Assembly (NCBI GenBank): GCA_032768795.1
Contig: CP136490.1
Span: 7,192,001-7,256,000, forward strand
Length of the DNA: 64,000 bases
Direction: 5' to 3'
Source: Tremella fuciformis
Taxonomy: Eukaryota > Basidiomycota > Tremellomycetes > Tremellales > Tremellaceae
The position numbers and the translations under genes were made by a program. Shown piece after piece: positions 1 to 64,000 of the stretch. Numbering within the stretch: position 1 is the stretch's first letter; the number at the start of each line of letters is the position of its first letter. The notes under the pieces are model-generated. The model worked only from the letters and a program-made list of their open reading frames with translations, ran no database searches and was not told the origin of the DNA.

Positions 1-334
1 TTGTAACTCCTCGTGAGCGGCCGAAAGATGCATGGTGCCGCGGTGATACGTAGCTCAGACGCAATTGTTGACCACCTGATGCGATCAGGTCCGGAAAGAA
101 CGGATCAGGCACGCGGCAAAGGTCCAGGTGAGCGGCAAAAAAAACGTCATGTAGTTCCAGGCGACGCTCGGTCCTCCTCCACCCTCCTCCACCATGCATG
201 GTCCACCACTTCCCGGCCTTTGACCACACCTGCTTGGTAACAATAGCCACAGCACCTCCACTGCTGAGTCCTTCAAAAGCATCTCCCATTCCACTGACAT
301 CGCTCGTCAATCGAGTCTACGACCAGAGATCGCC

Positions 335-1167
335 ATGTCCAAGCCATCCGTCCTGTTCATCTTCACGTCTGCGGACAAGCTCCTCAACGGACACGTACGC
401 CCCACTCCAGGCGCCCTGATCTCATGCTAATTCACAGCCGACTGGCTGGTACCTACCCGAAGCCGCCCACCCCTACTACGTCCTTACGCCGGACGTCGCC
501 GTCGATGCCGCTTCGCCCAAAGGTGGCAAGCCGCCGGTGGACCAGTCTTCCGTTGAGAGCTTCACGGACAAGGAGTCGGTCGACTTTGTGAAGAATGATC
601 CCAAGGCGATCGAGTTCTGGAGTAACACGAAGAAGATCTCAGAGGTCAAGGCTACCGACTACGATGCGATCTTTGTGGTGGGAGGGCACGGACCCATGAT
701 CGACCTTTGGCAGGACAAGGACTTGATCAAGTTGACCGAGGAGGTGTGTCTTCTGTACAGACGATGTCAAGAGAAAGCTGATGGGCAGTTCTACGCTGCC
801 AAGAAGCCCGTCGCTGCGGTGTGTCACGGCCCTGCGGCCTTTGTACAAGTCAAGACGCCCGCCGGAGACTCGATCTACAAGGGCGCCACTGTGACAGCAT
901 TTGGGAATGCCGAAGAGGAGCAGACGCCATTCGCCAAGTACCCCGACATTCTCCCTTGGTCGCTCGAGGACAAGATACGCGAGCTGTCAGAGGGCGGATT
1001 CGAGCCGGCGGAGCCCTTTCAGAGCAAGGTGCACTGGAGCAAGGGCGTCTTGACGGGTGGGTTTATCCATGAGGGTGACACGACAAGGTGCTGACCAGGC
1101 AGGCCAGAACCCCGCTTCTGCCGCCGATCTCGGCAAGAAGCTCAAGGAGATCCTTCTGGGCGCTTAA
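335..1167 (+). CDS. DJ-1/PfpI (Hsp31-like) family protein
   Basis: A class I glutamine-amidotransferase-like protein of the DJ-1/Hsp31 group, whose members act as glyoxalase-III or deglycase-type enzymes and stress chaperones in the cytosol. The start MSKPSVLFIFTSADKLLNG at 335 is followed by a short intron (GT at about 371, AG before the codons for TGWYLPEAAHPYYV). The second exon holds FVVGGHGPMIDLW and ends at about 740. The third carries the nucleophile elbow AAVCHGPAA, with the expected Cys, and a last intron splits the codons for LTG and QNPASAADLGKKL. The spliced length of about 240 residues matches the family. The exact substrate cannot be told from sequence. Confidence 0.88.
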
Positions 1168-1236
1168 GCAATGTCGACGAAAGAGAGGAATACGGCTATG
1201 CGAGTCGGAAGGAGAAGCAGCACAGACCATATGCAT

Positions 1237-2240
1237 TTATCGTACATTTCGCCCCGCCCTCTCGAGGACACGGTCGACATAGTCGCCCAGCTCCTCGTGC
1301 TGCTCGAGACTCTGTGTTAGTCTCTGACTCGGATCGAGGCTGTAGATGGGGTACAAATACCCCACGATCAACGCATCGAGCGGCGTGGGCTCGCTGCTTG
1401 TCAGCCAGCATACAGTTTCAGGTGGAAGAACTGACGCAGCGCCTAAAGCCCATCCCCTCCCACTCAGCAGGACAGCTAGCGCCTCGATGGCTCCTGCACC
1501 CTTGCTTATCACTTCTTCTACGTCTACCTCGCGCGTATCACCAGTGAAAGCTGCGGGCAAGGGCGTGGTCACACCAGCTAAGAGTGGAGGGGGAGTGGGG
1601 AATGACAGATGCCAGCTTTCCGGCCGAGTGGGAAGCGAGGCGAGGTATGCGCGATGCAGTGGACCTAGTACGAGTTGTGCGATGGCTAACGCTTGGTCGT
1701 ACGCCTCCTGCGAGAGCATTCCCTGCAGCCTCTTCGTCAACTTCACTCTCCATGCTCATTTTAGCTTACTCTTTCTGCTTCCCCTTCATGGGGTACTTCT
1801 GATCGACCCATCCTCGAATCTCGTCCGTGGATAGCAGACGCCCCTCTGCAGGGAGGTGCAGCGCAGGTAGTGTCCCTTTCGGTGCCGCAGCCTCGTTGTA
1901 CCATGACCGGAAGCTCACGTCCACCTCAGAGCCTCGAAGGAGGAGCAAGAGCTGGGCACGGAGAGAAGCAGGTGAACTTGATGTCCATGGACGGTAGTGC
2001 GCATGCGGAATTGTGGGCGGAGGGTGGATCTGTCGATCAGCACTGATGTTCTTTGCGCGGCCAACGAATGCCGACCCAGAGTGAACATGAGGCGGTCCGT
2101 TCGGCCTCCCACGGAATGGGGTCGTCTTGCGGTAAGACCACCAGTGGGGACTTCGCATAGAACGTTTTTGCCCACGATGGGGCTTGCCAAAGCGAGCTTC
2201 CGGAGGCCGTGGCCGCGGGGGCGGGGTCGAGGCTCGTCAT
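1237..2240 (-). CDS. Metaxin / Sam37-like mitochondrial outer-membrane import protein
   Basis: GST-fold protein resembling metaxin and Sam37/Tom37, subunits of the SAM complex that inserts beta-barrel proteins into the mitochondrial outer membrane. Starting at 2240 the N-terminus reads MTSLDPAPAATASGSS, then LVVLPQDDPIPWEAER. An intron (GTCGGC...GACAG, about 46 nt) joins SLW to IHPPPTIPHAHYRPW, followed by the thioredoxin-like stretch SLRAQLLLLLRGSEVDVSF. A second intron of about 40 nt starts at GTAAGC just after the KGKQKE codons. The GST-C-like part contains PTPLDALIVGYLYPIY, typical of metaxins. A possible 39-nt intron near 1,390 keeps the frame either way. No clear C-terminal membrane anchor is visible. 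Confidence 0.7.
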
Positions 2241-2435
2241 CTTGCTGTAGTGGACTCGAGACAGGCGTTCTTCCAGACTTTGGACGCACAGTGAAGGAGC
2301 GGGATCAAATGTAGTGAAGTGGGGGTTGGTCGGGTGGGGAAGAAAAGTGTGCGTGACGTCGTTTGGTCGACTATTTCTGCATCTCCTTTCTCGTAGATCC
2401 ATAGAGAACCGTACTCAAGGAGATAGACAGCCAAG

Positions 2436-4465
2436 ATGTCTGCTCGCCCACCCACTTCGCCTGACCCAAGAGACAACGCCAAGAAGCAGAAGACAGTAGA
2501 GGTCAAGAGTGGGTCCTCTTCGTGCCTGTTTAGCCCCTCGACGTGTGTTACCATGAATGGGCGAGCTGACGTGCAGAGAAGGTCTGCTTGATGTGAGCCT
2601 GAATCCCTCAACGTCGAAGGCTAGGGACTCTCTTGCGCCTCCTCTAGCTTGATCCCCTCTTGCAGAGCGTTGCGACTCCTTTGTCGGCCCCGACTGACTA
2701 CCAGCGTCCACGATGGCTGGGGTATCTCGGACAACGAGAAGGGCAACGCCATCTTCCACGGCGACACCACCAACATGGACGCTATCCGAGACAAACACAA
2801 CTTTGTCGAGCTCGAGGCCCACGGTCTCGCCGTGGGTCTAAAGGAGGGTCTCATGGGCAATTCGGAGGTCGGGTGAGGCGTTTTGACGATACACCGAGCT
2901 TCAACTCAGAGTAGACACTTGAACATCGGCGCTGGACGCATTGTATGGCAGGACATTGTCAAGATTGATCAATGTCAGTCTCAAGCCAGCTACGGAAGAG
3001 ATGGCTGAGTAGCAGCAATCAAGAAGCACGAGTTTGAGAAACAGCCCGCCATCGTCGACTCGCTGAAGCACGCCGCCGAGCACGGCTCGAGACTACACCT
3101 CTTGGGTCTGATCTCCGACGGAGGCGTCCATTCCCACATCAACCACCTCTTTGCCCTGCTCCGCGCCGCCAAGGACCACAAGATTGAGCACGTGTACATC
3201 CACTTCTTCGGTGACGGCCGCGACACCGCACCGAAGTCCGCCTCGGGATACTTGCAGCAGCTCCTGGACTACATCAAAGAGGTCGGCGTGGGGGAGGTGT
3301 CCACCATTGTCGGGCGGTACTACGCCATGGACCGTGACAAGCGTTGGGACCGGATCAAGATTGCCGTAGACGGCTTGGTCGGCGGTGAGGGCGAGAAGTC
3401 GGATCAGGAGAACGTTGTCAAGGCTGTCGAGGACGGCTACAACAACGGCACAACCGACGAGTTCATCAAGCCGATCATCAGCGGCTCGGCGGACTCGCGA
3501 ATCAAGAGTGAGTCGCCACCTGGGATGTTGCGCTGAGTTGTCAGAGGGCGACACGCTCTTCATGTTCAACTACCGGTCCGACCGCATGCGTGAGCTGACC
3601 ACTGTGCTGGGTCTGCCTGACAAGCCCATGGAGGTCACCGTGCCAGAGGACTTGGTCAGCTGTCATGCTCGTTTCGTAGGCGCAGCTGACAAATAGCACA
3701 TCACCACCATGTCTCGCTACAACCCCTCGTTCACCTTCCCCGTCGCCTTCCCTCCCGCCTCGATGGACAATGTCCTTGCCGAGTGGCTCGGCAAGCAGGG
3801 TGTCAAGCAGTGCCACATCGCTGGTGGGCGTTTATCAAGTCCTATGACCACTCGCTGACATGGCAGAGACTGAGAAGTACGCCCACGTCACTTTCTTCTT
3901 CAATGGCGGTGTGGAGAAGCAGTTCCCAAACGAAGAACGTCACATGATCCCCTCGCCAAAGGTCGCAACGTACGACAAGCAGCCCGAGATGTCAGTCCAA
4001 GGCGTTGCGGACAAGGTCGCCGAGGTGGTCAAGACCAACGAGTACGACTTTGTCATGTGCAACTTTGCCCCGCCCGACATGGCGAGTCAACTTCCATGCT
4101 GCTGCTGAGGTGTGCTGACGCGGCAGGTCGGCCACACTGGCGTCTACGATGCAGCAGTCGTCGCTATTGGCGCCACGGACAAGGCGGTCAAGACTGTGTA
4201 CGATGCATGCGAGGAGGCTGGCTACGTGCTGTGTGTCACTGCGGACCATGGTAACGCCGAGCAAATGGTGGACCCGGAGAAGGGCACGCCATACACTGCG
4301 CACACCACCAACCACGTCCCCTTCATCGTGACCGGCGACAAGGGTGCATTGGAGGTGTCAGAGGAGCAGGGCGCATTGGCAGACGTCGCACCGACAATCT
4401 TGGCCATCATGGGTCTGCCCCAACCCGAGGAGATGAGCGGGCGGTCGTTGCTCGCAAAGCAGTAG
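2436..4465 (+). CDS. 2,3-bisphosphoglycerate-independent phosphoglycerate mutase
   Basis: Glycolytic enzyme interconverting 3- and 2-phosphoglycerate, of the manganese-dependent alkaline-phosphatase superfamily. The start is at 2436 ([17 protein letters not shown]). A very short exon carries KVCLI, then [15 protein letters not shown] binds metal, and [17 protein letters not shown] contains the catalytic serine. Further motifs are [39 protein letters not shown] and [11 protein letters not shown]. At least seven small introns interrupt it. The intron before VGHTG (4082-4126) begins with GC, not GT. The full length of about 550 residues matches the family. Many fungi carry this cofactor-independent form; yeast instead uses the cofactor-dependent enzyme. 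Confidence 0.95.
4082..4126 (+). other. GC-AG intron in phosphoglycerate mutase
   Basis: The intron starts GCGAGT and ends GGCAG. Only this splice joins PPDM to VGHTG, a near-invariant motif of the family, in frame. Using the nearest GT (in GAGTCA) breaks the frame. Confidence 0.8.
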
Positions 4466-4646
4466 TCGATGTCATTGCAGTAGAGACACGAGATCAGAGA
4501 TAGATGAAGCATGCAAGTAGAGTCAGCATCCGGGAGAGCGTGGAAGCGGTCCGGGCATTGCCACCCAGTTGACCGAATGTCGATGCTCACTCTGGTTTTG
4601 ACACTTCTTGTCCTTTCACATCTTGCCTCTGCATAGCACAAAACCC

Positions 4647-5862
4647 ATGGCGTCCAAGGCCAAAGACCCATTCTCGGGCTTGGAATTCTTCGACGACGCA
4701 AGGTTCCAGCCGCCAGAATGGGCCAAAGACTTTCCCGTCGCCTCGTCATCCTCCTCGTCTCGCCGACCTGGACCAAGCAGTTATAGTCGGACGGACGATC
4801 TGCAACCCCCGCCTTCATCCCACTCTGCCTTCAAACGGCCTGCCAGCACTTCTGTTGATGACCCTCGCGAGCATCAAGACGACGATGAGGACGAAGACGA
4901 AGTCTGGGCCGATGCGCAGGAGGAGATACATGAGCCGCCCGAGGTGAAAGATCCTGGGAAGGAGTTCACGGCGGACGAGCTGCATGTAGGTCTCTACATG
5001 GACCTGTGGTCTATGTGGGCACAGCTGAGCCTCAGACACTTCTGGAGAGCGCGACAAAGCTCAAAGACCAAGGCAACGCCTCGTATGCGTCCAAACCGCC
5101 TTCTTACGAAAACGCAATTGTCTCCTATACACGCGCTATCGAGTTCCTCCCGCCGATGCCCAAGAGACCGTCCGAGACCGCGCGCGGCAAAGCGCGGGCA
5201 GAGTCGCCTGCTGGTCCGCCCGGAGGAGGGGGACTGGTGGAAGTGACAGACGCCGAGGCGGAGGAGATTGAGCGCGAGCGGCTAGGGGAGAAGAGCGCCA
5301 AGAGGGTGTTGGAGGAGGCGCAGGATGCGGTGCGGGAGTGCGAGAAGGCCTGTTGGGGCAATCTGGGAGCGTGCCATGTTGCTTTGGTGAGTCGGTCAGG
5401 TGAAGGCAGCCTGGAGCTTGGCAGCTGATGAGAGAGAAAGACGACAAGGCCGCTGTGGAAGCGTGTACAAAGGCGCTCGAGATCGACCCGACATATGTTA
5501 AGGCCCTACAGCGCCGAGCGGGGGCCAACGACCGTATAGGCTCTTGGAGCTCGCTGACGGCTGCCCAAGACGGTGAGTTGGGACTCACATCAAGCACCAA
5601 GGAGTATGTGCTGAGGATAGACTACGCCGCTCTGCTCAATCTGCTCCCCGCTTCATCGCCACTGGTGCCATCTGTACGGAGGAGCTTGAACGCGCTGCCT
5701 GGCCGCATCAAACTCCAGCAGGAGAAAGAGAAGGACGAGATGCTGGGCAAGCTAAAGGAGCTGGGCAATGGGATCCTCGGCAGGTTCGGCCTGAGCACGG
5801 ATATGTTCAAGTTTGAGCAGCAGCCAGGCGGCGGCTACAACATGAGTTTCCAGCAGGGATAG
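4647..5862 (+). CDS. TTC1-like tetratricopeptide-repeat co-chaperone
   Basis: TPR protein of the TTC1 group, Hsp70/Hsp90-binding adaptors in the cytosol. The acidic, serine-rich N-terminus (MASKAKDPFSGLEFFDD, later DDDEDEDEVWADAQEE) leads into TPR helices beginning AEPQTLLESATKLKDQGN and YENAIVSYTRAIEFLP. A charged insert of about 50 residues precedes CWGNLGACHVAL and KAAVEACTKALEIDPTYVKALQRRA. The C-terminus GLSTDMFKFEQQPGGGYNMSFQQG matches the typical TTC1 ending. Introns lie near 4,990, 5,385 and 5,572. An in-frame ATG at 4608 would add 13 residues; 4647 has the better-looking N-terminus. The upstream gene ends 180 bp before on the same strand. Confidence 0.8.
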
Positions 5863-5918
5863 AGGTCATCGCCCCAGTGATGATGACACGACATATGCAT
5901 ATGCATTGCATCTTGATT

Positions 5919-7691
5919 CTATCTTCGATCTCCTCCATAGACCCAAGTTCCAAGACCATACCGGATCCCGAATGCTAACCCAGAGCAAAGAATCTGCACG
6001 GCACCCATCACCATGCAGAGAGTCTGTTCGTGCATGGGACCGAAATGAACCAGCAGAAGGTTCAGGATAGTCAGGTTGGTCGTGGACTTTATGCGTCTGG
6101 TTGGCCGTTTCGCAGGAGTAGCGGAATCAGCGCCGGGAGTGTCGTCGGCCACTCTTTCAAGCTTGACGAGCTGTAAGACCTCCATGATCCCAAGCGTGAT
6201 ACGCGTTTTGGCTGGGGGCGGCTCGTCAAATACCGCTCTACTCGGGTGCAAGAGGTCCGTGGAGACGTCGTACCTAGTGAATCAGAACTGATGCCCAAGC
6301 CTTGCTGATACTCACGCGGGGAGGCGGTGGCGTGGGCAGTGGACAAGGTGGAACAGCTGAGGGCACGAGAGGATGAAGTTGAAAATCTGAGGGATGAAGA
6401 ACAAGATGAGCGTCTTGGTAAAGTGGCCTTGAATGGCGACTGCAGAAAATGCCATGCCCGTGAAGTAACAGAATGTATCGCCAGGGAACGCCTTGGCGGG
6501 GTACCTGGCCTTAGCTTCACGCTTAGGGGGCAAAGGTCGACAAACCAGTTGTGCCACATGAAGCCCGCACACACGCCTACGAGGGGCAGCATGAAGTACG
6601 CGCTCATCAGATGGCGCTGGACGACTTCTCCGGCTGCCCAGCTAAGCACTCTGCCTTCCTCGGGGTTCCCACCGCCGACCAGCTCGAGCAGGGCTTTGGG
6701 CCATACAGGAATGAAGAGGAGGTCATTGAGCAGGACCGAGAGGGCGATGATGAGGGCCTGGATCACCTCGACGCCATTGACTCCGGCAAGAATATTGATC
6801 GAGTTTGTGGTGAAGGTGGGCAGCATGACGAGGTAGAGATAGTAGATAGGTCCTTCAGATGAGCTCATCGGTTCAGAGACTACACTCAGCTCTTACCCAG
6901 ATCGATGACCTTTGAGCCGAGCCATCCGGGCAGACCAGAGCTTGACAACCACTTTCCGAGAGTCTTCGGGAGGACGACAGAGGTGAGACCACCCTCTGAA
7001 TAGTATACGAGTAATGTTGGCACAGACGCGACAATGGGTATCGGCAGCTTGTGCCGCCATCGTATATCGAACAGGTCGTCGATGAAGCCGAGAAGCGTTG
7101 CTGTCAGAAGAGAGAGGAGAGATGAGAGGTAGAGCGTGAGCTGGACGTGAGCACTCTGTGGGAGGTGGTCGGACGTGACACACCTCTCCTTGCGGGAAGC
7201 CCTGGCCGTCCTCTGCCTTTGGGGTGAAGATGTGCGAGAAAGGGAAGGGGATGAAGAGCATCATGAGCATGATGTAGAGGCTGGCACACGGGAGACCGAG
7301 GCACTCGGGGCTGCTAGTCAGCGGGTCTGACTGCGATGCACCCGTGCGGCACTTACATCCATGGTCCGCTCACTCGCCCTCCCGGCTTGAGCAGGTCGCG
7401 GCCTTTGAGGTCTTTGGCAATGAATGCCTCTGCCACTTGCGGAACAGCGAGGACAGACCCCATGAACGCGAGCATTGCAAACCCGACACTGGCCTGGAGG
7501 GCAGGGAAGGGCGTCTGAGGGAGGGAGAGCAGCCATAATCTCAAGTCCCGGGGAAGAGGGAGGACACTGCCGAGGCTCGAATGAAGGAGCAGCGGCAGAA
7601 GTGGCCGAAGGATGAGGGTGAGGGCTATCGGCGGCAGAGTGACCAGGAGCAGCCGTGGTAGTGGCCTCCCGTGGCTCACTGGCGACGCCAT
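5919..7691 (-). CDS. ALG7: UDP-GlcNAc:dolichyl-phosphate GlcNAc-1-phosphotransferase
   Basis: First and committed enzyme of N-glycan assembly: it moves GlcNAc-1-phosphate from UDP-GlcNAc to dolichyl phosphate on the cytosolic face of the ER membrane. The start is at 7691. The N-terminus is hydrophobic, then [13 protein letters not shown] is the family's conserved cytosolic loop. [27 protein letters not shown] (the N-x-x-N-x-x-D-G loop), [12 protein letters not shown] and [14 protein letters not shown] follow, all diagnostic of ALG7/DPAGT1. The C-terminal exon has [19 protein letters not shown] and [17 protein letters not shown]. Multiple short introns split the gene. About ten membrane segments are expected, and the hydrophobic stretches seen agree. 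Confidence 0.92.
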
Positions 7692-8311
7692 GCTCGTTCG
7701 GCGTCCTCCATCAATGCATCTACATCCTCGGCCAGAGGACGTGGACTTGCTGTCAGTGCGCGCTCGATGCAGCCAGGCACGAGATCACGTGCATCGTGGA
7801 ATGCGGGTGGCAAACGCAACGTGGCGGAATTGTCTCTTGGTCGCCAGCACGACTGTTTCACCGACGAGCAATCAACAGGTGATCGTGTCGGCGCATGTCA
7901 AGGCGTCCACAACACCTTCATTCACGTGAGAGGTCACGAGTTTGGCGGATCAGAAGATCAGAGCCGGGGTTGTGATGTCGCCGAGCCCACAACTGAACCC
8001 CTCGGGACGACTGGACTATACTACTTCAGTATACCAGTGGGCGAAAAATTGTGTCTGAAACAGCTCGTAATAGAGCTTTCGGACAAGCTTTGCACGTAAA
8101 CTCACACAGCGTCCTTGGGCAGGATGTGGCAATGTCGGGCTGTGGGATGCCGCTGGCCAAGAACGCGACGCGGCTCCCGGGGTGAGGGGTCATGACAAGA
8201 GATATAAGAGTCGAGCGGGCAGGTGCTATCCCTTCATCTTCCCCCGACTCCTCAGCATTCACAGCGCAACAAATCTTCCGAGCTGTATCACCAATCCGTG
8301 CGTCTTTCGAG
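7692..8311. other. Divergent intergenic region
   Basis: Shared upstream region of ALG7 (-) and the hypothetical gene at 8312 (+). Two perfect CACGTG E-box hexamers occur near 7,786 and 7,924, and a TATA-like box (TATAAG, 8203-8208) lies about 105 nt before the plus-strand ATG. The open frames here have no recognisable protein features. Confidence 0.5.
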
Positions 8312-9049
8312 ATGTCCTCCCTCAACAGGACCTTCTACCGCCTCGACGGGACATCGTTCACCGTTCAGCAACCCCAGGTAGTCTTCGACCCCAATCACGA
8401 GTACCTCGGCATTGCCTCGAACACAATGTACAGCTACATGGCGTCCTACAGCCTCGACCCGACCTCCCACACCCTTCCACAGACCCTGGCCATCTACGAC
8501 CACAACCACCATTACCTGGGATATACCAGGGATACCAGGTACTGCATCAACCGTTATAAGATGCTGGTCACACTGCCCGTCCCGCTTTCTGCGGCGACAA
8601 TGGTGATCATGCCGGTCTTCGCCTACCCTGCTCCCGTCTACGATCCGCATTACCGGGAGCCCCTCGAGCCCCGCCCTAATCGCTCGATCCCCATTGTCAA
8701 GCCGTCCTCTCGGGCTCCAAAGACCTCGAGTCCCCACAAAGCCACGCCATCGGTGCCCGACTTGGCGAGCTCTGGGGACTCGATCTGTTCCGGTTCGACT
8801 TCATTCACCTCCCTCTCCACTGTCGCGGATTGTGGTTCTCCCACTCCGTCTGCGTCCGCCAGCAAAGACCTTGCCGCAATCTGGGACGAAGCCGGCAGCG
8901 ACGCGTCGAACCCCGAGCCTCACCCAGGCCTGTTCTGCAACGGCACGACTGGGTGGTACCACTTGTCTCAGCCCGAAGGCAAGGATGCCGAGCCGTTTAA
9001 CGGCCTGATTACGGACCCGCTACATACCCTTCGGTACCTCGGTCTTTGA
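8312..9049 (+). CDS. Hypothetical protein, intronless
   Basis: Single open frame with no recognised domain. The likely start is MSSLNRTFYRLDG at 8312, since a TATA-like element lies about 105 nt upstream; an in-frame ATG at 8192 would precede that box. The N-terminal third is Tyr/Asn/His-rich with two repeat-like units, VVFDPNHEYLGIASN and AIYDHNHHYLGYTRD. A low-complexity Ser/Pro region follows, then a C-terminal segment LFCNGTTGWYHLSQPEG. There is no signal peptide or clear membrane segment. It is unusual here for lacking introns. It may be a lineage-specific gene. Confidence 0.6.
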   Translation: MSSLNRTFYRLDGTSFTVQQPQVVFDPNHEYLGIASNTMYSYMASYSLDPTSHTLPQTLAIYDHNHHYLGYTRDTRYCINRYKMLVTLPVPLSAATMVIMPVFAYPAPVYDPHYREPLEPRPNRSIPIVKPSSRAPKTSSPHKATPSVPDLASSGDSICSGSTSFTSLSTVADCGSPTPSASASKDLAAIWDEAGSDASNPEPHPGLFCNGTTGWYHLSQPEGKDAEPFNGLITDPLHTLRYLGL

Positions 9050-9202
9050 GCTAGGATGGATAGTGCAAGAGAGGGGGCGAGGGGGAGGAGGGCTTGGTTT
9101 CTTTGCTCATTGACGGGATAAAATTGTTCTTCAGCTTCGCTTTGCGGTAGTGCATGTTTTCGATTGTCGACAAAATGAAAATGCATACAAACAATATATA
9201 CT

Positions 9203-11513
9203 CTACAGAGATGCTTTGATGAACCCTTCAAGCCCTCCATTGACCCAGAGTTCTTGGACACTGCGGCCGACCTTCGCGCTCGGATATGTCTTCTCGCCCT
9301 CCGCACCCATCTTCACACTTACTCGTCCTCTTCTTGTGTCGATGCTGACGGTCCAGTCGTCCGGCACGACAGTCAGCTCGCCATTCTTGCCGCCCTGACC
9401 CCGCTTGCCCTCTTTGGCGAAGCGCTCGGTCAAGTCTGCGATGAGCTCGGGCGCCTCGACAAGGATGAGGCCGTTGTTGATGGCGTTGCGCTTGTAAATA
9501 TCGCCAAATGAGCCGCAGACGACAAGGGGGATGCCGGCGTTCTTAATCGCTGTTGCCGCTTGTTCTCTCGATGACCCAGTTCCAAAGTTGTATCCCGAGA
9601 ACAGTATCGGACCAGGCTTGGTCGACGATGAGGAGGCAGCGGGTAGATTCTGTCGCAATTCCCTGGCAAGTGCAGCAAATGTTGGATCATAGTTTTCCAT
9701 AACGACCTCTGCTTGACGCTCAGGAGTGATGTCATCCTGGTATGTGTATTTTCCGGGATACATGCCGTCCGTCGTCAGGTTGTCTTGAGGCGCAAAGACC
9801 AGGGGTCCCTCGAAGAATGCTGGGAAGCCCTCCATGAGGGGGTCAAGGCTGCTCTCGTCTATCTCCGCAGGCGCTGACGAGCTGCTCCCTTGCTCAATGA
9901 TAGAAATTTTGGGGCTCTCGTATTGTGGCAACTGAGCAAGATCCATTGTATCGGGTCCGCAGATGTAGCCTTTCTGTGCCGAAGCTGCCACGACGGCTGG
10001 CGATGCCAAGTATGCGACTGCCTCTGGACTGCCCATACGACCCTTGTAGTTCCGGTTGGTAGCGCTGATACCTACTTCGCCCTTTTCAAGCAACCCGACT
10101 CCGAGTCCGATGCAAGGTCCACAGCCTGCTGGCAGTGTCTTCGCGCCTGCGGCTACCAAAGCCTGCCAATCTCCGGCCTCTTCCGATTCGGCCTGAACCC
10201 GGCTTGAAGCAGCGGCGATGTAGAACTCGACCCCATCGGCGATCTGCTTGCCCCTAAGTACATCTGCCGCAGCCTTGATGTCGGAAGCGCGAGAGTTGGT
10301 GCACGAAACAAGGTAAGCTTTGTTGATCTTGATGGGCGCCTCCATCAACTTCGGTAGAGGAGTGGCGATTTTAACGGAGTTGGGCCCAGAAACATGCGGC
10401 ACGAGAGTCGACAGGTCCAAAGACAGACGTGAGGCATACACTGCACCAGGATCAGCCACTGGCTTGTTTTCCAGTGCTATCCGCAGACGGTCGAGATTGA
10501 GACGGGGGTGTTGTTCGGGATCTACGGAAGAGACTGCGGCTTCGGCTGTCGAAGAGAAGGACGGGGCATCGAGGAATTGACGGAGCTCATTCTTTTTGAT
10601 CAATCCCTGGTACCACTTCTCCAACTTATCATCTGCAGGGAAGACACCAGCCACAGCGCCCCACTCGGTCGTCATGTTCGCAATGGTGAGGCGTTCGTCA
10701 ATGGAAATGTGTTCGATTCCTGAGCCGGTGAACTCGATTGCGGCGTTGAGAACTTCGTCTTTGTTGAAAAGACCGGCAAGGGCGACAATGACATCCTTCC
10801 CCGTGACGCCAGGAGATAGGCGACCGTCCAGTGAGACCGAAACGACTCGTGGTATCTGCCACCAGAACTTGCCCGTTGCCCAGATGCCTCTAACCTGTCA
10901 ACGCTAGAACCCCAGATGTGATGTGAAGCAAGGGGGGTGGAGAAGAAGATGGCTCACGCTGCGTCTGTCCTCACAATGGCTGTTCCGAGACATCCTACGC
11001 CTCCATAGTGGTTGCTGTGACTGTCACTGGCGACTACCATCTTTCCTGGCCAGGCATATCCCTCTTCCACTATGATCTGATGTCCAATGCCCCTGCCTGC
11101 CGGGTAAAAGTCGACTCCGTGTTCTTTAGCGAATGCCTCTATTCTCTTGTACTTCTTCTGATTTGTCTCGGACTTGTTCTGTACATCGTGGTCGAGTGTG
11201 AAGACGGGTTGTCGGGGATTGTCGAGTTTTGAGCAGGAAAGCGAGAGGAATTTGGAGATAACCGGACCGGTGTTGTCGTGAGTCATCCTACATGTCAGCT
11301 TCGACGAGGTGTGTCCCTGCTTTCCACGTACACATGCTCCGGACGTATCATGACGTAGTCGCCTGACCGAACCTTGGCACCGGGTTGTAGGTCGACCGCA
11401 TACTTTTGGACGATCTTCTCCACCAGTGTCTGTGGTGAAGACACGGTAGCATAGCCTCTTAGGGCGACGCGTAGCGGTCTGCGGGCAGCTAGCCCTCGTG
11501 TAAAGAGGACCAT
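9203..11513 (-). CDS. LYS4: Homoaconitase, mitochondrial
   Basis: Converts homocitrate through homoaconitate to homoisocitrate in the fungal alpha-aminoadipate route to lysine, in the mitochondrial matrix. The start at 11513 gives [20 protein letters not shown], a basic mitochondrial presequence. The first intron joins RPEHV to [33 protein letters not shown] and AGCGPC supply the conserved aconitase loops and the three cysteines of the [4Fe-4S] cluster. The C-terminal swivel domain has [15 protein letters not shown], with a substrate-binding Arg. The large last exon covers residues from [10 protein letters not shown] onward. Homoaconitase is preferred over isopropylmalate isomerase because of overall size, presequence and domain order; the assignment is family knowledge, not tested. 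Confidence 0.9.
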
Positions 11514-12101
11514 GCTGTGCCAGTCGACCTCGCTGCTGAAACCCTCGTACACTTGCGCTTGCAAAAGAGACCCTCTGCCAAAGAGAAAAAAGTCGCCGTA
11601 TCGCTGTATCGAGTCTAGAATTCGGCGAGCGCCGATCCCGAGTCCGAGACTAACGGCCAATCACAGTCAGACTAATGCGAACCGTAATCGATTACAAAAG
11701 GAGGATTAGTCTGATGTGGCACTCACTGCGCCCAGGCTGATTTCCTTCAGGTGGCCAGGCATCTGTGTGGAAATGGAGATGCCAGGGGGCCTGTCACTAT
11801 ACGTACGGACGCTGGGAGTCATTCTCAACCCCTCCCATTGTCGTACGGGACAGCTCGCCTCCGTCCTTTCTCCTTACCTTTCACAATGCGGGACGTGTTA
11901 CTCCCTTCACCCCTGGGGTCGTCGCCACGATGTCTCAGCTTCAACAGCGCATAGACGTCGCGCCCCTATGAGCCCTGCCCGGACTGACTATCACAATTGT
12001 TTGGCAGGTATATGACTGTAGGCGCTCTCTGTCTTGAGCACCGAGCAGCAACAATCCATCCAACAGGGTCTACTGGTTAGATTCTCCGTCATTCTCTTGA
12101 G
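11514..12101. other. Divergent promoter region of LYS4 and chitinase 1
   Basis: This gap separates the LYS4 start (-) and the first chitinase start (+). It holds a CCAAT pentamer at about 11,657 and a nested pair of palindromes at 11,667-11,714. No convincing coding frame is present. Confidence 0.5.
11667..11714. repeat. Nested inverted repeat upstream of LYS4
   Basis: Ten-base arms TCAGACTAAT (11667-11676) and ATTAGTCTGA (11705-11714) are perfect reverse complements. Nearly concentric inside them sits the perfect 12-bp palindrome GTAATCGATTAC (11684-11695). The centre is about 175 bp upstream of the LYS4 ATG. Confidence 0.7.
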
Positions 12102-13468
12102 ATGCTCGCCAAGATATCCCGCCTCGTGCCTGCGGCGCTGGTCGCCCTAGTGATGGCTCAACGAGCTGTCGCGTTCCGCTACGTCGCCTACTGGGAGATG
12201 TCAGTCGACGTAATCCTGCCAAAGTTCCCACATTTCTGATCATACCAGCTGGGCTACCGACGACACACCATCCGCTGATCAGCTGGAAGGCGCGACGAAT
12301 ATCGTCTTGGGTGCGACTCCTCATGAGGAAGGCTCCCTGGCTTATATGTAGCATTCGTCAACATGACCACGATGACAGACTTTGTGGAGTCCAACAATGC
12401 CAACTTCACGCCCGCCTTCGTTGCCGATCTCAAAACCAAGACTGACGCCAAAATCAGTGCTGCCATTGGGGGCTGGGCTTTGGACGCCCTATACCCGTCT
12501 ATCGTGGCAACGAATGACTCTATGACCCAGTGGGCCAACGAAGTGAAAACATTCGTCGATACATATGGCTTGTAAGTCACGCTTCCACGCTACCTGTCGG
12601 CGACTGACTGCTAGGGATGGTGTTGACTTGGACTGGGAGTATGTCCCTTTCTGTAATACGTCCCGTTTCTTTGCTCATTGCCAGATATCCGAATGCAGCT
12701 CAAGGTCCCCAGTTCGTTCAACTCTGCACGACCGTCCGTAGTGTCATCGGGGCAGACAAAGTTCTGAGCATCACCGTCCCGGCAATACAAACAGACATGG
12801 GTGCTTACACCTCGACGACCATCCCTGAGTTCGAGAAGCAGATCGATTTCTGGAGCATAATGTCATACGACGCCGTCAATAGACTGTCTACGCAGTCAGG
12901 ATACCACGCTGGAGGCTCTGTAGTCAAGACAGACGTCGAAACTTATCAAGCCCGAGGCATGTCTCTCGAGAAAATGAACATCGGCTTCCCCATGTACGCC
13001 AAATGGTTCCAGCTCACTCAAGAGCAAGGCGCCACTTGTGCTGCCGCTAGCTCCCCCATCGGTTGTCCCATGGGACCCTTCCAGACATCGAACGGTACTG
13101 ATCTTGGCAACTCCAACGCCCTGACATACGACCTTTCCCTCTCGTACGACATCAACGCCGTGCCCCTCGCCACTATCGAGCAGTCCTGGGCTAGCGTACC
13201 CCCTACCGGCACAGACGATCTCAGTGAGGACGTGTGGGCGTCGGCCTGGTATGACTCCACCAACTTTTTGTTCTGGACCTGGCTCAGTCCCGAAGACATG
13301 TATCAGACATGCCAGAAGTGGAAGTCGCAGGTGGGAGGTGTCATGGTGTGGTCGCTGGATATGGACACCAATGGCGCCGGTGGGGGAGATCACTTTACCA
13401 GACTGCACCAGTGCATCACTGGGAGCAACAGCACAACTACAAAGCGGCGTCTGGAAGGCGATTATTGA
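12102..13468 (+). CDS. GH18 chitinase, secreted (paralog 1)
   Basis: Family 18 glycoside hydrolase cleaving beta-1,4 linkages of chitin, probably secreted for wall remodelling or feeding. The start at 12102 gives a signal peptide MLAKISRLVPAALVALVMAQ. YVAYWEIWA, NIVLAFVNM, KISAAIGGWALD (the GH18 SxGG-like strand) and the active-site motif DGVDLDWEYP are in order. MNIGFPMYAKWF and GVMVWSLDMD close the barrel. Introns are at 12200-12248, 12311-12351, 12572-12614 and 12639-12684. Between the last two lies a 24-nt exon (12615-12638) that encodes the catalytic D-x-x-D-x-D-x-E. No carbohydrate-binding module or GPI signal is evident. It is closely related to the chitinase at 21714. Confidence 0.93.
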
Positions 13469-13590
13469 GGCCTGATCGCCCCCTATGCCACGAAGAATCC
13501 GCCACACTCGTTCACTCTCTCCTCCGTACACCATATGCACATGTCACAACGCGCCCTGCTGGACTCTCGGGGTAAATATGAGCAGGGTGC

Positions 13591-13595
13591 GTACC
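13591..13595 (+). repeat. Target-site duplication, left copy (GTACC)
   Basis: The five bases GTACC directly precede the left LTR and recur directly after the right LTR (21015-21019). A 5-bp duplication is typical of Ty3/gypsy integration. Confidence 0.9.
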
Positions 13596-13908
13596 TGTCA
13601 AGACCGGACGTAGGATAGTCCGCGTCGAGCTGGGAAGTCGAGGTTGCCTCGCAGGGAGTATGCAATCGAGTAGGGTTACTAGAAGTAGACTGAGAGTACA
13701 AGAGATACATTCGACTAGAGATCTTCTCTACTCGAATGTCTACTATATGTATTCGAAAACCGTTCAACTATACTAGACAGTCCGAGTGCCGCATTTAGCA
13801 GTTCGGCTACTTCACCCGGATGAGGCAAGTGGGCGGTTGGCTGAGTCAGGCCGTGTGGCACTTGGCCTTGTCTCATTCCGCCACAGTCTCAGTGCCACAG
13901 TCCTGACA
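13596..13908 (-). repeat. 3' LTR of the retrotransposon (313 bp)
   Basis: It begins TGTCAAGACC and ends TCCTGACA on the plus strand. It appears identical to the right copy (20702-21014) wherever I compared them, including equal length. Confidence 0.95.
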
Positions 13909-14127
13909 GTCGCCCCCCTCTTCTTTGATGTCGACCCGACATCCTCGGTTGTTGACATCCTTTATTCGACGTTGCGTCCTTTGGCACTGTGTGTTCGGTT
14001 CGTTGAGGTAGATGCCACGCCCGTAAGCCCGAGAGACGCCGTTGTTTACCCCTTCATGCAAGTTGTTGTTCTGGTTGTTGTGTCCGGACTTCGTCTTTCT
14101 TGAGTCGTCTTTCGTACTGTTCTCATC
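13909..14127. other. Spacer between the 3' LTR and the antisense gene
   Basis: Apart from the polypurine tract there is no coding frame. It must hold the promoter and leader of the antisense gene, unless the adjacent LTR supplies them. Confidence 0.4.
13913..13926 (-). promoter_or_regulatory. Polypurine tract of the retrotransposon
   Basis: On the minus strand this reads AAAGAAGAGGGGGG and lies four bases from the 3' LTR, the position and composition expected for the plus-strand primer. Confidence 0.85.
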
Positions 14128-15807
14128 ATGGTCGACGACGAGCTGGCCGGATTCAATGTTGAGCAGGGCATACAAGATGCCTACGATGAGGCGTACCTCG
14201 GTACGGCCTCGGCGGACGACTATCGAATTCAACTCCAGGCCGCTCGAGAGAACCTCGAAGCGCAGCCCGAAAATGCCATTTTCAAGTTCGAGGTCGACAA
14301 GCTGGTTGCTGCGGGGAAGGCGGCTTTACGTCGAGAAAGGGATAAATCCGTGAGTCGAATGCCAGTAGACGAACTTCGAGTTAAGCTGTTAGGGTTCCTC
14401 TCCCGTAAAGTCGACTCCTGCTCGTGCTGAGTCGGTATTCCCGCCTATTCAATCGCCTTTCAAGGCTCCCCTTGCTCCCATCGGTCGTCTCTCACCCAAG
14501 AAACACATCTTGGATCCCTCTCCTATCTCTCGTCAACCACCCTTCGGCTCGAGCAGCATTCCCGAGACACCGGCTAGTCAAAAGGGTCATGCTCATCGCC
14601 CTTTGGGCTTCCCTAAGGCCGCATCTCCGCCTGCCAAAGTCGTGTCTTCGGCTACTGAGGTCGGTCTGAGCGACTTGTTCGGCTCGGCCCCCGACTCGAG
14701 CCCGGGTCAGCCGATCCCTACTCCTTCGCCGACCAAGGCAGGTCGAACTCCTAGTGGGGTGTTCCCGAGGGTTGAAGGCGAAGAGTTGGTGGTCAAGCGT
14801 CTGAATCGCGTGTATCGGTACCCGCTGAAAGAACCGGAGGTCGTTGGACACGACGACTCGAGGATCGAGTCCTTCTACTCGTGGGTCGAGTCGTATATTT
14901 CGACTCGTACTGGCGACACCGCGGATACCGGGTCGAACATCCTCGAAGCGCTCGACTCCGGCTCGTGGGGCGTCCTGATGGGGGCGGAGCGTTGTGCAGC
15001 CTGTGTGTCCCATAATCGCCCTCCCATGTCGGGCTACTCGGGTCTACTCTGCGTCTGCCCGGTTGTGGAGGTCGATGGTAGGCGGTATGTGGCGCAGAAG
15101 TACGTTTTCGACTTACCATACTCGATTTTCGCTGACGTATAGGTGTCTTGGGTGTATGCTCAAGTCGAAACACTGCACCCTTTCGCCCAACACCGCTCTT
15201 GGGCCCCGAGCTCAACTCGTCCTCCCTGCCGACGAGGTCGTTCGTCGTAAGGGTGTTATCGCAGGGATTCACCGCCAGGCAACAGCTCTACTTGCAGACG
15301 CGAAACCCGGTCTGGCCCGTAATGCTATCTTGGAGATCTATAGAATCAATTACTCCGAATATCAGGTAAGTGTAGTCGGATTTCGTCTTGGTCTTGTCGA
15401 GATCTGACTTGCAGCATTTGAACCGGACTGCATTCCGCGGCGAGTCTCAAGTCGCTCTGCTAGACTCGGGTGATCCTCCGTTGGTGTCTACACTCGACTG
15501 GAGCTCTTTGGACGACGCGATGGCCGAAGGCGCTGAGGAGGGGGTTGCGGGTCCCTCGGTGGTCGGTGGGGGTGGTTTGAAGCGGCTATTGGAGGACTCG
15601 CCCGCGCCCTCCATTCACTCGTCTCCCGACCGGCACCACTCGGTTACTCGACTTCTGTCTGCCCGAGCTGAGTCCCTCGAGTCGGAATCCGACATCCCGC
15701 ACCGCACGACCCGACTGCAGACCAAGGAGAAGACTGCCAGTGAGGCGAAGGCGCCACAGCGCGCCGCGCTTGGCGCCCTCAAGACGAAGCGCGGCCGCCG
15801 CAAGTGA
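14128..15807 (+). CDS. Antisense intron-containing gene carried inside the retrotransposon
   Basis: A spliced gene running opposite to gag and pol, between the pol stop and the 3' LTR. From ATG 14128, three GT-AG introns (14350-14410, 15100-15142, 15366-15414) join four exons of 222, 689, 223 and 393 nt, which stay in frame to the stop at 15807: about 508 residues. The N-terminus (MVDDELAGFNVEQGIQDA) is acidic and helical. A Ser/Pro-rich part follows, then VVKRLNRVYRYPLKEPE. A cysteine cluster (RCAACVSHNRPP, GLLCVCP, KCLGCMLKSKHC) is spread over exons 2 and 3. The tail is Ser/Arg-rich and ends KTKRGRRK, a likely nuclear signal. I recognise no known family. The Cys pattern suggests metal and nucleic-acid binding, which is inference. 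Its end is 32 bp from the pol stop, tail to tail. Confidence 0.75.
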
Positions 15808-15839
15808 TTGTAGTCCAGGTTGTATTTTATGCAGAGACC

Positions 15840-18800
15840 TCATGCCGACTCCGTTCTCCAGCGCGGGGCGCGCCTTATGCGTTTCGCATCGGATACTAGG
15901 GATTCGACTTGGCTGTCCTCGATGCCCTTCATCCACGACTCGAACCGCGGGTCCCCCTTTAGAGAGTCTGTTGGTTGCCAGGTCGGTTGTTGGTACCCCT
16001 TCCATTTCACAAGGACCTGGTCCTCGAGTTGTCTTGCCTTACCCCGGGATCGTCGAGCTCGTTTCAGTACCCCTTCGACTTCGTAAAGCTCCTCCTCGCT
16101 AGTGTGTGGGGCTGGTGGCGGAGCGACCAGCGCGGGTTGCGCTTCGACTCGAGCCCCACGAACGTGCGACAAGAGCTCTACGTTGAAGACTGGGTGAACT
16201 CGATTGGCGACCAATTCCGGAGGCAGGTCCAGTTTATATGCGTTCTCGTTTATCCTTTCTAGTATGGGGTACGGTCCTACGTGACGGTGGTCGAATTTCC
16301 TAGTCGGACGGAGCGTGCGCAAGTTCTTGCCATTTAGCCAGACTTTGTCCCCTACTTGGAAGTCCGGTGTACGTCGACGCTTATCATATTGCTTCTTCCA
16401 CCCTTCTTGGGCTCTGAGCAAGTTCCCTCGTATTCGATGGTGCAGCTGTTCTAGCTGCTGAACCCGGTCGGCGGCTGCTGGAACTTGCAGGTCGGACAGG
16501 TCTCCTGGCGGATCGACTAGGGTCGTACGATATGCTCTCCCGGTGTAGGCCTCCAGGGGGCTCATACCCAGCGAGGCGTGGTGCGTGCTATTGTAGCAGA
16601 ACTCCGCGTGCGGCAGTAGGGGCACCCAATTGTCTTGTTCGAGGTTCACATAGTTGCGTAGGTACTGTTCCAGCCACTGGTTCGTTCTCTCGGTTTGTCC
16701 GTCTGTTTGTGGGTGGTATGCTGTCGAGTAGCGCAGGTTGGTTCCTAGGCCTTGGCAGAAGGCTTTCCAGAATTTGGATACGAACAGACTCCCACGATCC
16801 GACACTATGCTGTCGGGTATGCCGAAACGAGTATATACTCTATCCGTGAAGATTTCGGACATTCCTTTAGCGGTGATCGACTTGTGACAGGGCGCGAATA
16901 CTGCCATCTTCGAGAAGCGATCCACGACAACCATGATGGAGTCGTAGGTATTCGAGGTGGGCAGGTCGACTATGAAGTCCACAGACAGGTCTGCCCATGG
17001 TCGTAGTGGCGGTTCGAGCGGTCGAAGGAGGCCGTACGGTTTCTGTCTCGAGGGCTTGTTTCTTTGGCACTTCTCGCACTCCGCCGCAGATTTCTCTACA
17101 TCCGTCTTGATGTTCGGCCACCACCAGTGTTGCCTAATTGCCTGATAAGTCTTTCGGGGTCCAGGGTGACCGGCCGAGACTATATCATGATGTGCCTCGA
17201 TGACCTCTGTCCGAGACTTCGAGGGACAGTAGTATGCTTTCGAGTGTCTATAGTATCCTTGCGTGTCTTGGGTTACTTTTCCGTCCGCGATCAATGATCC
17301 TAGCTCGTCGTCCCCTTCGTACAAGTCGGACGGCGTCTTGCCCAGCAGCTGTACTTGTATGGAGAGTAGCAACTGTTCTGAGGACAGGAGCGGTCGGAAA
17401 TTGTGTCCGTTGAGTTCCTGAGACAGGCTCGTGGCTGTCGAGTCGGTGGGGAGGTAATCCGGTCTTCGACTGAGGGCGTCCGGTTTAGTACTTTGCTTCC
17501 CCGAACGATAGGAGATCTCGAAGTTGAAGTCTGCCATCATCTCTGCCCATCGTGCCTGTCGTCGGGTCAGTTGCTTGGTTGACAAGAAGGTTTCCAGGCT
17601 GCGGTGGTCGGTGAGCACTTGTGTCCGGTGTCGGGCACCTTCCAGGTAGTGTCGCCATTCCTTGAAAGCGTACACGATTGCCAAGAATTCCTTGTCGTGT
17701 ATCGGGTAGTTCAACTCGGCTGGCGACATGACTCGACTCGAATATGCGACTGGGCGCAGCCCATTCTCCCCGTCTTTCTGGGATATGACTGCCCCGATCG
17801 CGAAATCGGACGCGTCGGTCTCTACCACGCATTCCTGGTCTGGGTCATAGTGTTTCAGGACGGGTCCGGTCGTCATTTTCGTCTTGAGCAGGTCGAACGC
17901 CGCCTGGTGCGGTTCCGACCAGGAGAACGGGGTCGACTTCCGAGTGAGTTCGTGCAGTGGCTTAGCTACCTTGGCGAACCCTGCTATGAACCTTCGATAG
18001 AAGTTTGCAAAACCCAGGAAGGATTGGACTTCCTTGACGTTCCGAGGTGCTGGCCATGCCGACACCGCTCGCACCTTGTTCGGGTCCATCGATACGCCCT
18101 TCGGGTCGATGATGTAGCCCAGGAACTCTACGGAGTCGGTATGGAACTGGCACTTGTCGTGTTTTGCGAACAGTTCGAATTTCCGCAGTCGTTGTAGGAC
18201 TTCTTTGACGTGCCTCTCGTGCTCGCTCCGTGACTTCGAGAAGATAAGTATGTCGTCCAGATAGACTATGACGAAAATGTCCAGCACATCGCGGAATATG
18301 TGGTTCATCAAGTGTTGGAATGAGGCTGGGGCATTCGTGAGGCCGAATGGCATCACTCGGTACTCGAACAGCCCGAACCGAGTTCTGAATGCGGTTTTCC
18401 ATTCTTCCCCGGCGGCGATCCGGAGGAGGTTGTACGCGCCACGTAGGTCTATTTTTGAGTAGATAGTGGCCGCACGGAGTTGGTCTAGTAGATCTCCGAT
18501 CAACGGTAGGGGATAACGGTTCTTGACGGTTATGTTATTCAACTTGCGGTAGTCCACGCAGAGGCGTAAGGATCCGTCTTTCTTCTTTACGAATAAAATT
18601 GGCGAGGCCGCTGGCGACTCCGAAGGTACGATAAAGCCTTTCTTTAGGTTCGTATCCAAGTAGTCTCGGAGGGCCTCCTGTTCGGTCACGGACAGCGAGT
18701 AGATCGGGCCGAATGTCGGCTCAGCGCCGTCGAGTAGCGGGATGCGGTGGTCGAAAGGCCTATGAGGAGGTAGCTTGGTGGCCTCCGACTCCGAGAAGAC

Positions 18801-19382
18801 ATCCAGGAACTCGTGGTATTCCGTAGGTACCACTTCCTCCATCCGAGGTGGGTCCACGGAGATGGCTCGTAGGTAGATCGCCCCCTTGGGTTCGTCCGTA
18901 ATCTGTTCGAATGCCTCGGCCGAGATGAGGGAGATTGCTTTTAGTTTTCCCGACTTGCCCTGGTGTGATCTCGAGGGGGGAGGTTGAATGGCCAGGTTAT
19001 CCCAGTCGAGCGTTGGCTTGACTTCTTTGAAGAATGGCGCCCCAAGGATGATGGGGCCCACATCTAGTCTGGCGACCAGAAATGTAGCTGTGTAAGGCTG
19101 GAACCCTTCCCCTAGCAAGAGGGTGAGGGTAACCTCTTGTTCGATAGCGCTGCGGGAGCCATCCGCTAATCGTAGGGTCTGTTTGATTCTAGAAGGGCGC
19201 AATTTGAGTTTCGACTCGATGGCGTAGGTTTTCTCTATAAAGTTCCGGGAGGCCCCGGTGTCGAGCAGCGCTCGGGAGACTAGTGATTGTTTGTTTGCGA
19301 TCGCGACAGGTATATGGAAAAGGTCTGGGGTATCAGGAATAGCTGGCGTCGAGATTGGGAGTGCGGCGAAGGTGGCGGTCAC
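15840..19382 (-). CDS. pol: Ty3/gypsy Pol polyprotein: protease, RT, RNase H, integrase, chromodomain
   Basis: One open frame of about 1,180 codons counted from 19382. Aspartic protease LLDTGAS lies near residues 39-45. Reverse transcriptase has LRLCVDYRKLN near 272, MPFGLTNAPASFQ near 344 and the catalytic YLDD near 374. RNase H has ETDASDFAIGA near 521. Integrase has an HHCC zinc site (HHDIVSAGHPGPRKTYQ, then CEKCQ) and the D,D,E triad near 802, 862 and 898. The C-terminus has a chromodomain (YEVEGVLKRARRSRGK, then VLVKWKGYQQPTWQP), near 1,098-1,155. No stop or frameshift interrupts it. The frame is open some 38 codons further upstream over the end of gag, in the -1 frame, and the only initiator-like codon at the junction is GTG in GTGA. 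Confidence 0.95.
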   Translation of the reverse strand: MTATFAALPISTPAIPDTPDLFHIPVAIANKQSLVSRALLDTGASRNFIEKTYAIESKLKLRPSRIKQTLRLADGSRSAIEQEVTLTLLLGEGFQPYTATFLVARLDVGPIILGAPFFKEVKPTLDWDNLAIQPPPSRSHQGKSGKLKAISLISAEAFEQITDEPKGAIYLRAISVDPPRMEEVVPTEYHEFLDVFSESEATKLPPHRPFDHRIPLLDGAEPTFGPIYSLSVTEQEALRDYLDTNLKKGFIVPSESPAASPILFVKKKDGSLRLCVDYRKLNNITVKNRYPLPLIGDLLDQLRAATIYSKIDLRGAYNLLRIAAGEEWKTAFRTRFGLFEYRVMPFGLTNAPASFQHLMNHIFRDVLDIFVIVYLDDILIFSKSRSEHERHVKEVLQRLRKFELFAKHDKCQFHTDSVEFLGYIIDPKGVSMDPNKVRAVSAWPAPRNVKEVQSFLGFANFYRRFIAGFAKVAKPLHELTRKSTPFSWSEPHQAAFDLLKTKMTTGPVLKHYDPDQECVVETDASDFAIGAVISQKDGENGLRPVAYSSRVMSPAELNYPIHDKEFLAIVYAFKEWRHYLEGARHRTQVLTDHRSLETFLSTKQLTRRQARWAEMMADFNFEISYRSGKQSTKPDALSRRPDYLPTDSTATSLSQELNGHNFRPLLSSEQLLLSIQVQLLGKTPSDLYEGDDELGSLIADGKVTQDTQGYYRHSKAYYCPSKSRTEVIEAHHDIVSAGHPGPRKTYQAIRQHWWWPNIKTDVEKSAAECEKCQRNKPSRQKPYGLLRPLEPPLRPWADLSVDFIVDLPTSNTYDSIMVVVDRFSKMAVFAPCHKSITAKGMSEIFTDRVYTRFGIPDSIVSDRGSLFVSKFWKAFCQGLGTNLRYSTAYHPQTDGQTERTNQWLEQYLRNYVNLEQDNWVPLLPHAEFCYNSTHHASLGMSPLEAYTGRAYRTTLVDPPGDLSDLQVPAAADRVQQLEQLHHRIRGNLLRAQEGWKKQYDKRRRTPDFQVGDKVWLNGKNLRTLRPTRKFDHRHVGPYPILERINENAYKLDLPPELVANRVHPVFNVELLSHVRGARVEAQPALVAPPPAPHTSEEELYEVEGVLKRARRSRGKARQLEDQVLVKWKGYQQPTWQPTDSLKGDPRFESWMKGIEDSQVESLVSDAKRIRRAPRWRTESA

Positions 19383-20653
19383 GCTGAGGCGTACCTCGCC
19401 GCCGCGGGGCTGGGGTACGCCAACTTGTTTTCCGAATCGTCTTTGTCGAATTTCGTATGATCGAGGTTGGCGTTCGCATTCGGTGCTTCGTGTCTAATAC
19501 CATTGAGGCGGACTGCGTTCGCCCCCGATGCGGGGCTGTTTCGAGGAGCTCGCGTTTTCGGGGCCGTGGGGCAGTTGGCTACAATGTGATCCGGGCTCTC
19601 ACAGTATAGACACAGGTTTTTGTCCATCCGTCGCTGTCTTTCGCTGGGCGAGATCCTACCCCTCGAGTGTCCGTCGTCCTTCCGATATCTCTGGTTGGTC
19701 GGGGGTCGAGAGGGCGGATTCGGGGATCGAACGTAGTCCCTCGAAGGTCTGTCGGCGCGGTCGCGAGAGTGAGTTGTCGCCGGCGTCTCGCCGAACCTTT
19801 TCGAGGTAGCTCGCTCCGGCTCGCGCTGCAGCAAGTTGTTGCGGACACTGTCCTGCTGTACATTGAGACGAATCGCTACGTCCGCCAGCTCTTTTAGGGA
19901 TCTGGGCTCGTGCTCGCGATTCGCTATGGCCAGGCGGATCTCGGGTCGCAGACCCGACTCGAACATGTCTCGTAGGCTACGGTCCTCATACTCCACATCG
20001 GCTGAGATCGCCAGGAATCGTGCATAGTATTCCGAGACCGTGCGGGTTTGCGACAGTTTCTTGAGTCGCTGAACCGCAATTCGGTGTCTATCCGGGTCGC
20101 CGAACATGTCCTGTAACTCGGAAATGAAATGGTCCAAGTCGGAGCAAAAAAGGGGTTGTTCGATTTTCGGCCTGTTGAAGTACGGTTCCCACCAACGAAG
20201 GGCATTTCCCCGTAGGTAGGATGCCGCCCAAATGACTTGCCTCCGCGAGTCCAGGCCACCGCCTTGCATGCTAAGGTACATTCGTACCTGGGTAATGTAT
20301 TGCGGTAGCTTATCGCGGTCACCGTGATATTCATCTGGGGGGTTCACCTTGAAGGATCTCGTCGCGTTCGAAATCCTCTGAGCGGACTCGAGCGGCGAGT
20401 GGTCGTGGTCGAGATCCGTGTCCGTGATCTCTTCCAGGGGTGTACCTTGCGCGGCTCCCGTGTGATGAGTGGTTGCCGGGGTGGCCCGTTCGGCCAATGC
20501 GAGACGGGCGGCCGCTAGGGCCGAGTCGCTCTGCTCCTTGGCTTGGCGAAGCTCGAGTATCTGACGTCGGAGTTCCTCAACCTCCGTAGGAGTGTCGAGG
20601 TCCTCCGAGTCCGGGTCGACATGCGACCGTAGTTGGCGAGTGGAAGCACTCAT
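19379..20653 (-). CDS. gag: Gag-like capsid/nucleocapsid protein
   Basis: Starts at 20653 (MSASTRQLRSHVDPDSED), 48 nt from the 5' LTR. The first part has a coiled-coil-like segment (EVEELRRQILELRQAKEQ). The Ty3/gypsy gag capsid region follows (VNPPDEYHGDRDKLPQYI, RWWEPYF, LSQTRTVSEYYARFLAIS). Near the end is one CCHC zinc knuckle, CLYCESPDHIVANC (C-x2-C-x4-H-x4-C). Length is about 425 residues. The stop codon overlaps the pol frame by more than 100 nt, in the -1 register. Confidence 0.93.
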   Translation of the reverse strand: MSASTRQLRSHVDPDSEDLDTPTEVEELRRQILELRQAKEQSDSALAAARLALAERATPATTHHTGAAQGTPLEEITDTDLDHDHSPLESAQRISNATRSFKVNPPDEYHGDRDKLPQYITQVRMYLSMQGGGLDSRRQVIWAASYLRGNALRWWEPYFNRPKIEQPLFCSDLDHFISELQDMFGDPDRHRIAVQRLKKLSQTRTVSEYYARFLAISADVEYEDRSLRDMFESGLRPEIRLAIANREHEPRSLKELADVAIRLNVQQDSVRNNLLQREPERATSKRFGETPATTHSRDRADRPSRDYVRSPNPPSRPPTNQRYRKDDGHSRGRISPSERQRRMDKNLCLYCESPDHIVANCPTAPKTRAPRNSPASGANAVRLNGIRHEAPNANANLDHTKFDKDDSENKLAYPSPAAARYASA

Positions 20654-20684
20654 GTTCCTCGACTTGCAATACTCAGTGCGAGTA

Positions 20685-20699
20685 TAGTCGAATGTATCT
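20685..20699 (-). promoter_or_regulatory. Primer binding site of the self-priming type
   Basis: Two bases from the 5' LTR lies a 15-mer (plus strand TAGTCGAATGTATCT). Its reverse complement occurs inside the LTR at 20809-20823, so the RNA's own 5' region can pair with it. I see no match to a tRNA 3' end (no TGG start). Confidence 0.65.
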
Positions 20700-20701
20700 A
20701 A

Positions 20702-21014
20702 TGTCAAGACCGGACGTAGGATAGTCCGCGTCGAGCTGGGAAGTCGAGGTTGCCTCGCAGGGAGTATGCAATCGAGTAGGGTTACTAGAAGTAGACTGAG
20801 AGTACAAGAGATACATTCGACTAGAGATCTTCTCTACTCGAATGTCTACTATATGTATTCGAAAACCGTTCAACTATACTAGACAGTCCGAGTGCCGCAT
20901 TTAGCAGTTCGGCTACTTCACCCGGATGAGGCAAGTGGGCGGTTGGCTGAGTCAGGCCGTGTGGCACTTGGCCTTGTCTCATTCCGCCACAGTCTCAGTG
21001 CCACAGTCCTGACA
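20702..21014 (-). repeat. 5' LTR of the retrotransposon (313 bp)
   Basis: Same length and ends as the left copy. Reading with the element, a TATA-like box (TATAG, complement of 20849-20853) lies 31 nt before the inferred RNA start at about 20822. The start falls in an imperfect 14-bp hairpin (plus-strand arms CATTCGACTAGAGA and TCTCTACTCGAATG). U3 would then be about 190 bp and R-U5 about 120 bp. Confidence 0.9.
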
Positions 21015-21019
21015 GTACC
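21015..21019 (+). repeat. Target-site duplication, right copy (GTACC)
   Basis: Exact repeat of 13591-13595 directly after the right LTR. Confidence 0.9.
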
Positions 21020-21713
21020 GGTCATAAGCCGGACCAGAGGCGATGGGACCGAGGTTGAGGAAACGCCTGCGGTCTTGGCAAGTCTCGAGGCTGCAAGGTA
21101 GCCGAGCTTGACTAAACCCTACGCGCACGGAGCAGCCTTGGGAGACGACAGCAGCTCCGGTTGTCGCTCGTGTCTCAGCAGCATCCGCAAGATAGGAGTG
21201 ATTGTCCCGGTTGGATTGTCCTTGATACCTTTCATGCTTGGCTCCTGGAGGCCTAAGCCTGGTGCAAAACGACCTAAGACCCATTTGAATGGTGTTCATC
21301 CCGAGCAGCCCCTTGCGGCACGAGGAGCCTCGGGCCGTCCGAGACACGGACAGGCCACCGCGAAATATTGAATTGAAGGATAGTGTCCTTTCTGCCCACT
21401 TGATACACCCATGGAATCCTTTGACTACTCAGTAGTGCTACGCGTAACAGCTCTAAAGGTGCCAGCTGCTCAATCCTTTGTGGTCCTGGATTGCCGAGCC
21501 CCCTCTTGGATCGCCAAGCCCCGGATGGGCTATAAAAAGGTGCTAACAGGGAGAGGGCTTGAAACAGTCTCTCAACGCCGACCTCCTTGTATCTCTCACC
21601 GAGTGAGTGCTCTTCAGTCACAGCCTCGGAGTTGAGTTGACTTCTAAGCGCGACCGAGCTGGACTGGGTCGACCGACGCTCTTTACTTTCTGAATACTGC
21701 AAGTTGCCCTCAT
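21020..21713 (+). promoter_or_regulatory. Upstream region of chitinase 2
   Basis: No coding frame is supported. A good TATA box (TATAAAAA at 21531) lies 183 nt before the ATG of the second chitinase. Confidence 0.55.
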
Positions 21714-23186
21714 GCTCGCGGCAGCCTTAACACTTTGTGCGACTCTGGGCGCCGCGCTTGCCCTGCCGACGGATCCCACTTCTCACTGGGAGTCCGTCAG
21801 GAACACCAACTCGACCGAGAAGCGATATGTAGCCTATTGGTCTGTGTGAGTATTCGTCCCAAATGACTGCTTTCCCCGTACTGAAAGCCCACAGATGGGC
21901 TCAGGGCTTGAACCTTCCTACCTCGGATCAGCTGACGGGTGTCACTCATGTTGTGCTCTGTGGGTTCAATCCGGTTGATGATCCATCAGCTGACGGCGAG
22001 CCTTCGTTGACATGGACACCTTCTCTGGTTTCTGGGAGGCGTACAGCACCCCAAACCCGTTCACCACAGCCACCGTCTCGAGCGTTCGCTCCGCTTGCAA
22101 CGGATGCAAAGTCATGGCTGCCTTTGGTGGCTGGAATCTCGACCAGGACTTCAGGACTTTCTCGGCCACTCCAGACTCTCGGACCCAGTTTGCGAGCAAA
22201 GTCAAGGCCTTCCTGGAATCGTACAACCTGTAAGTCTCATGCATAAGGCGAAGATGTCGTATTGAGACAGGCAGAGACGGTGCCGACATAGACTGGGAGG
22301 TGAGATACTATACCCCCACACTGTCGGCTTCATCCTTTCACCATCACCCTTTCCTTTCTGCGTCTTCGAGGGATGGACTGACGTACAGTATCCCGTGTGG
22401 AACAGTGCCAACTACCTGACCACCGAGCCGGAAAACGATGCAGACAAGACCAACTTCCCGCTCATGCTTTCCGCCCTTCGGAGCGCCATACCCGACAAAC
22501 TTATCTCCATCGCTCTCCCTTCTCGACACGCCGACATGCTCGCCTACGACAAGGACAGCATCTCCCAAATTGACCCCTCTGTCGACTGGTACAATCTCAT
22601 GACATACGATTTTGTAAACAGACGAGACAACGAGACGAATTACCACGCCGGCGACGTCGTGGTGCAGGATTCGATCGATACCTACGGCGCCATGGGCATG
22701 GACAAGACGAAAATGAACATTGGCTTCCCCATGTACGCCAAGTGGTTCTGGCTCGACGCGACGGACGCGCCTCTCTGCACAGCCAACCCGCCAATCGGAT
22801 GCGCCATGGGCGGATATGAGAACCCTACCAATGGGGCGGACACCGGACTGTCCGGGGTGTGGGTATGGAACACGGACCCGGCTGCCGAGATCAACGTCGT
22901 GCCTACTGCCACAGACGGCAGTGATGTGCAGGGTATTCAGGCCAGCTTCAATGCCTTGCCTTCAGACGGGAGCGCCAGCTCCCCTGACAAGCTGGCCAGC
23001 GCCTTCTTTGACAAGACCTACTCGCTGTTCTGGACGTGGGTCAGCGCCAGCGACATCCAGCAGACCTGCCAGAAACGGATCAGTGAGGTTGGTGGGGTGA
23101 TGGTCTGGAGTATCAACCAGGACCAGAATGGCGCAAGCGGTGGCCCGCACCTGCAGGCCCTCGCCGAGTGCATGGCGTCAGCCTAA
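21714..23186 (+). CDS. GH18 chitinase, secreted (paralog 2)
   Basis: Second secreted family 18 chitinase. The start at 21714 gives the signal peptide MLAAALTLCATLGAALALP, then EKRYVAYWSVWAQG. Strand motifs are THVVLSFVDM, KVMAAFGGWNLD and the active-site DGADIDWEYP. Then come MNIGFPMYAKWFWLD, NPPIGCAMGGYENP and GVMVWSINQDQNG. The active site lies on a 25-nt exon (22275-22299), matching the split seen in paralog 1, so the two genes share exon architecture. The protein ends at CMASA with no binding module. It is probably a tandem duplicate of the gene at 12102, the pair now being pushed apart by the retrotransposon. Confidence 0.93.
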
Positions 23187-23652
23187 GGACACCATGTCAA
23201 TACGCCTTTACTGGCTTGCGTACACTCTTGCCTCGTTGTGCGCACCATTTACCCGTACCGCTTCATTCTAACCGTAAGTATTCCGTACAATCTGTAACAT
23301 CATGTATGTACTATAGCTCTGCGCTGAGCAAGAGACGATTCTACCAAGGGGCTGAATGCCGAAAATGGCCACCAATAGGGAGTGTGGCACTCAGCCTGAA
23401 CACAGACATCTGAAAGTGCCACATCGGGCACGGCCGCACGAGCTATTATGGCGACTCATTCTTTCTTGCCACTGCGGGTATGGCTAATCCCAGTGCGGAT
23501 CGGACAAGGGTGAGGCGTGCGGAAAGTCATACAAGTGGTACATAGTACTGCAATTGCCCCAAGTATGGCCAAGAAGGAGCTGCTTCAACATATTCAGAGT
23601 CGGGGTCTCACTCCGGTTCCTCTGCGCCTGACAGACGCTCGTTCCAGCTCCC
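23187..23652. other. Convergent intergenic region
   Basis: Lies between the chitinase 2 stop (+) and the bHLH gene stop (-). I see only likely 3' untranslated sequence. Confidence 0.4.
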
Positions 23653-25240
23653 TCATGCCGTCCCCGACGTGGTGGCTGCAGCGACCGACTGCGATGGCGA
23701 AGACTGCGCCTGCTGCAAATTCTGTGATGGCTGTTGGGGTGTTTGTCGGGTTGGTGAAGTCTGCGTTGTTGAAGTACCCGCCGCCGGAGCAGTCGCAGGC
23801 GTTCCCGAGCCAAATGAGTTGGCGGCAGGATAGACCCCGATCGAACCAGGTCCCAGTCCATATGTAGCAGCATAAGGGGTTTGATACTGTCCGCTCCCGC
23901 CTCGAGCAATGTCCAAGTCTCGTCGCAGCTTGTCGATCTCGCGAGCCATATCCGAGTTCTGATTTTTCAAAAGTGAGATGTAGTCGATGGCTGCTAGTCA
24001 GAATCGCTCTCAGCGCCAGAAAGATGATCTGACCCTTGGATAGCACCTCCCATTTACTCGACTTGGAGCCTCTGTCCGCTGGAAGCAAGTTGTGAAGCTC
24101 GTCGAACAGGTCCTTCATCTCCTTTCGTCTCTTTCGCTCGGCGAGCTTGTGGCTGATACGAAGCTCCGGCGATCGCGAGAAGGGCTGGTCTTTCGATTTG
24201 CCCTCGTCCGGCACTCGAAGTCCATCAATTGATTGTGCAACGTCCGACGCGTTGGCCAGGGAGAGCATGGGATCATCGAGCTTGACTTCGTTGGCCAACG
24301 TGTCAAGAGTCTCCGCGGAGAAATGTAATTCCGGCGGAAGCTCGTTGTCTTGATTATCGCCAGTCGAGCGAACAGACGATGTTGCGGGATCGGTGATTGG
24401 TCTGTCGTGTGCATTGGCGTTCGCACTGTTGGACCCTTCCGCCGGCGGCCAATCGACCTGTGCAGGAAAGGCAACTACTCGTTGAGGGAAGAGCGAAGAG
24501 GGCGATGAAAAGTCAAAGTTCAAGTCGGGCTTGTCCGAGCCTGCACCCTTGAGAAGCATTTGTTCAAGGGTGGCCGAGCCTCGGCGCTTGAGAGGCGGTT
24601 CTTGCAGGTCGGACTTGGGCGTGACGAGTAGCGCGCTGCCACTGGCGGAAGAGACGCTCTCTGGAGTCGCACGACCCTCCTCACGATCGTCGTCTTTGCG
24701 CTTACGATAGCTGGACGAGTCCATCCTGAATGGAGCAAGAACGTGTGGTGGAGGCGGAAACCAGGGGCTAGACACTGCGCGTGGCTGCACGGGCGACAAA
24801 GGCAGAGGTAGTGCCTGGTGTTGAGGACGAAAGTTGCGGGGCTCCAACCTATCTTCTCGCCAGATGGAATAGTGTGTGAGATCGTCGTGGGTATCGGGCG
24901 ACGACAACGGTGGTGTGAGTATGAAGCTCGGAGAGTGCGGTGGTTCAGACCGAAGTCGCGAAGGATGCAGAGCTCCTGGCGAAAAGTACGGCTTGTGTTG
25001 TCGGCCTTGCGACGAGCTCGAGCGAGATGAGGTGGGAGCCGAGCTGATGGAGGAGCGTCTCTGACCTATCGGCGGCAAGATGTTGGACAATGGCGCGATG
25101 TGAGAAGCCAAGGGTGGCAGAGAGCGGTCGGACGGATGGGAGACGTGTGGCGGGGGAGTCGCGAGGGGTCTACGGGTGAGTATGCGCGTGTTGTTTACGA
25201 AGAGGCGACCTTGGTGGCGTACCTCTGTAGAGTCGACCAA
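23653..25240 (-). CDS. bHLH transcription factor (5' end unresolved)
   Basis: Nuclear DNA-binding protein. A long disordered Ser/Pro-rich N-terminal part leads to the bHLH: ISHKLAERKRRKEMKDLF, with the His-Glu-Arg residues that read E-boxes, then LHNLLPADRG, a loop and helix 2 split by an intron (KWEVLSK to AIDYISLLKNQN). A short leucine-zipper-like helix (MAREIDKLRRDLDIARGG) and a Gln/Ser/Thr-rich tail ending at 23653 follow. The His is typical of ordinary bHLH factors; SREBPs have Tyr there. The frame is open to about 25,240 without a good ATG. A consistent intron (25170 to about 25,222) would connect it to an upstream exon ending PWSTLQR. An internal ATG at 24724 is an alternative start. 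Confidence 0.82.
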
Positions 25241-26903
25241 GGGTCCCGTTGATAGGCCGAGATACTCCTTTGCTGATGTCTCGACTGGTGAATCAGCAAG
25301 GTCCTCTGACGTTGCGGTGCTCGTTGTCTATTGGGCGAGGTTTGCAGGAGGCAACGAGGAATGAAAGAAAGAAGCAGGAACGTGATTCTCGGTGGGACCA
25401 CGAGGTTGATGCGTGGTTTATCCCTTTCCCGCCTCCTCGCGGCGACCGCGTGGCCAGGAAGGAAGATCGGGCACACACAGAAAATCCCGAAACGCCGATA
25501 CCGCGTCTTGGGGATTTACCGCATCGGGGAAAAAGAGGGTTACTAACTAGGGGTTGAGGAGGGGGATTTGGCATGGTGTTCGACGTGTCGTGTCTGATCG
25601 GGTCTTGACCTGTGATGAGAGGAATGAGTGGAGAAGCGTGCTGGGGACGTCAGCAGCTATACATGTACTCGTGCTGGCAGTCGAGTCGTCATTGGAATGT
25701 GTGGGTGAGACCGGGATGGTTCGAGTGGCGGTCTCTCGGCACTCACGCGATTGACTCTTCTTTCGGGTTCTGTGGGCCGAAGAGAGGAATGGAATGAAAC
25801 AAGCTTAACCTCCCGCACACGTATTCGAGCGGAGTTGACAAATCACCAGCAGGTGGTGATGAGGATATCAACACTTGCCTGGAGGGGATGATGATCAACA
25901 GTGAACGTGAGGTGACGAAAGGCCGCGGACTAGTCTTGCTCTTCATATAGTCATGCATGGCCGCTCTCACATGCTCGTCGCTCGACAGGCAACGTCGATC
26001 ACATTACGACATGGTATGAGTCAAGCAAGCACTCGCGGTCAGGGAGGCACCGAATTATGCCATATTCGAACACATAGAGCTGGACAGCTCATTTCCGATC
26101 CAGATGGGGATAAAACAAACCCCTCTACCCCGCAACACTTTGACCTGGATGGCGCATGGTGTAACAGTGTGTACGACGTGCAGGACGGATGCATTCCAGG
26201 TCATCCGGACCCTGTCGCTTTGTCCGTTGAGCCCGTACTTTCCTTTCTTGACGTCGCCAGATGCCGGTACCTCGTCCCGCAGACGGGAACGATGCTCGCC
26301 ATCTCGAAACACGGGTCCCGTTCCCCATTTTCTCCGTCCGCACGCTAGTAGCGCACGACGAGTTCACGTGTCCCGTGACGATTTCTGATCCCATTTGTAT
26401 CAGAAAAGGAAAGTCGAAATCGCTGAGATGCCGGCAGGCGATCGATCATCGCGGACCGCAGGGTCTTGGCTGGACGCCACCAAGATCGACACGCCAAGAA
26501 TGGCAACTGGCGCCAAAGGGTCTTGCTGCGCCACGTAGAGATCTTTTTACGTGCACGCGGCGAGTATCACATGTGGCGGCATCTCTTCCCAATCCACGGT
26601 CACGGTCGACCCGCGAAGCGCGATCGACCGACGAGCCACATCGGTCATTGCTTGGCCTGCATAATCATGTACCGCTTTCCATGCTCGGTTGGGAGGCAAA
26701 TACGAATGTTCTAGCGCTCGCTTTCCTTTCAGAGCTGCATCTGATTTCTCTTGCCGGAAGGCGGGTGGAGACAAGCCTTTTCTATAGCGTACGATGATCG
26801 CAACCCCTCGCCAGCCTCTTCTCCTTGCCTTCGCATCTCTCTTCGACTGTTCGTTGCTCCCAGTCCTGAAGAGACGCCTGATCAGCCGTTCGCGCGCAAA
26901 GGC
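25241..26903. other. Long intergenic region upstream of the bHLH gene
   Basis: Probably 5' exon, leader and promoter of the bHLH gene plus upstream sequence of the next gene. E-boxes are visible: CAGGTG at 25850-25855, inside the inverted repeat ATCACC...GGTGAT, and CACGTG at 26365-26370. The open frames lack protein-like features. Confidence 0.4.
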
Positions 26904-27636
26904 ATGAGTGGCAGTTCCCTCGAAGCGCCCGAGGGCCCGGAGGGAGCGGGCCTACTCTTGAGCACTCTACCAGACTGCGACAATCCCGATGAAGTGCAAC
27001 ATGCAATTTACATGCACAAAACCAATGGCGCCATCCTCGGGGTGTCTTGGTTGCAAGATCAGGACTCCGCCCATTGGCCGGCGAGAGCCACTGGCCACGA
27101 GCAAGATCCAGGTATTGTGGAGATCTGGGAGGACTTCATGAGGTTTGGTTGGCTGAATCAGTCCAAGGCGTGCACAGAAGCATTGTCGAAGCTCGTCGCT
27201 CCGTCCGCCGCTACTCAGTCAGAAGATGCAGGAAGTACGAGCGGCGCTCGTCCGACCGCGCTACAATCTCCTGGGTCAAGGGGGGAGGAGGTGAATGTAA
27301 CTCTGGTGTGGGTGTATGCGATGTTGAGGACATCTGTGATCATGCTGAAGCCGGCAGAACGTACCCCATGTATCGCAAGCTTTTTTTGGAGCTGGAGGAC
27401 AGACCAAAAGAACTGATTCATCATCTTTTTCGCCATCAGTGGGCCGTATCTCGATCGTCTGCGGACCGGTGGGTGGAATCGCGTTGTGGTTTCTGGCTGA
27501 CACCGCAGACGGTTCCACTTCAAGTATGTTCGGCCTGGTTCGAAACAAGACACTTCCGGCGACGATACCCAGAAGCATGGCCGAGAGGACGCTGACGGCG
27601 CTGCGGCCTCACTTGATATCGACTGACGCTGATTAA
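26904..27636 (+). CDS. Hypothetical protein, exon model uncertain
   Basis: The frame from MSGSSLEAPEGPEGAG (26904) looks coding for about 150 residues (NPDEVQHAIYMHKTNGAI, IVEIWEDFMRFGWLNQSK). Downstream frames that look coding (YRKLFLELEDRPKELIHHL near 27,370; ALWFLADTADGSTSSMFG near 27,480-27,540; stop at 27636) probably belong to later exons. I could not settle the splice sites. No known domain is recognised; possible hydrophobic segments occur in the second half. Confidence 0.35.
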
Positions 27637-28235
27637 CAGAATCAGCGAGGTCATGTCTGATCTTCACAGGTCAACGGTGCGACTCGCCTCCTGCCACTGC
27701 CACAGATCTTCATATGTGCTTTACGGCAGTCTAACCATTAACACCTATATAATTAGCATGCAAATTTTGATCATCATAGTTGTTAGAACATCAAAACATC
27801 TGTAGGGGTATTGCTCGTCAGACCTTGTCGCAGGAGAAGGCCGTCGATAGATCGCTTGGCCGTGACCCCCAAGCGGCACACGCGGGCCGAGTGAGCCATT
27901 TTCTGAGACTGCCCACATTCCGAACAATCGTGTCTCGCGAAGTGTCGCAAGAGCATCGCAATACCTGTTGAAAGCACATGTATAGCAGAATTCCGAATGA
28001 GAGACGGAGTCGGGACCAACCGGGTGGTATTTCTACGTTTGTACATGCATTTTCCAGGCACCAAAGCGGAGGTCGATTCTCGGCGGAAGACGAAAATGTA
28101 TGACGACAGGCTACAGTCGGCGTGGGTCGACCAATTCGTTTATGCCCACTTTGTCATCCACCTCTCTACCCACCACTCGACTGGCACGTTGGTCACATCA
28201 CTGGGAGACTGTGCAGACGCTCTTGACTGTTCATC
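27637..28235. other. Intergenic region
   Basis: AT-richer stretch around 27,730-27,790, with no supported gene; likely the promoter of the RCF2-like gene. Confidence 0.35.
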
Positions 28236-29063
28236 ATGAAGGTAGGTCTAACCGTCGCTGCGTGTTCGATATGTCCACCGGGTCCCGCACCACCTTTGAC
28301 TTACCGCTGACCCGCAGATTCTCTCACAGGAAGACCAAGCCGCATACCAGGCAGCCACCGTCAACGGCGGCATGCGGGGTGCGGCACTCGGCACAGCACT
28401 CGCCATCCCTTCTCACTTTGCCCTCATGCGCTACTCTCACCAATATCGCGCACTACCTCTACCCCTCAAGGCGTTCGGCGCCGTTGTGATCGTCGTCCCG
28501 TGTATCAGCATCACTGCTGAGAAGGCCGGCGAGGCATTCGAGAGGGCACAATGGACGGGTGTGGGCAAGCGGGAGCTGGACCTGAAGGAAGAGGCAGAGC
28601 GTCGCCGGTGGGACGCAATGAGCACCAACGACAAGATCAAGGACTGGAGCGGGAGACACAAGTGGGGTATCATCGCCGGCGCCTGGGCAGCCTCGATGGG
28701 TATCGCATTTGGCGCCGTGGCCAGGACGCCGCAGAGCTTCTCGCAAAAGGTGCGTCCTTTGGGCTTGACTGTGCGGACGGTACTGAGGACAGCTCGTGCA
28801 AGCTCGTATGTGGGCACAAGGCCTGACGGTGGGCACCTTGATAGGCTCGGCTGTCTTGTCCGGGATGTCGACACCAGAGGACACAGTCATACCTCAGCGA
28901 GCAGACCACTCATGGCGTAACATCCTTGGTGAGCATCGACGTCTTCACTTTGCTCGTGCGACTTGTGGCTGAATCTGCAGAGGAAGAGGGTGTGCTGGTC
29001 TCCGAAGGGGAGGCCAAGCCCAAGCCGAAACAGCCTCAACATACCGCAGCCAAGTCATCATAG
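28236..29063 (+). CDS. RCF2-like HIG1-domain protein of respiratory supercomplexes
   Basis: Inner mitochondrial membrane protein related to Rcf2, which associates with cytochrome c oxidase and III/IV supercomplexes. Exon 1 is only ATGAAG (28236-28241). Exon 2 (28318-28749) encodes ILSQEDQAAYQAATVNGGM and two hydrophobic segments, then GIIAGAWAASMGIAFGAVA. Exon 3 (28793-28928) has the HIG1 motif LVQARMWAQGLTVGTLIG, and exon 4 (28981-29063) an acidic-basic tail ending TAAKSS. The order of an N-terminal Rcf2-type region followed by HIG1 distinguishes it from the shorter Rcf1. A two-codon first exon is notable. Confidence 0.8.
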
Positions 29064-29557
29064 ATCGTCAACATCCTGTTCTGTCACCATTATGCATCAC
29101 CCATCACTCTGTCGCAGCTGTCAACGACGGAAACCTGGTCGGCAAGCCGGAAACGCAGAGACCTCCCGGAAGTCTGCTTGGCCCGGGAGAGACCGTACGA
29201 GTATGGATCCTTCGAGGGCCGTTGGCAGGAGTCGTCATTTCTGGACTTGGAGTGGTGACCTAGGCTGCTTAATCGCCCTGACTCCGAGCTATCTCATGCG
29301 TCGCATGCTGCCGCTCCCGCACCACAGGCAAAGGGAGGTCTTTAGCTGCTAAAGAAGGGTGGAAAGCCCGCGCATGGACGCTATGTGTCCTTTTGTCAGA
29401 TCCTTTTCCGTCCTTTGCATCCCTCATCTCGTCGACCTAAGAGCACGAGCTCGGCCCACCATGCTGAGCAGTGGACAGCGCATGCGTCTCCTCCCACCCG
29501 ACTCTCCTACTATTCATCTACCTCCCACCTGCCTGACCACATCCAGGTTCAAGTGAG
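29064..29557. other. Intergenic region
   Basis: No supported gene; 3' region of the RCF2-like gene and promoter of the next. Confidence 0.35.
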
Positions 29558-30283
29558 ATGTCCAGCGCTATCATCATCCTCAACGGGTACCCCGGGGTAG
29601 GCAAGTCGACCGTAGCGCATGAGCTGAGGTGCGTGCGGTGTCTCCTGACTGCAGAAGACATGCTAAGTAGAAGCAAGCTGCTGCCTCATGCCCGAGTGGT
29701 CGACGTCGGCCTGCTCGATCGCGTCGCCGACTCGGCAGTGTCCAAAGACGCGCGACAAAACTTGCGCAATTCGCTCGTCAGTCCACACAGCACCACTAGC
29801 CCGAGCGCGTCGACTGATCAGCAGCGCCAATCACTGCTCCAGGCCATGTTTGCCCCTGATTCGCACACCGAGCAGACCATCTACATTCTCCCCGAGACGA
29901 TGCTGTCCGCCTCGGGGGACAGGGCTATCTTGTCGCTCTACCCGACACTGGCAATGCAGGCCGGCTGGCCCGTCTTGCACTTCATCCTGTCTTGCTCGAC
30001 GGACACCAACATCTCTCGACTGCTCTCTACCAATCTTTCCATCTCATCCGCACCCGGCTCGACGGCCGGCGGCCGGATGGACGAGGCGGCTCTGATGGAG
30101 CTGCGGATGGAAGAGGAGGTGTGCCACCTCGTCACGCTCAAAGGAAGACCGAAGGGTCTCAGTGGCGAGTATGAGATCGACACGAGCGACATCAATGCAC
30201 GGCAGGTGGCGGGGACCGTCGGCGAGTACGTGCTGGACGGGCTGAGGCGCGCGGGGTGGTTCATCCAGCTCCAACGGAGGTGA
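29558..30283 (+). CDS. P-loop NTPase, predicted small kinase
   Basis: Starts MSSAIIILNGYPGVGKSTVAHEL: a Walker A motif (GYPGVGKST) right at the N-terminus, as in small-molecule kinases of the AAA_33/zeta-toxin-like or nucleotide kinase groups. One intron (29629-29670) joins HELR to SKLLPHARVVDVGLLDRVAD. Later parts contain VLHFILSCSTDTNISRLL and a C-terminal region ending GWFIQLQRR. Length is about 228 residues. Substrate and pathway cannot be inferred. Confidence 0.7.
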   Translation: MSSAIIILNGYPGVGKSTVAHELRCVRCLLTAEDMLSRSKLLPHARVVDVGLLDRVADSAVSKDARQNLRNSLVSPHSTTSPSASTDQQRQSLLQAMFAPDSHTEQTIYILPETMLSASGDRAILSLYPTLAMQAGWPVLHFILSCSTDTNISRLLSTNLSISSAPGSTAGGRMDEAALMELRMEEEVCHLVTLKGRPKGLSGEYEIDTSDINARQVAGTVGEYVLDGLRRAGWFIQLQRR

Positions 30284-30449
30284 TCTTGAGAGCATGAGCT
30301 ATGATGCATGCCTACAACAGCTATGTGATGCGAGTCGAGCCGGCGCCCGGCGGTACATGATTGCACGATATGTGGGACTTACTACTAAAGTTATTGTCCG
30401 GACGAACATGACAACTGTCAACCCCACCTGAACACGGCACACTCGCCCG

Positions 30450-32574
30450 TCACTGTCGCCCTTGCATTTGTCTGATTCCGGGGTGTCGACGAGGTCCGCT
30501 GCCTCCCATCGCCCCAGCTCGGTAGGGCATGGGCGCTCGTGGCCTTCTGTCGTCGGTTCTCGGGCGATCTTTCCTCTTAAAGTCGTTATCGTCGCCTCTC
30601 CCAGCGGCGCCGAATCCGTTGCCGTAGAAGTCTTTTTGTGATGTTGGGCGAAAATTTTTGGGCTTCTTTTTCATCGCCCCGCCAAATCGGCTCGGAAAAT
30701 CTTCTCTCTTTGGGGAAGGGTCGCCGTTCATTGCCATCATTGTTGAAGGCGACGGTGGAGCGGGGTTCGATGGCCGCGGCGGGGGAGTGACGCGTGGCTT
30801 GTCTCTGGGAGACTCTTGCATCTCTTCTAGAGATCGTTTCTTGGACGAAGGTGTCGGGATTGGTGAGGGTTGTCCGTTCGCCATGGGACTACCGGAGTGC
30901 ACACCATTGGGTTGAGGGGTCTTCGCCGGAGTGGACAGAGTGCGGACTGACGGATCTGGGCCCTCTGTCCGAGTGTAGGACAACAGATAGGCATGTTTGT
31001 CGCGCAGATGGTCGTTGCGGGAGTCTGCCTCCATATCTTCATCGTCCGCGTGGAACCATTGCCCGTTCGGCGAGCGGACATAGGACGTGTAGTGACCAAA
31101 TCGCAATTCGGCACCTCGATGGCAAGTCACTGCGAATAGGCGATATCTGGTGCCAGGTGACTAATCGTCAGAGCCATCAAGGTCAACCACAGACTTGTCC
31201 GACCTTGGAATCAACCATGAATGGGGCGATGTCCAGCCATTCTCCATATTCGATCATTTCGTTGAACTTGTTTGCGTTCGCCTTGCCGTTATATGAGTTG
31301 TAGCGCACGCTAAAGCGCTTCAGGTGCAGGGTGAGGATGGGGGGTGCATGATCGATGCGGAAGCTCTTCTTGGCATTTGCCTTCGACTTGCAGCTACGAT
31401 GTCAGCTTGGACTCGTTGCCCGCCTCGCAGAACCCACTTTTCACAATGATACTTGTTGTCCCCCTCCAATCGATCTTCCTTGATGTAGTTGTGCAACATC
31501 CCCAGAACGGACGGCTTGCCCGACCCTCGAGGAACGTCAAGTGACAGATCCAGAAAGTCGTCAAACGTATCGGATGGTTTGTTGCACCTAGAGCACACAA
31601 CTCGCGACCGGACTCTCCCGCCCCAGAGCTGATACACCCAGGTTGTGTGCTTCACCTTGGCAGGAAGTGTCCTGGACATGAGCGTAAAGCCGAGCTGATA
31701 CGGGATCCGCCTACTTGGGCAGCAGGAACAGTGCAGTGTTTTGCAATGCGTCCGTAACGAAGCGAAAGAACTCGTGTGTATCTTCCTGCCTGTGCTTGCT
31801 GAAACCCTTCTTGATCTCTGCTTAATCAGCTACAGACCGGTATACGAGGCCGTACTCACCTTTCAGGTGGTCATGCACAGCCTTGGGCATGTAGTGCGAG
31901 CCCGACCGCGCACCCCAGTGCTGCAAGGACAATTCCCGCAATGCGCATAGCATGCACCAATGAGTCCGTTGCCGCTTCGAGCCTGAGATCAGCGACGTCC
32001 CCCAGAAGTGAACGATGGAACACGCACAGTTGTCCGAGCTGTGCGCGTCCGCCATGCGAAGGAGCGGTGGCGTATGCAGCAGCACTTGCAGAGTGGCATT
32101 GGCATAGCACGCTTGTGACGGGTTGATCAGTCCCGCGCCCTTCTTCTTCGCGCTCGCCAGGCGGTCCGGCCAGCTTAGAGGGAGTGATCCAGTATATAGG
32201 ATCTGTTCCTCGGCCGGGCGGGCGGCCTCTTTGCCCTTTCTCGAGGGCGGAGGTGCGGCTTCTGAGCCTGTGGTAGGAGGAAGCTCAGGAAGGCGTGACG
32301 GACCCGCCTGGTTCGGCTCCTCCTCCTTGACTGAAGCAGTGCTGAAGTCGGGGCGCGGACGTATTGCTGTAAGCGAGTCATGACCGTTGGCCTTGCCGTT
32401 GGCGAGTGGCCGAGAAGAGTGAATGGGGCTGACAGGGGCGAGAATCACCTCTCGTGTACCCGGCATCGAGCTGAACGAGCTCTTATGGATGGGCTCGCCA
32501 AAAGCGGGCGCATTTGCGAGCATGTCCCGCAGGAGAGCCGAATCGGCCGGCAGCGACGCAAGCATGACGCTCAT
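30450..32574 (-). CDS. Ubiquitin carboxyl-terminal hydrolase (USP36-like)
   Basis: Cysteine protease of the USP family that removes ubiquitin. The start is ATG 32574 (MSVMLASLPADSALLRDML). After a disordered region the Cys box reads GLINPSQACYANATLQVLL, with the oxyanion Asn five residues before the catalytic Cys as in the family. The zinc-finger-like strand has VVCSRCNKPSDTFDDFLDLS. PPILTLHLKRFS precedes the His box GHYTSYVRSPNGQWFHADDE. A long Lys/Arg/Pro-rich tail ending MQGRQ suits a nucleolar enzyme like USP36/Ubp10, which is inference. Several short introns. The Cys box is divergent (PSQAC where LGNTC is usual). Confidence 0.85.
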
Positions 32575-33029
32575 TTTCGGAGGCGATGCGCGGGCGAGCG
32601 GATTCTCCACAGTCCTACGACCCTTTGAGGAAGAGCCAGATGTGCAGCTGGCAACCAGGGAACGTTTTGTACAGAGATGTAGGAAGAGATCTGGAAGAGT
32701 GGGCGAAATTTATCCACCGGGACTCACATGACCGGACCCTCCAGGCAACGCGTCTTGCTGCTAGCGTCGTACAGAGTATGGATGTTTGCCACCCGCGACG
32801 CGCTATAGCTCTCTATGCATGCTAGCGTGTCAAAGAGAGCTATGCGTTCATGGGAGAGCATGCAGCTTTGCACGCATCGAGCTCGTGAGCCGCAGCTGAC
32901 GGTGGCGCGGCAGCTTGCAGCCTTATCGCCCCCAATAACTCGAATACTGTGCGGGTCGCTCGATCTGCCCAGGGCAATAATACATCTACGAGTACAAACA
33001 TTATATAGCCATGACACACAATAGGATTC
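32575..33029. other. Intergenic region
   Basis: Upstream of the USP gene and downstream of Spc24; no supported gene. Confidence 0.35.
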
Positions 33030-34025
33030 TCAGTCGCTAGCCAGACCCCAGATCATATTCGCATAATAAGCTTTTGAACGAGAGCGATCGATTGTGACAG
33101 TGTGTATGTCTTCCTTCACATCGTTGCCTCAGGATCAGCATCACTATTGGGTTTCTCATCGGTGCAGGCCTACGGATTAAGACTTTTGCAGATGCGTTGT
33201 CCTCCTTCGGCGGCAATAAGGAGAATCCAGCCTCTGAAAGGAGCTTGAGACGTATTCTACGGTGTGAGCGCGCCGCAGGGGCCACAAAAGGCGTCTAGAA
33301 TGCGCCTGACGCGGGTCACACTCACAATCTCCCGTCGACCCAATCGTCCTCTCCGACCCTCACGCTGCTTACTGCCTCCTTCTCAGCACGCCACCTGCCA
33401 AGCTCGGCCTCCTTCTTGCCGACTGCTGCTTGCTCCTCGTTCAGTTGCTTTCCGATCGAGTACTGCTGCTGCTCCAGGGATCGTACTTGAGCATCGTGCT
33501 CGGACGCCGAGGGCGCTGAAGGAGGGCGCTGGGCCGCTTGTTGTGCGGCATTGAATTGTTTGGTGAGAGCTGCAATATGAGCATTCTACCTGGAGAGCCT
33601 CTCGTCCACTATATCTCCCAACCAGAAACCCTGCAAGCGCGAGAGACCCTCGAACGATGCAGCATCAGTCCACTCACCTCGTAGTTCGTCTCTCAACTTG
33701 TCCACGACTTCGGCCCGTTCGGTATCTTTAGCCTGTACCGCTTTTTCCGCCGCCTCCATGTCCTCGAGCTCGTCATTTGGCTTCAACGTGGGTTCCACAT
33801 CACGCACAACATTGCTGTAGGCTCAGCGCACTCATCGACGACCAAAGGACAGATCCATGCGAGCCCACTACGGACTGCAAGTGAAGGGGAGACACGGAAG
33901 GCTCACGCGAGGTCTCGCCATTGCCGCTCCAGCGCGCTCTGAGAAGCATTGACAGAGCTGTAAGAGCGATCAGGGGAGTCTGGAAACGCGTGAGGTGCGG
34001 GAGATGCGAGCACTGCCGCTGACAT
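33030..34025 (-). CDS. SPC24: Kinetochore protein Spc24
   Basis: Subunit of the Ndc80 complex; with Spc25 it anchors the microtubule-binding part to the inner kinetochore. The start is at 34025. Exon 1 (33907-34025) ends RQWRDLA. The next exon begins NVVRDVEPTLKPNDELEDME, a coiled coil to DKLRDELR. An intron of about 110 nt leads to ALTKQFNAAQQ and the coiled coil to VDGRL. The globular domain follows: IRLKLLSEAGFSLL, AKVLIR, and after a 47-nt intron NDVKEDIHTVTIDRS and AYYANMIWGLASD. This C-terminal pattern is characteristic of the Spc24 globular domain. Total length is about 200 residues. The model needs five exons, each with usable splice sites. Confidence 0.85.
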
Positions 34026-34500
34026 GCTGACCGAGTGCGATGTTGGGAAGAGTGAAAGTCAGGCGCGAAGTGTTGATTTTGCCGCCGAACACGCGATGGC
34101 GATCATGCCTATTACCAACCGGGTGTCGATAGTCGCGCCTAAATTTTGATGAATGACGTTTGTGGCATGTGGCACTCGCCTGACTGTAAGATATTCACAG
34201 AGGGAATTGGCAAAGCCCTTCGGTGGGAGGCGGGATGCAAGATGAACGTGAAGGCGGAGTTCACGTACAGCTCGATCCTTTGTGGCTCCACCCTCTATGA
34301 CGCGAAATCTTTCTGGTGGCTTCGGCTGTGGGGCCGACGAAGCAGCAGCCAGCCCTGCACGTCCAACCTCTCCACCGGCTGCCACAGGTGGATACTGCTA
34401 GTCAGACGCGACCTCTCATCATCATTCCACGGGGGTCTGCATCGCTAAAATCAGCAAAATGCCAGGGCTTCTGCTTCAAGACAACCAGTAAAATTGCACT
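34026..34500. other. Intergenic region
   Basis: Upstream of Spc24 (-) and of a possible plus-strand gene; no supported coding frame. Confidence 0.3.
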
Positions 34501-34534
34501 TCCATACCAGGCCAGACCGGGTGCTGACAGTGCA

Positions 34535-35486
34535 GAATCGGAACGGAGGAGGAGGACCTTTCGCCGCAGCGAACTGATACTCGATCTCCTGCCCGGCCTT
34601 CAAGCTCCCGAAACAGCCCGGGAGCCTCACCACAGTCGCCGTCACGGGACGCCGACAGTAGTGTACCGCAGTCTGTTATCCCTTGGGATCAGCTCGAATG
34701 GGATACTCCATACAGTGAGGCGATGAGCAGTATTCTTGGCGAGACAAGGGTCACATACAGCGAGGGAGCTGCCGATATGTTTCGGGTCAGTTTGGGCGAG
34801 GATACGAGCAGATTCCGCATTCGTCGGTCCTCCGGTCAACGTCAGTCGCGTAGCAGCGCCGGAGTCAGGGATGAAGATCCTTCGCTGATCAGACCTGGGA
34901 TGCCGCCATGTCCTGCCAGCATTATCCTCTGTCACGTGTGAGGCCAAAGTCCTCTTCGATGAGGTGAGCGTGGCTGATCCACCAGACCCCAACCAGACGG
35001 ATCGTTCGTATGGATGACTCCCGAAGAGTGCCGCGATCTCACTTCCCCCCCCATGACACAATGGGTCATCACCAGAGAGCCTAATGGGTGCGTTTCACTG
35101 GTTGAGCCACTCCTGATCTGAGCTTAAGAAAAGACTAGCATATCTACCCGCTTACCTCAGCGAGAACGCGTGGATTGTGGATGGAAGCGGTGACCGTAAC
35201 TCAGCTTCTGATCAGCGTTGACGACCAAGACAGATCTCGTCTCTGGGAGCGACATAGGACCCCACCATGCATACATTCTTCTGCGAATGTCTGCCCTCAT
35301 CATGGAACATCTCTTGGCCTGACTGCCATAGAAGAATCTTGGAATAGTGTTGCTGTAGTCGTATCAAGCTTGAGAAAGGAGGAAGCCAAACAGTACAGCT
35401 CCTTGACCGTCCTCGTGTCAGAAGCTCAAGGCGATCTGGAACATGAAGGACCTATGTGGGCCTCGTCGCAGGTCGTACATGACTGA
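34535..35486 (+). CDS. Probable multi-exon hypothetical protein, model unresolved
   Basis: Several plus-strand stretches look coding: RIGTEEEDLSPQRTDTR and VIPWDQLEWDTPYSEAM near 34,535-34,720, ILGETRVTYSEGAADMF near 34,735, then QPDGSFVWMTPEECRDL near 35,000 before a GTGCGT donor. A short exon LAYLPAYLSENAWIVDG near 35,130 and a last stretch with SVAVVVSSLRKEEAKQY, ending at 35486, follow. The start and some junctions could not be fixed. No domain is recognised. It may be a rapidly evolving or lineage-specific gene. Confidence 0.35.
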
Positions 35487-35745
35487 TGCGCCACTTCCAC
35501 ATGACCCGGTGTCGGCCTTCCAATATGAAGTTGCTGCTCGTCTATTTGTCATGTAGACCCTTCATCTTTCAGACATGAATAGATGCCTACAAGTCGTACG
35601 CGCTCATGAACATATAAGACGAAGTCCCCGGTCGCGCCCACCACTTTTGCCACTGCGCCACCCCTTAGCCGACTAGGATCGGGAGAATCCTCTCGAGACC
35701 AACACCAGCTGCTGCGACTCTGTGATTCTGTGACTGGGAACAATC

Positions 35746-36508
35746 ATGTCAGACGACATCCCTCCAAGGCAGCAGGAGTGCGGGTGATCAAATGTTATTG
35801 CCCCGCGCTGACAGCCCAGGGACTTTCTGGCCACTCTATCGGGCCCACATAAGCTGCCCCGCAGCTTGAAGCGACTCTATGGGAAGGACGAATCGGAAAA
35901 TGAGTCTTCAGAACATTCGTCAGGCCACTCAAACCCAGCTACGACCGTGGCGGAGGAGAAGACGATTTGCTACGAGCAATACTATAAAGCGATGAGGAAT
36001 GTCATTCCCCTTGGTTGGGAATCAGAGCCACACACACTGTACAATCATTTGACTCCATGTTCAGAATCGGGAGTACCGTTGGAAGTGCAGACTCGGAAGA
36101 AGGACACCAACCTGGACCAATTACTCGCCAAATATCAGCGACCCCAGCCGATCTCCGCCGTATCCTGTTTTCCACTGAAATTGTTTTGCACTCTCCAGTC
36201 AGAGCTCCGCCCAGGCTATTGATGACGTGCTGATTCTCAGTGCGTCTCCGTCAAGCAATCAGGGAGTCACGACGTACGTGTTGCGCTTGAAGGATTTCTC
36301 GATATCCCATAACACCACCACTAGCGCGACACACTTCATTGTGATAAAGGGGCACGATGGGTAGGCATCTCCCTGTGCTGCTGAAACAAGCTGATGGCAG
36401 CGGACCCGTTCTCGAACCCTTCACACGAGACTCTTTGAGGGAGTATTCGCGACCCAGTCCTCCCTCTACGTCAACCTCGATGGCTCGTACGAGTCGCGAG
36501 TAGACTTG
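35746..36508 (+). CDS. Hypothetical protein, model partly resolved
   Basis: The start MSDDIPPRQQEC at 35746 is followed by a short intron (GTGATC...CCCAG) into GDFLATLSGPHKLPRSLK and a frame to about 36,130 (CYEQYYKAMRNVIPLGWE, DLDQ-like acidic parts). A shifted frame continues PADLRRILFSTEIVLHSP, then YVLRLKDFSISHNTTT and FIVIKGHDG before a clear intron (GTAGGC...GGCAG, near 36,360-36,402) and an end at about 36,508. The frame change near 36,150 implies one more small intron or a sequence error. No family is recognised. Confidence 0.4.
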
Positions 36509-37216
36509 TAGAAGGGCTCACACCATGCCACAACTGCCTTGGTTGGATTCTGGTCATCAATATGTCGATGTACATAGCATCTTGTTGCAAATCCGCTCGC
36601 AATGTGAAAACGTCCGCTTGACCTCCTCAACGACTGGGCACATGTCGAGCAGACAGCACCTTTGTAGTCTTTAGTCAGCGGTCAGACAGTCCTCTAAATA
36701 CTGAGTCTGCTCATACTATCCAAAATGGCCATGAAAGTGAAATACCCAATTCGGGCGGGGCGAAAAGCCATAGCTCGCCCAGCCAGCATTGGGTTCGGTG
36801 ACGAGCTGCGCAAGACGAGCGCTTTGTTCCCGGCTCTCTACGACAATGACCTCCTTCCGAAAAGTGGCAGATGACCTTAGCTGCCGCCCTAGCGGGGTTA
36901 AGCGCACAAGTGTCACAAGCCTCCATGGTCCGTGCGCTGCTCTAAGAGATCGTCCTTGCAACACCGAGCCGCCGAGCCTCCGAGCTCGAGAAAGTCTGTC
37001 ACGCGAGTCCTCAATGGAGTCTCTGAGCCCCTGTCTGTATACCTTTTACCGCGTACCGGGTGGACGGGCGCTCCAGCTGTCCTTTCACCCGCCCGTCAAG
37101 GAGCCTTTTGCCCCTCGAGGGGCCTCAATAAGTCAAGCCGAAAAACAGCCTATAGAGGGTTTCCATGGCACCTTGGACGCCTTGCAGTAGACGACCGTAG
37201 ATCCGGCAGAAGGAAA
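36509..37216. other. Intergenic region
   Basis: No supported gene on either strand; promoter of the small secreted protein lies at its right end. Confidence 0.35.
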
Positions 37217-37709
37217 ATGCTACGAAGCCTTGTATTCCTGCTCCCGTTTGCACTTGCAGCTCACGAACCCAGAGGAGGATGTGCCAACTACGGGACGGTG
37301 ACTATGACCATGGAGGATTACACAAGCGTCGCGATTGTAAGCCACGTCCCCACCTCTCTCGCACGATCTTCAGCTCGAGAGCTGACTACGAACAGTCAGA
37401 GACGTCACTGTGGAATGCCAACAACCTCCAGATGACGCTTGAATGCGACGATGGGCTGGTCTTCTTCGCCACATCCTACTTTTACAATTCGGACAAGTCT
37501 AATCTCGCCAATACCCATGCGGCGGCCCGCTGGCTGGTATGCACGTCCAGCAGGTAGAGGAGACGGCCGCTGACTAGCAGTGCCAGCTGGACGGCCAAGC
37601 GACAAACGTCCATGGGACGCTGCAAATCATGGTGAACCAGCCGCCGACTCTGACTCCGGCTCAAGGCACTGGTCTCACCCTCAACTGTACCTCGGACAAT
37701 ATCGCCTGA
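37217..37709 (+). CDS. Small secreted protein
   Basis: The signal peptide MLRSLVFLLPFALAAHEP is followed by a small domain with a few cysteines: GGCANYGTVTMTMEDYTS, LECDDGLVFFATSYFYN and WLCQLDGQATNVHG. It ends LTLNCTSDNIA at 37709. Two introns (about 37,337-37,395 and 37,538-37,581) keep the frame. Length is about 130 residues. Size, signal peptide and four cysteines resemble secreted effector-like or wall-associated proteins of fungi, but no named family is recognised. Confidence 0.7.
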
Positions 37710-37857
37710 GACTCGGGCTCTTGGTCGAAAATAAAGACCGCTGGAGCGCTGGCTCTCTGATGCTCGACACCCTCAGCTCGAAATGCCTGTACTTGTACGT
37801 TGTCACATTGATATGTACACGATATACACGAGCGAGAGTCATTTGCCCTTCGGCAAA

Positions 37858-39620
37858 CTATGGCTGAAACATGGCAACAGCGGTGGTGAGAATCGCCACA
37901 GCCAGCCCCACCCAGGTCGCGATGCTCTGGCCCACAAATGTCTCCTTCGTAGTCGCAATCGAAAAAAGGTGTCTGGCGATCAGTCTTGGACAGCACCTTC
38001 TGCAAGAACATACCCATAGATCATCGTCCCGGCAATAGCGCCGAGCTGGCCAGCCTTCTTGGCCAAGCCCATCGCTTTGGTCCTGCCCTCGTGCGGGAAA
38101 CACTCAACCAGAATGACTGCCGTTCCACTACTCGTCGCGTCAGCTAGGCAGTACGAACGCCACCCTTCTAGCTCACGAAGATGCGAGCACGCCTAGAGTC
38201 CGCCCAACAGCATAAAGTCCCGAATTGGATATACCAAGCAGGGAGTCGGTCTTACCGACCACTGCCAGACGGTTGCCTAGAGGAATGAATAGAGCGTTCA
38301 TGATCCACCCAGATGCGCATAAAGTCAGGAATCCACTGCGGCTCATGTTGTGGAATATTTTCTCGAAGCCAAAGACAAGAGTAAGCACTACCGCTAGGTC
38401 AGTCACAGCAAGCAGTTTGCCGAGAGCTGGGGCCTGCAGAGTGAGTCGCAGTCACACCGATCAGGGCGCGGCTTACCGACCTCCCGACCCCACCCAGATG
38501 CGCCGGAAGATGGCCAGCTGTACTCTGGCCGTCAGATTAAACACTCCGCCAATTGCACCTACGAAGAGACTCAGAAGGCCATACGAGCAAACCTTGTTGA
38601 CTGCGCACAGTCAGTTTGCAGGATGGTGGACAAAAGTTTGCTTACGAATCTGCAGCGACAGAAGGTGCGCGAAAGCCTTGTTCTTCATTACTTCCTTGTA
38701 GCCGGGTTCTGACACTGCAGGACCGGGCGGAGCAGCGAGCAGCGGCTGAGTCTCCCTCGCCTCGGCCTGCTGCTTCTTGACGAACTTCGGGTTGGTCTAC
38801 TCACGATCAGTTGCGTGCTCTGTTCGGTGTGCAGATCGTACTTCAGGTATGTAGACGGCCGAAACAAACATCGCCGCGCCGCACCTAGACGATGAATGCA
38901 TTCTCAGCTTTTGTGAACGACTTACAGGAGAGCCAGTGCCAAGCCTGGTAGAGCATATGGCCATTCCTGAAAGACTCGCATGGCGCCGATGATCGGAATC
39001 CGTCCTTCTGGCTGGGCCAGAAGGCCTCCCATTGCCAAGGCAGTGGAAGAGCCGATAAAGTTGGCCGAACCAAACCATCCAAAGGCTGCAGTCAGCCCGT
39101 ACTTCTATCGCCCACGGATGCAACAGACCTTTAGCCCGGAGCTCTGGATGGGCGATATCACCGAGAATGCAAGCCGTCACCATACCATCGCTCTGCATAC
39201 CCATCACAGCCCGCACCACAAGCACTTGCCAAAGGCGATTGCAGAACCCGAAGATCCCGGCAAGAAGAGCTCCCGCACCAAGGAACCAGAGAAGCAAAAA
39301 GCGCCTCGGGAGGTTGTCCATGAGCCACACCCACTGCCAATCAGCTCCGCTGAGTAGAATGATGGCAAGACAGCTGACAGGCGTCACAGAGCAGAACACT
39401 GCGACAGACATAAGTGATTCGGCCAAAGCGGCATAGGTTGAGACTTCATGCTCGCCAACACCCATGTCGAGCAAAACTGTTCTCAGCATCATACAGCCGA
39501 TATGATGATACGCTTACAGGCCGTAATGAAGGGGAAGATGAAGACGGTCATGGCATTTCCTCCGATGCCATGCAAGACACAGAGAATCAGGATCCGGCGA
39601 CGCTGCTTGCGGTCCTCCAT
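37858..39620 (-). CDS. Major facilitator superfamily transporter
   Basis: Multi-span plasma- or vacuolar-membrane transporter. The start at 39620 gives MEDRKQRRRILILCVLHGIG and FIFPFITAC (TM1). EHEVSTYAALAESLMSVAVF and RRFLLLWFLGAGALLAGIFG follow, then VVRAVMGMQSDGMVTACILG, the typical TM5 region of drug:H+ antiporter-like MFS. The second half has FMNALF-like helices (SGWIMNALFIPLGNRL, GLYAVGRTLGVLASS), TAVILVECFPHEGRTKAMGL and a last helix in GLAVAILTTAVAMFQP. Many introns; the loop usually bearing D-R-x-G-R reads WLMDNLPRR. Substrate is unknown. Confidence 0.8.
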
Positions 39621-39889
39621 GTCACGATCGCTCCGAGACTGGTGGTCAAACGGTGAGGAGGCAACGTCAGGCTATGTACACCTTCAATGAGGGACAAAGT
39701 GAGCTTGCAATTCCCGTTTCAACCCCCTCACATCGTTCAGAGTCTGGAGTATGCAAACACTTTTGTGTGAGTCGGTCAAAGGACACGATGGCCGAAGACT
39801 GATACATGCAACAACTGACTGTCAGCCTTCTGGCCGGATTGATGAAAAGCAAACGCTCTCTCGACGTACAACATCCTTTCTCAACGACC

Positions 39890-41770
39890 TTACTGAGCTA
39901 TGCTCTTTCCTCTTGCCTCGTCATATACTTCATTGAAGCCACGTCCGATGAGCATACGCCTGATCTCTTGAGTCCCAGCCCCAACTGTGTACAGCCGTGA
40001 GTCGCGGAGGAGACGGCCGGCAGGGTAATCTGTTACTTAGCTTGTAACCCACGAAGAAGCAATCAGCTTGCCATTGATATACCCGTTGCCTCCCTGAGAG
40101 GTCAGCTACTGGATGACAGACTGTCATACGACCTACCAAGCATTGTTGCGCTTCCATGGCTACTTCCACCGCTCTATCCGACGAGTACAATATTGCGCCG
40201 GCGCAATCTTGCCTGGACACTTGTCCAGCATCGCAGGCCCGAGCCACGGCGTAGACGTATGCTCTTGAAGCTGAAAGTTTGGTGTACATATCTATACGTC
40301 AGCAGTCGGTGATTTCGCTCTCAAGAGAACTGACCAGCCAGTTTGCCTTGCATTAGCTGAAATGTGCTGATTGGCTTGCCGAACTGCGTCCGATCATGGG
40401 TATAATCCAGAGTCAAGTCGAGAGCCGCTTGCATAATACTGCGAAATGAGTGTGTAATACCATCGCGCAAGGATACCCACCCAAGCGGTCCACCGGACAG
40501 TACAAGCCGCTCGAGGTCCAGGCCAGACATGAGTACTCTCGCGCCCTTGCCAACTTCGCCAAGCACATTTTCTGTTGGTGAGCTGATGAAGGGCGGTCTA
40601 TGCTGGCCGACCTTCAGGTATTTCGACATTGTCAAAGAACAGCTCTGCAGTGGGCGACCCTCTCATCTTTAACTCAGCCCCAACGCTTCTTCAGGCCATC
40701 TAGGAAAACTCACGCCAAACTTGTCCAGATGTTCGCCCACTTCGAAACCTTTCCATCCCCGTTCAACGAGGAAAGCAGTGATTCCTTTGCTAGGAGGACC
40801 GCTCGTATCGCTCTTTGCGTAGATGAGGAATGTGGACGATAGAGGAGCGTTTGTGATCCTGCCACTCAGCTTCGAGCAAGAGATCCCCGGAGGCTTACCA
40901 GCATTTGCTGCCGTTCAATATCCAACGGTCCCCCTTCTTCTCCACCTTGGTCCTCATGGATACCACATCGCTCCCCGCATTCGGCTCGGACATGGCAAGA
41001 CTGCCGATATGTTCGCCGGTCAAGAGCTTGGGTAGGTATCTCTCCAGCTGCTTCTCCGTGCCCCACCTTGTGAGCTGATTGACCATGAGGTTCGAGTGAG
41101 CCTGCGTGTCAATGAGAACCCAGTGCCATCTCCAAGGTCCCATACTCCGTATGAAAGCGCAACGGAAGCCGAAGCTCTGCTCAATTCTACAGCTCAGCTC
41201 AGCTGCACGAGGGAAATTGGCAGGTGAGGCTTACCCTCCATGGCAATTGTATGCTCTAGATAGCCCAAGCCTAGCCCGCCATGCTGCTCCGGCACTGTGA
41301 CACCTAGCAGACCCATCTGACCCAGCTTGGGAAAGATGTCCTGCCGTCAGCTTCGATGGGGACGGGATGAAGACGATCACCTCGGGCATACGGTTCGTCC
41401 GGTCAATCTCTGCTGCCCTTGGCGCAATTTCCTTTTGCGCAAAGCTGGCGACTGTCTCGCGGAACTGAAGATCAGCTCAGAGAACGCGTCGGATGTGTAC
41501 TGCGATAGCAGAGCTCACTCCTGCTTGTTCAGGTGATAGACCGGCCACTGCTGCATTGTACGACGAATAGCACCTGTACCGAGGTGGCGACTTCGATGCC
41601 AAGCGTGCGCCCGGTGCCCAGCGGGCTCGACTGCTCGCATATGCAGCGCCTCGCAAGATATCTGCCCCTCTTCGTGAGATCGACATGATGGTAGCAGCAG
41701 AGATGCAGGGATGAACGCAAACTGCATACGAAGATGACAGCAATAGTGCACGACCGGTTGCCCGAAACAT
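39890..41770 (-). CDS. IVD: Isovaleryl-CoA dehydrogenase, mitochondrial
   Basis: FAD enzyme oxidising isovaleryl-CoA to 3-methylcrotonyl-CoA in leucine breakdown in the mitochondrial matrix. It starts at 41770 ([14 protein letters not shown]) or at the in-frame Met at 41686 ([15 protein letters not shown]). Either gives a basic presequence. [17 protein letters not shown] and [13 protein letters not shown] bind substrate and [18 protein letters not shown] carries the catalytic Glu at the position peculiar to isovaleryl-CoA dehydrogenases. [32 protein letters not shown] and [14 protein letters not shown] follow, with the stop at 39890. Numerous short introns. Confidence 0.92.
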
Positions 41771-41851
41771 GATCCGGCCGGTAAAGCTATTTACCGATCT
41801 GACCGCCAAGAGTCCATAGATGCGATATGCTGTACTTTCTGTCTAACGTGT

Positions 41852-43539
41852 CTAGCTTGCAGCCGTTTCTGGAGTGAGAGCAGCGCGCAGCTGATCGACG
41901 ATGCTCTGCACAATGCCAATCTCGGATTTGCCCCATTTCCCATCCACCTTCGCCATATAACGTCCCTTGGCGCCGCCGCCCTTCACACGGCCCTTCTCAT
42001 CTCCTTCTAATGCCTTCTTCAACTTCTCGAAGACCTCTTTCGCCTTGTCATCCCTTGCCTGCACGACAAGCAGGCTTGGTGGTACACCAGGTAAAGATGA
42101 GGTGGCGATAGCGGTCCCTTCCGGCTGCTTCTCAAGATAGCCTGACGCTACACCGGATATGAACTCGAAGTCGTTGGTCGACTTCTGCTCTCTCTGAATC
42201 CATGCGACCTGACCCTGCGCTACCGCCTTCTCGACCTCGACTCCAAGCAGTTCGATACGCAGAGAGGTCAGTTGACTGTTGGTATCCCTGCGCAATTCCT
42301 CGTTCTTTGCTATGCGCATGCTGAGGTCCGCGCGACCGCTGTTGACCGCTTGAGCCGCAAGTGAGAGCTGCCGCGAGGCGTCGATGAGATACCTTTGTGC
42401 CCTTGGACCGGCAGTAAAGAACAGCCGGGTGGGCTTGAGAGAAGACGGAGTGGAGGAACCGGAAGGAGTCGGAGGGGGGAGAACGTGGATCATCTCGCAA
42501 TGACCCAACGATGGACACTGTGTGCCACAACATGCGTTTCGGTCGATACCATCGATCACGCAGTGCCTGATGACTCCCTACACGTTAGGGAGACAAAGCG
42601 AAGCAAATCAATACTGACCCCTTGGTAGTCTTTGGGGATACCTCTTGTCTCTCGTGCTCCCTCGTCGTTGATCTTCCCCGACTGCACCGACACGTCGATC
42701 CAGACCCGCTTGTCCTGCCGTATGAGAGCATTGCACTTTTCCTCCACTTCCTGCGCCTCGGCCCACGTGAGTGCTCGAGGAAGCTCAATATAAGGTGTCT
42801 CGATCGAAGCGTAGGACGACATTCCCCAAGATAGTGTATTGAGAGAGTATGTGTCAAGCACCGCGGATAAGAGATGTTGCGCAGTATGAATTGTCATCTT
42901 TCCGTCAGCTTCACCCGAAGACTCTACAGGTCACCGACATGATCTCGCCGCCGCACCCAGTCCACGGACAATTCTACCTCCTCGCCTTCAAGCCCTTGTA
43001 ATGGCGGCTCTCCATCCGGTACTCGCACGAGGTGCACTGCCTCGAGACCTCGCCGCAGACAAGCTTCAATGATATACTGCTGCTGCGAGTCGAATACTTG
43101 CAGACTTCCTGTATCGCACGGCTGGCCGCCACCTGTTCTCAGCACAATGCATGGGACAACATCCTGATCAATCATCTTACCTTCCGGAAACACGACAGTA
43201 TCCTCTGTCTGCACCTCCCAAAGAGTTCCGGTCGGAGTGGCCGCCTCGGAAGGTGTCTCGAGCTTATAGCCCTTCTTTTTCGCCTTTCCCTGTGGCGGCG
43301 CGGTTGTGAGTGTAGCAGGCTGACACGAGACGACTCGCGTCCGCAGTCTGCTCAAGAGCGGGTCTCCTCATGAGTCAGCTTTCGATATCCTATCTCCACG
43401 AATGGTCAGACGACGCACGCTGACATGCCAGAAAGCCGACGATACGCTTTTTGGGCAGAGTCGAGTGGTCGAAATGGACCCGCAGGTAGTCTTTCGGAGT
43501 GTTGCTCGAAGGCAGGTCGTTCAACAGCGTGTAGGTCAT
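41852..43539 (-). CDS. Alanyl-tRNA editing protein (AlaX/AARSD1-like)
   Basis: Free-standing editing domain that clears mischarged Ser- or Gly-tRNA(Ala). The start at 43539 reads MTYTLLNDLPSSNTPKDYLR, then VGFLACQ; an intron gives RDPLLSRLRTRVVSCQ. GGGQPCDTG matches the AlaX N-terminal barrel. HTAQHLLSAVL is the HxxxH zinc pair. IDRNACCGTQCPSLGH is the place of the usual CxxxH, here CxxxQ. The C-terminal helices (SLAAQAVNSGRADLSMRI) and a DHH-like region end at 41852. The 82-bp gap to IVD and the common strand are noted; no functional link is evident. Confidence 0.85.
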
Positions 43540-43817
43540 GCCGAGTTGTGCAGACTATGATAGAAGAGACGAGAACAAAGTGCAAAGACTTGGCATTGAC
43601 AGTCTGATATCTATCGCCATGAGCCATCGCTCTAGTCACTGCCTAAGCGAGCTGATTGCGGCCTGCTGATCGGCTTTCTCCGCGGTCAGGTTGCCATCCA
43701 CGCGGCTTTTTACCCAGCACGGGAAGGAGGACGGAAGTATTCGTATCGCCTTCCTTCGTCGTCCAATGGATCTACAGCCAACTCAGACGTCGCTTTCATC
43801 AACGAGTATCAGACAGG

Positions 43818-44502
43818 ATGGCTGTGAGTCACCAGAGCAGCGTCGAGGTCAGCAGCTGACGAAGCAGTCCGGTTTCGGCTATACTGGAGGTGTGTTCTCC
43901 AGCTCTTGCGCGCCCGTCCCCTTGTCAAGCCTTGTCGCAAGGCATCTTCCTTCGAGATGGACTCTTCGCCTTGCTAGCGTTGCGAGATATCTCCCTGGAC
44001 AGCGGAGTTGAAATGGATGACGGAGACCCATAAATAGGCTGTCTGTAACTATAGCTGATATCCAGGCCGGACACGGTGTTTCCCATTCTGGCAAGAGTTC
44101 TCGAAGTGCTACGCCAACGCCGACTCGCCCAACGAGTGCATCGCTCAGAAGGAGGACTACCTGGAGTGCCTACACCGGACAAAAGAGGTGCGATAATCCA
44201 ATGTCAGACTATGAACAGGGCGCTGATACGTTCTCCTGCTATCGCCTCCCTTGCGCCCCTACTCTTCCTCGTCCCACACTCTGCATCTACCTGATCTCAA
44301 TGACATCCCGACATGCGCAAATGACCCGATGTTCTGGACCTCTTTCGGACCTTAGATCGCACGCGCAAAGGAGATCAAGTCGCATTTCGTGCAAAAGACC
44401 GTTCATGAGACACATGATGCGAGAAAGGCAGCAGAGAAAGCAGCAACGGGCGTGATTGTCTCGTTGGGCTTGGTGCAGGAAGACGAGGGCGACAAGGCAT
44501 GA
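43818..44502 (+). CDS. NADH:ubiquinone oxidoreductase 15-kDa subunit (NDUFS5-like)
   Basis: Accessory CHCH-domain subunit of respiratory complex I, in the intermembrane space. Exon 1 is only ATGGCT (43818-43823). Exon 2 (43868-43889) gives SGFGYTGG. Exon 3 (44066-44187) gives RTRCFPFWQEFSKCYANA and NECIAQKEDYLECLHRTKE, the twin Cx9C-type cysteines typical of the family. Exon 4 (44356-44502) is a charged helix ending EDEGDKA. Length is about 100 residues. Introns 2 and 3 (176 and 168 nt) are long for this window. The gene is divergent from the AlaX gene, sharing 278 bp. Confidence 0.9.
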
Positions 44503-44570
44503 CAGCATACGTGGAGGGTCAATGCATTCACTGTCTCCATGGGGTGTCGTGATTGTTGTTGTCGGTGTCT

Positions 44571-45485
44571 TCATGATTCGTTGTCGTATGGACCGGAGGG
44601 AAGAGGTGTGGCGTACCACGCCGACTCTCCGTCGGTTTCCGGGACTGATGGCGGCTGCAAACACCGCAACTGTACCTCCTCGAACACCTCAACAACCTTC
44701 TCCACCTCGAAGCCAAGCTTCTGGAACAGAGCGATGGAAGGCGTATTCTTTTGACCGATGCGCGCAATCAGCTGCTGCGGCTTTACGTGAAGTGTCTGCG
44801 TTGCATAAGTTAGGCTGCTCGTCAGTTGGTCTCGTTGCCAGTATACCCCACTGTGAACTGACAAGATCTGTAAGGCCTCCCTGGCAAATCCTTTACGCCG
44901 GTCAGATGGAGACGCTATCATGATCTCGCATTCGGCGTCTCCGGTCAGGCCGTCTGGAAGGAACATGTTCACATCGCCGACCATCCTGCATTGCCCCAGA
45001 TGACTGGGAGCTAGCACCGGCTGGTCATCCCATGGCAATCCATCTGGTCTTGCGAGCAAAATGAACGTCAATTCTTGCGCATCAGCTTTGCAAGGCGAGG
45101 TCAAGGTGCAGCGACTCGCTGTCGTCATCCCGGTGCCATTTTCCTGGTCCTTTAGCCTGCGCACCACTGATCGGTCGGAGGAGACCGACGCTGCATCTCA
45201 TACTCCTCCTCACGGGTCAGTGGCTCACTCGCCGTGAGTTCGAGCAGCTCGGGGCTCTTCATCCACTCGTGGTAGGTCTGAGCACATCAGTGCGGGGTGC
45301 ATCAGTGTTGAGCCCGCTCACCTCGACATGCTCGCGGCTGAGGCAGTCAGCATGGGTCGTCAGTGGGTAGTGCAGGTTGATGACCTCCGTCCGAGCTCGG
45401 ACAGCAGCTGTGGAAGGACGACTGACCGATACGGGACCAGCACCACTCTACGGCCGCACAGAATCGTATCCTCATTGACCCTCAT
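44571..45485 (-). CDS. NAT9-like N-acetyltransferase
   Basis: GNAT-fold acetyltransferase of the NAT9 group. The start at 45485 reads MRVNEDTILCGRRVVLVPYR; a spliced exon gives SREHVE and YHEWMKSPELLELTASEPLT, diagnostic of NAT9. EEEYEMQ precedes a variable region, then LTFILLARPD, CRMVGDVNMFL and EIMIASPSDRRKGFAREAL (acetyl-CoA-binding R-x-x-G-x-A). KPQQLIARIGQKNTPSIALF and LGFEVEKVVEVFEEVQLR end the domain. A tail stops at 44571. Its 3' end faces that of NDUFS5 only 68 bp away, so the transcripts probably overlap. Confidence 0.85.
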
Positions 45486-46590
45486 CGTCGCATCGCCCCT
45501 CTGACCGGTCTAGCAGTCCGACAGGACCGTATGAGACGGGTTCGTGCACGCAAATAGATGTCGACGGGCTGATCAGACAGGCCGACCCCTCGCTACGACT
45601 GTGACGTGCTATTGTTGTTCCGAAATTGTTACAAGATGGCGATCAATGCCTTGACACTTGTTTAACAGAAATGATGAATGAACCCTGAAAGGGTTCCTGT
45701 TCAAACATTCAGGGACGACGGCGTGGCAAGGTCCGAGGGTCTTTCAAAGCGAGGGGACGCGACTGGTTTTGAAGGCGGCGATCCGTGTGGTACGTACAAT
45801 GTGTTTCATCAGCCCCTCCTTTGGGCGTCGGTCACACCGTCACTACTGCACGGGCCATCAGGCTCATACTCTTTATACACCTTTGTCACGCCTCTGCTCC
45901 TCACCAACAATCTCTCATCAGTCATCGACTGCATTTCCTCGACTCACCGCTGGACCGGCGTGTCGACCTCGTCTTGTGCCTCGCTCTCGTATCCGCACCT
46001 CGACGACCCATCCGACGAGACGCGGCCCGAAATACATCGACCATCGGATAGGTCAACGCTGCTCGCCCACCGCACCGGGTCTCTGTCCCTGAGACAACCT
46101 TGTCACAACATCAGATCGAGCCTCAGCCCCTCGTCGCGGGGTGGGGGTCCTGACTGCTGCGTCGCTCGGACTCGACAAGCAACAGCGATTGCAACAGCGG
46201 GTACGAGCGTCACTTTCTCCCATCACTATCCTCTCGACCGACCCACAGTCCTTCCACTCTCTCTTTCTCTCTAGTCTCTCTCTTGACACCGCCTCCTTGC
46301 CACACCACCAGCCTCCAAAGCGGCAGTCGACACCGCGTGCGACTCGCATATACGACACGAGACCCCATCGCATTGCCGCTTTCATACTCCCTCCTCCGTC
46401 ATTCTCCAAAACTCGACCAAACATCCCATCTCATCCGGCAGCCATCCCATCATCGCCACATAGATCAATCACTCATCCTTGTTTGCTATCGCGCTTCGGT
46501 ATCGTCGTATAATCAACCCCACACTCGCTTGACCCGACCGTTCACGCTCTTTTCCCTACCCCTTCACCCGTCCCCCCCCCCTAACCCACC
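45486..46590. promoter_or_regulatory. Long divergent region before glyoxal oxidase
   Basis: Upstream of both NAT9-like (-) and glyoxal oxidase (+). The last 450 bp before the ATG are strongly C/T-rich on the plus strand with C-runs just before the start, a pyrimidine-rich leader common in highly expressed fungal genes. A small inverted repeat GAACCCT/AGGGTTC lies at 45680-45696. No coding frame is supported. Confidence 0.45.
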
Positions 46591-48694
46591 ATGACACCTC
46601 TCGCCCTCCTTGCCTCTTCACTCCCTCTCGCTGCGGCGGTGGCCTCGTCTTCTCGACATAGGGAACTAGCGAGAAAGCTGCAGACACGGCAAGCTCCAGC
46701 CGGCCAATTCGAGGTTGTGGGTGACTCTGGTGTATCCGCACAGATGATGTTCCTCGGTACAGAGAACACAGTCTTCATCCTGGACAGTGCGTTCTGTTTT
46801 CCCCCTCGTCGGCAAAGCTCACTGCTACAGAGGCCGAGAACAACTCGATGACCATCACCACCAATGGTACAACCCATCCCGCCTGGGGGACATGGTACGA
46901 CCTGGCCAGCAACACTGCAACACAAATGGAGGTTACATCGAACACCTTTTGTGCTTGCGGAGCCTATATGGCAGACGGGCGGATGGCAGTCTTCGGAGGC
47001 AACCAGCCCGTTACATATGGAGGTGCTGCTGTGGACGATACGGGTGCCAACCCCACGGGCGCGAACCCGTTCGACGATGGGGATGGAGGAGCAGCGATTC
47101 GTGTCCTGTCACCCTGTGACGGAGGCGCTTGTGACTGGCAGGAGGGAGGAGACGCATTGACCATGTATGTGAGTATATGGTGGTTCGCTCGCAGCGGGGG
47201 CAACGCTCATGATGTAGGCAAAGCGGTGGTATCCTACCGTCGAGACTCTTGGCGATGGCTCTTTGGTCATCTTTGGTGGCGACCACAACGGAGGCTATGT
47301 GTCGACGTTCGCCCAAAACGAGCCATCCTACGAGTTCTTCCCAAAACAATCGACTGGCGCCATCCCTCTCTCCTTCCTGAACGACACTGTTCCCGTCAAC
47401 CTCTTCCCATTGTCCTGGTTGATGCCCGATGGTGAGTGTCGGCAGACATAGATCCTCTTTATCTAACACTGCAGGCACCATGTTCATGCAGGCTGGCTAC
47501 CGCACCATTCTCTATGACTTTGACTCCAAAGTTCAGAATGAGCTTCCTGCTATGCCTTACGCGGTCCGAGTTTACCCAGCATCTGCGGCGACCGCCATGC
47601 TGCCCCTCACACCTGCCAACAACTACGAACCGACTATCATCTTCTGTGGAGGCTCGGCAGCCAATTTCAACAAGTCTTCCGACGGCACAGCCGGCTTCAA
47701 CGTGACAGCTGTCCAAGCCGACGACTCGTGTGTCCGGATCACGCCCATGGACACGGACCCGGAGTACATTGACGACGACACCCTGCCTGAGCCCCGAAGC
47801 ATGGGCAACTTCGTCTACCTGCCCACCGGTGAGATGTGGCTAGGCAACGGAGTAGGGATGGGTACTGCTGGGTACGGTACCGAGAAGTACTCGGTCGGAG
47901 AGTCGTATGGTCAAGATCCGGTGTACATGCCCGTCATTTACAACCCCAACGCTCCTGCAGGCTCACGATTCAACCGCACTGGACTCTCCGCCTCGCCACA
48001 TGAGCGCATGTATCACTCGACGGCGATTCTCCTTGCAGACGGCTCGCTGCTCGTCTCCGGCTCCAACCCCAACGCCGACGTATCCTTTGTGCAATGGGGC
48101 ACATCGTACGTGGTGGAGAAGTGGTACCCGCTATGGTACAACGAGGTCCGACCGCAGCCGTCAGGCTTCCCCTCGTCGCTGAGCTACGGTGGCAGCGCGT
48201 GGAATCTGACATACACCCCGGCCAACAGCAACTCGAACCCCGACAACACAAAGATCACCGTAGTGCGCACTGGTTTCTCGACTCACGCGATCAACTTTGG
48301 CCAGCGATACCTCGAGCTCAACTGCACCTATTCACAGGACCAGTCGAGCGGAGAGGTGACCATGTTCGTCAGCCAGATGCCACCGAACGCGAACATTTTC
48401 CAGCCCGGCCCGGCGATGATCTTCTTGGTCGTTGACGGTATCCCTTCGGAAGGACAGATGATCACCATCGGTTCTGGCAGCATCGAGACGCAGACGCTTC
48501 TGAATGTGGCTGACCTGCCTCAATCTCAGATCGTCGTTGCGCCTGTGGCCAACAGCACATCCACTTCGGCGTCCTCGGACAGCACCGCATCCACCGCACA
48601 GGACTCCAAGTCGGGCGCTAGCGTATTATTCGCCTCGGCATCGCCAGCAGTGGTTGCCCTGACGGCTCTGCTAGGTCTTGCTCTCAGCAGATAG
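46591..48694 (+). CDS. Glyoxal oxidase-like copper radical oxidase (AA5), GPI-anchored
   Basis: Extracellular copper enzyme oxidising aldehydes to acids with release of H2O2. The start at 46591 gives a signal peptide MTPLALLASSLPLAAAVAS. FCACGAYMADGRMAVFGGN holds the Cys that cross-links to the radical Tyr. AKRWYPTVETLGDGSLVIFG contains that Tyr. ERMYHSTAILLADGSLLVSG and FSTHAINFGQRYL hold the copper Tyr and His residues. After SQIVVAPVANSTSTSASSD a Ser/Thr-rich stalk and a C-terminal hydrophobic segment (VVALTALLGLALSR) indicate GPI anchoring. Introns lie near 46,790, 47,168 and 47,432. The protein is about 650 residues, usual for the family. Confidence 0.92.
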
Positions 48695-49110
48695 CACGCC
48701 ATGAGCGACATTCGCGACGACTTGACGATGGACATTATGACCCAGCCTGCATGCCAGACCGCCGCGCTCTCTCCGGCCCGGTCACTCCGAGCTTGGCGAA
48801 GGTAAGCCGGACGGCAGAAGAAAGACACCACGCACGAGTCGCAGGCGACTCTATACCAATTAGCATACCACACCTTGTTTCTTCATTGAATCAGGACACT
48901 CTTTAATCTGCATGCATCGGCCTGAGCGATGCGTTTGTTGCTGCTTGACAGACCGAATAGATCCGAAGTTGTTCGTCGGGATTCACGCCGATGTTACTAT
49001 AGTTAGACCCCGCCGGACGAGTCCGACGACGCGGGGTTGAACATGGAGTATGGAAGGAGGGGTACGGGGGAGGGTGGTTGCGAGTCGTATTGTGTCCTCG
49101 CCCAGTCTAC
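48695..49110. other. Intergenic region with GC-rich dyad
   Basis: No gene. Near 49,007-49,035 a GC-rich imperfect hairpin (arms CCCCGC and GCGGGG with an inner CGGAC-GA-GTCCG palindrome) lies about 80 bp before the methyltransferase start. Confidence 0.45.
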
Positions 49111-50318
49111 ATGAGCTCGTTGCGACTGCTCCGAACGCAGCTGCCCAATTGCTGTGCCAGCGTCAGGTCTCGTCCAATACTACCGAGGTTGAGGCCGAGG
49201 CTACCTCTGCCCGCCATGTCCGCCGCTAGCCAAGTGCACTCTCTCGCGCAGAGTGGGTTCAAGGAGGGCACCAACGACCTCGTCCGTCCCTCCCCTTGAT
49301 GAACTAACAAACGGTAGCTGACAGGTAGTACGACCGCGCGCGGCCGTCGTACCCCGCCGAGACCCTCCACACCATCGCCGCCGCCCTCCCGCAGCGCCCC
49401 GCCGGAAAAGGCCTGACGATCCTCGAACCAGGTAGCGGCACGGGCATCTTCTCGCGCCTCCTCCTCGCACCGCCCACGCCCGCCTTCCCGTCCATCCCCG
49501 TGCGCACGCTCGTGGCCGTCGAGCCGAGCGCGGGCATGCGCAATGCCTGGCAGCGCGGGCTGGCCCGCCTGCCGGACGGCGCATTGACGGGCAAGGAGGC
49601 GCGGACAGTCGAGGGCAGTTTCCTCGACTTTTCGAAGAGTGGCGTGGAGAAGGGCAGCGTGGACGCCGTCGTCATTGCCCAGGCGTGGCATTGGTGTCCG
49701 GACCACGCGGCGGCGCTGGTGAGTTCCTGGCTGCTTCCGTCTGACTTGCGTGGGGAAAGAGTTGGGACCGAGGGGCTGACGTCCAGCGCGAGATCCTCGA
49801 CTACCTCGCGCCGGACGGCGTCCTCGTCTTGACGTGGAACATCGAGTCCAATGATCCGGGGTACTACCGCGCCCTGCGGGAGCTGTACCAGCCCCTCGAC
49901 CTCGGCAGCCCGCAGTACTACCGCATGCTGTGGCGCAAGATGTTCGATGTCGACGTGTACAAGGCGAGCTTTGAGCCGCCCGAAGAGACGCAGGTCCGGT
50001 GGAGCGTAGAGATGGACGAAGACAAGGTGCGTCTCCCCTCCCCTTCCGAAGGTCGGTCGGGATGAGCTGACAGTGCAGCTGCTCGCGCGGCTCGAGACCA
50101 AGTCGTACCTCACCGAGGCGCATCTCAACGGAGAGCGCCGCGCCCAGTTCGAGGCTGACGTGAGGCGGATCATCCGCGAGGGCGACAAAGACTGGGTGGA
50201 CAAAGAGGTCAGATCCCCGCCCCTACGGAGTGCCCCTACTGACGCCCAGCACGGCATCTTCCTCTACCGCTACTACACCGACACGCTCGTCATACGTCGC
50301 AAGCAGCCTGTCAAATAG
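49111..50318 (+). CDS. SAM-dependent methyltransferase (trans-aconitate/Crg1-like)
   Basis: Class I methyltransferase. Two in-frame starts are possible: ATG 49111 (MSSLRLLRTQLPNCCASVRS, Arg-rich and mitochondrion-like) and ATG 49216 (MSAASQVHSLAQSGF). An intron joins GTNDL to YDRARPSYPAETL, a hallmark of this subfamily. LEPGSGTGIFSRLLL binds SAM and VAVEPSAGM is motif post-I. VDAVVIAQAWHWCPDHAAAL, LDYLAPDGVLVLTWN and IFLYRYYTDTLVIRRK follow. Introns lie near 49,300, 49,720, 50,027 and 50,207. The acceptor substrate is unknown. Confidence 0.85.
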
Positions 50319-50499
50319 CTAAGAACTATACACAAATGCATTCATGACCATGACATGAGGTGTTGTAAATCGATTCAGGATTCTATGGACAGATGACATG
50401 CTCGTCGCCCATGAGGTGATCCCAACTCGACTCCGCGCATGATGGAGGCGAGGAGAAAAGGAAAATGCTATGCTCATGATGTCTTGTAACCCCATGTCT

Positions 50500-53462
50500 T
50501 CACTCCTTCTTGCCGTCTTCCCCGCCTTCCTTCTTCGACGCAGCCGCAGGCCCGCCGCCGCCGTTGACGCCCTCCTTCTCTCCGCCATTGTCCTTGGACA
50601 CGCCCTCCCGAGAGCCGCCATTACCCCCGTGCAGACCACCACGGCCCCGACCACCGCTGCTGCCGCGGAAAGAGCCGCGTCCGCCTCGACCGCCGGGGGC
50701 TCCTCGAGTACCGGGTCGCTCCGACGCGAAGCGAGACGTCGGCGGGTTTGAAATGCTGACTTCCACTGTCTTGTCCCCGATTTTCTGCCATCAATACACG
50801 GACCTTTGATAGCGGCATCCCATGGCTCACCCCGGTGTTAGCCTCCAGCGCAGCCTTCATATCCTCATCCGTGGCAAAGTCGACGTAGCCGAAGTCCTTG
50901 TACGTCAGTCATAGCCAGCATACTCAGGCGACATGCTGACCTTAGATTGACCTTTGATGCGGTCAAAGACGATTTTGATGTGCGTGATCTAGAGCCATCA
51001 GCACGGTCATATACACCATATGAGTAATCGAACCTTCGAAGCGTGTTCCCCGAACATCTTGCGGAGATCCTCGTCTTTCGTCGGGACAGGGAGACCCTTG
51101 AGGTAGAGGGACGGCTTCTTGGGTTGAGGCTTGCTATCGCCCTCCACGGGTGTGGTCGGCTTTTCCTCGTCTTCATCCGTCTTCTCGGTGTCCTTTGTCT
51201 TTTCCTTGTTCTTCACCTTATCGCCGTTCACGTCTGCCCCGTTCGCAGCCGAGGTAGGTTTCTTCTGTTCGGGCTTTGCAGGCCGCGTCTCGCTGGCAGG
51301 CCCAGGCGATGCCTTGCCGTTGGTGGCCGAGGCAGCTGGAGTCTTCGTAGCTGCAGCAACAGATCCCCTCGACTCTGCCTGGCGGTTGTGCGCGGGTCGC
51401 GACTCAGGTTTCTGCTCCCTCGTAGCACCTGCGGCTGCAAGCGCCTGGCCAGCCAAACCGCCCGGACCCCTCGGATTGCGCGAGACTTGCGCTGCAGGCT
51501 TGCTAGGAATGGACTGCGGTGCAGGCAAGCCGGCATTCGGTCCCGGTCGAGCCGCGGGACCGACAGGCGTAGCTACGCCTGGCGGTTTGCTCGGAGTTGT
51601 TTGGGCGGGCTGTGTCGGAGGACGGAAGTTGCCGCCGGCAGTCGGTCGGACGAATGGTCCGCCAATGCCTGGTTTCGACAAAGCCCCAGGCGCATCTGGC
51701 AGGCTGCGATTCTGTCCTATGGGAGGTATGCCACCGACTGCGGGGAAGGCGGATGACTCAGCAATACCTGCCGGTCGAACGGGCTGAATGGCATTCGCTT
51801 TGACCGAAACCGGGGCAGATGGAGGTGCAGACGTGCTAGAAGACCGATGAGCAAAATTCAAGCCTGTCCATTAGTATTATAGTGCTGTGGTGTCTCCTTA
51901 CTCGCCTTGACTCTTGGACTCCATGGAAATACGACTGTCGGTGACCGAGAGAACGAGATGACCAGCAGATGCATCGCTAAGAATCAGCATACCCGGACTC
52001 CGACTCAAAACGTCACCCACGATAGCACCCAGTGCCACTGATTTGTCCAAAATTGCTCGTCCTGTTCATTTTTGGGCGGCTCCGGTACCAACTGAGTGGC
52101 GGAGAGGGTTTTTCGCAAAAGCAACTTCTGGTCGGGACTGGATGTTACTGAGGTCTCCGCACATCAAGCCATGGACGCACTTCATGCTGTTCTCTACCTT
52201 GTCCTTGACCGCATTGTAGACCTCGCTGAAGGAATCTCTCGCCAGAATGAACTTATCCCGGTAGAGGCCGAAATCTGCATGTATCGAGTAGTCGTTGAAT
52301 GACACTGGATACCGGACTGATATTTAAGCCTGACCCTGGGCGATCTAGTGTCGAACCCACAATGCAGACCGCCTGAGATGGTCAGATCGGCTTTGATGGT
52401 ATGGGCAAGTTGTGCAAGAATGCCGTGACGGCTGATCGGGGCGGAGGAGACAAGCAGACGAGTCTCGGAAGGATCGTAGACCTGCTTATCAGAGATTGCT
52501 TCGCGAACAATTCAACGTACTCTTTGCGCAGAATCGATAAGCTCGCCAATCTGCAATGCTGTCGTCCACATTGTCCCTTCCCCGCCTGCAATCGTTCCCA
52601 AGCCATCGCCTAATAGTCAGTAGCGCAAATATGGGCCTTGACTAGCGACCAACCGCTATCGACTGGGGGTCAGCAAACCGCTTCTATCGTTCCTCGCATG
52701 TCGCTCACATAGCTTGTGAAGGGCAACGGCGCCTCCCAACCCGAACAGTCGCAGCTTGACACCGCTGACCTCTATCAAACGGGTTGTGGCTTCGTCGATC
52801 ACGCTGAGGTTTCGCACTTCATACTCCCCTGTCCTAAACTTCTCAAGCACTCTCACGTCCTCGATCAAACCCCAAACCGTAAAGACCGGGACCGGGAAGG
52901 TGATAGCACCTGAGAGCAGGTGAGGGAACTGGGATAGAGGGAAATGCGTCGACGAGTCGTTGAGAGCTTTGATCAGATCTGCTCTCGGGGCGTCGGCCGG
53001 TATCGAGAGGAGATGGTTGCGAGTCGCTGGGGGAAGGAGGGGAGAGTACTGAATCAGATGGCGGAGGACACTGAGCTTCAGCATGCTATCGAGGAGGACG
53101 TGCAGCATATCGCTCACTTGTCTGAGATGCGGTTGAGCGAGTCCTCGTTGATGAAGCCAAAGTCACCGGTATGGATGACTGCGGTGGCCTCGTGCTCTCT
53201 GATCAGGCGGTTCAACTCGTGGTCTGTGCGTCAGCCAAATTTGCAGCGATGGGTATGTGACTGGTCTGCGCGTAGGTCGACGCGCAGACGCGTCTCGAGC
53301 GCGACTGAAAGCTCTCCACTCACGATCACCACGGATGTCTGCCACGCAGAGGATCCTGCCTGTCTTGCCTGCCAGAACGACCCGAGGAGGAGAGGCGACT
53401 GATGCAGCTTTTTCGGTAGCCGGGGGTGAGAGCAGACCATTGACGCGCTGCGCGGTGGCCAT
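50500..53462 (-). CDS. Calcineurin-like phosphoesterase (DUF2433) fused to RRM and RGG tail
   Basis: One long multi-exon gene. The start [18 protein letters not shown] is at 53462. [10 protein letters not shown], then [20 protein letters not shown], match the metal-binding blocks of DUF2433 phosphoesterases; [18 protein letters not shown] and [18 protein letters not shown] follow. [35 protein letters not shown] and [17 protein letters not shown] complete the catalytic part. A conserved C-terminal block ([32 protein letters not shown]) leads into a long Pro/Ala/Lys linker. An RRM follows ([31 protein letters not shown]), then an RGG-rich tail ending GEDGKKE. The linking intron (51864-51905) begins GC. 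Enzyme plus RNA-binding domains suggest RNA-linked function, which is inference. Confidence 0.72.
51864..51905 (-). other. Probable GC-AG intron in the phosphoesterase-RRM gene
   Basis: Donor GCGAGT and acceptor GGACAG join SQG to LNFAHR in frame, and a TACTAAT-like branch site lies just before the end. A GT donor two codons on would need a later acceptor and lose the conserved NFAHR residues. Confidence 0.55.
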
Positions 53463-53734
53463 GTTGGAGCAGAGATGATGTCTAGGGGGAGATCGAGTCT
53501 GTAGCAAGCTTTGATTTCGATTAGATCTGACCCGTATACGTCTTCTCGAGAGACAGTCAAATTGGTCGTGTTCGTCGTCTGGTCGTCGTCGCCGTTCTTG
53601 CGGGGTAAAGGGAACCGTCTCAGTGGCGAAGTGAGACAAAGTTACGTAACATGGACCCAATTCTGACCTCCACATGACTCGTCCACTTCCAAGAAGCTGT
53701 CCTACACCTGTACGAGCTCATACTTGCACCCACA

Positions 53735-54434
53735 ATGCCCGTTAATCTCCCTCCTCCGGCATCGGCGCTTCAAGACCCGAGAACCAGTCACTACGAACGA
53801 GTAGAAATGTCCAAATTACAGGACGAACTGCGTCTCCGAGCCCTCGATTATCAAGGTCTGACGCGTGACTGCCTTCTGGGGATTACCATTCGGGCGGTCT
53901 ATGATCCTGTTCAGGACGTGACGAGTCGGTGCCCTCATTATTTCTCAAAACCAAGCTCACTCCCAAGTCATGCCTTACAAGTCGATACCGGGTCACCGGT
54001 ATCCAGCAGAGGCTATGGACCATATCGTCCCGTCTTCACAGATCCCTGATCTCCCTTTCGATCACTACTCTAGCGCTGTGAATCAGGCTTCCCGACACCC
54101 GTATTGCTCGCAAGTCCGCCCCGACCACAGTTTGGACATACGCCAGATCTTGTCGACCCAATCATTCACACTGCGCGATCTTGTCAGGCACCACTCGCGT
54201 CAGTCGCCACCTGTTCCGCCAAAAGAGCCGCTCTCGCAAAGACATCAACGAGGGTTCATAACCAATCATCGATGGCCTGAGGGAGTATCGTCTGCGCAGA
54301 TCTTCAAGCGCAACACGAGCATCTCCTCCCACGGGTCGCGAAGCCGCAATGCGGTGGGATCCCTTCGTGCAGCATTGCGCGTCGTCTTACACCGGAGAGC
54401 CTCCGACAGCCGCTTACGTGACTCCGATCTTTAG
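53735..54434 (+). CDS. Hypothetical protein
   Basis: The start MPVNLPPPASALQDPRTSHY lies 270 bp from the divergent phosphoesterase gene. The first exon runs to about LRLRALDYQ, followed by a probable intron (GTCTGA to an AG near 53,960). A second frame (QVMPYKSIPGHRYPAEAM, LDIRQILSTQSFTLRDLV, RNTSISSHGSRSRNAVG) ends at 54434. Length is about 190 residues. Rich in Ser, Arg, His and Pro, no recognised domain; likely a lineage-specific protein. Confidence 0.5.
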
Positions 54435-54674
54435 TGAAGACGAGGTTTTCTGTTCATTATCGAGCCGTCGCCGCGCTTGCGCGTAATGCATTGCACAGAA
54501 AGCATTGCACAAGCACCAGAGGAACAGCGGAGAACCGATATTAGCCCTTAGTTTCATGTTCGAATCTGTTCTGTACGCCTAGAAATTCAGTATCGTCTGA
54601 TGTATTGCAGTATCCTGCTAGGTAGAGGTCGGGCGACAGCACGCTCAGATGGCAACATAGTCCGAATGACATGC

Positions 54675-56178
54675 TCATCGCTTTCTTCTAGCTTGATTGG
54701 GATTTTTCCGCCCGTGACCAATGGATGGCATGCCTCCCGGTCCTGTTCGTCCCTTACCGGACGTTCCCACAGTCAGAAGCTCTGGCATCCACTGCAACGT
54801 CAGCCAGGACGCACATGTAAACAGGCATTTTTCAGACTCACATCGGGATCGTTCCAGCCCTCCAGAGTGCCCTTGGCTAGTCGCTTCTCCTCTTTAGCCT
54901 TTTCTCTCGCCTGCACTTTCAGAGCATCCTGCCATTCCGCTTGATCCTCGCGCAATATTAAACCCGTGCCGCCTTTTTGCTGTCCCTTTGCACGGCCAGC
55001 CTTCGCATCCGGGATCGAGAATTTAGTCCCTCGCAAGTTGTACTGGAAGTTTTTCTTGAGGTGGATTTGCTGTTTGCCAGTCTTGGCGGAAGTTGTGACG
55101 GTCGTCCGCATGAGGGTCGGGTTGCCACAAGAGGGGCAGAACTTCTTCGAAGGGTCCCAGCAGAGTCTAGGTGTCAGCGGCAGACAGTACACAAGTAAAA
55201 ATCTTCTCACTTGAAGCATGCGTGGCACCGGAGAACCCAGCTCTTGACTTTGGTAATCTTCTTGCCTGCTTCACCAACCAATCCGAGTCCTAGACCTAAC
55301 AGGACGTTCTGGACCGCGTAGTCGCCTGTCATGCATGCCACTGCGAGTGTCTGGCTAGAGCCGCCGGCGTCAGGCATCAAGCCGAGATCGTGAGAGCGAT
55401 GCTTGTTGACGTTCGACGGGGTGATCCACTCGCCCTCAGAATCGTCATCGTCCTGAGGTGGTACTTGTGATGAGGGATTGACCTCGTTTTCTAGCCCGTC
55501 TTGACCCTCATCCGTCGACTCGGCAAGATCACCTTCGTCCGCCTCTTCCGCGGGTGCCGATGGTTCAGCTGTCGTAGAGCCTTGCCCACCATTGACATCG
55601 CTGAGCGCATCCGGTGTAGTAGTCTTAGTCGATACTGTCGGGGCTTTCTGGATCGACTTGCGCTCGCCAGGTTGGTTTCTGACGTTCGTTTCGCCGTTCT
55701 CTGCCAGCTCGTACTGAAGCGTCAATGCGACGACGCCCAGATCAGTTTGCGACAAGACAGCATAGTCTCCCGTCTTCTTTGCGAATTCAATTACTTCCCG
55801 TCAGCTTGGGCGAGACTGACAGCTGGGCTTAAGCTGACCTCGTGCGAATGCTTCCTGACTCGGGGCCTCGACTTTCACATCCACCCCCTGCAAGCTCAGA
55901 TTCTGGAAATGTTCTCTTGCTCTGGGATCTCGGATCTCGGCCACAACCTGACGAGTGGTGTGCAAGTGTTGCGCGAGATGTCGGAGAGGTGTGAGGGACA
56001 GCAGCGGTCCGGCATCGAGAATGAGGTGTCGCGTGCGCGGACCACCGGTCGCATCGAGGTTGTTGGGAGCGGGGCTGCCGGGTCGACTTGACGGTCCTGC
56101 TTCGGGCTGCGATTCTTTTGTAGCGTCTATTTGATTCTGAGATGCAGGCCTTGCCGCCGCGCTGTAGGAGAGAACCAT
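54675..56178 (-). CDS. NOB1: Pre-rRNA endonuclease NOB1
   Basis: PIN-domain nuclease that cuts 20S pre-rRNA at site D to form mature 18S rRNA in late 40S particles. The start at 56178 reads MVLSYSAAARPASQNQ. HLILDAGPLLSLTPLRH has the first catalytic Asp; VVAEIRDPRAREHF has a conserved acidic residue. After an intron come SQTDLGVVALTLQYEL (further acidic residues), a long acidic linker, CMTGDYAVQNVLLGLGL and the zinc ribbon VLRCHACFK...KFCPSCGNPTL. LKKNFQYNLRGTKFSIPD is the NOB1 signature. The last exon ends NPNQARRKR at 54675. It is divergent from PUS7 with 163 bp between the start codons. Confidence 0.92.
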
Positions 56179-56341
56179 CTTGCTGCTTTGGCAGATGCTG
56201 CTGAAGACGAGGTGTACGCACACCAGGTAATCGGGCGGAATTTTGCTTTCCCACGGTAGCTGCAGGGCGTCTTGGCACGTGATCTTGATTTCCTACGATC
56301 TCAAAAGTCAGTCTTGTTGCAGCGAATGTGCACATAACGGT
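56179..56341. promoter_or_regulatory. Compact bidirectional promoter of NOB1 and PUS7
   Basis: Only 163 bp separate the two divergent ATGs, so the two RNA-maturation genes must share promoter DNA. I see no clear TATA box. Confidence 0.55.
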
Positions 56342-59300
56342 ATGAGCGAGCTCGAGAGCGGGGCAAAGCGGCCCCTGGAGGAGGCGATTGAGCTCGTGAA
56401 CGGCTTGGAAGGTTCTCAGAAGAAGATCAGACTCGACGACGATGTCAACAACCTTGAAGACCTCCCACCAACCTCCGGCCCCGCTCAAACTGTACCAGTG
56501 GCCGAGCAGAATGCTGGGAGCTTGAACGGTCAAGGGCCTGAGAGGATACGACCGCCGAATGAGACCTTACCAATGCCTGTGTCTCGGCTGGGACTCAAGC
56601 CGAAACTGCCCGATCTTCCGCCCTCATTGCAGCTCGTCACCGGCATACTCGCCGACGGGACGCTGCGGAACAGCTTTGTGGGAGAGAAGGATGTTGGCAT
56701 TATCGGTTTTGCAGGGCCGAAGCACAACCGAGGTGTGAAAGGTATCATCAAGCAGCGGTGAGCTCAGTAGTAGCCAGGTCTGCGCGTAGCGCTCATGAGA
56801 CAGCTTTACAGACTTCTTGGTGAATGAGGTTGGCCTTGATGGTCAAGTAATGCATCTCAAGGACATCAGCAAGCCGAAAGAGCCTTGGCATGATGGCGAA
56901 GCCGACAACTCTGAAACTCTTGTGAAGAAAGAAGATGCCGCGACCGTCACCGTCGATAACCCGATTCCGGTCCCCAAGGTCGATAAGCAGGAAATGCGCA
57001 CGACCGACAAGTTGGAGCCCGCTGCACCTTTCAACGAGGCAGTCGCACAGCAGGACCCCGACGAATCCCTTCCAGAGGATCTACGTTTCCCCCAGAGTCC
57101 GCTCTGGCCCGGCACAATGACCCACGCTCTACGAGAGGTATTTTCAGACGACTGCATCAAATCCCTTAATGCGCTGTTCAATGAGGGCAAAGAGCCGCCA
57201 AGGAGGTCAGACAGCGGATGGGGCTCGAGAGTCGCCAACGTAGAGAATGCAGAGGAGGCGGCGTCCAATGGCGAGCCAGGTCCCAGCACTGGTAACTTCC
57301 GTGGGCGTGGCGGTCTTCAGGGAGGTCGTGGCAATCGAGGCGGGCGTGGCGGTTTAGGCCGCAACGACGGACGTGGTCAAGGACGCAAAGACGATCGTGA
57401 GGTCATATCTCAGGTATGTTGTGATTTTCGTCGCTATTGTTGTAAGCTCATTGTCAGCCCTTGAAGAGCAAGGAAAGCAGGACAAGTGCTCACCGGATCA
57501 TCCGCGAGAGGTTCAAGGGCCTATTTGAGACGTCCACGCGACAGTCGGCCGGAGAGGAAGGTTCGCGTATTGTCATTCAGTACGCGAGAGGCGGTGCTGG
57601 CCGTCAACAGAGGAACCAGAAGCCTCAGAATGAGAAAGTCAAGAAAACACGTGCGACACACTCATGCGGTTGGTTGCCTGGCTTACTGACGGGCAGCCGT
57701 GCAGCACAAGGAGCTAGGACAGTACATCCATTTCACGTTGCACAAGACCAATCGCGACACTCAGGACTGCCTGTCTCACCTTAGCCGGCTCTTGAACTGC
57801 CACCCGAAAGAGCTTACAGTCTGCGGGACCAAAGACAAGCGCGCCGTCACTGTGCAGCGTGTCTGCTTGAAGCGAAGCAGTAATCCGCGAGCGTCGGGAA
57901 GAACCCTCACGTCGGTCTGGCTGCAAGCCAATGGAATCAAGATCCGGCGCAACACTGAGGAGTCTGCCGTGACGAGTCGTGCGGAACGAGGGTGCAGGAT
58001 CGGCGACTTGGAGTATTCTAACCAATACCTGGAGCTGGGCATGTTGAAAGGGAACAACTTTGCCATCACACTAAGGTACGCATGTCGCGGGCTCACCTCT
58101 CTCGCTGATAGCCAGGAGCGTCGAGGCAGAAAGCAGGGAGGCAATTGACGAAGTCATGAGCTCGCTCCGAGATCGTGGCTTCATCAACTTTTACGGTTAG
58201 CCGGTAAGACATGTTGGCGCAACGCTGACATTCTAGGCATGCAGCGCTTCGGTACATCATCGGTCCCCACGCACGTTACTGGACTGCATATCCTTCGAGG
58301 CAAATGGACAGAAGCGGTAGACTCGATCCTTGGTCTACGAGAGGGCGAGCATCCCGACTGCGTGGCCGCTCGTCTCGCTTGGCTCGAAGATAAAGACGTA
58401 CACAAGGCTCTGCAACTCATGCCTCGTCGCAGCATCGCCGAGCGCTCGATCTGGGAGCATTGGGCAAATGGGTCGCAAGTCGAGGACAAGCTGGGTGCTC
58501 TAGGCAAAGTGAGCGACAGCGTGACCGCACAGCCGGGGTGTTTGCTGACCCGTCAGATCCCCCGAAATCTTCGTACAATGTACGTTCACGCCTATCAAAG
58601 CTTTATCTGGAACCTCGTGGTCTCTGAGAGGATCAAGTTGTCACTCGAGCCAATGGTCGGGGATCTGGTATTTGTTTCTCCAGCTACGGACGACGCTACA
58701 CCGGGTGAGCTGCTTTCGCCGAGTCACCGGTCGTAGCTGACCTCTAGCGGACGAGGAGGAGCAGATCGCGAGCAACAAGAACGGTCGCGCATGGGAGACG
58801 TCCTCGGATGCCGAGGTCAAGCTTCTCACTGAGCAAGATCTTCCCAGCTACACTATCAGGGACGTCGTCATGCCCCTGCCTGGATGGAACATTGAGTATC
58901 CCTCAGGCGAGATCGGCGAGCTGTATCGCAAAATCCTGAAGGCGGACGGGCTAGACCCCGACCGTATGAGGAGGGAACAGCGGTGAGCCCTTTCCCATTT
59001 GGGAAGCTGGCGAACGGAATCACTGATGGTTCTAGCGAGTACTCCTTGCCCGGCTCGTATCGCAAGATCATCGCACGCCCATCAACGTGCACCTGGTCCC
59101 ACATATCATACACCGATCCGGACCTCGCATTGGTGCAGTCGGACGAGGACGCCATTCTGGGTTTGAACCCTCCTGCGGAGGACGACCCCGAGGGCAGGTT
59201 CCAAGCGCTGAAGATTGAATTTACCCTGCCCGCCAGCACGTATGCGACCATGGCCCTCCGCGAGATCACGCGGGAAGAGACGAGTGTGTGGCACCAGATG

Positions 59301-59420
59301 GGCTTGACGGTCAAGGGAGAGGATCAGGCTTACAAAGGCGGTGGTGCTCGGGCGGCAGATGCGGATGATGCTGGAGATGGGCAGAACGATGTTGAGAGTG
59401 GAGCGGTGACAGCCGAGTGA
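56342..59420 (+). CDS. PUS7: TruD-family tRNA/RNA pseudouridine synthase PUS7
   Basis: Makes pseudouridine in tRNA (position 13), U2 snRNA and mRNA in relatives. The start at 56342 gives MSELESGAKRPLEEAIELV. DVGIIGFAGPKHNRGVKG and RFTDFLVNEVG form the N-terminal signature. A disordered Arg/Gly-rich insert (near 57,300) precedes IHFTLHKTNRDTQDCLSHL. VCGTKDKRAVTVQRV carries the catalytic Asp. FINFYGMQRFGTSSVPTH is motif II. MYVHAYQSFIWNLVVSERI, YTIRDVVMPLPGWNIEYP and a C-terminal FTLPASTYATMALREIT follow. About ten small introns. The length, roughly 850 residues, is that of Pus7 with inserts. Confidence 0.93.
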
Positions 59421-59611
59421 TCGCACATGATACTGTGCAACATGGGATGTAGAATGCATGGTGATCCCCGCTAGGCCATTTCTTGACCAGGTTTGAGTAC
59501 ATAGAATGGAAGAGGTAGACTCGTGCTTGAAATGGAGGAGCGCGACGTGGCGCCCTATCAGAGAAGGAATGAGAAGCAAGAATGCTGAGACGCGGATTTG
59601 GTCGGGATCAG

Positions 59612-60469
59612 CTAGTCCACGCCGAGCCAGTCGCCGTCGCTTTCCTCTTCGGGGCCATACGACAGCTTCTCGAGCTCCGCCTCTTCCGCACTATTCCTTT
59701 TCATGAAGGCTCGAGGAACGATACGCTTCAGGGACGGTCGGTTGTCCTCCGTGCGCAAGCCCCAGAAGGTCTTGCCATTAATGGCGTCTTGATCTACGGA
59801 CGACCACTTGTCGAAGCCGAACCGGTAAAAGTACTTTTCGAGAGACTTGCACCCTGGTCGTCAACCAGAGGGTCACCGCAAGGGGTACGACGAACCTTGC
59901 GGGATGGCAAGGACCACAGTATCTTCCCGGAAACCAGGAAGTGATTTGAGCAGACCGTCCAGCGCGAGTAGGCCGATCCCGTATCCTGCGACATCAGTAG
60001 AATAGACAGCTGCGGGATCGAGTATGCACCTCGGTATTCTTGTGTGATCTGGATGTCCTGTATGAACAGCAGGTCGCCTGTCACATCAGCTCACCATGTT
60101 GGTGATCACAGCCGCTTACCCTGCCCTTGATGACCGAATTCTATATCGTGCGGTGAAACTTGGAATTCACCCGCATCATTATAGAATGCACGCGCCACTT
60201 GACCCATCTCATCGCAAGCTGCTTTGCAAGTCTCGCTAGGATGTCAGGCTTCTCACTCACGTCAACACTAATCACTCACTAGAAGCTGATACCTCCTTGG
60301 CGCGCGACACCGGTTTGAGCGATGAAGGCTTTTATGGAGCCGACCGGGCGGCCATCGTGATCCTCATAACCTGTCAGACAAATGTCTGCCAGCAGTCGCA
60401 AAACTGGATATCCTTTATTGAACTTTCATCAGCGGCAGGCGTATACTCTACCGAAACGCTGACTGACAT
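59612..60469 (-). CDS. GNAT-like acetyltransferase, paralog B
   Basis: Predicted GNAT-fold protein closely related to its upstream neighbour. The start MSVSVSVEYTPAADE (60469) is spliced to NICLTGYEDHDGRPVGSIKA. Later exons give CDEMGQVARAFYNDAGEF, LLFIQDIQITQEYRG, YGIGLLALDGLLKSLPGF (the acetyl-CoA loop R-G-Y-G-x-G) and LEKYFYRFGFDKW. The tail KRIVPRAFMKRNSAEEAEL ends at 59612. An intron interrupts the R-G|Y-G site exactly as in paralog A. Its start overlaps the end of A by about 41 nt in another frame. Substrate is unknown. Confidence 0.6.
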
Positions 60470-61771
60470 TGCCTCGCGCATGCGCGCCGATATACACATT
60501 CTGCGCTTTATAGCAGAGACGGACGATGGGCGCAGGCATGCGTTTGCCTTGTCGGAACCGATAGCCCTTTGCACGCTTGACCAACTCGGCATACTCCTCG
60601 GTGCCCTGAATCCCAGCCAACTCGTTTTTGTCGTAGTGATTGAGGAAGCCGTCGCCAAGCGGGTCTGTCAGTGCCTCACGCGAGGGATCGCTTGGTACCA
60701 GCATCAGATCTATTTTCCCCAGAATCGGGAGGGGACCGTCGAAAAAGTGGGGGAGCATGGTCGCAATGTTGACTCTCGCCTCGCCGGGAAAGAACAAGAG
60801 AAATTGGTCCGAATCTTTGGTGGCCAACTCGGGCGCGAACCACTTTTGAAAGCCAAGGGCTTGGTAATATGCAGAAAGCCGCATCGCACTGGCTTTGCGA
60901 GCAGCGTTCTCTTCTCGGTCTTTCTGAGACTCGGGCCGGACCTCCTTCAATTCCCGCACGGGCGTCATAGAAATCGGATCGAAAGAGCATTCCATGAGGA
61001 AACGCGGTTCTCCCCGATCTGGGTTGTACTTCGTGTCGTACGTGGGCAAGTTTGATGCGGGCGTGGCTTCGATGCATATAGCCACGATGCCGTCTGCATA
61101 GGAAGGGAGCGAGTCGATGAATCGATCAATCACGAGGAGGCCCAATCCATAGCCTGTTGTTCTATCAGCGTCGCATTGACCGGTGAGAGGTAGCCTGAAC
61201 CTCGGTAGCGCTCCTTGATGTAGAGGTCGTCAATGTACAAAACATGGGCTCCTGAAATGAGCAATTTCCAAACCAGTACAGGGTCGGGAGTTGCCTTCGT
61301 GATCCAAAAACGACATGTCTCCTTCGGCGCAGGATTCCAGAGTACCGAATTCATCGAAGAAAGCTTTCGCCATTTGGTGCAGGTCCTCCTCGTGTACTTT
61401 GCAAGTGACTCTGAATTTTCAGCATCAGACGATCTCAGACAAAGGGTATCATACTGAAACTCCATGTGATTCAGTACGGCTACCGCCTTGATCCACCCGA
61501 TCTTCTCCTCTTTTCCAGCATCCTCGAGAACGATGTGGGCGTAAATAGTCTGGAGGCACTTCTCCTCCGCGAGCTCGCGCTCATCAGAGTTGGAGAACAT
61601 GTAAATGGCATCCAACATGCCAGGCTCCTCGACATCACGTCCGAGGGCTGGGTCCTCGTATATAATGCTGAGGGACAGGCGTCCGGCGGGAAAGGGGAGG
61701 GGGTTGGAGACCTTGAGAGGCGAGACGGAGCGGGTGGGAGCTGGGCTCATATCCTGCGTAGTGAGGGTCAT
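60429..61771 (-). CDS. GNAT-like acetyltransferase, paralog A
   Basis: Starts MTLTTQDMSPAPTRSVS at 61771. YAHIVLEDAGKEEKIGWIKA corresponds to the strand before the core. HVLYIDDLYIKERYRG, then (after an intron GTTCAG...ACAG) YGLGLLVIDRFIDSL is the GNAT motif A, and YYQALGFQKW the motif B region. A C-terminal extension with FLLFFPGEARVNIATMLPHF ends at 60429. No stop or frameshift. The first intron could be read with a GC donor, but the GT donor gives the R-G-Y-G-x-G motif matching paralog B. Role is unknown. Confidence 0.65.
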
Positions 61772-62309
61772 GTTGCTATGTGCCGACTGCAACGATAGTC
61801 AGAAAGTGTCAGAAAAGAGATGAGAGCTGGGCCCGAGCGCATGGAGGGGGGTGACGCGACTTTTGCCACTGCACACACGACAGCTCTGGGATGAGAAAGA
61901 TCGGCGGCAAGATCTCGCGCCTGCTTCTTCGTCACACATGCCACTGTCGGGCGGGTTGCTGGATTCCTCCCAAGTGCCGAGCGCTTCGGGCTTGCGAGTC
62001 GCGTCTGACACTGAGACTGGCCTCATAAATGTGTTCAAAGACCGCGGTGGTAGACTAGTCGACGATCTGCTGGATGCACGTGATTTGGCCCCCCCTGTTG
62101 CATGGATCCCCGCGAGGTGGAGGCAGGGTTCAAAATCATTCGCGTCGGCGAGGTCGTCACACCAAAAGTCACAGTCACATTGCAATGTCGCGCTCATCCA
62201 TCCACACGATCCCTTCTCACTCTGGCATGTTGAGCATATAAGTCTCTCTCTTCCGCTTCTCTTGTTCCCTCCCATCCCCTTCTTGCTCCCTGCCTACCAT
62301 TTCCCCGCA
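61772..62309. promoter_or_regulatory. Divergent promoter of GNAT-like A and Cdt2-like gene
   Basis: An open frame runs through it on the plus strand, but without protein-like composition. A TATA-like CATATAAG at about 62,235 lies 75 nt upstream of the Cdt2-like ATG and is followed by a C/T-rich leader. Confidence 0.5.
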
Positions 62310-64000
62310 ATGTCCAACTCGCAACACACCGCCATCCACCGAGAACCCCTCGCGCCCCTCACGCCCAACGCCTTTCCCCTTTCGCCAACACGCTCCAAAC
62401 ACGCCAACTTCAAGGTCCCCACCACTCCGACACGATCTTCGCGGTATGACAATCACGAAAATGATGTGTTTGGCAACGCGTCTTGCTCGAGGAGGCGCGT
62501 CAGCTCGCCTACGCCCTCGCCGTTGCAGCCGCTCTCGAGCGCGCGACCTTGGAAGCGTGTGCGAGAGGACGGCGGCGAAGCCAGCCTTGGTAGGGCCGTC
62601 TCCGACGCTGGGGTGCAGGACTGGTTTCCGTCTGCGAGGCGAGTCACAGACACGCTCAAAGTATGGAGACAGGCGGAACCTCAACCTATGGAGATCGAGG
62701 AGGTCCAGCCTCCAGCAGAGTGCTCGACGTGGGTCAGGCGACGCGGTCGGTTGGGCATACGCGGAATGAGGACGATGCCCAATCTCGTTGAGCTGTCTCT
62801 GGAGCAGCGTGGGTCGTACTGCGCTTAACAGGTGATCTTACTGATCGCTTCTAGCTGGTGCATCCCGCCCTTCTTACCTCTCCTCGCTTGCAACTTCGGT
62901 TGGCGGCTACGATCCCGATGCGCCGCCATCGGCAATCCACCTTTTGTCTCATCACTCCCCCACTGGACGTCTACGTGACTATTCCCCTGCTCTCAGCATA
63001 GCCTTCAACTCTACTGCCAAGCATTATGACGCGTCATCCGCAACCGCAATTAGTCGTCGACGATTGCTGGCCATAGCCGGGGAGGAAGGTGGTGTGCGGA
63101 TTGTCGATGTTGATGAAGGCCTCGGCATGAACTGCGAAGCAAAGGGGTGGTGGTGGCGCGCACACACCAACGCGATCTTCGACATCAAATGGTCGGCCGA
63201 CGATAACAATATTGTGAGTCCAGTCGACGTGTTTACACATTGAGCTGACTATCAGCTCACATGTTCGGGCGACCAGACGACGCGTCTCTATTCCCTTGCC
63301 GATTCAGCGCCTAGACTTGTCGCCACACTGCGTGGTCACACATCCTCCATCAAGACTGCGGTATTTCTTGACACGTCTCGAAGTCACGTACGCGACTCGA
63401 ATGTTGTTGCATCGGGCGGGCGTGATGGCAACATCTTGGTTTACGACTTGCGGTGTTCCGGCAAAGCCGGCGGCGAGTCGCGTTCGAGAGGACGAGCGAA
63501 ACCGCGCTACTCGGATGGGATCAACGGCTTCAGCGCTCCTACAGGGTGCAACATCGACCCGGTCATGATCATCAAGCAGGCGCACGGAGAGTCTGGAAAG
63601 AGAAGCACTTCGAGCGTGAGTATCTGAGACATGACTTTCGTCATGAGCTAAACTGACGACCAGAGGACGGCCTTGCGCAGCGTGACGAGCCTGCTTGCCA
63701 TGCAGACAATGCCTGGTGTTTTGGCTTCGGGCGGCTCGTCAGACGGGTGAGCAATATCGAGTATTCAGAGATCCGAAGCTGATCAGTAGCATTGTCAAGC
63801 TTTGGGATGTTCGATTTCCAGGCGAAGACTCGCGCGCAGACGCCAGATCGACATGCACTCCGGTCGGAATGCTGCCGGACCCCACGGTACAGCCTCGCCG
63901 TCGACCTCGGTCCGTCAACTCGTTGGTCGAGTCGCCGATCTCTGGCGACCTCTACGCATTGTGTGGGGACTCGCAGATCCATACCTTGCGACCCTCAGCA
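62310..64000 (+). CDS. Cdt2/DTL-like WD40 protein (3' end outside window)
   Basis: Substrate receptor of the CRL4 ubiquitin ligase type that degrades replication factor Cdt1 and CDK inhibitors. The start at 62310 gives MSNSQHTAIHREPLAPLTPN. The basic disordered N-terminus (LSPTRSKHANFKVPTTPTRS) is spliced to GASRPSYLSSLATSVGGYDP and the WD40 part: LLAIAGEEGGVRIVDVDEG, RAHTNAIFDIKWSADDNNI, LTCSGDQTTRLYSLADSA, LRGHTSSIKTAVFLDTS, VASGGRDGNILVYDLRCSG and IVKLWDVRFPGED. The order, with a GDQTTRLY and a GGRDGNI-D-R repeat, is that of Cdt2/DTL. It is cut by the window edge after about six blades' worth of sequence. Confidence 0.8.

Follow-up and report, generated by a model that had tools for sequence, protein, structure and literature searches.

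The Boty-like elements of the fungus Botrytis cinerea reportedly carry a gene named brtn, said to have been described by Zhao et al. in 2011. HBZ of HTLV-1 is a spliced gene that encodes a bZIP protein. Antisense open reading frames (ORFs) located between pol and the 3' LTR are a known kind of gene, and in the available excerpts of two papers their origin and function are described as open (PMC7264820, PMC11963269). The same excerpts name Boty as a non-plant case among such ORFs (PMC7264820), describe gene23 of the maize element Grande as having its own promoter and a nuclear protein (PMC7264820), give a predicted DNA binding for TRP28 of the Silene element Retand (PMC7264820, PMC11963269), and note the nuclear localization of HBZ (PMC11963269). 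In excerpts of further papers, brtn is mentioned (PMC8365987, PMC4227169) and a Monilinia transcript is described as similar to BRTN (PMC5987419). The word "intron" is absent from the texts of PMC7264820 and PMC11963269, and a literature search, with most subscription journals beyond its reach, retrieved nothing on antisense genes of an intron-bearing or zinc-cluster kind in retrotransposons of fungi.

We analyzed an antisense gene in an LTR retrotransposon of Tremella fuciformis whose layout appears similar to that of HTLV HBZ, Grande gene23 and Botrytis brtn. With HBZ it would share the antisense orientation, a place at the 3' end of its LTR element, splicing and a nuclear product; HBZ, however, is a bZIP protein of an animal retrovirus, and the likeness is one of layout. 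Grande gene23, rice RIRE2 and Silene Retand/TRP28 are also antisense ORFs, but as far as the excerpts go they belong to plant hosts and have another protein domain, and Retand is of a non-chromovirus lineage (PMC7264820, PMC11963269). According to the excerpts, brtn likewise sits in a fungal LTR element, in its case one with a CHROMO domain (PMC4227169), as an additional antisense gene (PMC7264820); it comes from a different fungus, and we liken it by description alone, not by sequence, introns or cysteines. Antisense accessory ORFs are therefore already known as such, and what seems to be new here is a putative intron-bearing zinc-cluster type that recurs across element families.

The host element and its antisense gene

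The window, that is, the whole 64,000-nt stretch of DNA that was analyzed, contains a 7.4-kb Ty3/gypsy LTR retrotransposon on the minus strand (family A), classified by its LTRs, target duplication, gag and the order protease-RT-RNase H-integrase. A plus-strand gene of four exons lies between its pol and its 3' LTR (14128-15807). The features are as follows.

13591..13595, no strand: left copy of the target-site duplication GTACC, read from the sequence
13596..13908, minus strand: 3' LTR, 313 nt, identical to 20702..21014
13909..13926, minus strand: purine-rich stretch abutting the 3' LTR, AAAGAAGAGGGGGGCGAC on the minus strand, a likely polypurine tract
13909..14127, plus strand: leader of 219 nt that separates the antisense ATG from the 3' LTR and, by its position, is presumed to be a promoter or 5' UTR
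14128..14349, plus strand: exon 1 of the antisense gene (spliced frame, copy alignment, selection test)
14350..14392, plus strand: intron 1, 43 nt (three older copies have 50 nt), with an alternative acceptor at 14410 (copy alignment)
14393..15099, plus strand: exon 2, with CAAC...CVC, where the Cys cluster begins, at its 3' end (spliced frame, copy alignment, selection test)
15100..15142, plus strand: intron 2, 43 nt, with CTGAC near the acceptor (spliced frame, copy alignment)
15143..15365, plus strand: exon 3, second part of the Cys cluster, CLGCMLKSKHC (spliced frame, copy alignment, selection test)
15366..15414, plus strand: intron 3, 49 nt, GTAAGT...CTGACTTGCAG (spliced frame, copy alignment; 48-nt insertion at nearly this place in the decayed relative L048)
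15415..15807, plus strand: exon 4, basic C-terminus KTKRGRRK, a possible nuclear localization signal (spliced frame, copy alignment, selection test)
15840..19493, minus strand: pol, 1217 aa, with aspartyl protease, RT, RNase H, integrase and a Tf2-1-like SH3 domain (Pfam)
19379..20653, minus strand: gag, which overlaps pol in a different frame and has a CCHC knuckle, CLYCESPDHIVANC; both the knuckle and the start ATG were identified by eye
20685..20699, minus strand: 15 nt near the 5' LTR, complementary to part of the LTR, a likely self-priming site
20702..21014, minus strand: 5' LTR, 313 nt, identical to 13596..13908
21015..21019, no strand: right copy of the target-site duplication GTACC, read from the sequence

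The two LTRs were 100% identical over 300 nt by program, after which both LTR ends were read, and the LTR has at least 40 matches across the genome. The gag frame runs from stop to stop over 19379-20833, and gag was called from its position and the CCHC knuckle only. A possible chromodomain (PF00385) at residues 1137-1187 of pol scored 19.2 bits, below the cut-off of 25.1 (E 0.0011), which makes the element a candidate chromovirus. The 15-nt complementarity to the LTR, which follows the 5' LTR, fits a self-primed element and makes self-priming likely, presumably in a manner comparable to Tf1. Two similar genes, GH18 chitinase-like by eye, flank the element at 12608-13468 and about 21700-23186 and share a 46-nt stretch at 91%; because it sits between them, the element seems to split a tandem pair.

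The antisense gene starts with an ATG at 14128, and its stop, which ends at 15807, is 32 nt from the minus-strand stop of pol (15840). With introns 14350-14392, 15100-15142 and 15366-15414 removed, it encodes 514 aa without an internal stop. Use of the acceptor at 14410 would give a 61-nt intron 1 (14350-14410) in the same frame and a product of 508 aa; a 7-nt length difference between subfamilies maps inside 14350-14392. A neighboring gene in the window has two putative introns of 41 and 49 nt, so the intron lengths of the antisense gene are ordinary here. All seven cysteines of the protein lie in a cluster, C-x2-C-x15-C-x-C-x14-C-x2-C-x6-C, a pattern that was defined after inspection of the protein and occurred in 0 of 20,000 residue shuffles. 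The first-pass annotation had described an intact LTR retrotransposon, which the identical LTRs and the GTACC duplication confirm, and a Cys cluster (CAAC, CVC, CLGC, KSKHC) and basic C-terminus, both of which are present as described. It had also given introns of 61, 43 and 49 nt and about 508 residues; the 43- and 49-nt introns stand, and the first value corresponds to the alternative acceptor, the other model being 43 nt and 514 aa.

Copies, introns and selection in family A

A genome search with the antisense gene yielded at least 19 matches, spread over at least 17 loci, showing that the gene is not confined to the window. Fifteen loci are full length, twelve at 99-100% identity and the others at 94, 93 and 86%. 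In one of the two interrupted loci 206 nt are missing, which include intron 1 with portions of exons 1 and 2; the other is split by about 435 nt. When all 15 full-length copies were re-aligned, 14 remained open after splicing, so the frames of other copies have not decayed; the exception, C1:2851241, has a 20-nt tandem duplication in exon 3 that shifts the frame. In this copy, about 655 nt are also inserted between the LTR and the antisense ATG. Among the remaining 14 of 15 copies, length varies by 7 nt inside intron 1 and by 3 nt in exon 4. GT and AG were present at all three introns in 15 of 15 copies, with a weak intron-2 donor (GTATGA) in C9:523980, and all seven cysteines were kept in every one of the 15.

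The gene travels with its element. All 16 pol matches of the A type (93-100%) have an antisense locus, adjacent in 14 cases and at 25-27 kb within one LTR pair in two, which were presumably separated by later insertions. In ten copies the spacing within the LTR pair is exactly 7,106 nt and the LTRs are 100% identical to those of the window; for this reason these copies look recent. Precise loss of an intron was found at 0 of the 17 loci. These data support the proposal of the first-pass annotation that the introns of the antisense gene survive retrotransposition. Retention concerns passage through the cycle; splicing from an antisense RNA is a separate step, predicted here from the gene model. 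Among the young copies, the LTRs are 99-100% identical to those of the window, yet several of the antisense genes are only 99% identical.

Two decayed relatives were also found. One (L048, 4437-5005), at 39 and 53% identity and interrupted by stops, faces a decayed pol end (41%) tail to tail and carries a 48-nt insertion at most two codons from the position of intron 3. The other (L049, 4251-4370) has 63% identity and one stop, and the first CxxC is kept as CEGC. From these relatives it follows that the arrangement of pol and antisense gene predates the present family A.

We then compared spliced copies by the Nei-Gojobori method, using our own script. The window gene gave a dN/dS of 0.14 against C1:743214 (dS 0.180, dN 0.026) and 0.16 against C9:523980 (dS 0.445, dN 0.069), and these two copies gave 0.14 against each other. 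Five closer pairs, with 12 to 21 changes each, gave 0.09 to 0.37. Changes at codon positions 1, 2 and 3 numbered 21, 9 and 62 against C1:743214 (third position, 62 of 92) and 49, 26 and 133 against C9:523980 (133 of 208), and in the same two pairs 8 and 15 of 135 intron sites differed. The five alternative frames of exons 2 and 4, the two longest exons, gave ratios of 0.32-2.59. Exon 4 showed no constraint against C1:743214 (dS 0.039, dN 0.040) and a ratio of 0.25 against C9:523980. The 3' part of pol gave 0.14 (256 alignable codons, C1:743214) and 0.07 (449 codons, C9:523980), so constraint on the antisense gene equals that on pol in the first pair and is weaker in the second. Ratios of 0.14-0.16 at dS 0.18-0.45 indicate that the antisense gene is a protein gene under purifying selection; together with the 14 open copies of 15, they bear out the plus-strand, four-exon gene of the first reading.

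The cysteine cluster and comparable genes in other element groups

Further pol matches in the genome had 48-52% identity, and 38 of 464 candidates were scored. The side between pol and the 3' LTR was read at six loci, which were assigned manually to five groups: L050, L051 with L053 (99% alike), L052, L056 and L057. Three of the five (B, C and F) have antisense genes with CxxC-x(6-9)-C...CxxC-x(6-7)-C clusters, and four of their five genes have introns, of 39-49 nt. With family A, one or two antisense Cys-cluster genes are thus found in four of the six groups read in this 28-Mb genome.

Group B (L050, with a second copy, L055) has two such genes in tandem. Gene 1 has introns of 44 and 39 nt and the motif CWWC...CHTCVKRGKTC; gene 2 has CEQC...CLRCNSQGLPC, an intron of 40 nt and a second of perhaps 42 nt. 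They are enclosed by a 679-nt LTR pair, 99.85% identical, with no matching target duplication at its flanks. Between L050 (560-2500) and L055, substitutions and indels occur in the first 600 nt or so of the antisense region and only three differing places in the next 1.3 kb, suggesting possible recombination or gene conversion between copies.

The group C gene (L051, L053) encodes 268 aa, has 19 genome matches and is enclosed by a 198-nt LTR pair with AGGGA on both sides. Its introns are 39, 40 and 42 nt, and its cluster is C-x2-C-x6-C-x17-C-x2-C-x7-C. GT-AG models for intron 2 were dropped, because the frame in which substitutions between two subfamilies look coding changes after 926; a 40-nt GC-AG model, chosen after viewing the data, fits. 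Between L051 and L054 there are 19 synonymous and 7 non-synonymous changes (dN/dS 0.12).

Group F (L057), a single genome match within an LTR pair of at least 550 nt, again has two genes in tandem: gene 1 with a 49-nt intron and CDRC...CARCVGLARSC, and the intronless gene 2 with CSACFKAKRPCLKVEGPHKCAHCNKNRGNC, spaced C-x2-C-x6-C-x8-C-x2-C-x6-C. By eye, the stretches after the clusters in the B, C and F genes look helical. On the same side of L052 and L056, no antisense Cys cluster was found outside low-complexity repeat; one pattern match in L056 was discounted, since it sits in such a repeat. On the reverse complement of L056, the stretch 2925-3206 looks, judged by eye, like what is presumed to be the last exon of B gene 2; it has no intact Cys cluster and is perhaps a decayed counterpart.

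In a chance test, the Cys pattern appeared in 1 of 2000 first-order Markov randomizations for B and in 1 of 2000 for F, two being observed in each; the pattern was set after viewing A, B and F, and it misses C, which ends in x7 instead of x6. In a set of five proteins, B gene 2 matched F gene 1 with a blastp E of 5e-5 and F gene 2 with E 0.001-0.003, and family A had no detectable homology to B or F proteins (E >= 0.3). Because the family A protein has neither a Pfam hit nor homology to B or F, the class of antisense genes is defined by place, orientation, introns and Cys layout.

Zn2Cys6 clusters are spaced C-x2-C-x6-C-x(5-16)-C-x2-C-x(6-8)-C. F gene 2 fits this spacing, B genes 1 and 2, the C gene and F gene 1 come near it, and in family A only the CxxC-x6-C of the second half fits. 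A profile of six clusters, searched against 177,635 PDB sequences, had two matches at E<=10, Pho7 (0.22) and C27B12.11c (0.32), both named as transcription regulators and both matched over positions 1-19 of 43 only. The first PDB match of F gene 2 was GAL4 (E 0.43). Pfam Zn_clus touched three of the six cluster peptides, all below the cut-off (best E 0.013), and NADH-G_4Fe-4S_3 (E 0.014) and GRXCR1-2_C (E 0.023) touched one peptide each about as well. For F gene 2, NADH-G_4Fe-4S_3, an iron-sulfur family, scored better (E 0.026) than Zn_clus (E 0.13). No protein reached the cut-off of PF00172: the window protein matched 0 families, and F gene 2 scored 12.9 bits against 21. The element-borne clusters resemble the Zn2Cys6 factors (PF00172; GAL4, Pho7) in their two CxxC-x(n)-C halves; they differ in falling below the Pfam cut-off and in being carried by retrotransposons, family A also having longer loops, with a long first loop, and seven cysteines. 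The clusters thus lean, weakly and without proof, toward the zinc-cluster fold. We propose that they work like Zn2Cys6 domains and leave membership in PF00172 unclaimed.

Among public proteins, no homolog was found of the 514-aa product (7,994 candidates with the most shared words scored, E<=0.001) or, among 952 candidates at E<=1, of its residues 202-400. Fungal pols are present in this database, the best 120 of 5,579 matches including Tremellales sp. Uapishka_1 (53%) and Trichosporon asahii (52%). No Pfam family was accepted for the window antisense protein, and NCBIfam gave no accepted hit for the four B and F frames. The first-pass annotation had recognized no family, which agrees with these searches except for the weak resemblance to Zn2Cys6; the profile search it had proposed did give Zn2Cys6-type matches in PDB, all short of significance. 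Its idea of a DNA- or RNA-binding cofactor is favored by the zinc-cluster-like motif in three other element groups.

Possible role of the antisense gene

We propose, with a probability of roughly 0.55, that the element encodes an antisense second transcription unit, a spliced and selected accessory regulator with a zinc-cluster-like domain and a basic tail. Either the 219-nt leader or the 3' LTR would drive transcription of the gene, and the host would splice the RNA. The protein, imported into the nucleus by its basic tail, would use the zinc cluster to bind nucleic acid, probably DNA, and would regulate the element, acting for instance on LTR transcription, on chromatin state or on the choice of target. 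The introns would persist because the genomic RNA that is reverse transcribed reads them as CT...AC, unspliced. The antisense strand lets an element copied through RNA keep introns, so that the regulator could use ordinary host splicing without being read from the genomic RNA. Family A offers a direct view of how such an element can retain introns of the spliceosomal type.

The comparable antisense genes of related elements suggest that these elements may encode their own regulator. More tentatively, and at somewhat less than even odds, the LTR elements of this fungal lineage may share a module of one or two antisense, mostly intron-bearing zinc-cluster transcription factors that control their own LTRs, a parallel to retroviral HBZ that would be independent of it. 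The antisense gene described here has a recognizable kind of motif, measured selection and conserved introns. Since four of the six groups in a single 28-Mb genome carry such genes, their role can be tested in a compact system.

Selection alone does not have the power to separate a regulator from other roles. The protein could instead be an accessory factor of the particle or the integration complex (a nucleic-acid chaperone, an import or a targeting factor) whose cluster binds RNA or protein. The selection on the gene and the basic tail would suit such a factor equally, as would the general ability of zinc-binding motifs to bind RNA. We consider it rather unlikely: antisense coding would uncouple the protein from gag-pol dosage, and the layout of the cluster is, weakly, nearer to the DNA-binding Zn2Cys6 factors than to CCHC knuckles.

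The antisense RNA might also be the main product, tuning pol or triggering silencing, with the protein secondary. The gene is convergent with pol at a distance of 32 nt, its RNA would complement the end of the genomic RNA, and such roles are discussed for plant antisense ORFs in the available excerpt of PMC7264820. A pure RNA role, which the first-pass annotation had raised as an antisense regulator of pol, leaves the protein-level selection unexplained, and it also speaks against such a role that in 14 of 15 copies the length differences are confined to intron 1 (7 nt) and exon 4 (3 nt); we regard it as improbable.

Capture of a host gene as cargo, also raised there, has only a slim chance of being correct. 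The introns of 43-49 nt do look like a pair of putative host introns, of 41 and 49 nt, elsewhere in the window. However, all 72 genome-wide matches at E<=10 are copies of the element or decayed relatives, a search that a much diverged host gene could escape, comparable genes occur in three more element groups, and no homolog was found among public proteins. Finally, a frame open by chance, for which we found no supporting point, can be set aside, being ruled out by the dN/dS ratios and by the conservation of splice sites and cysteines.
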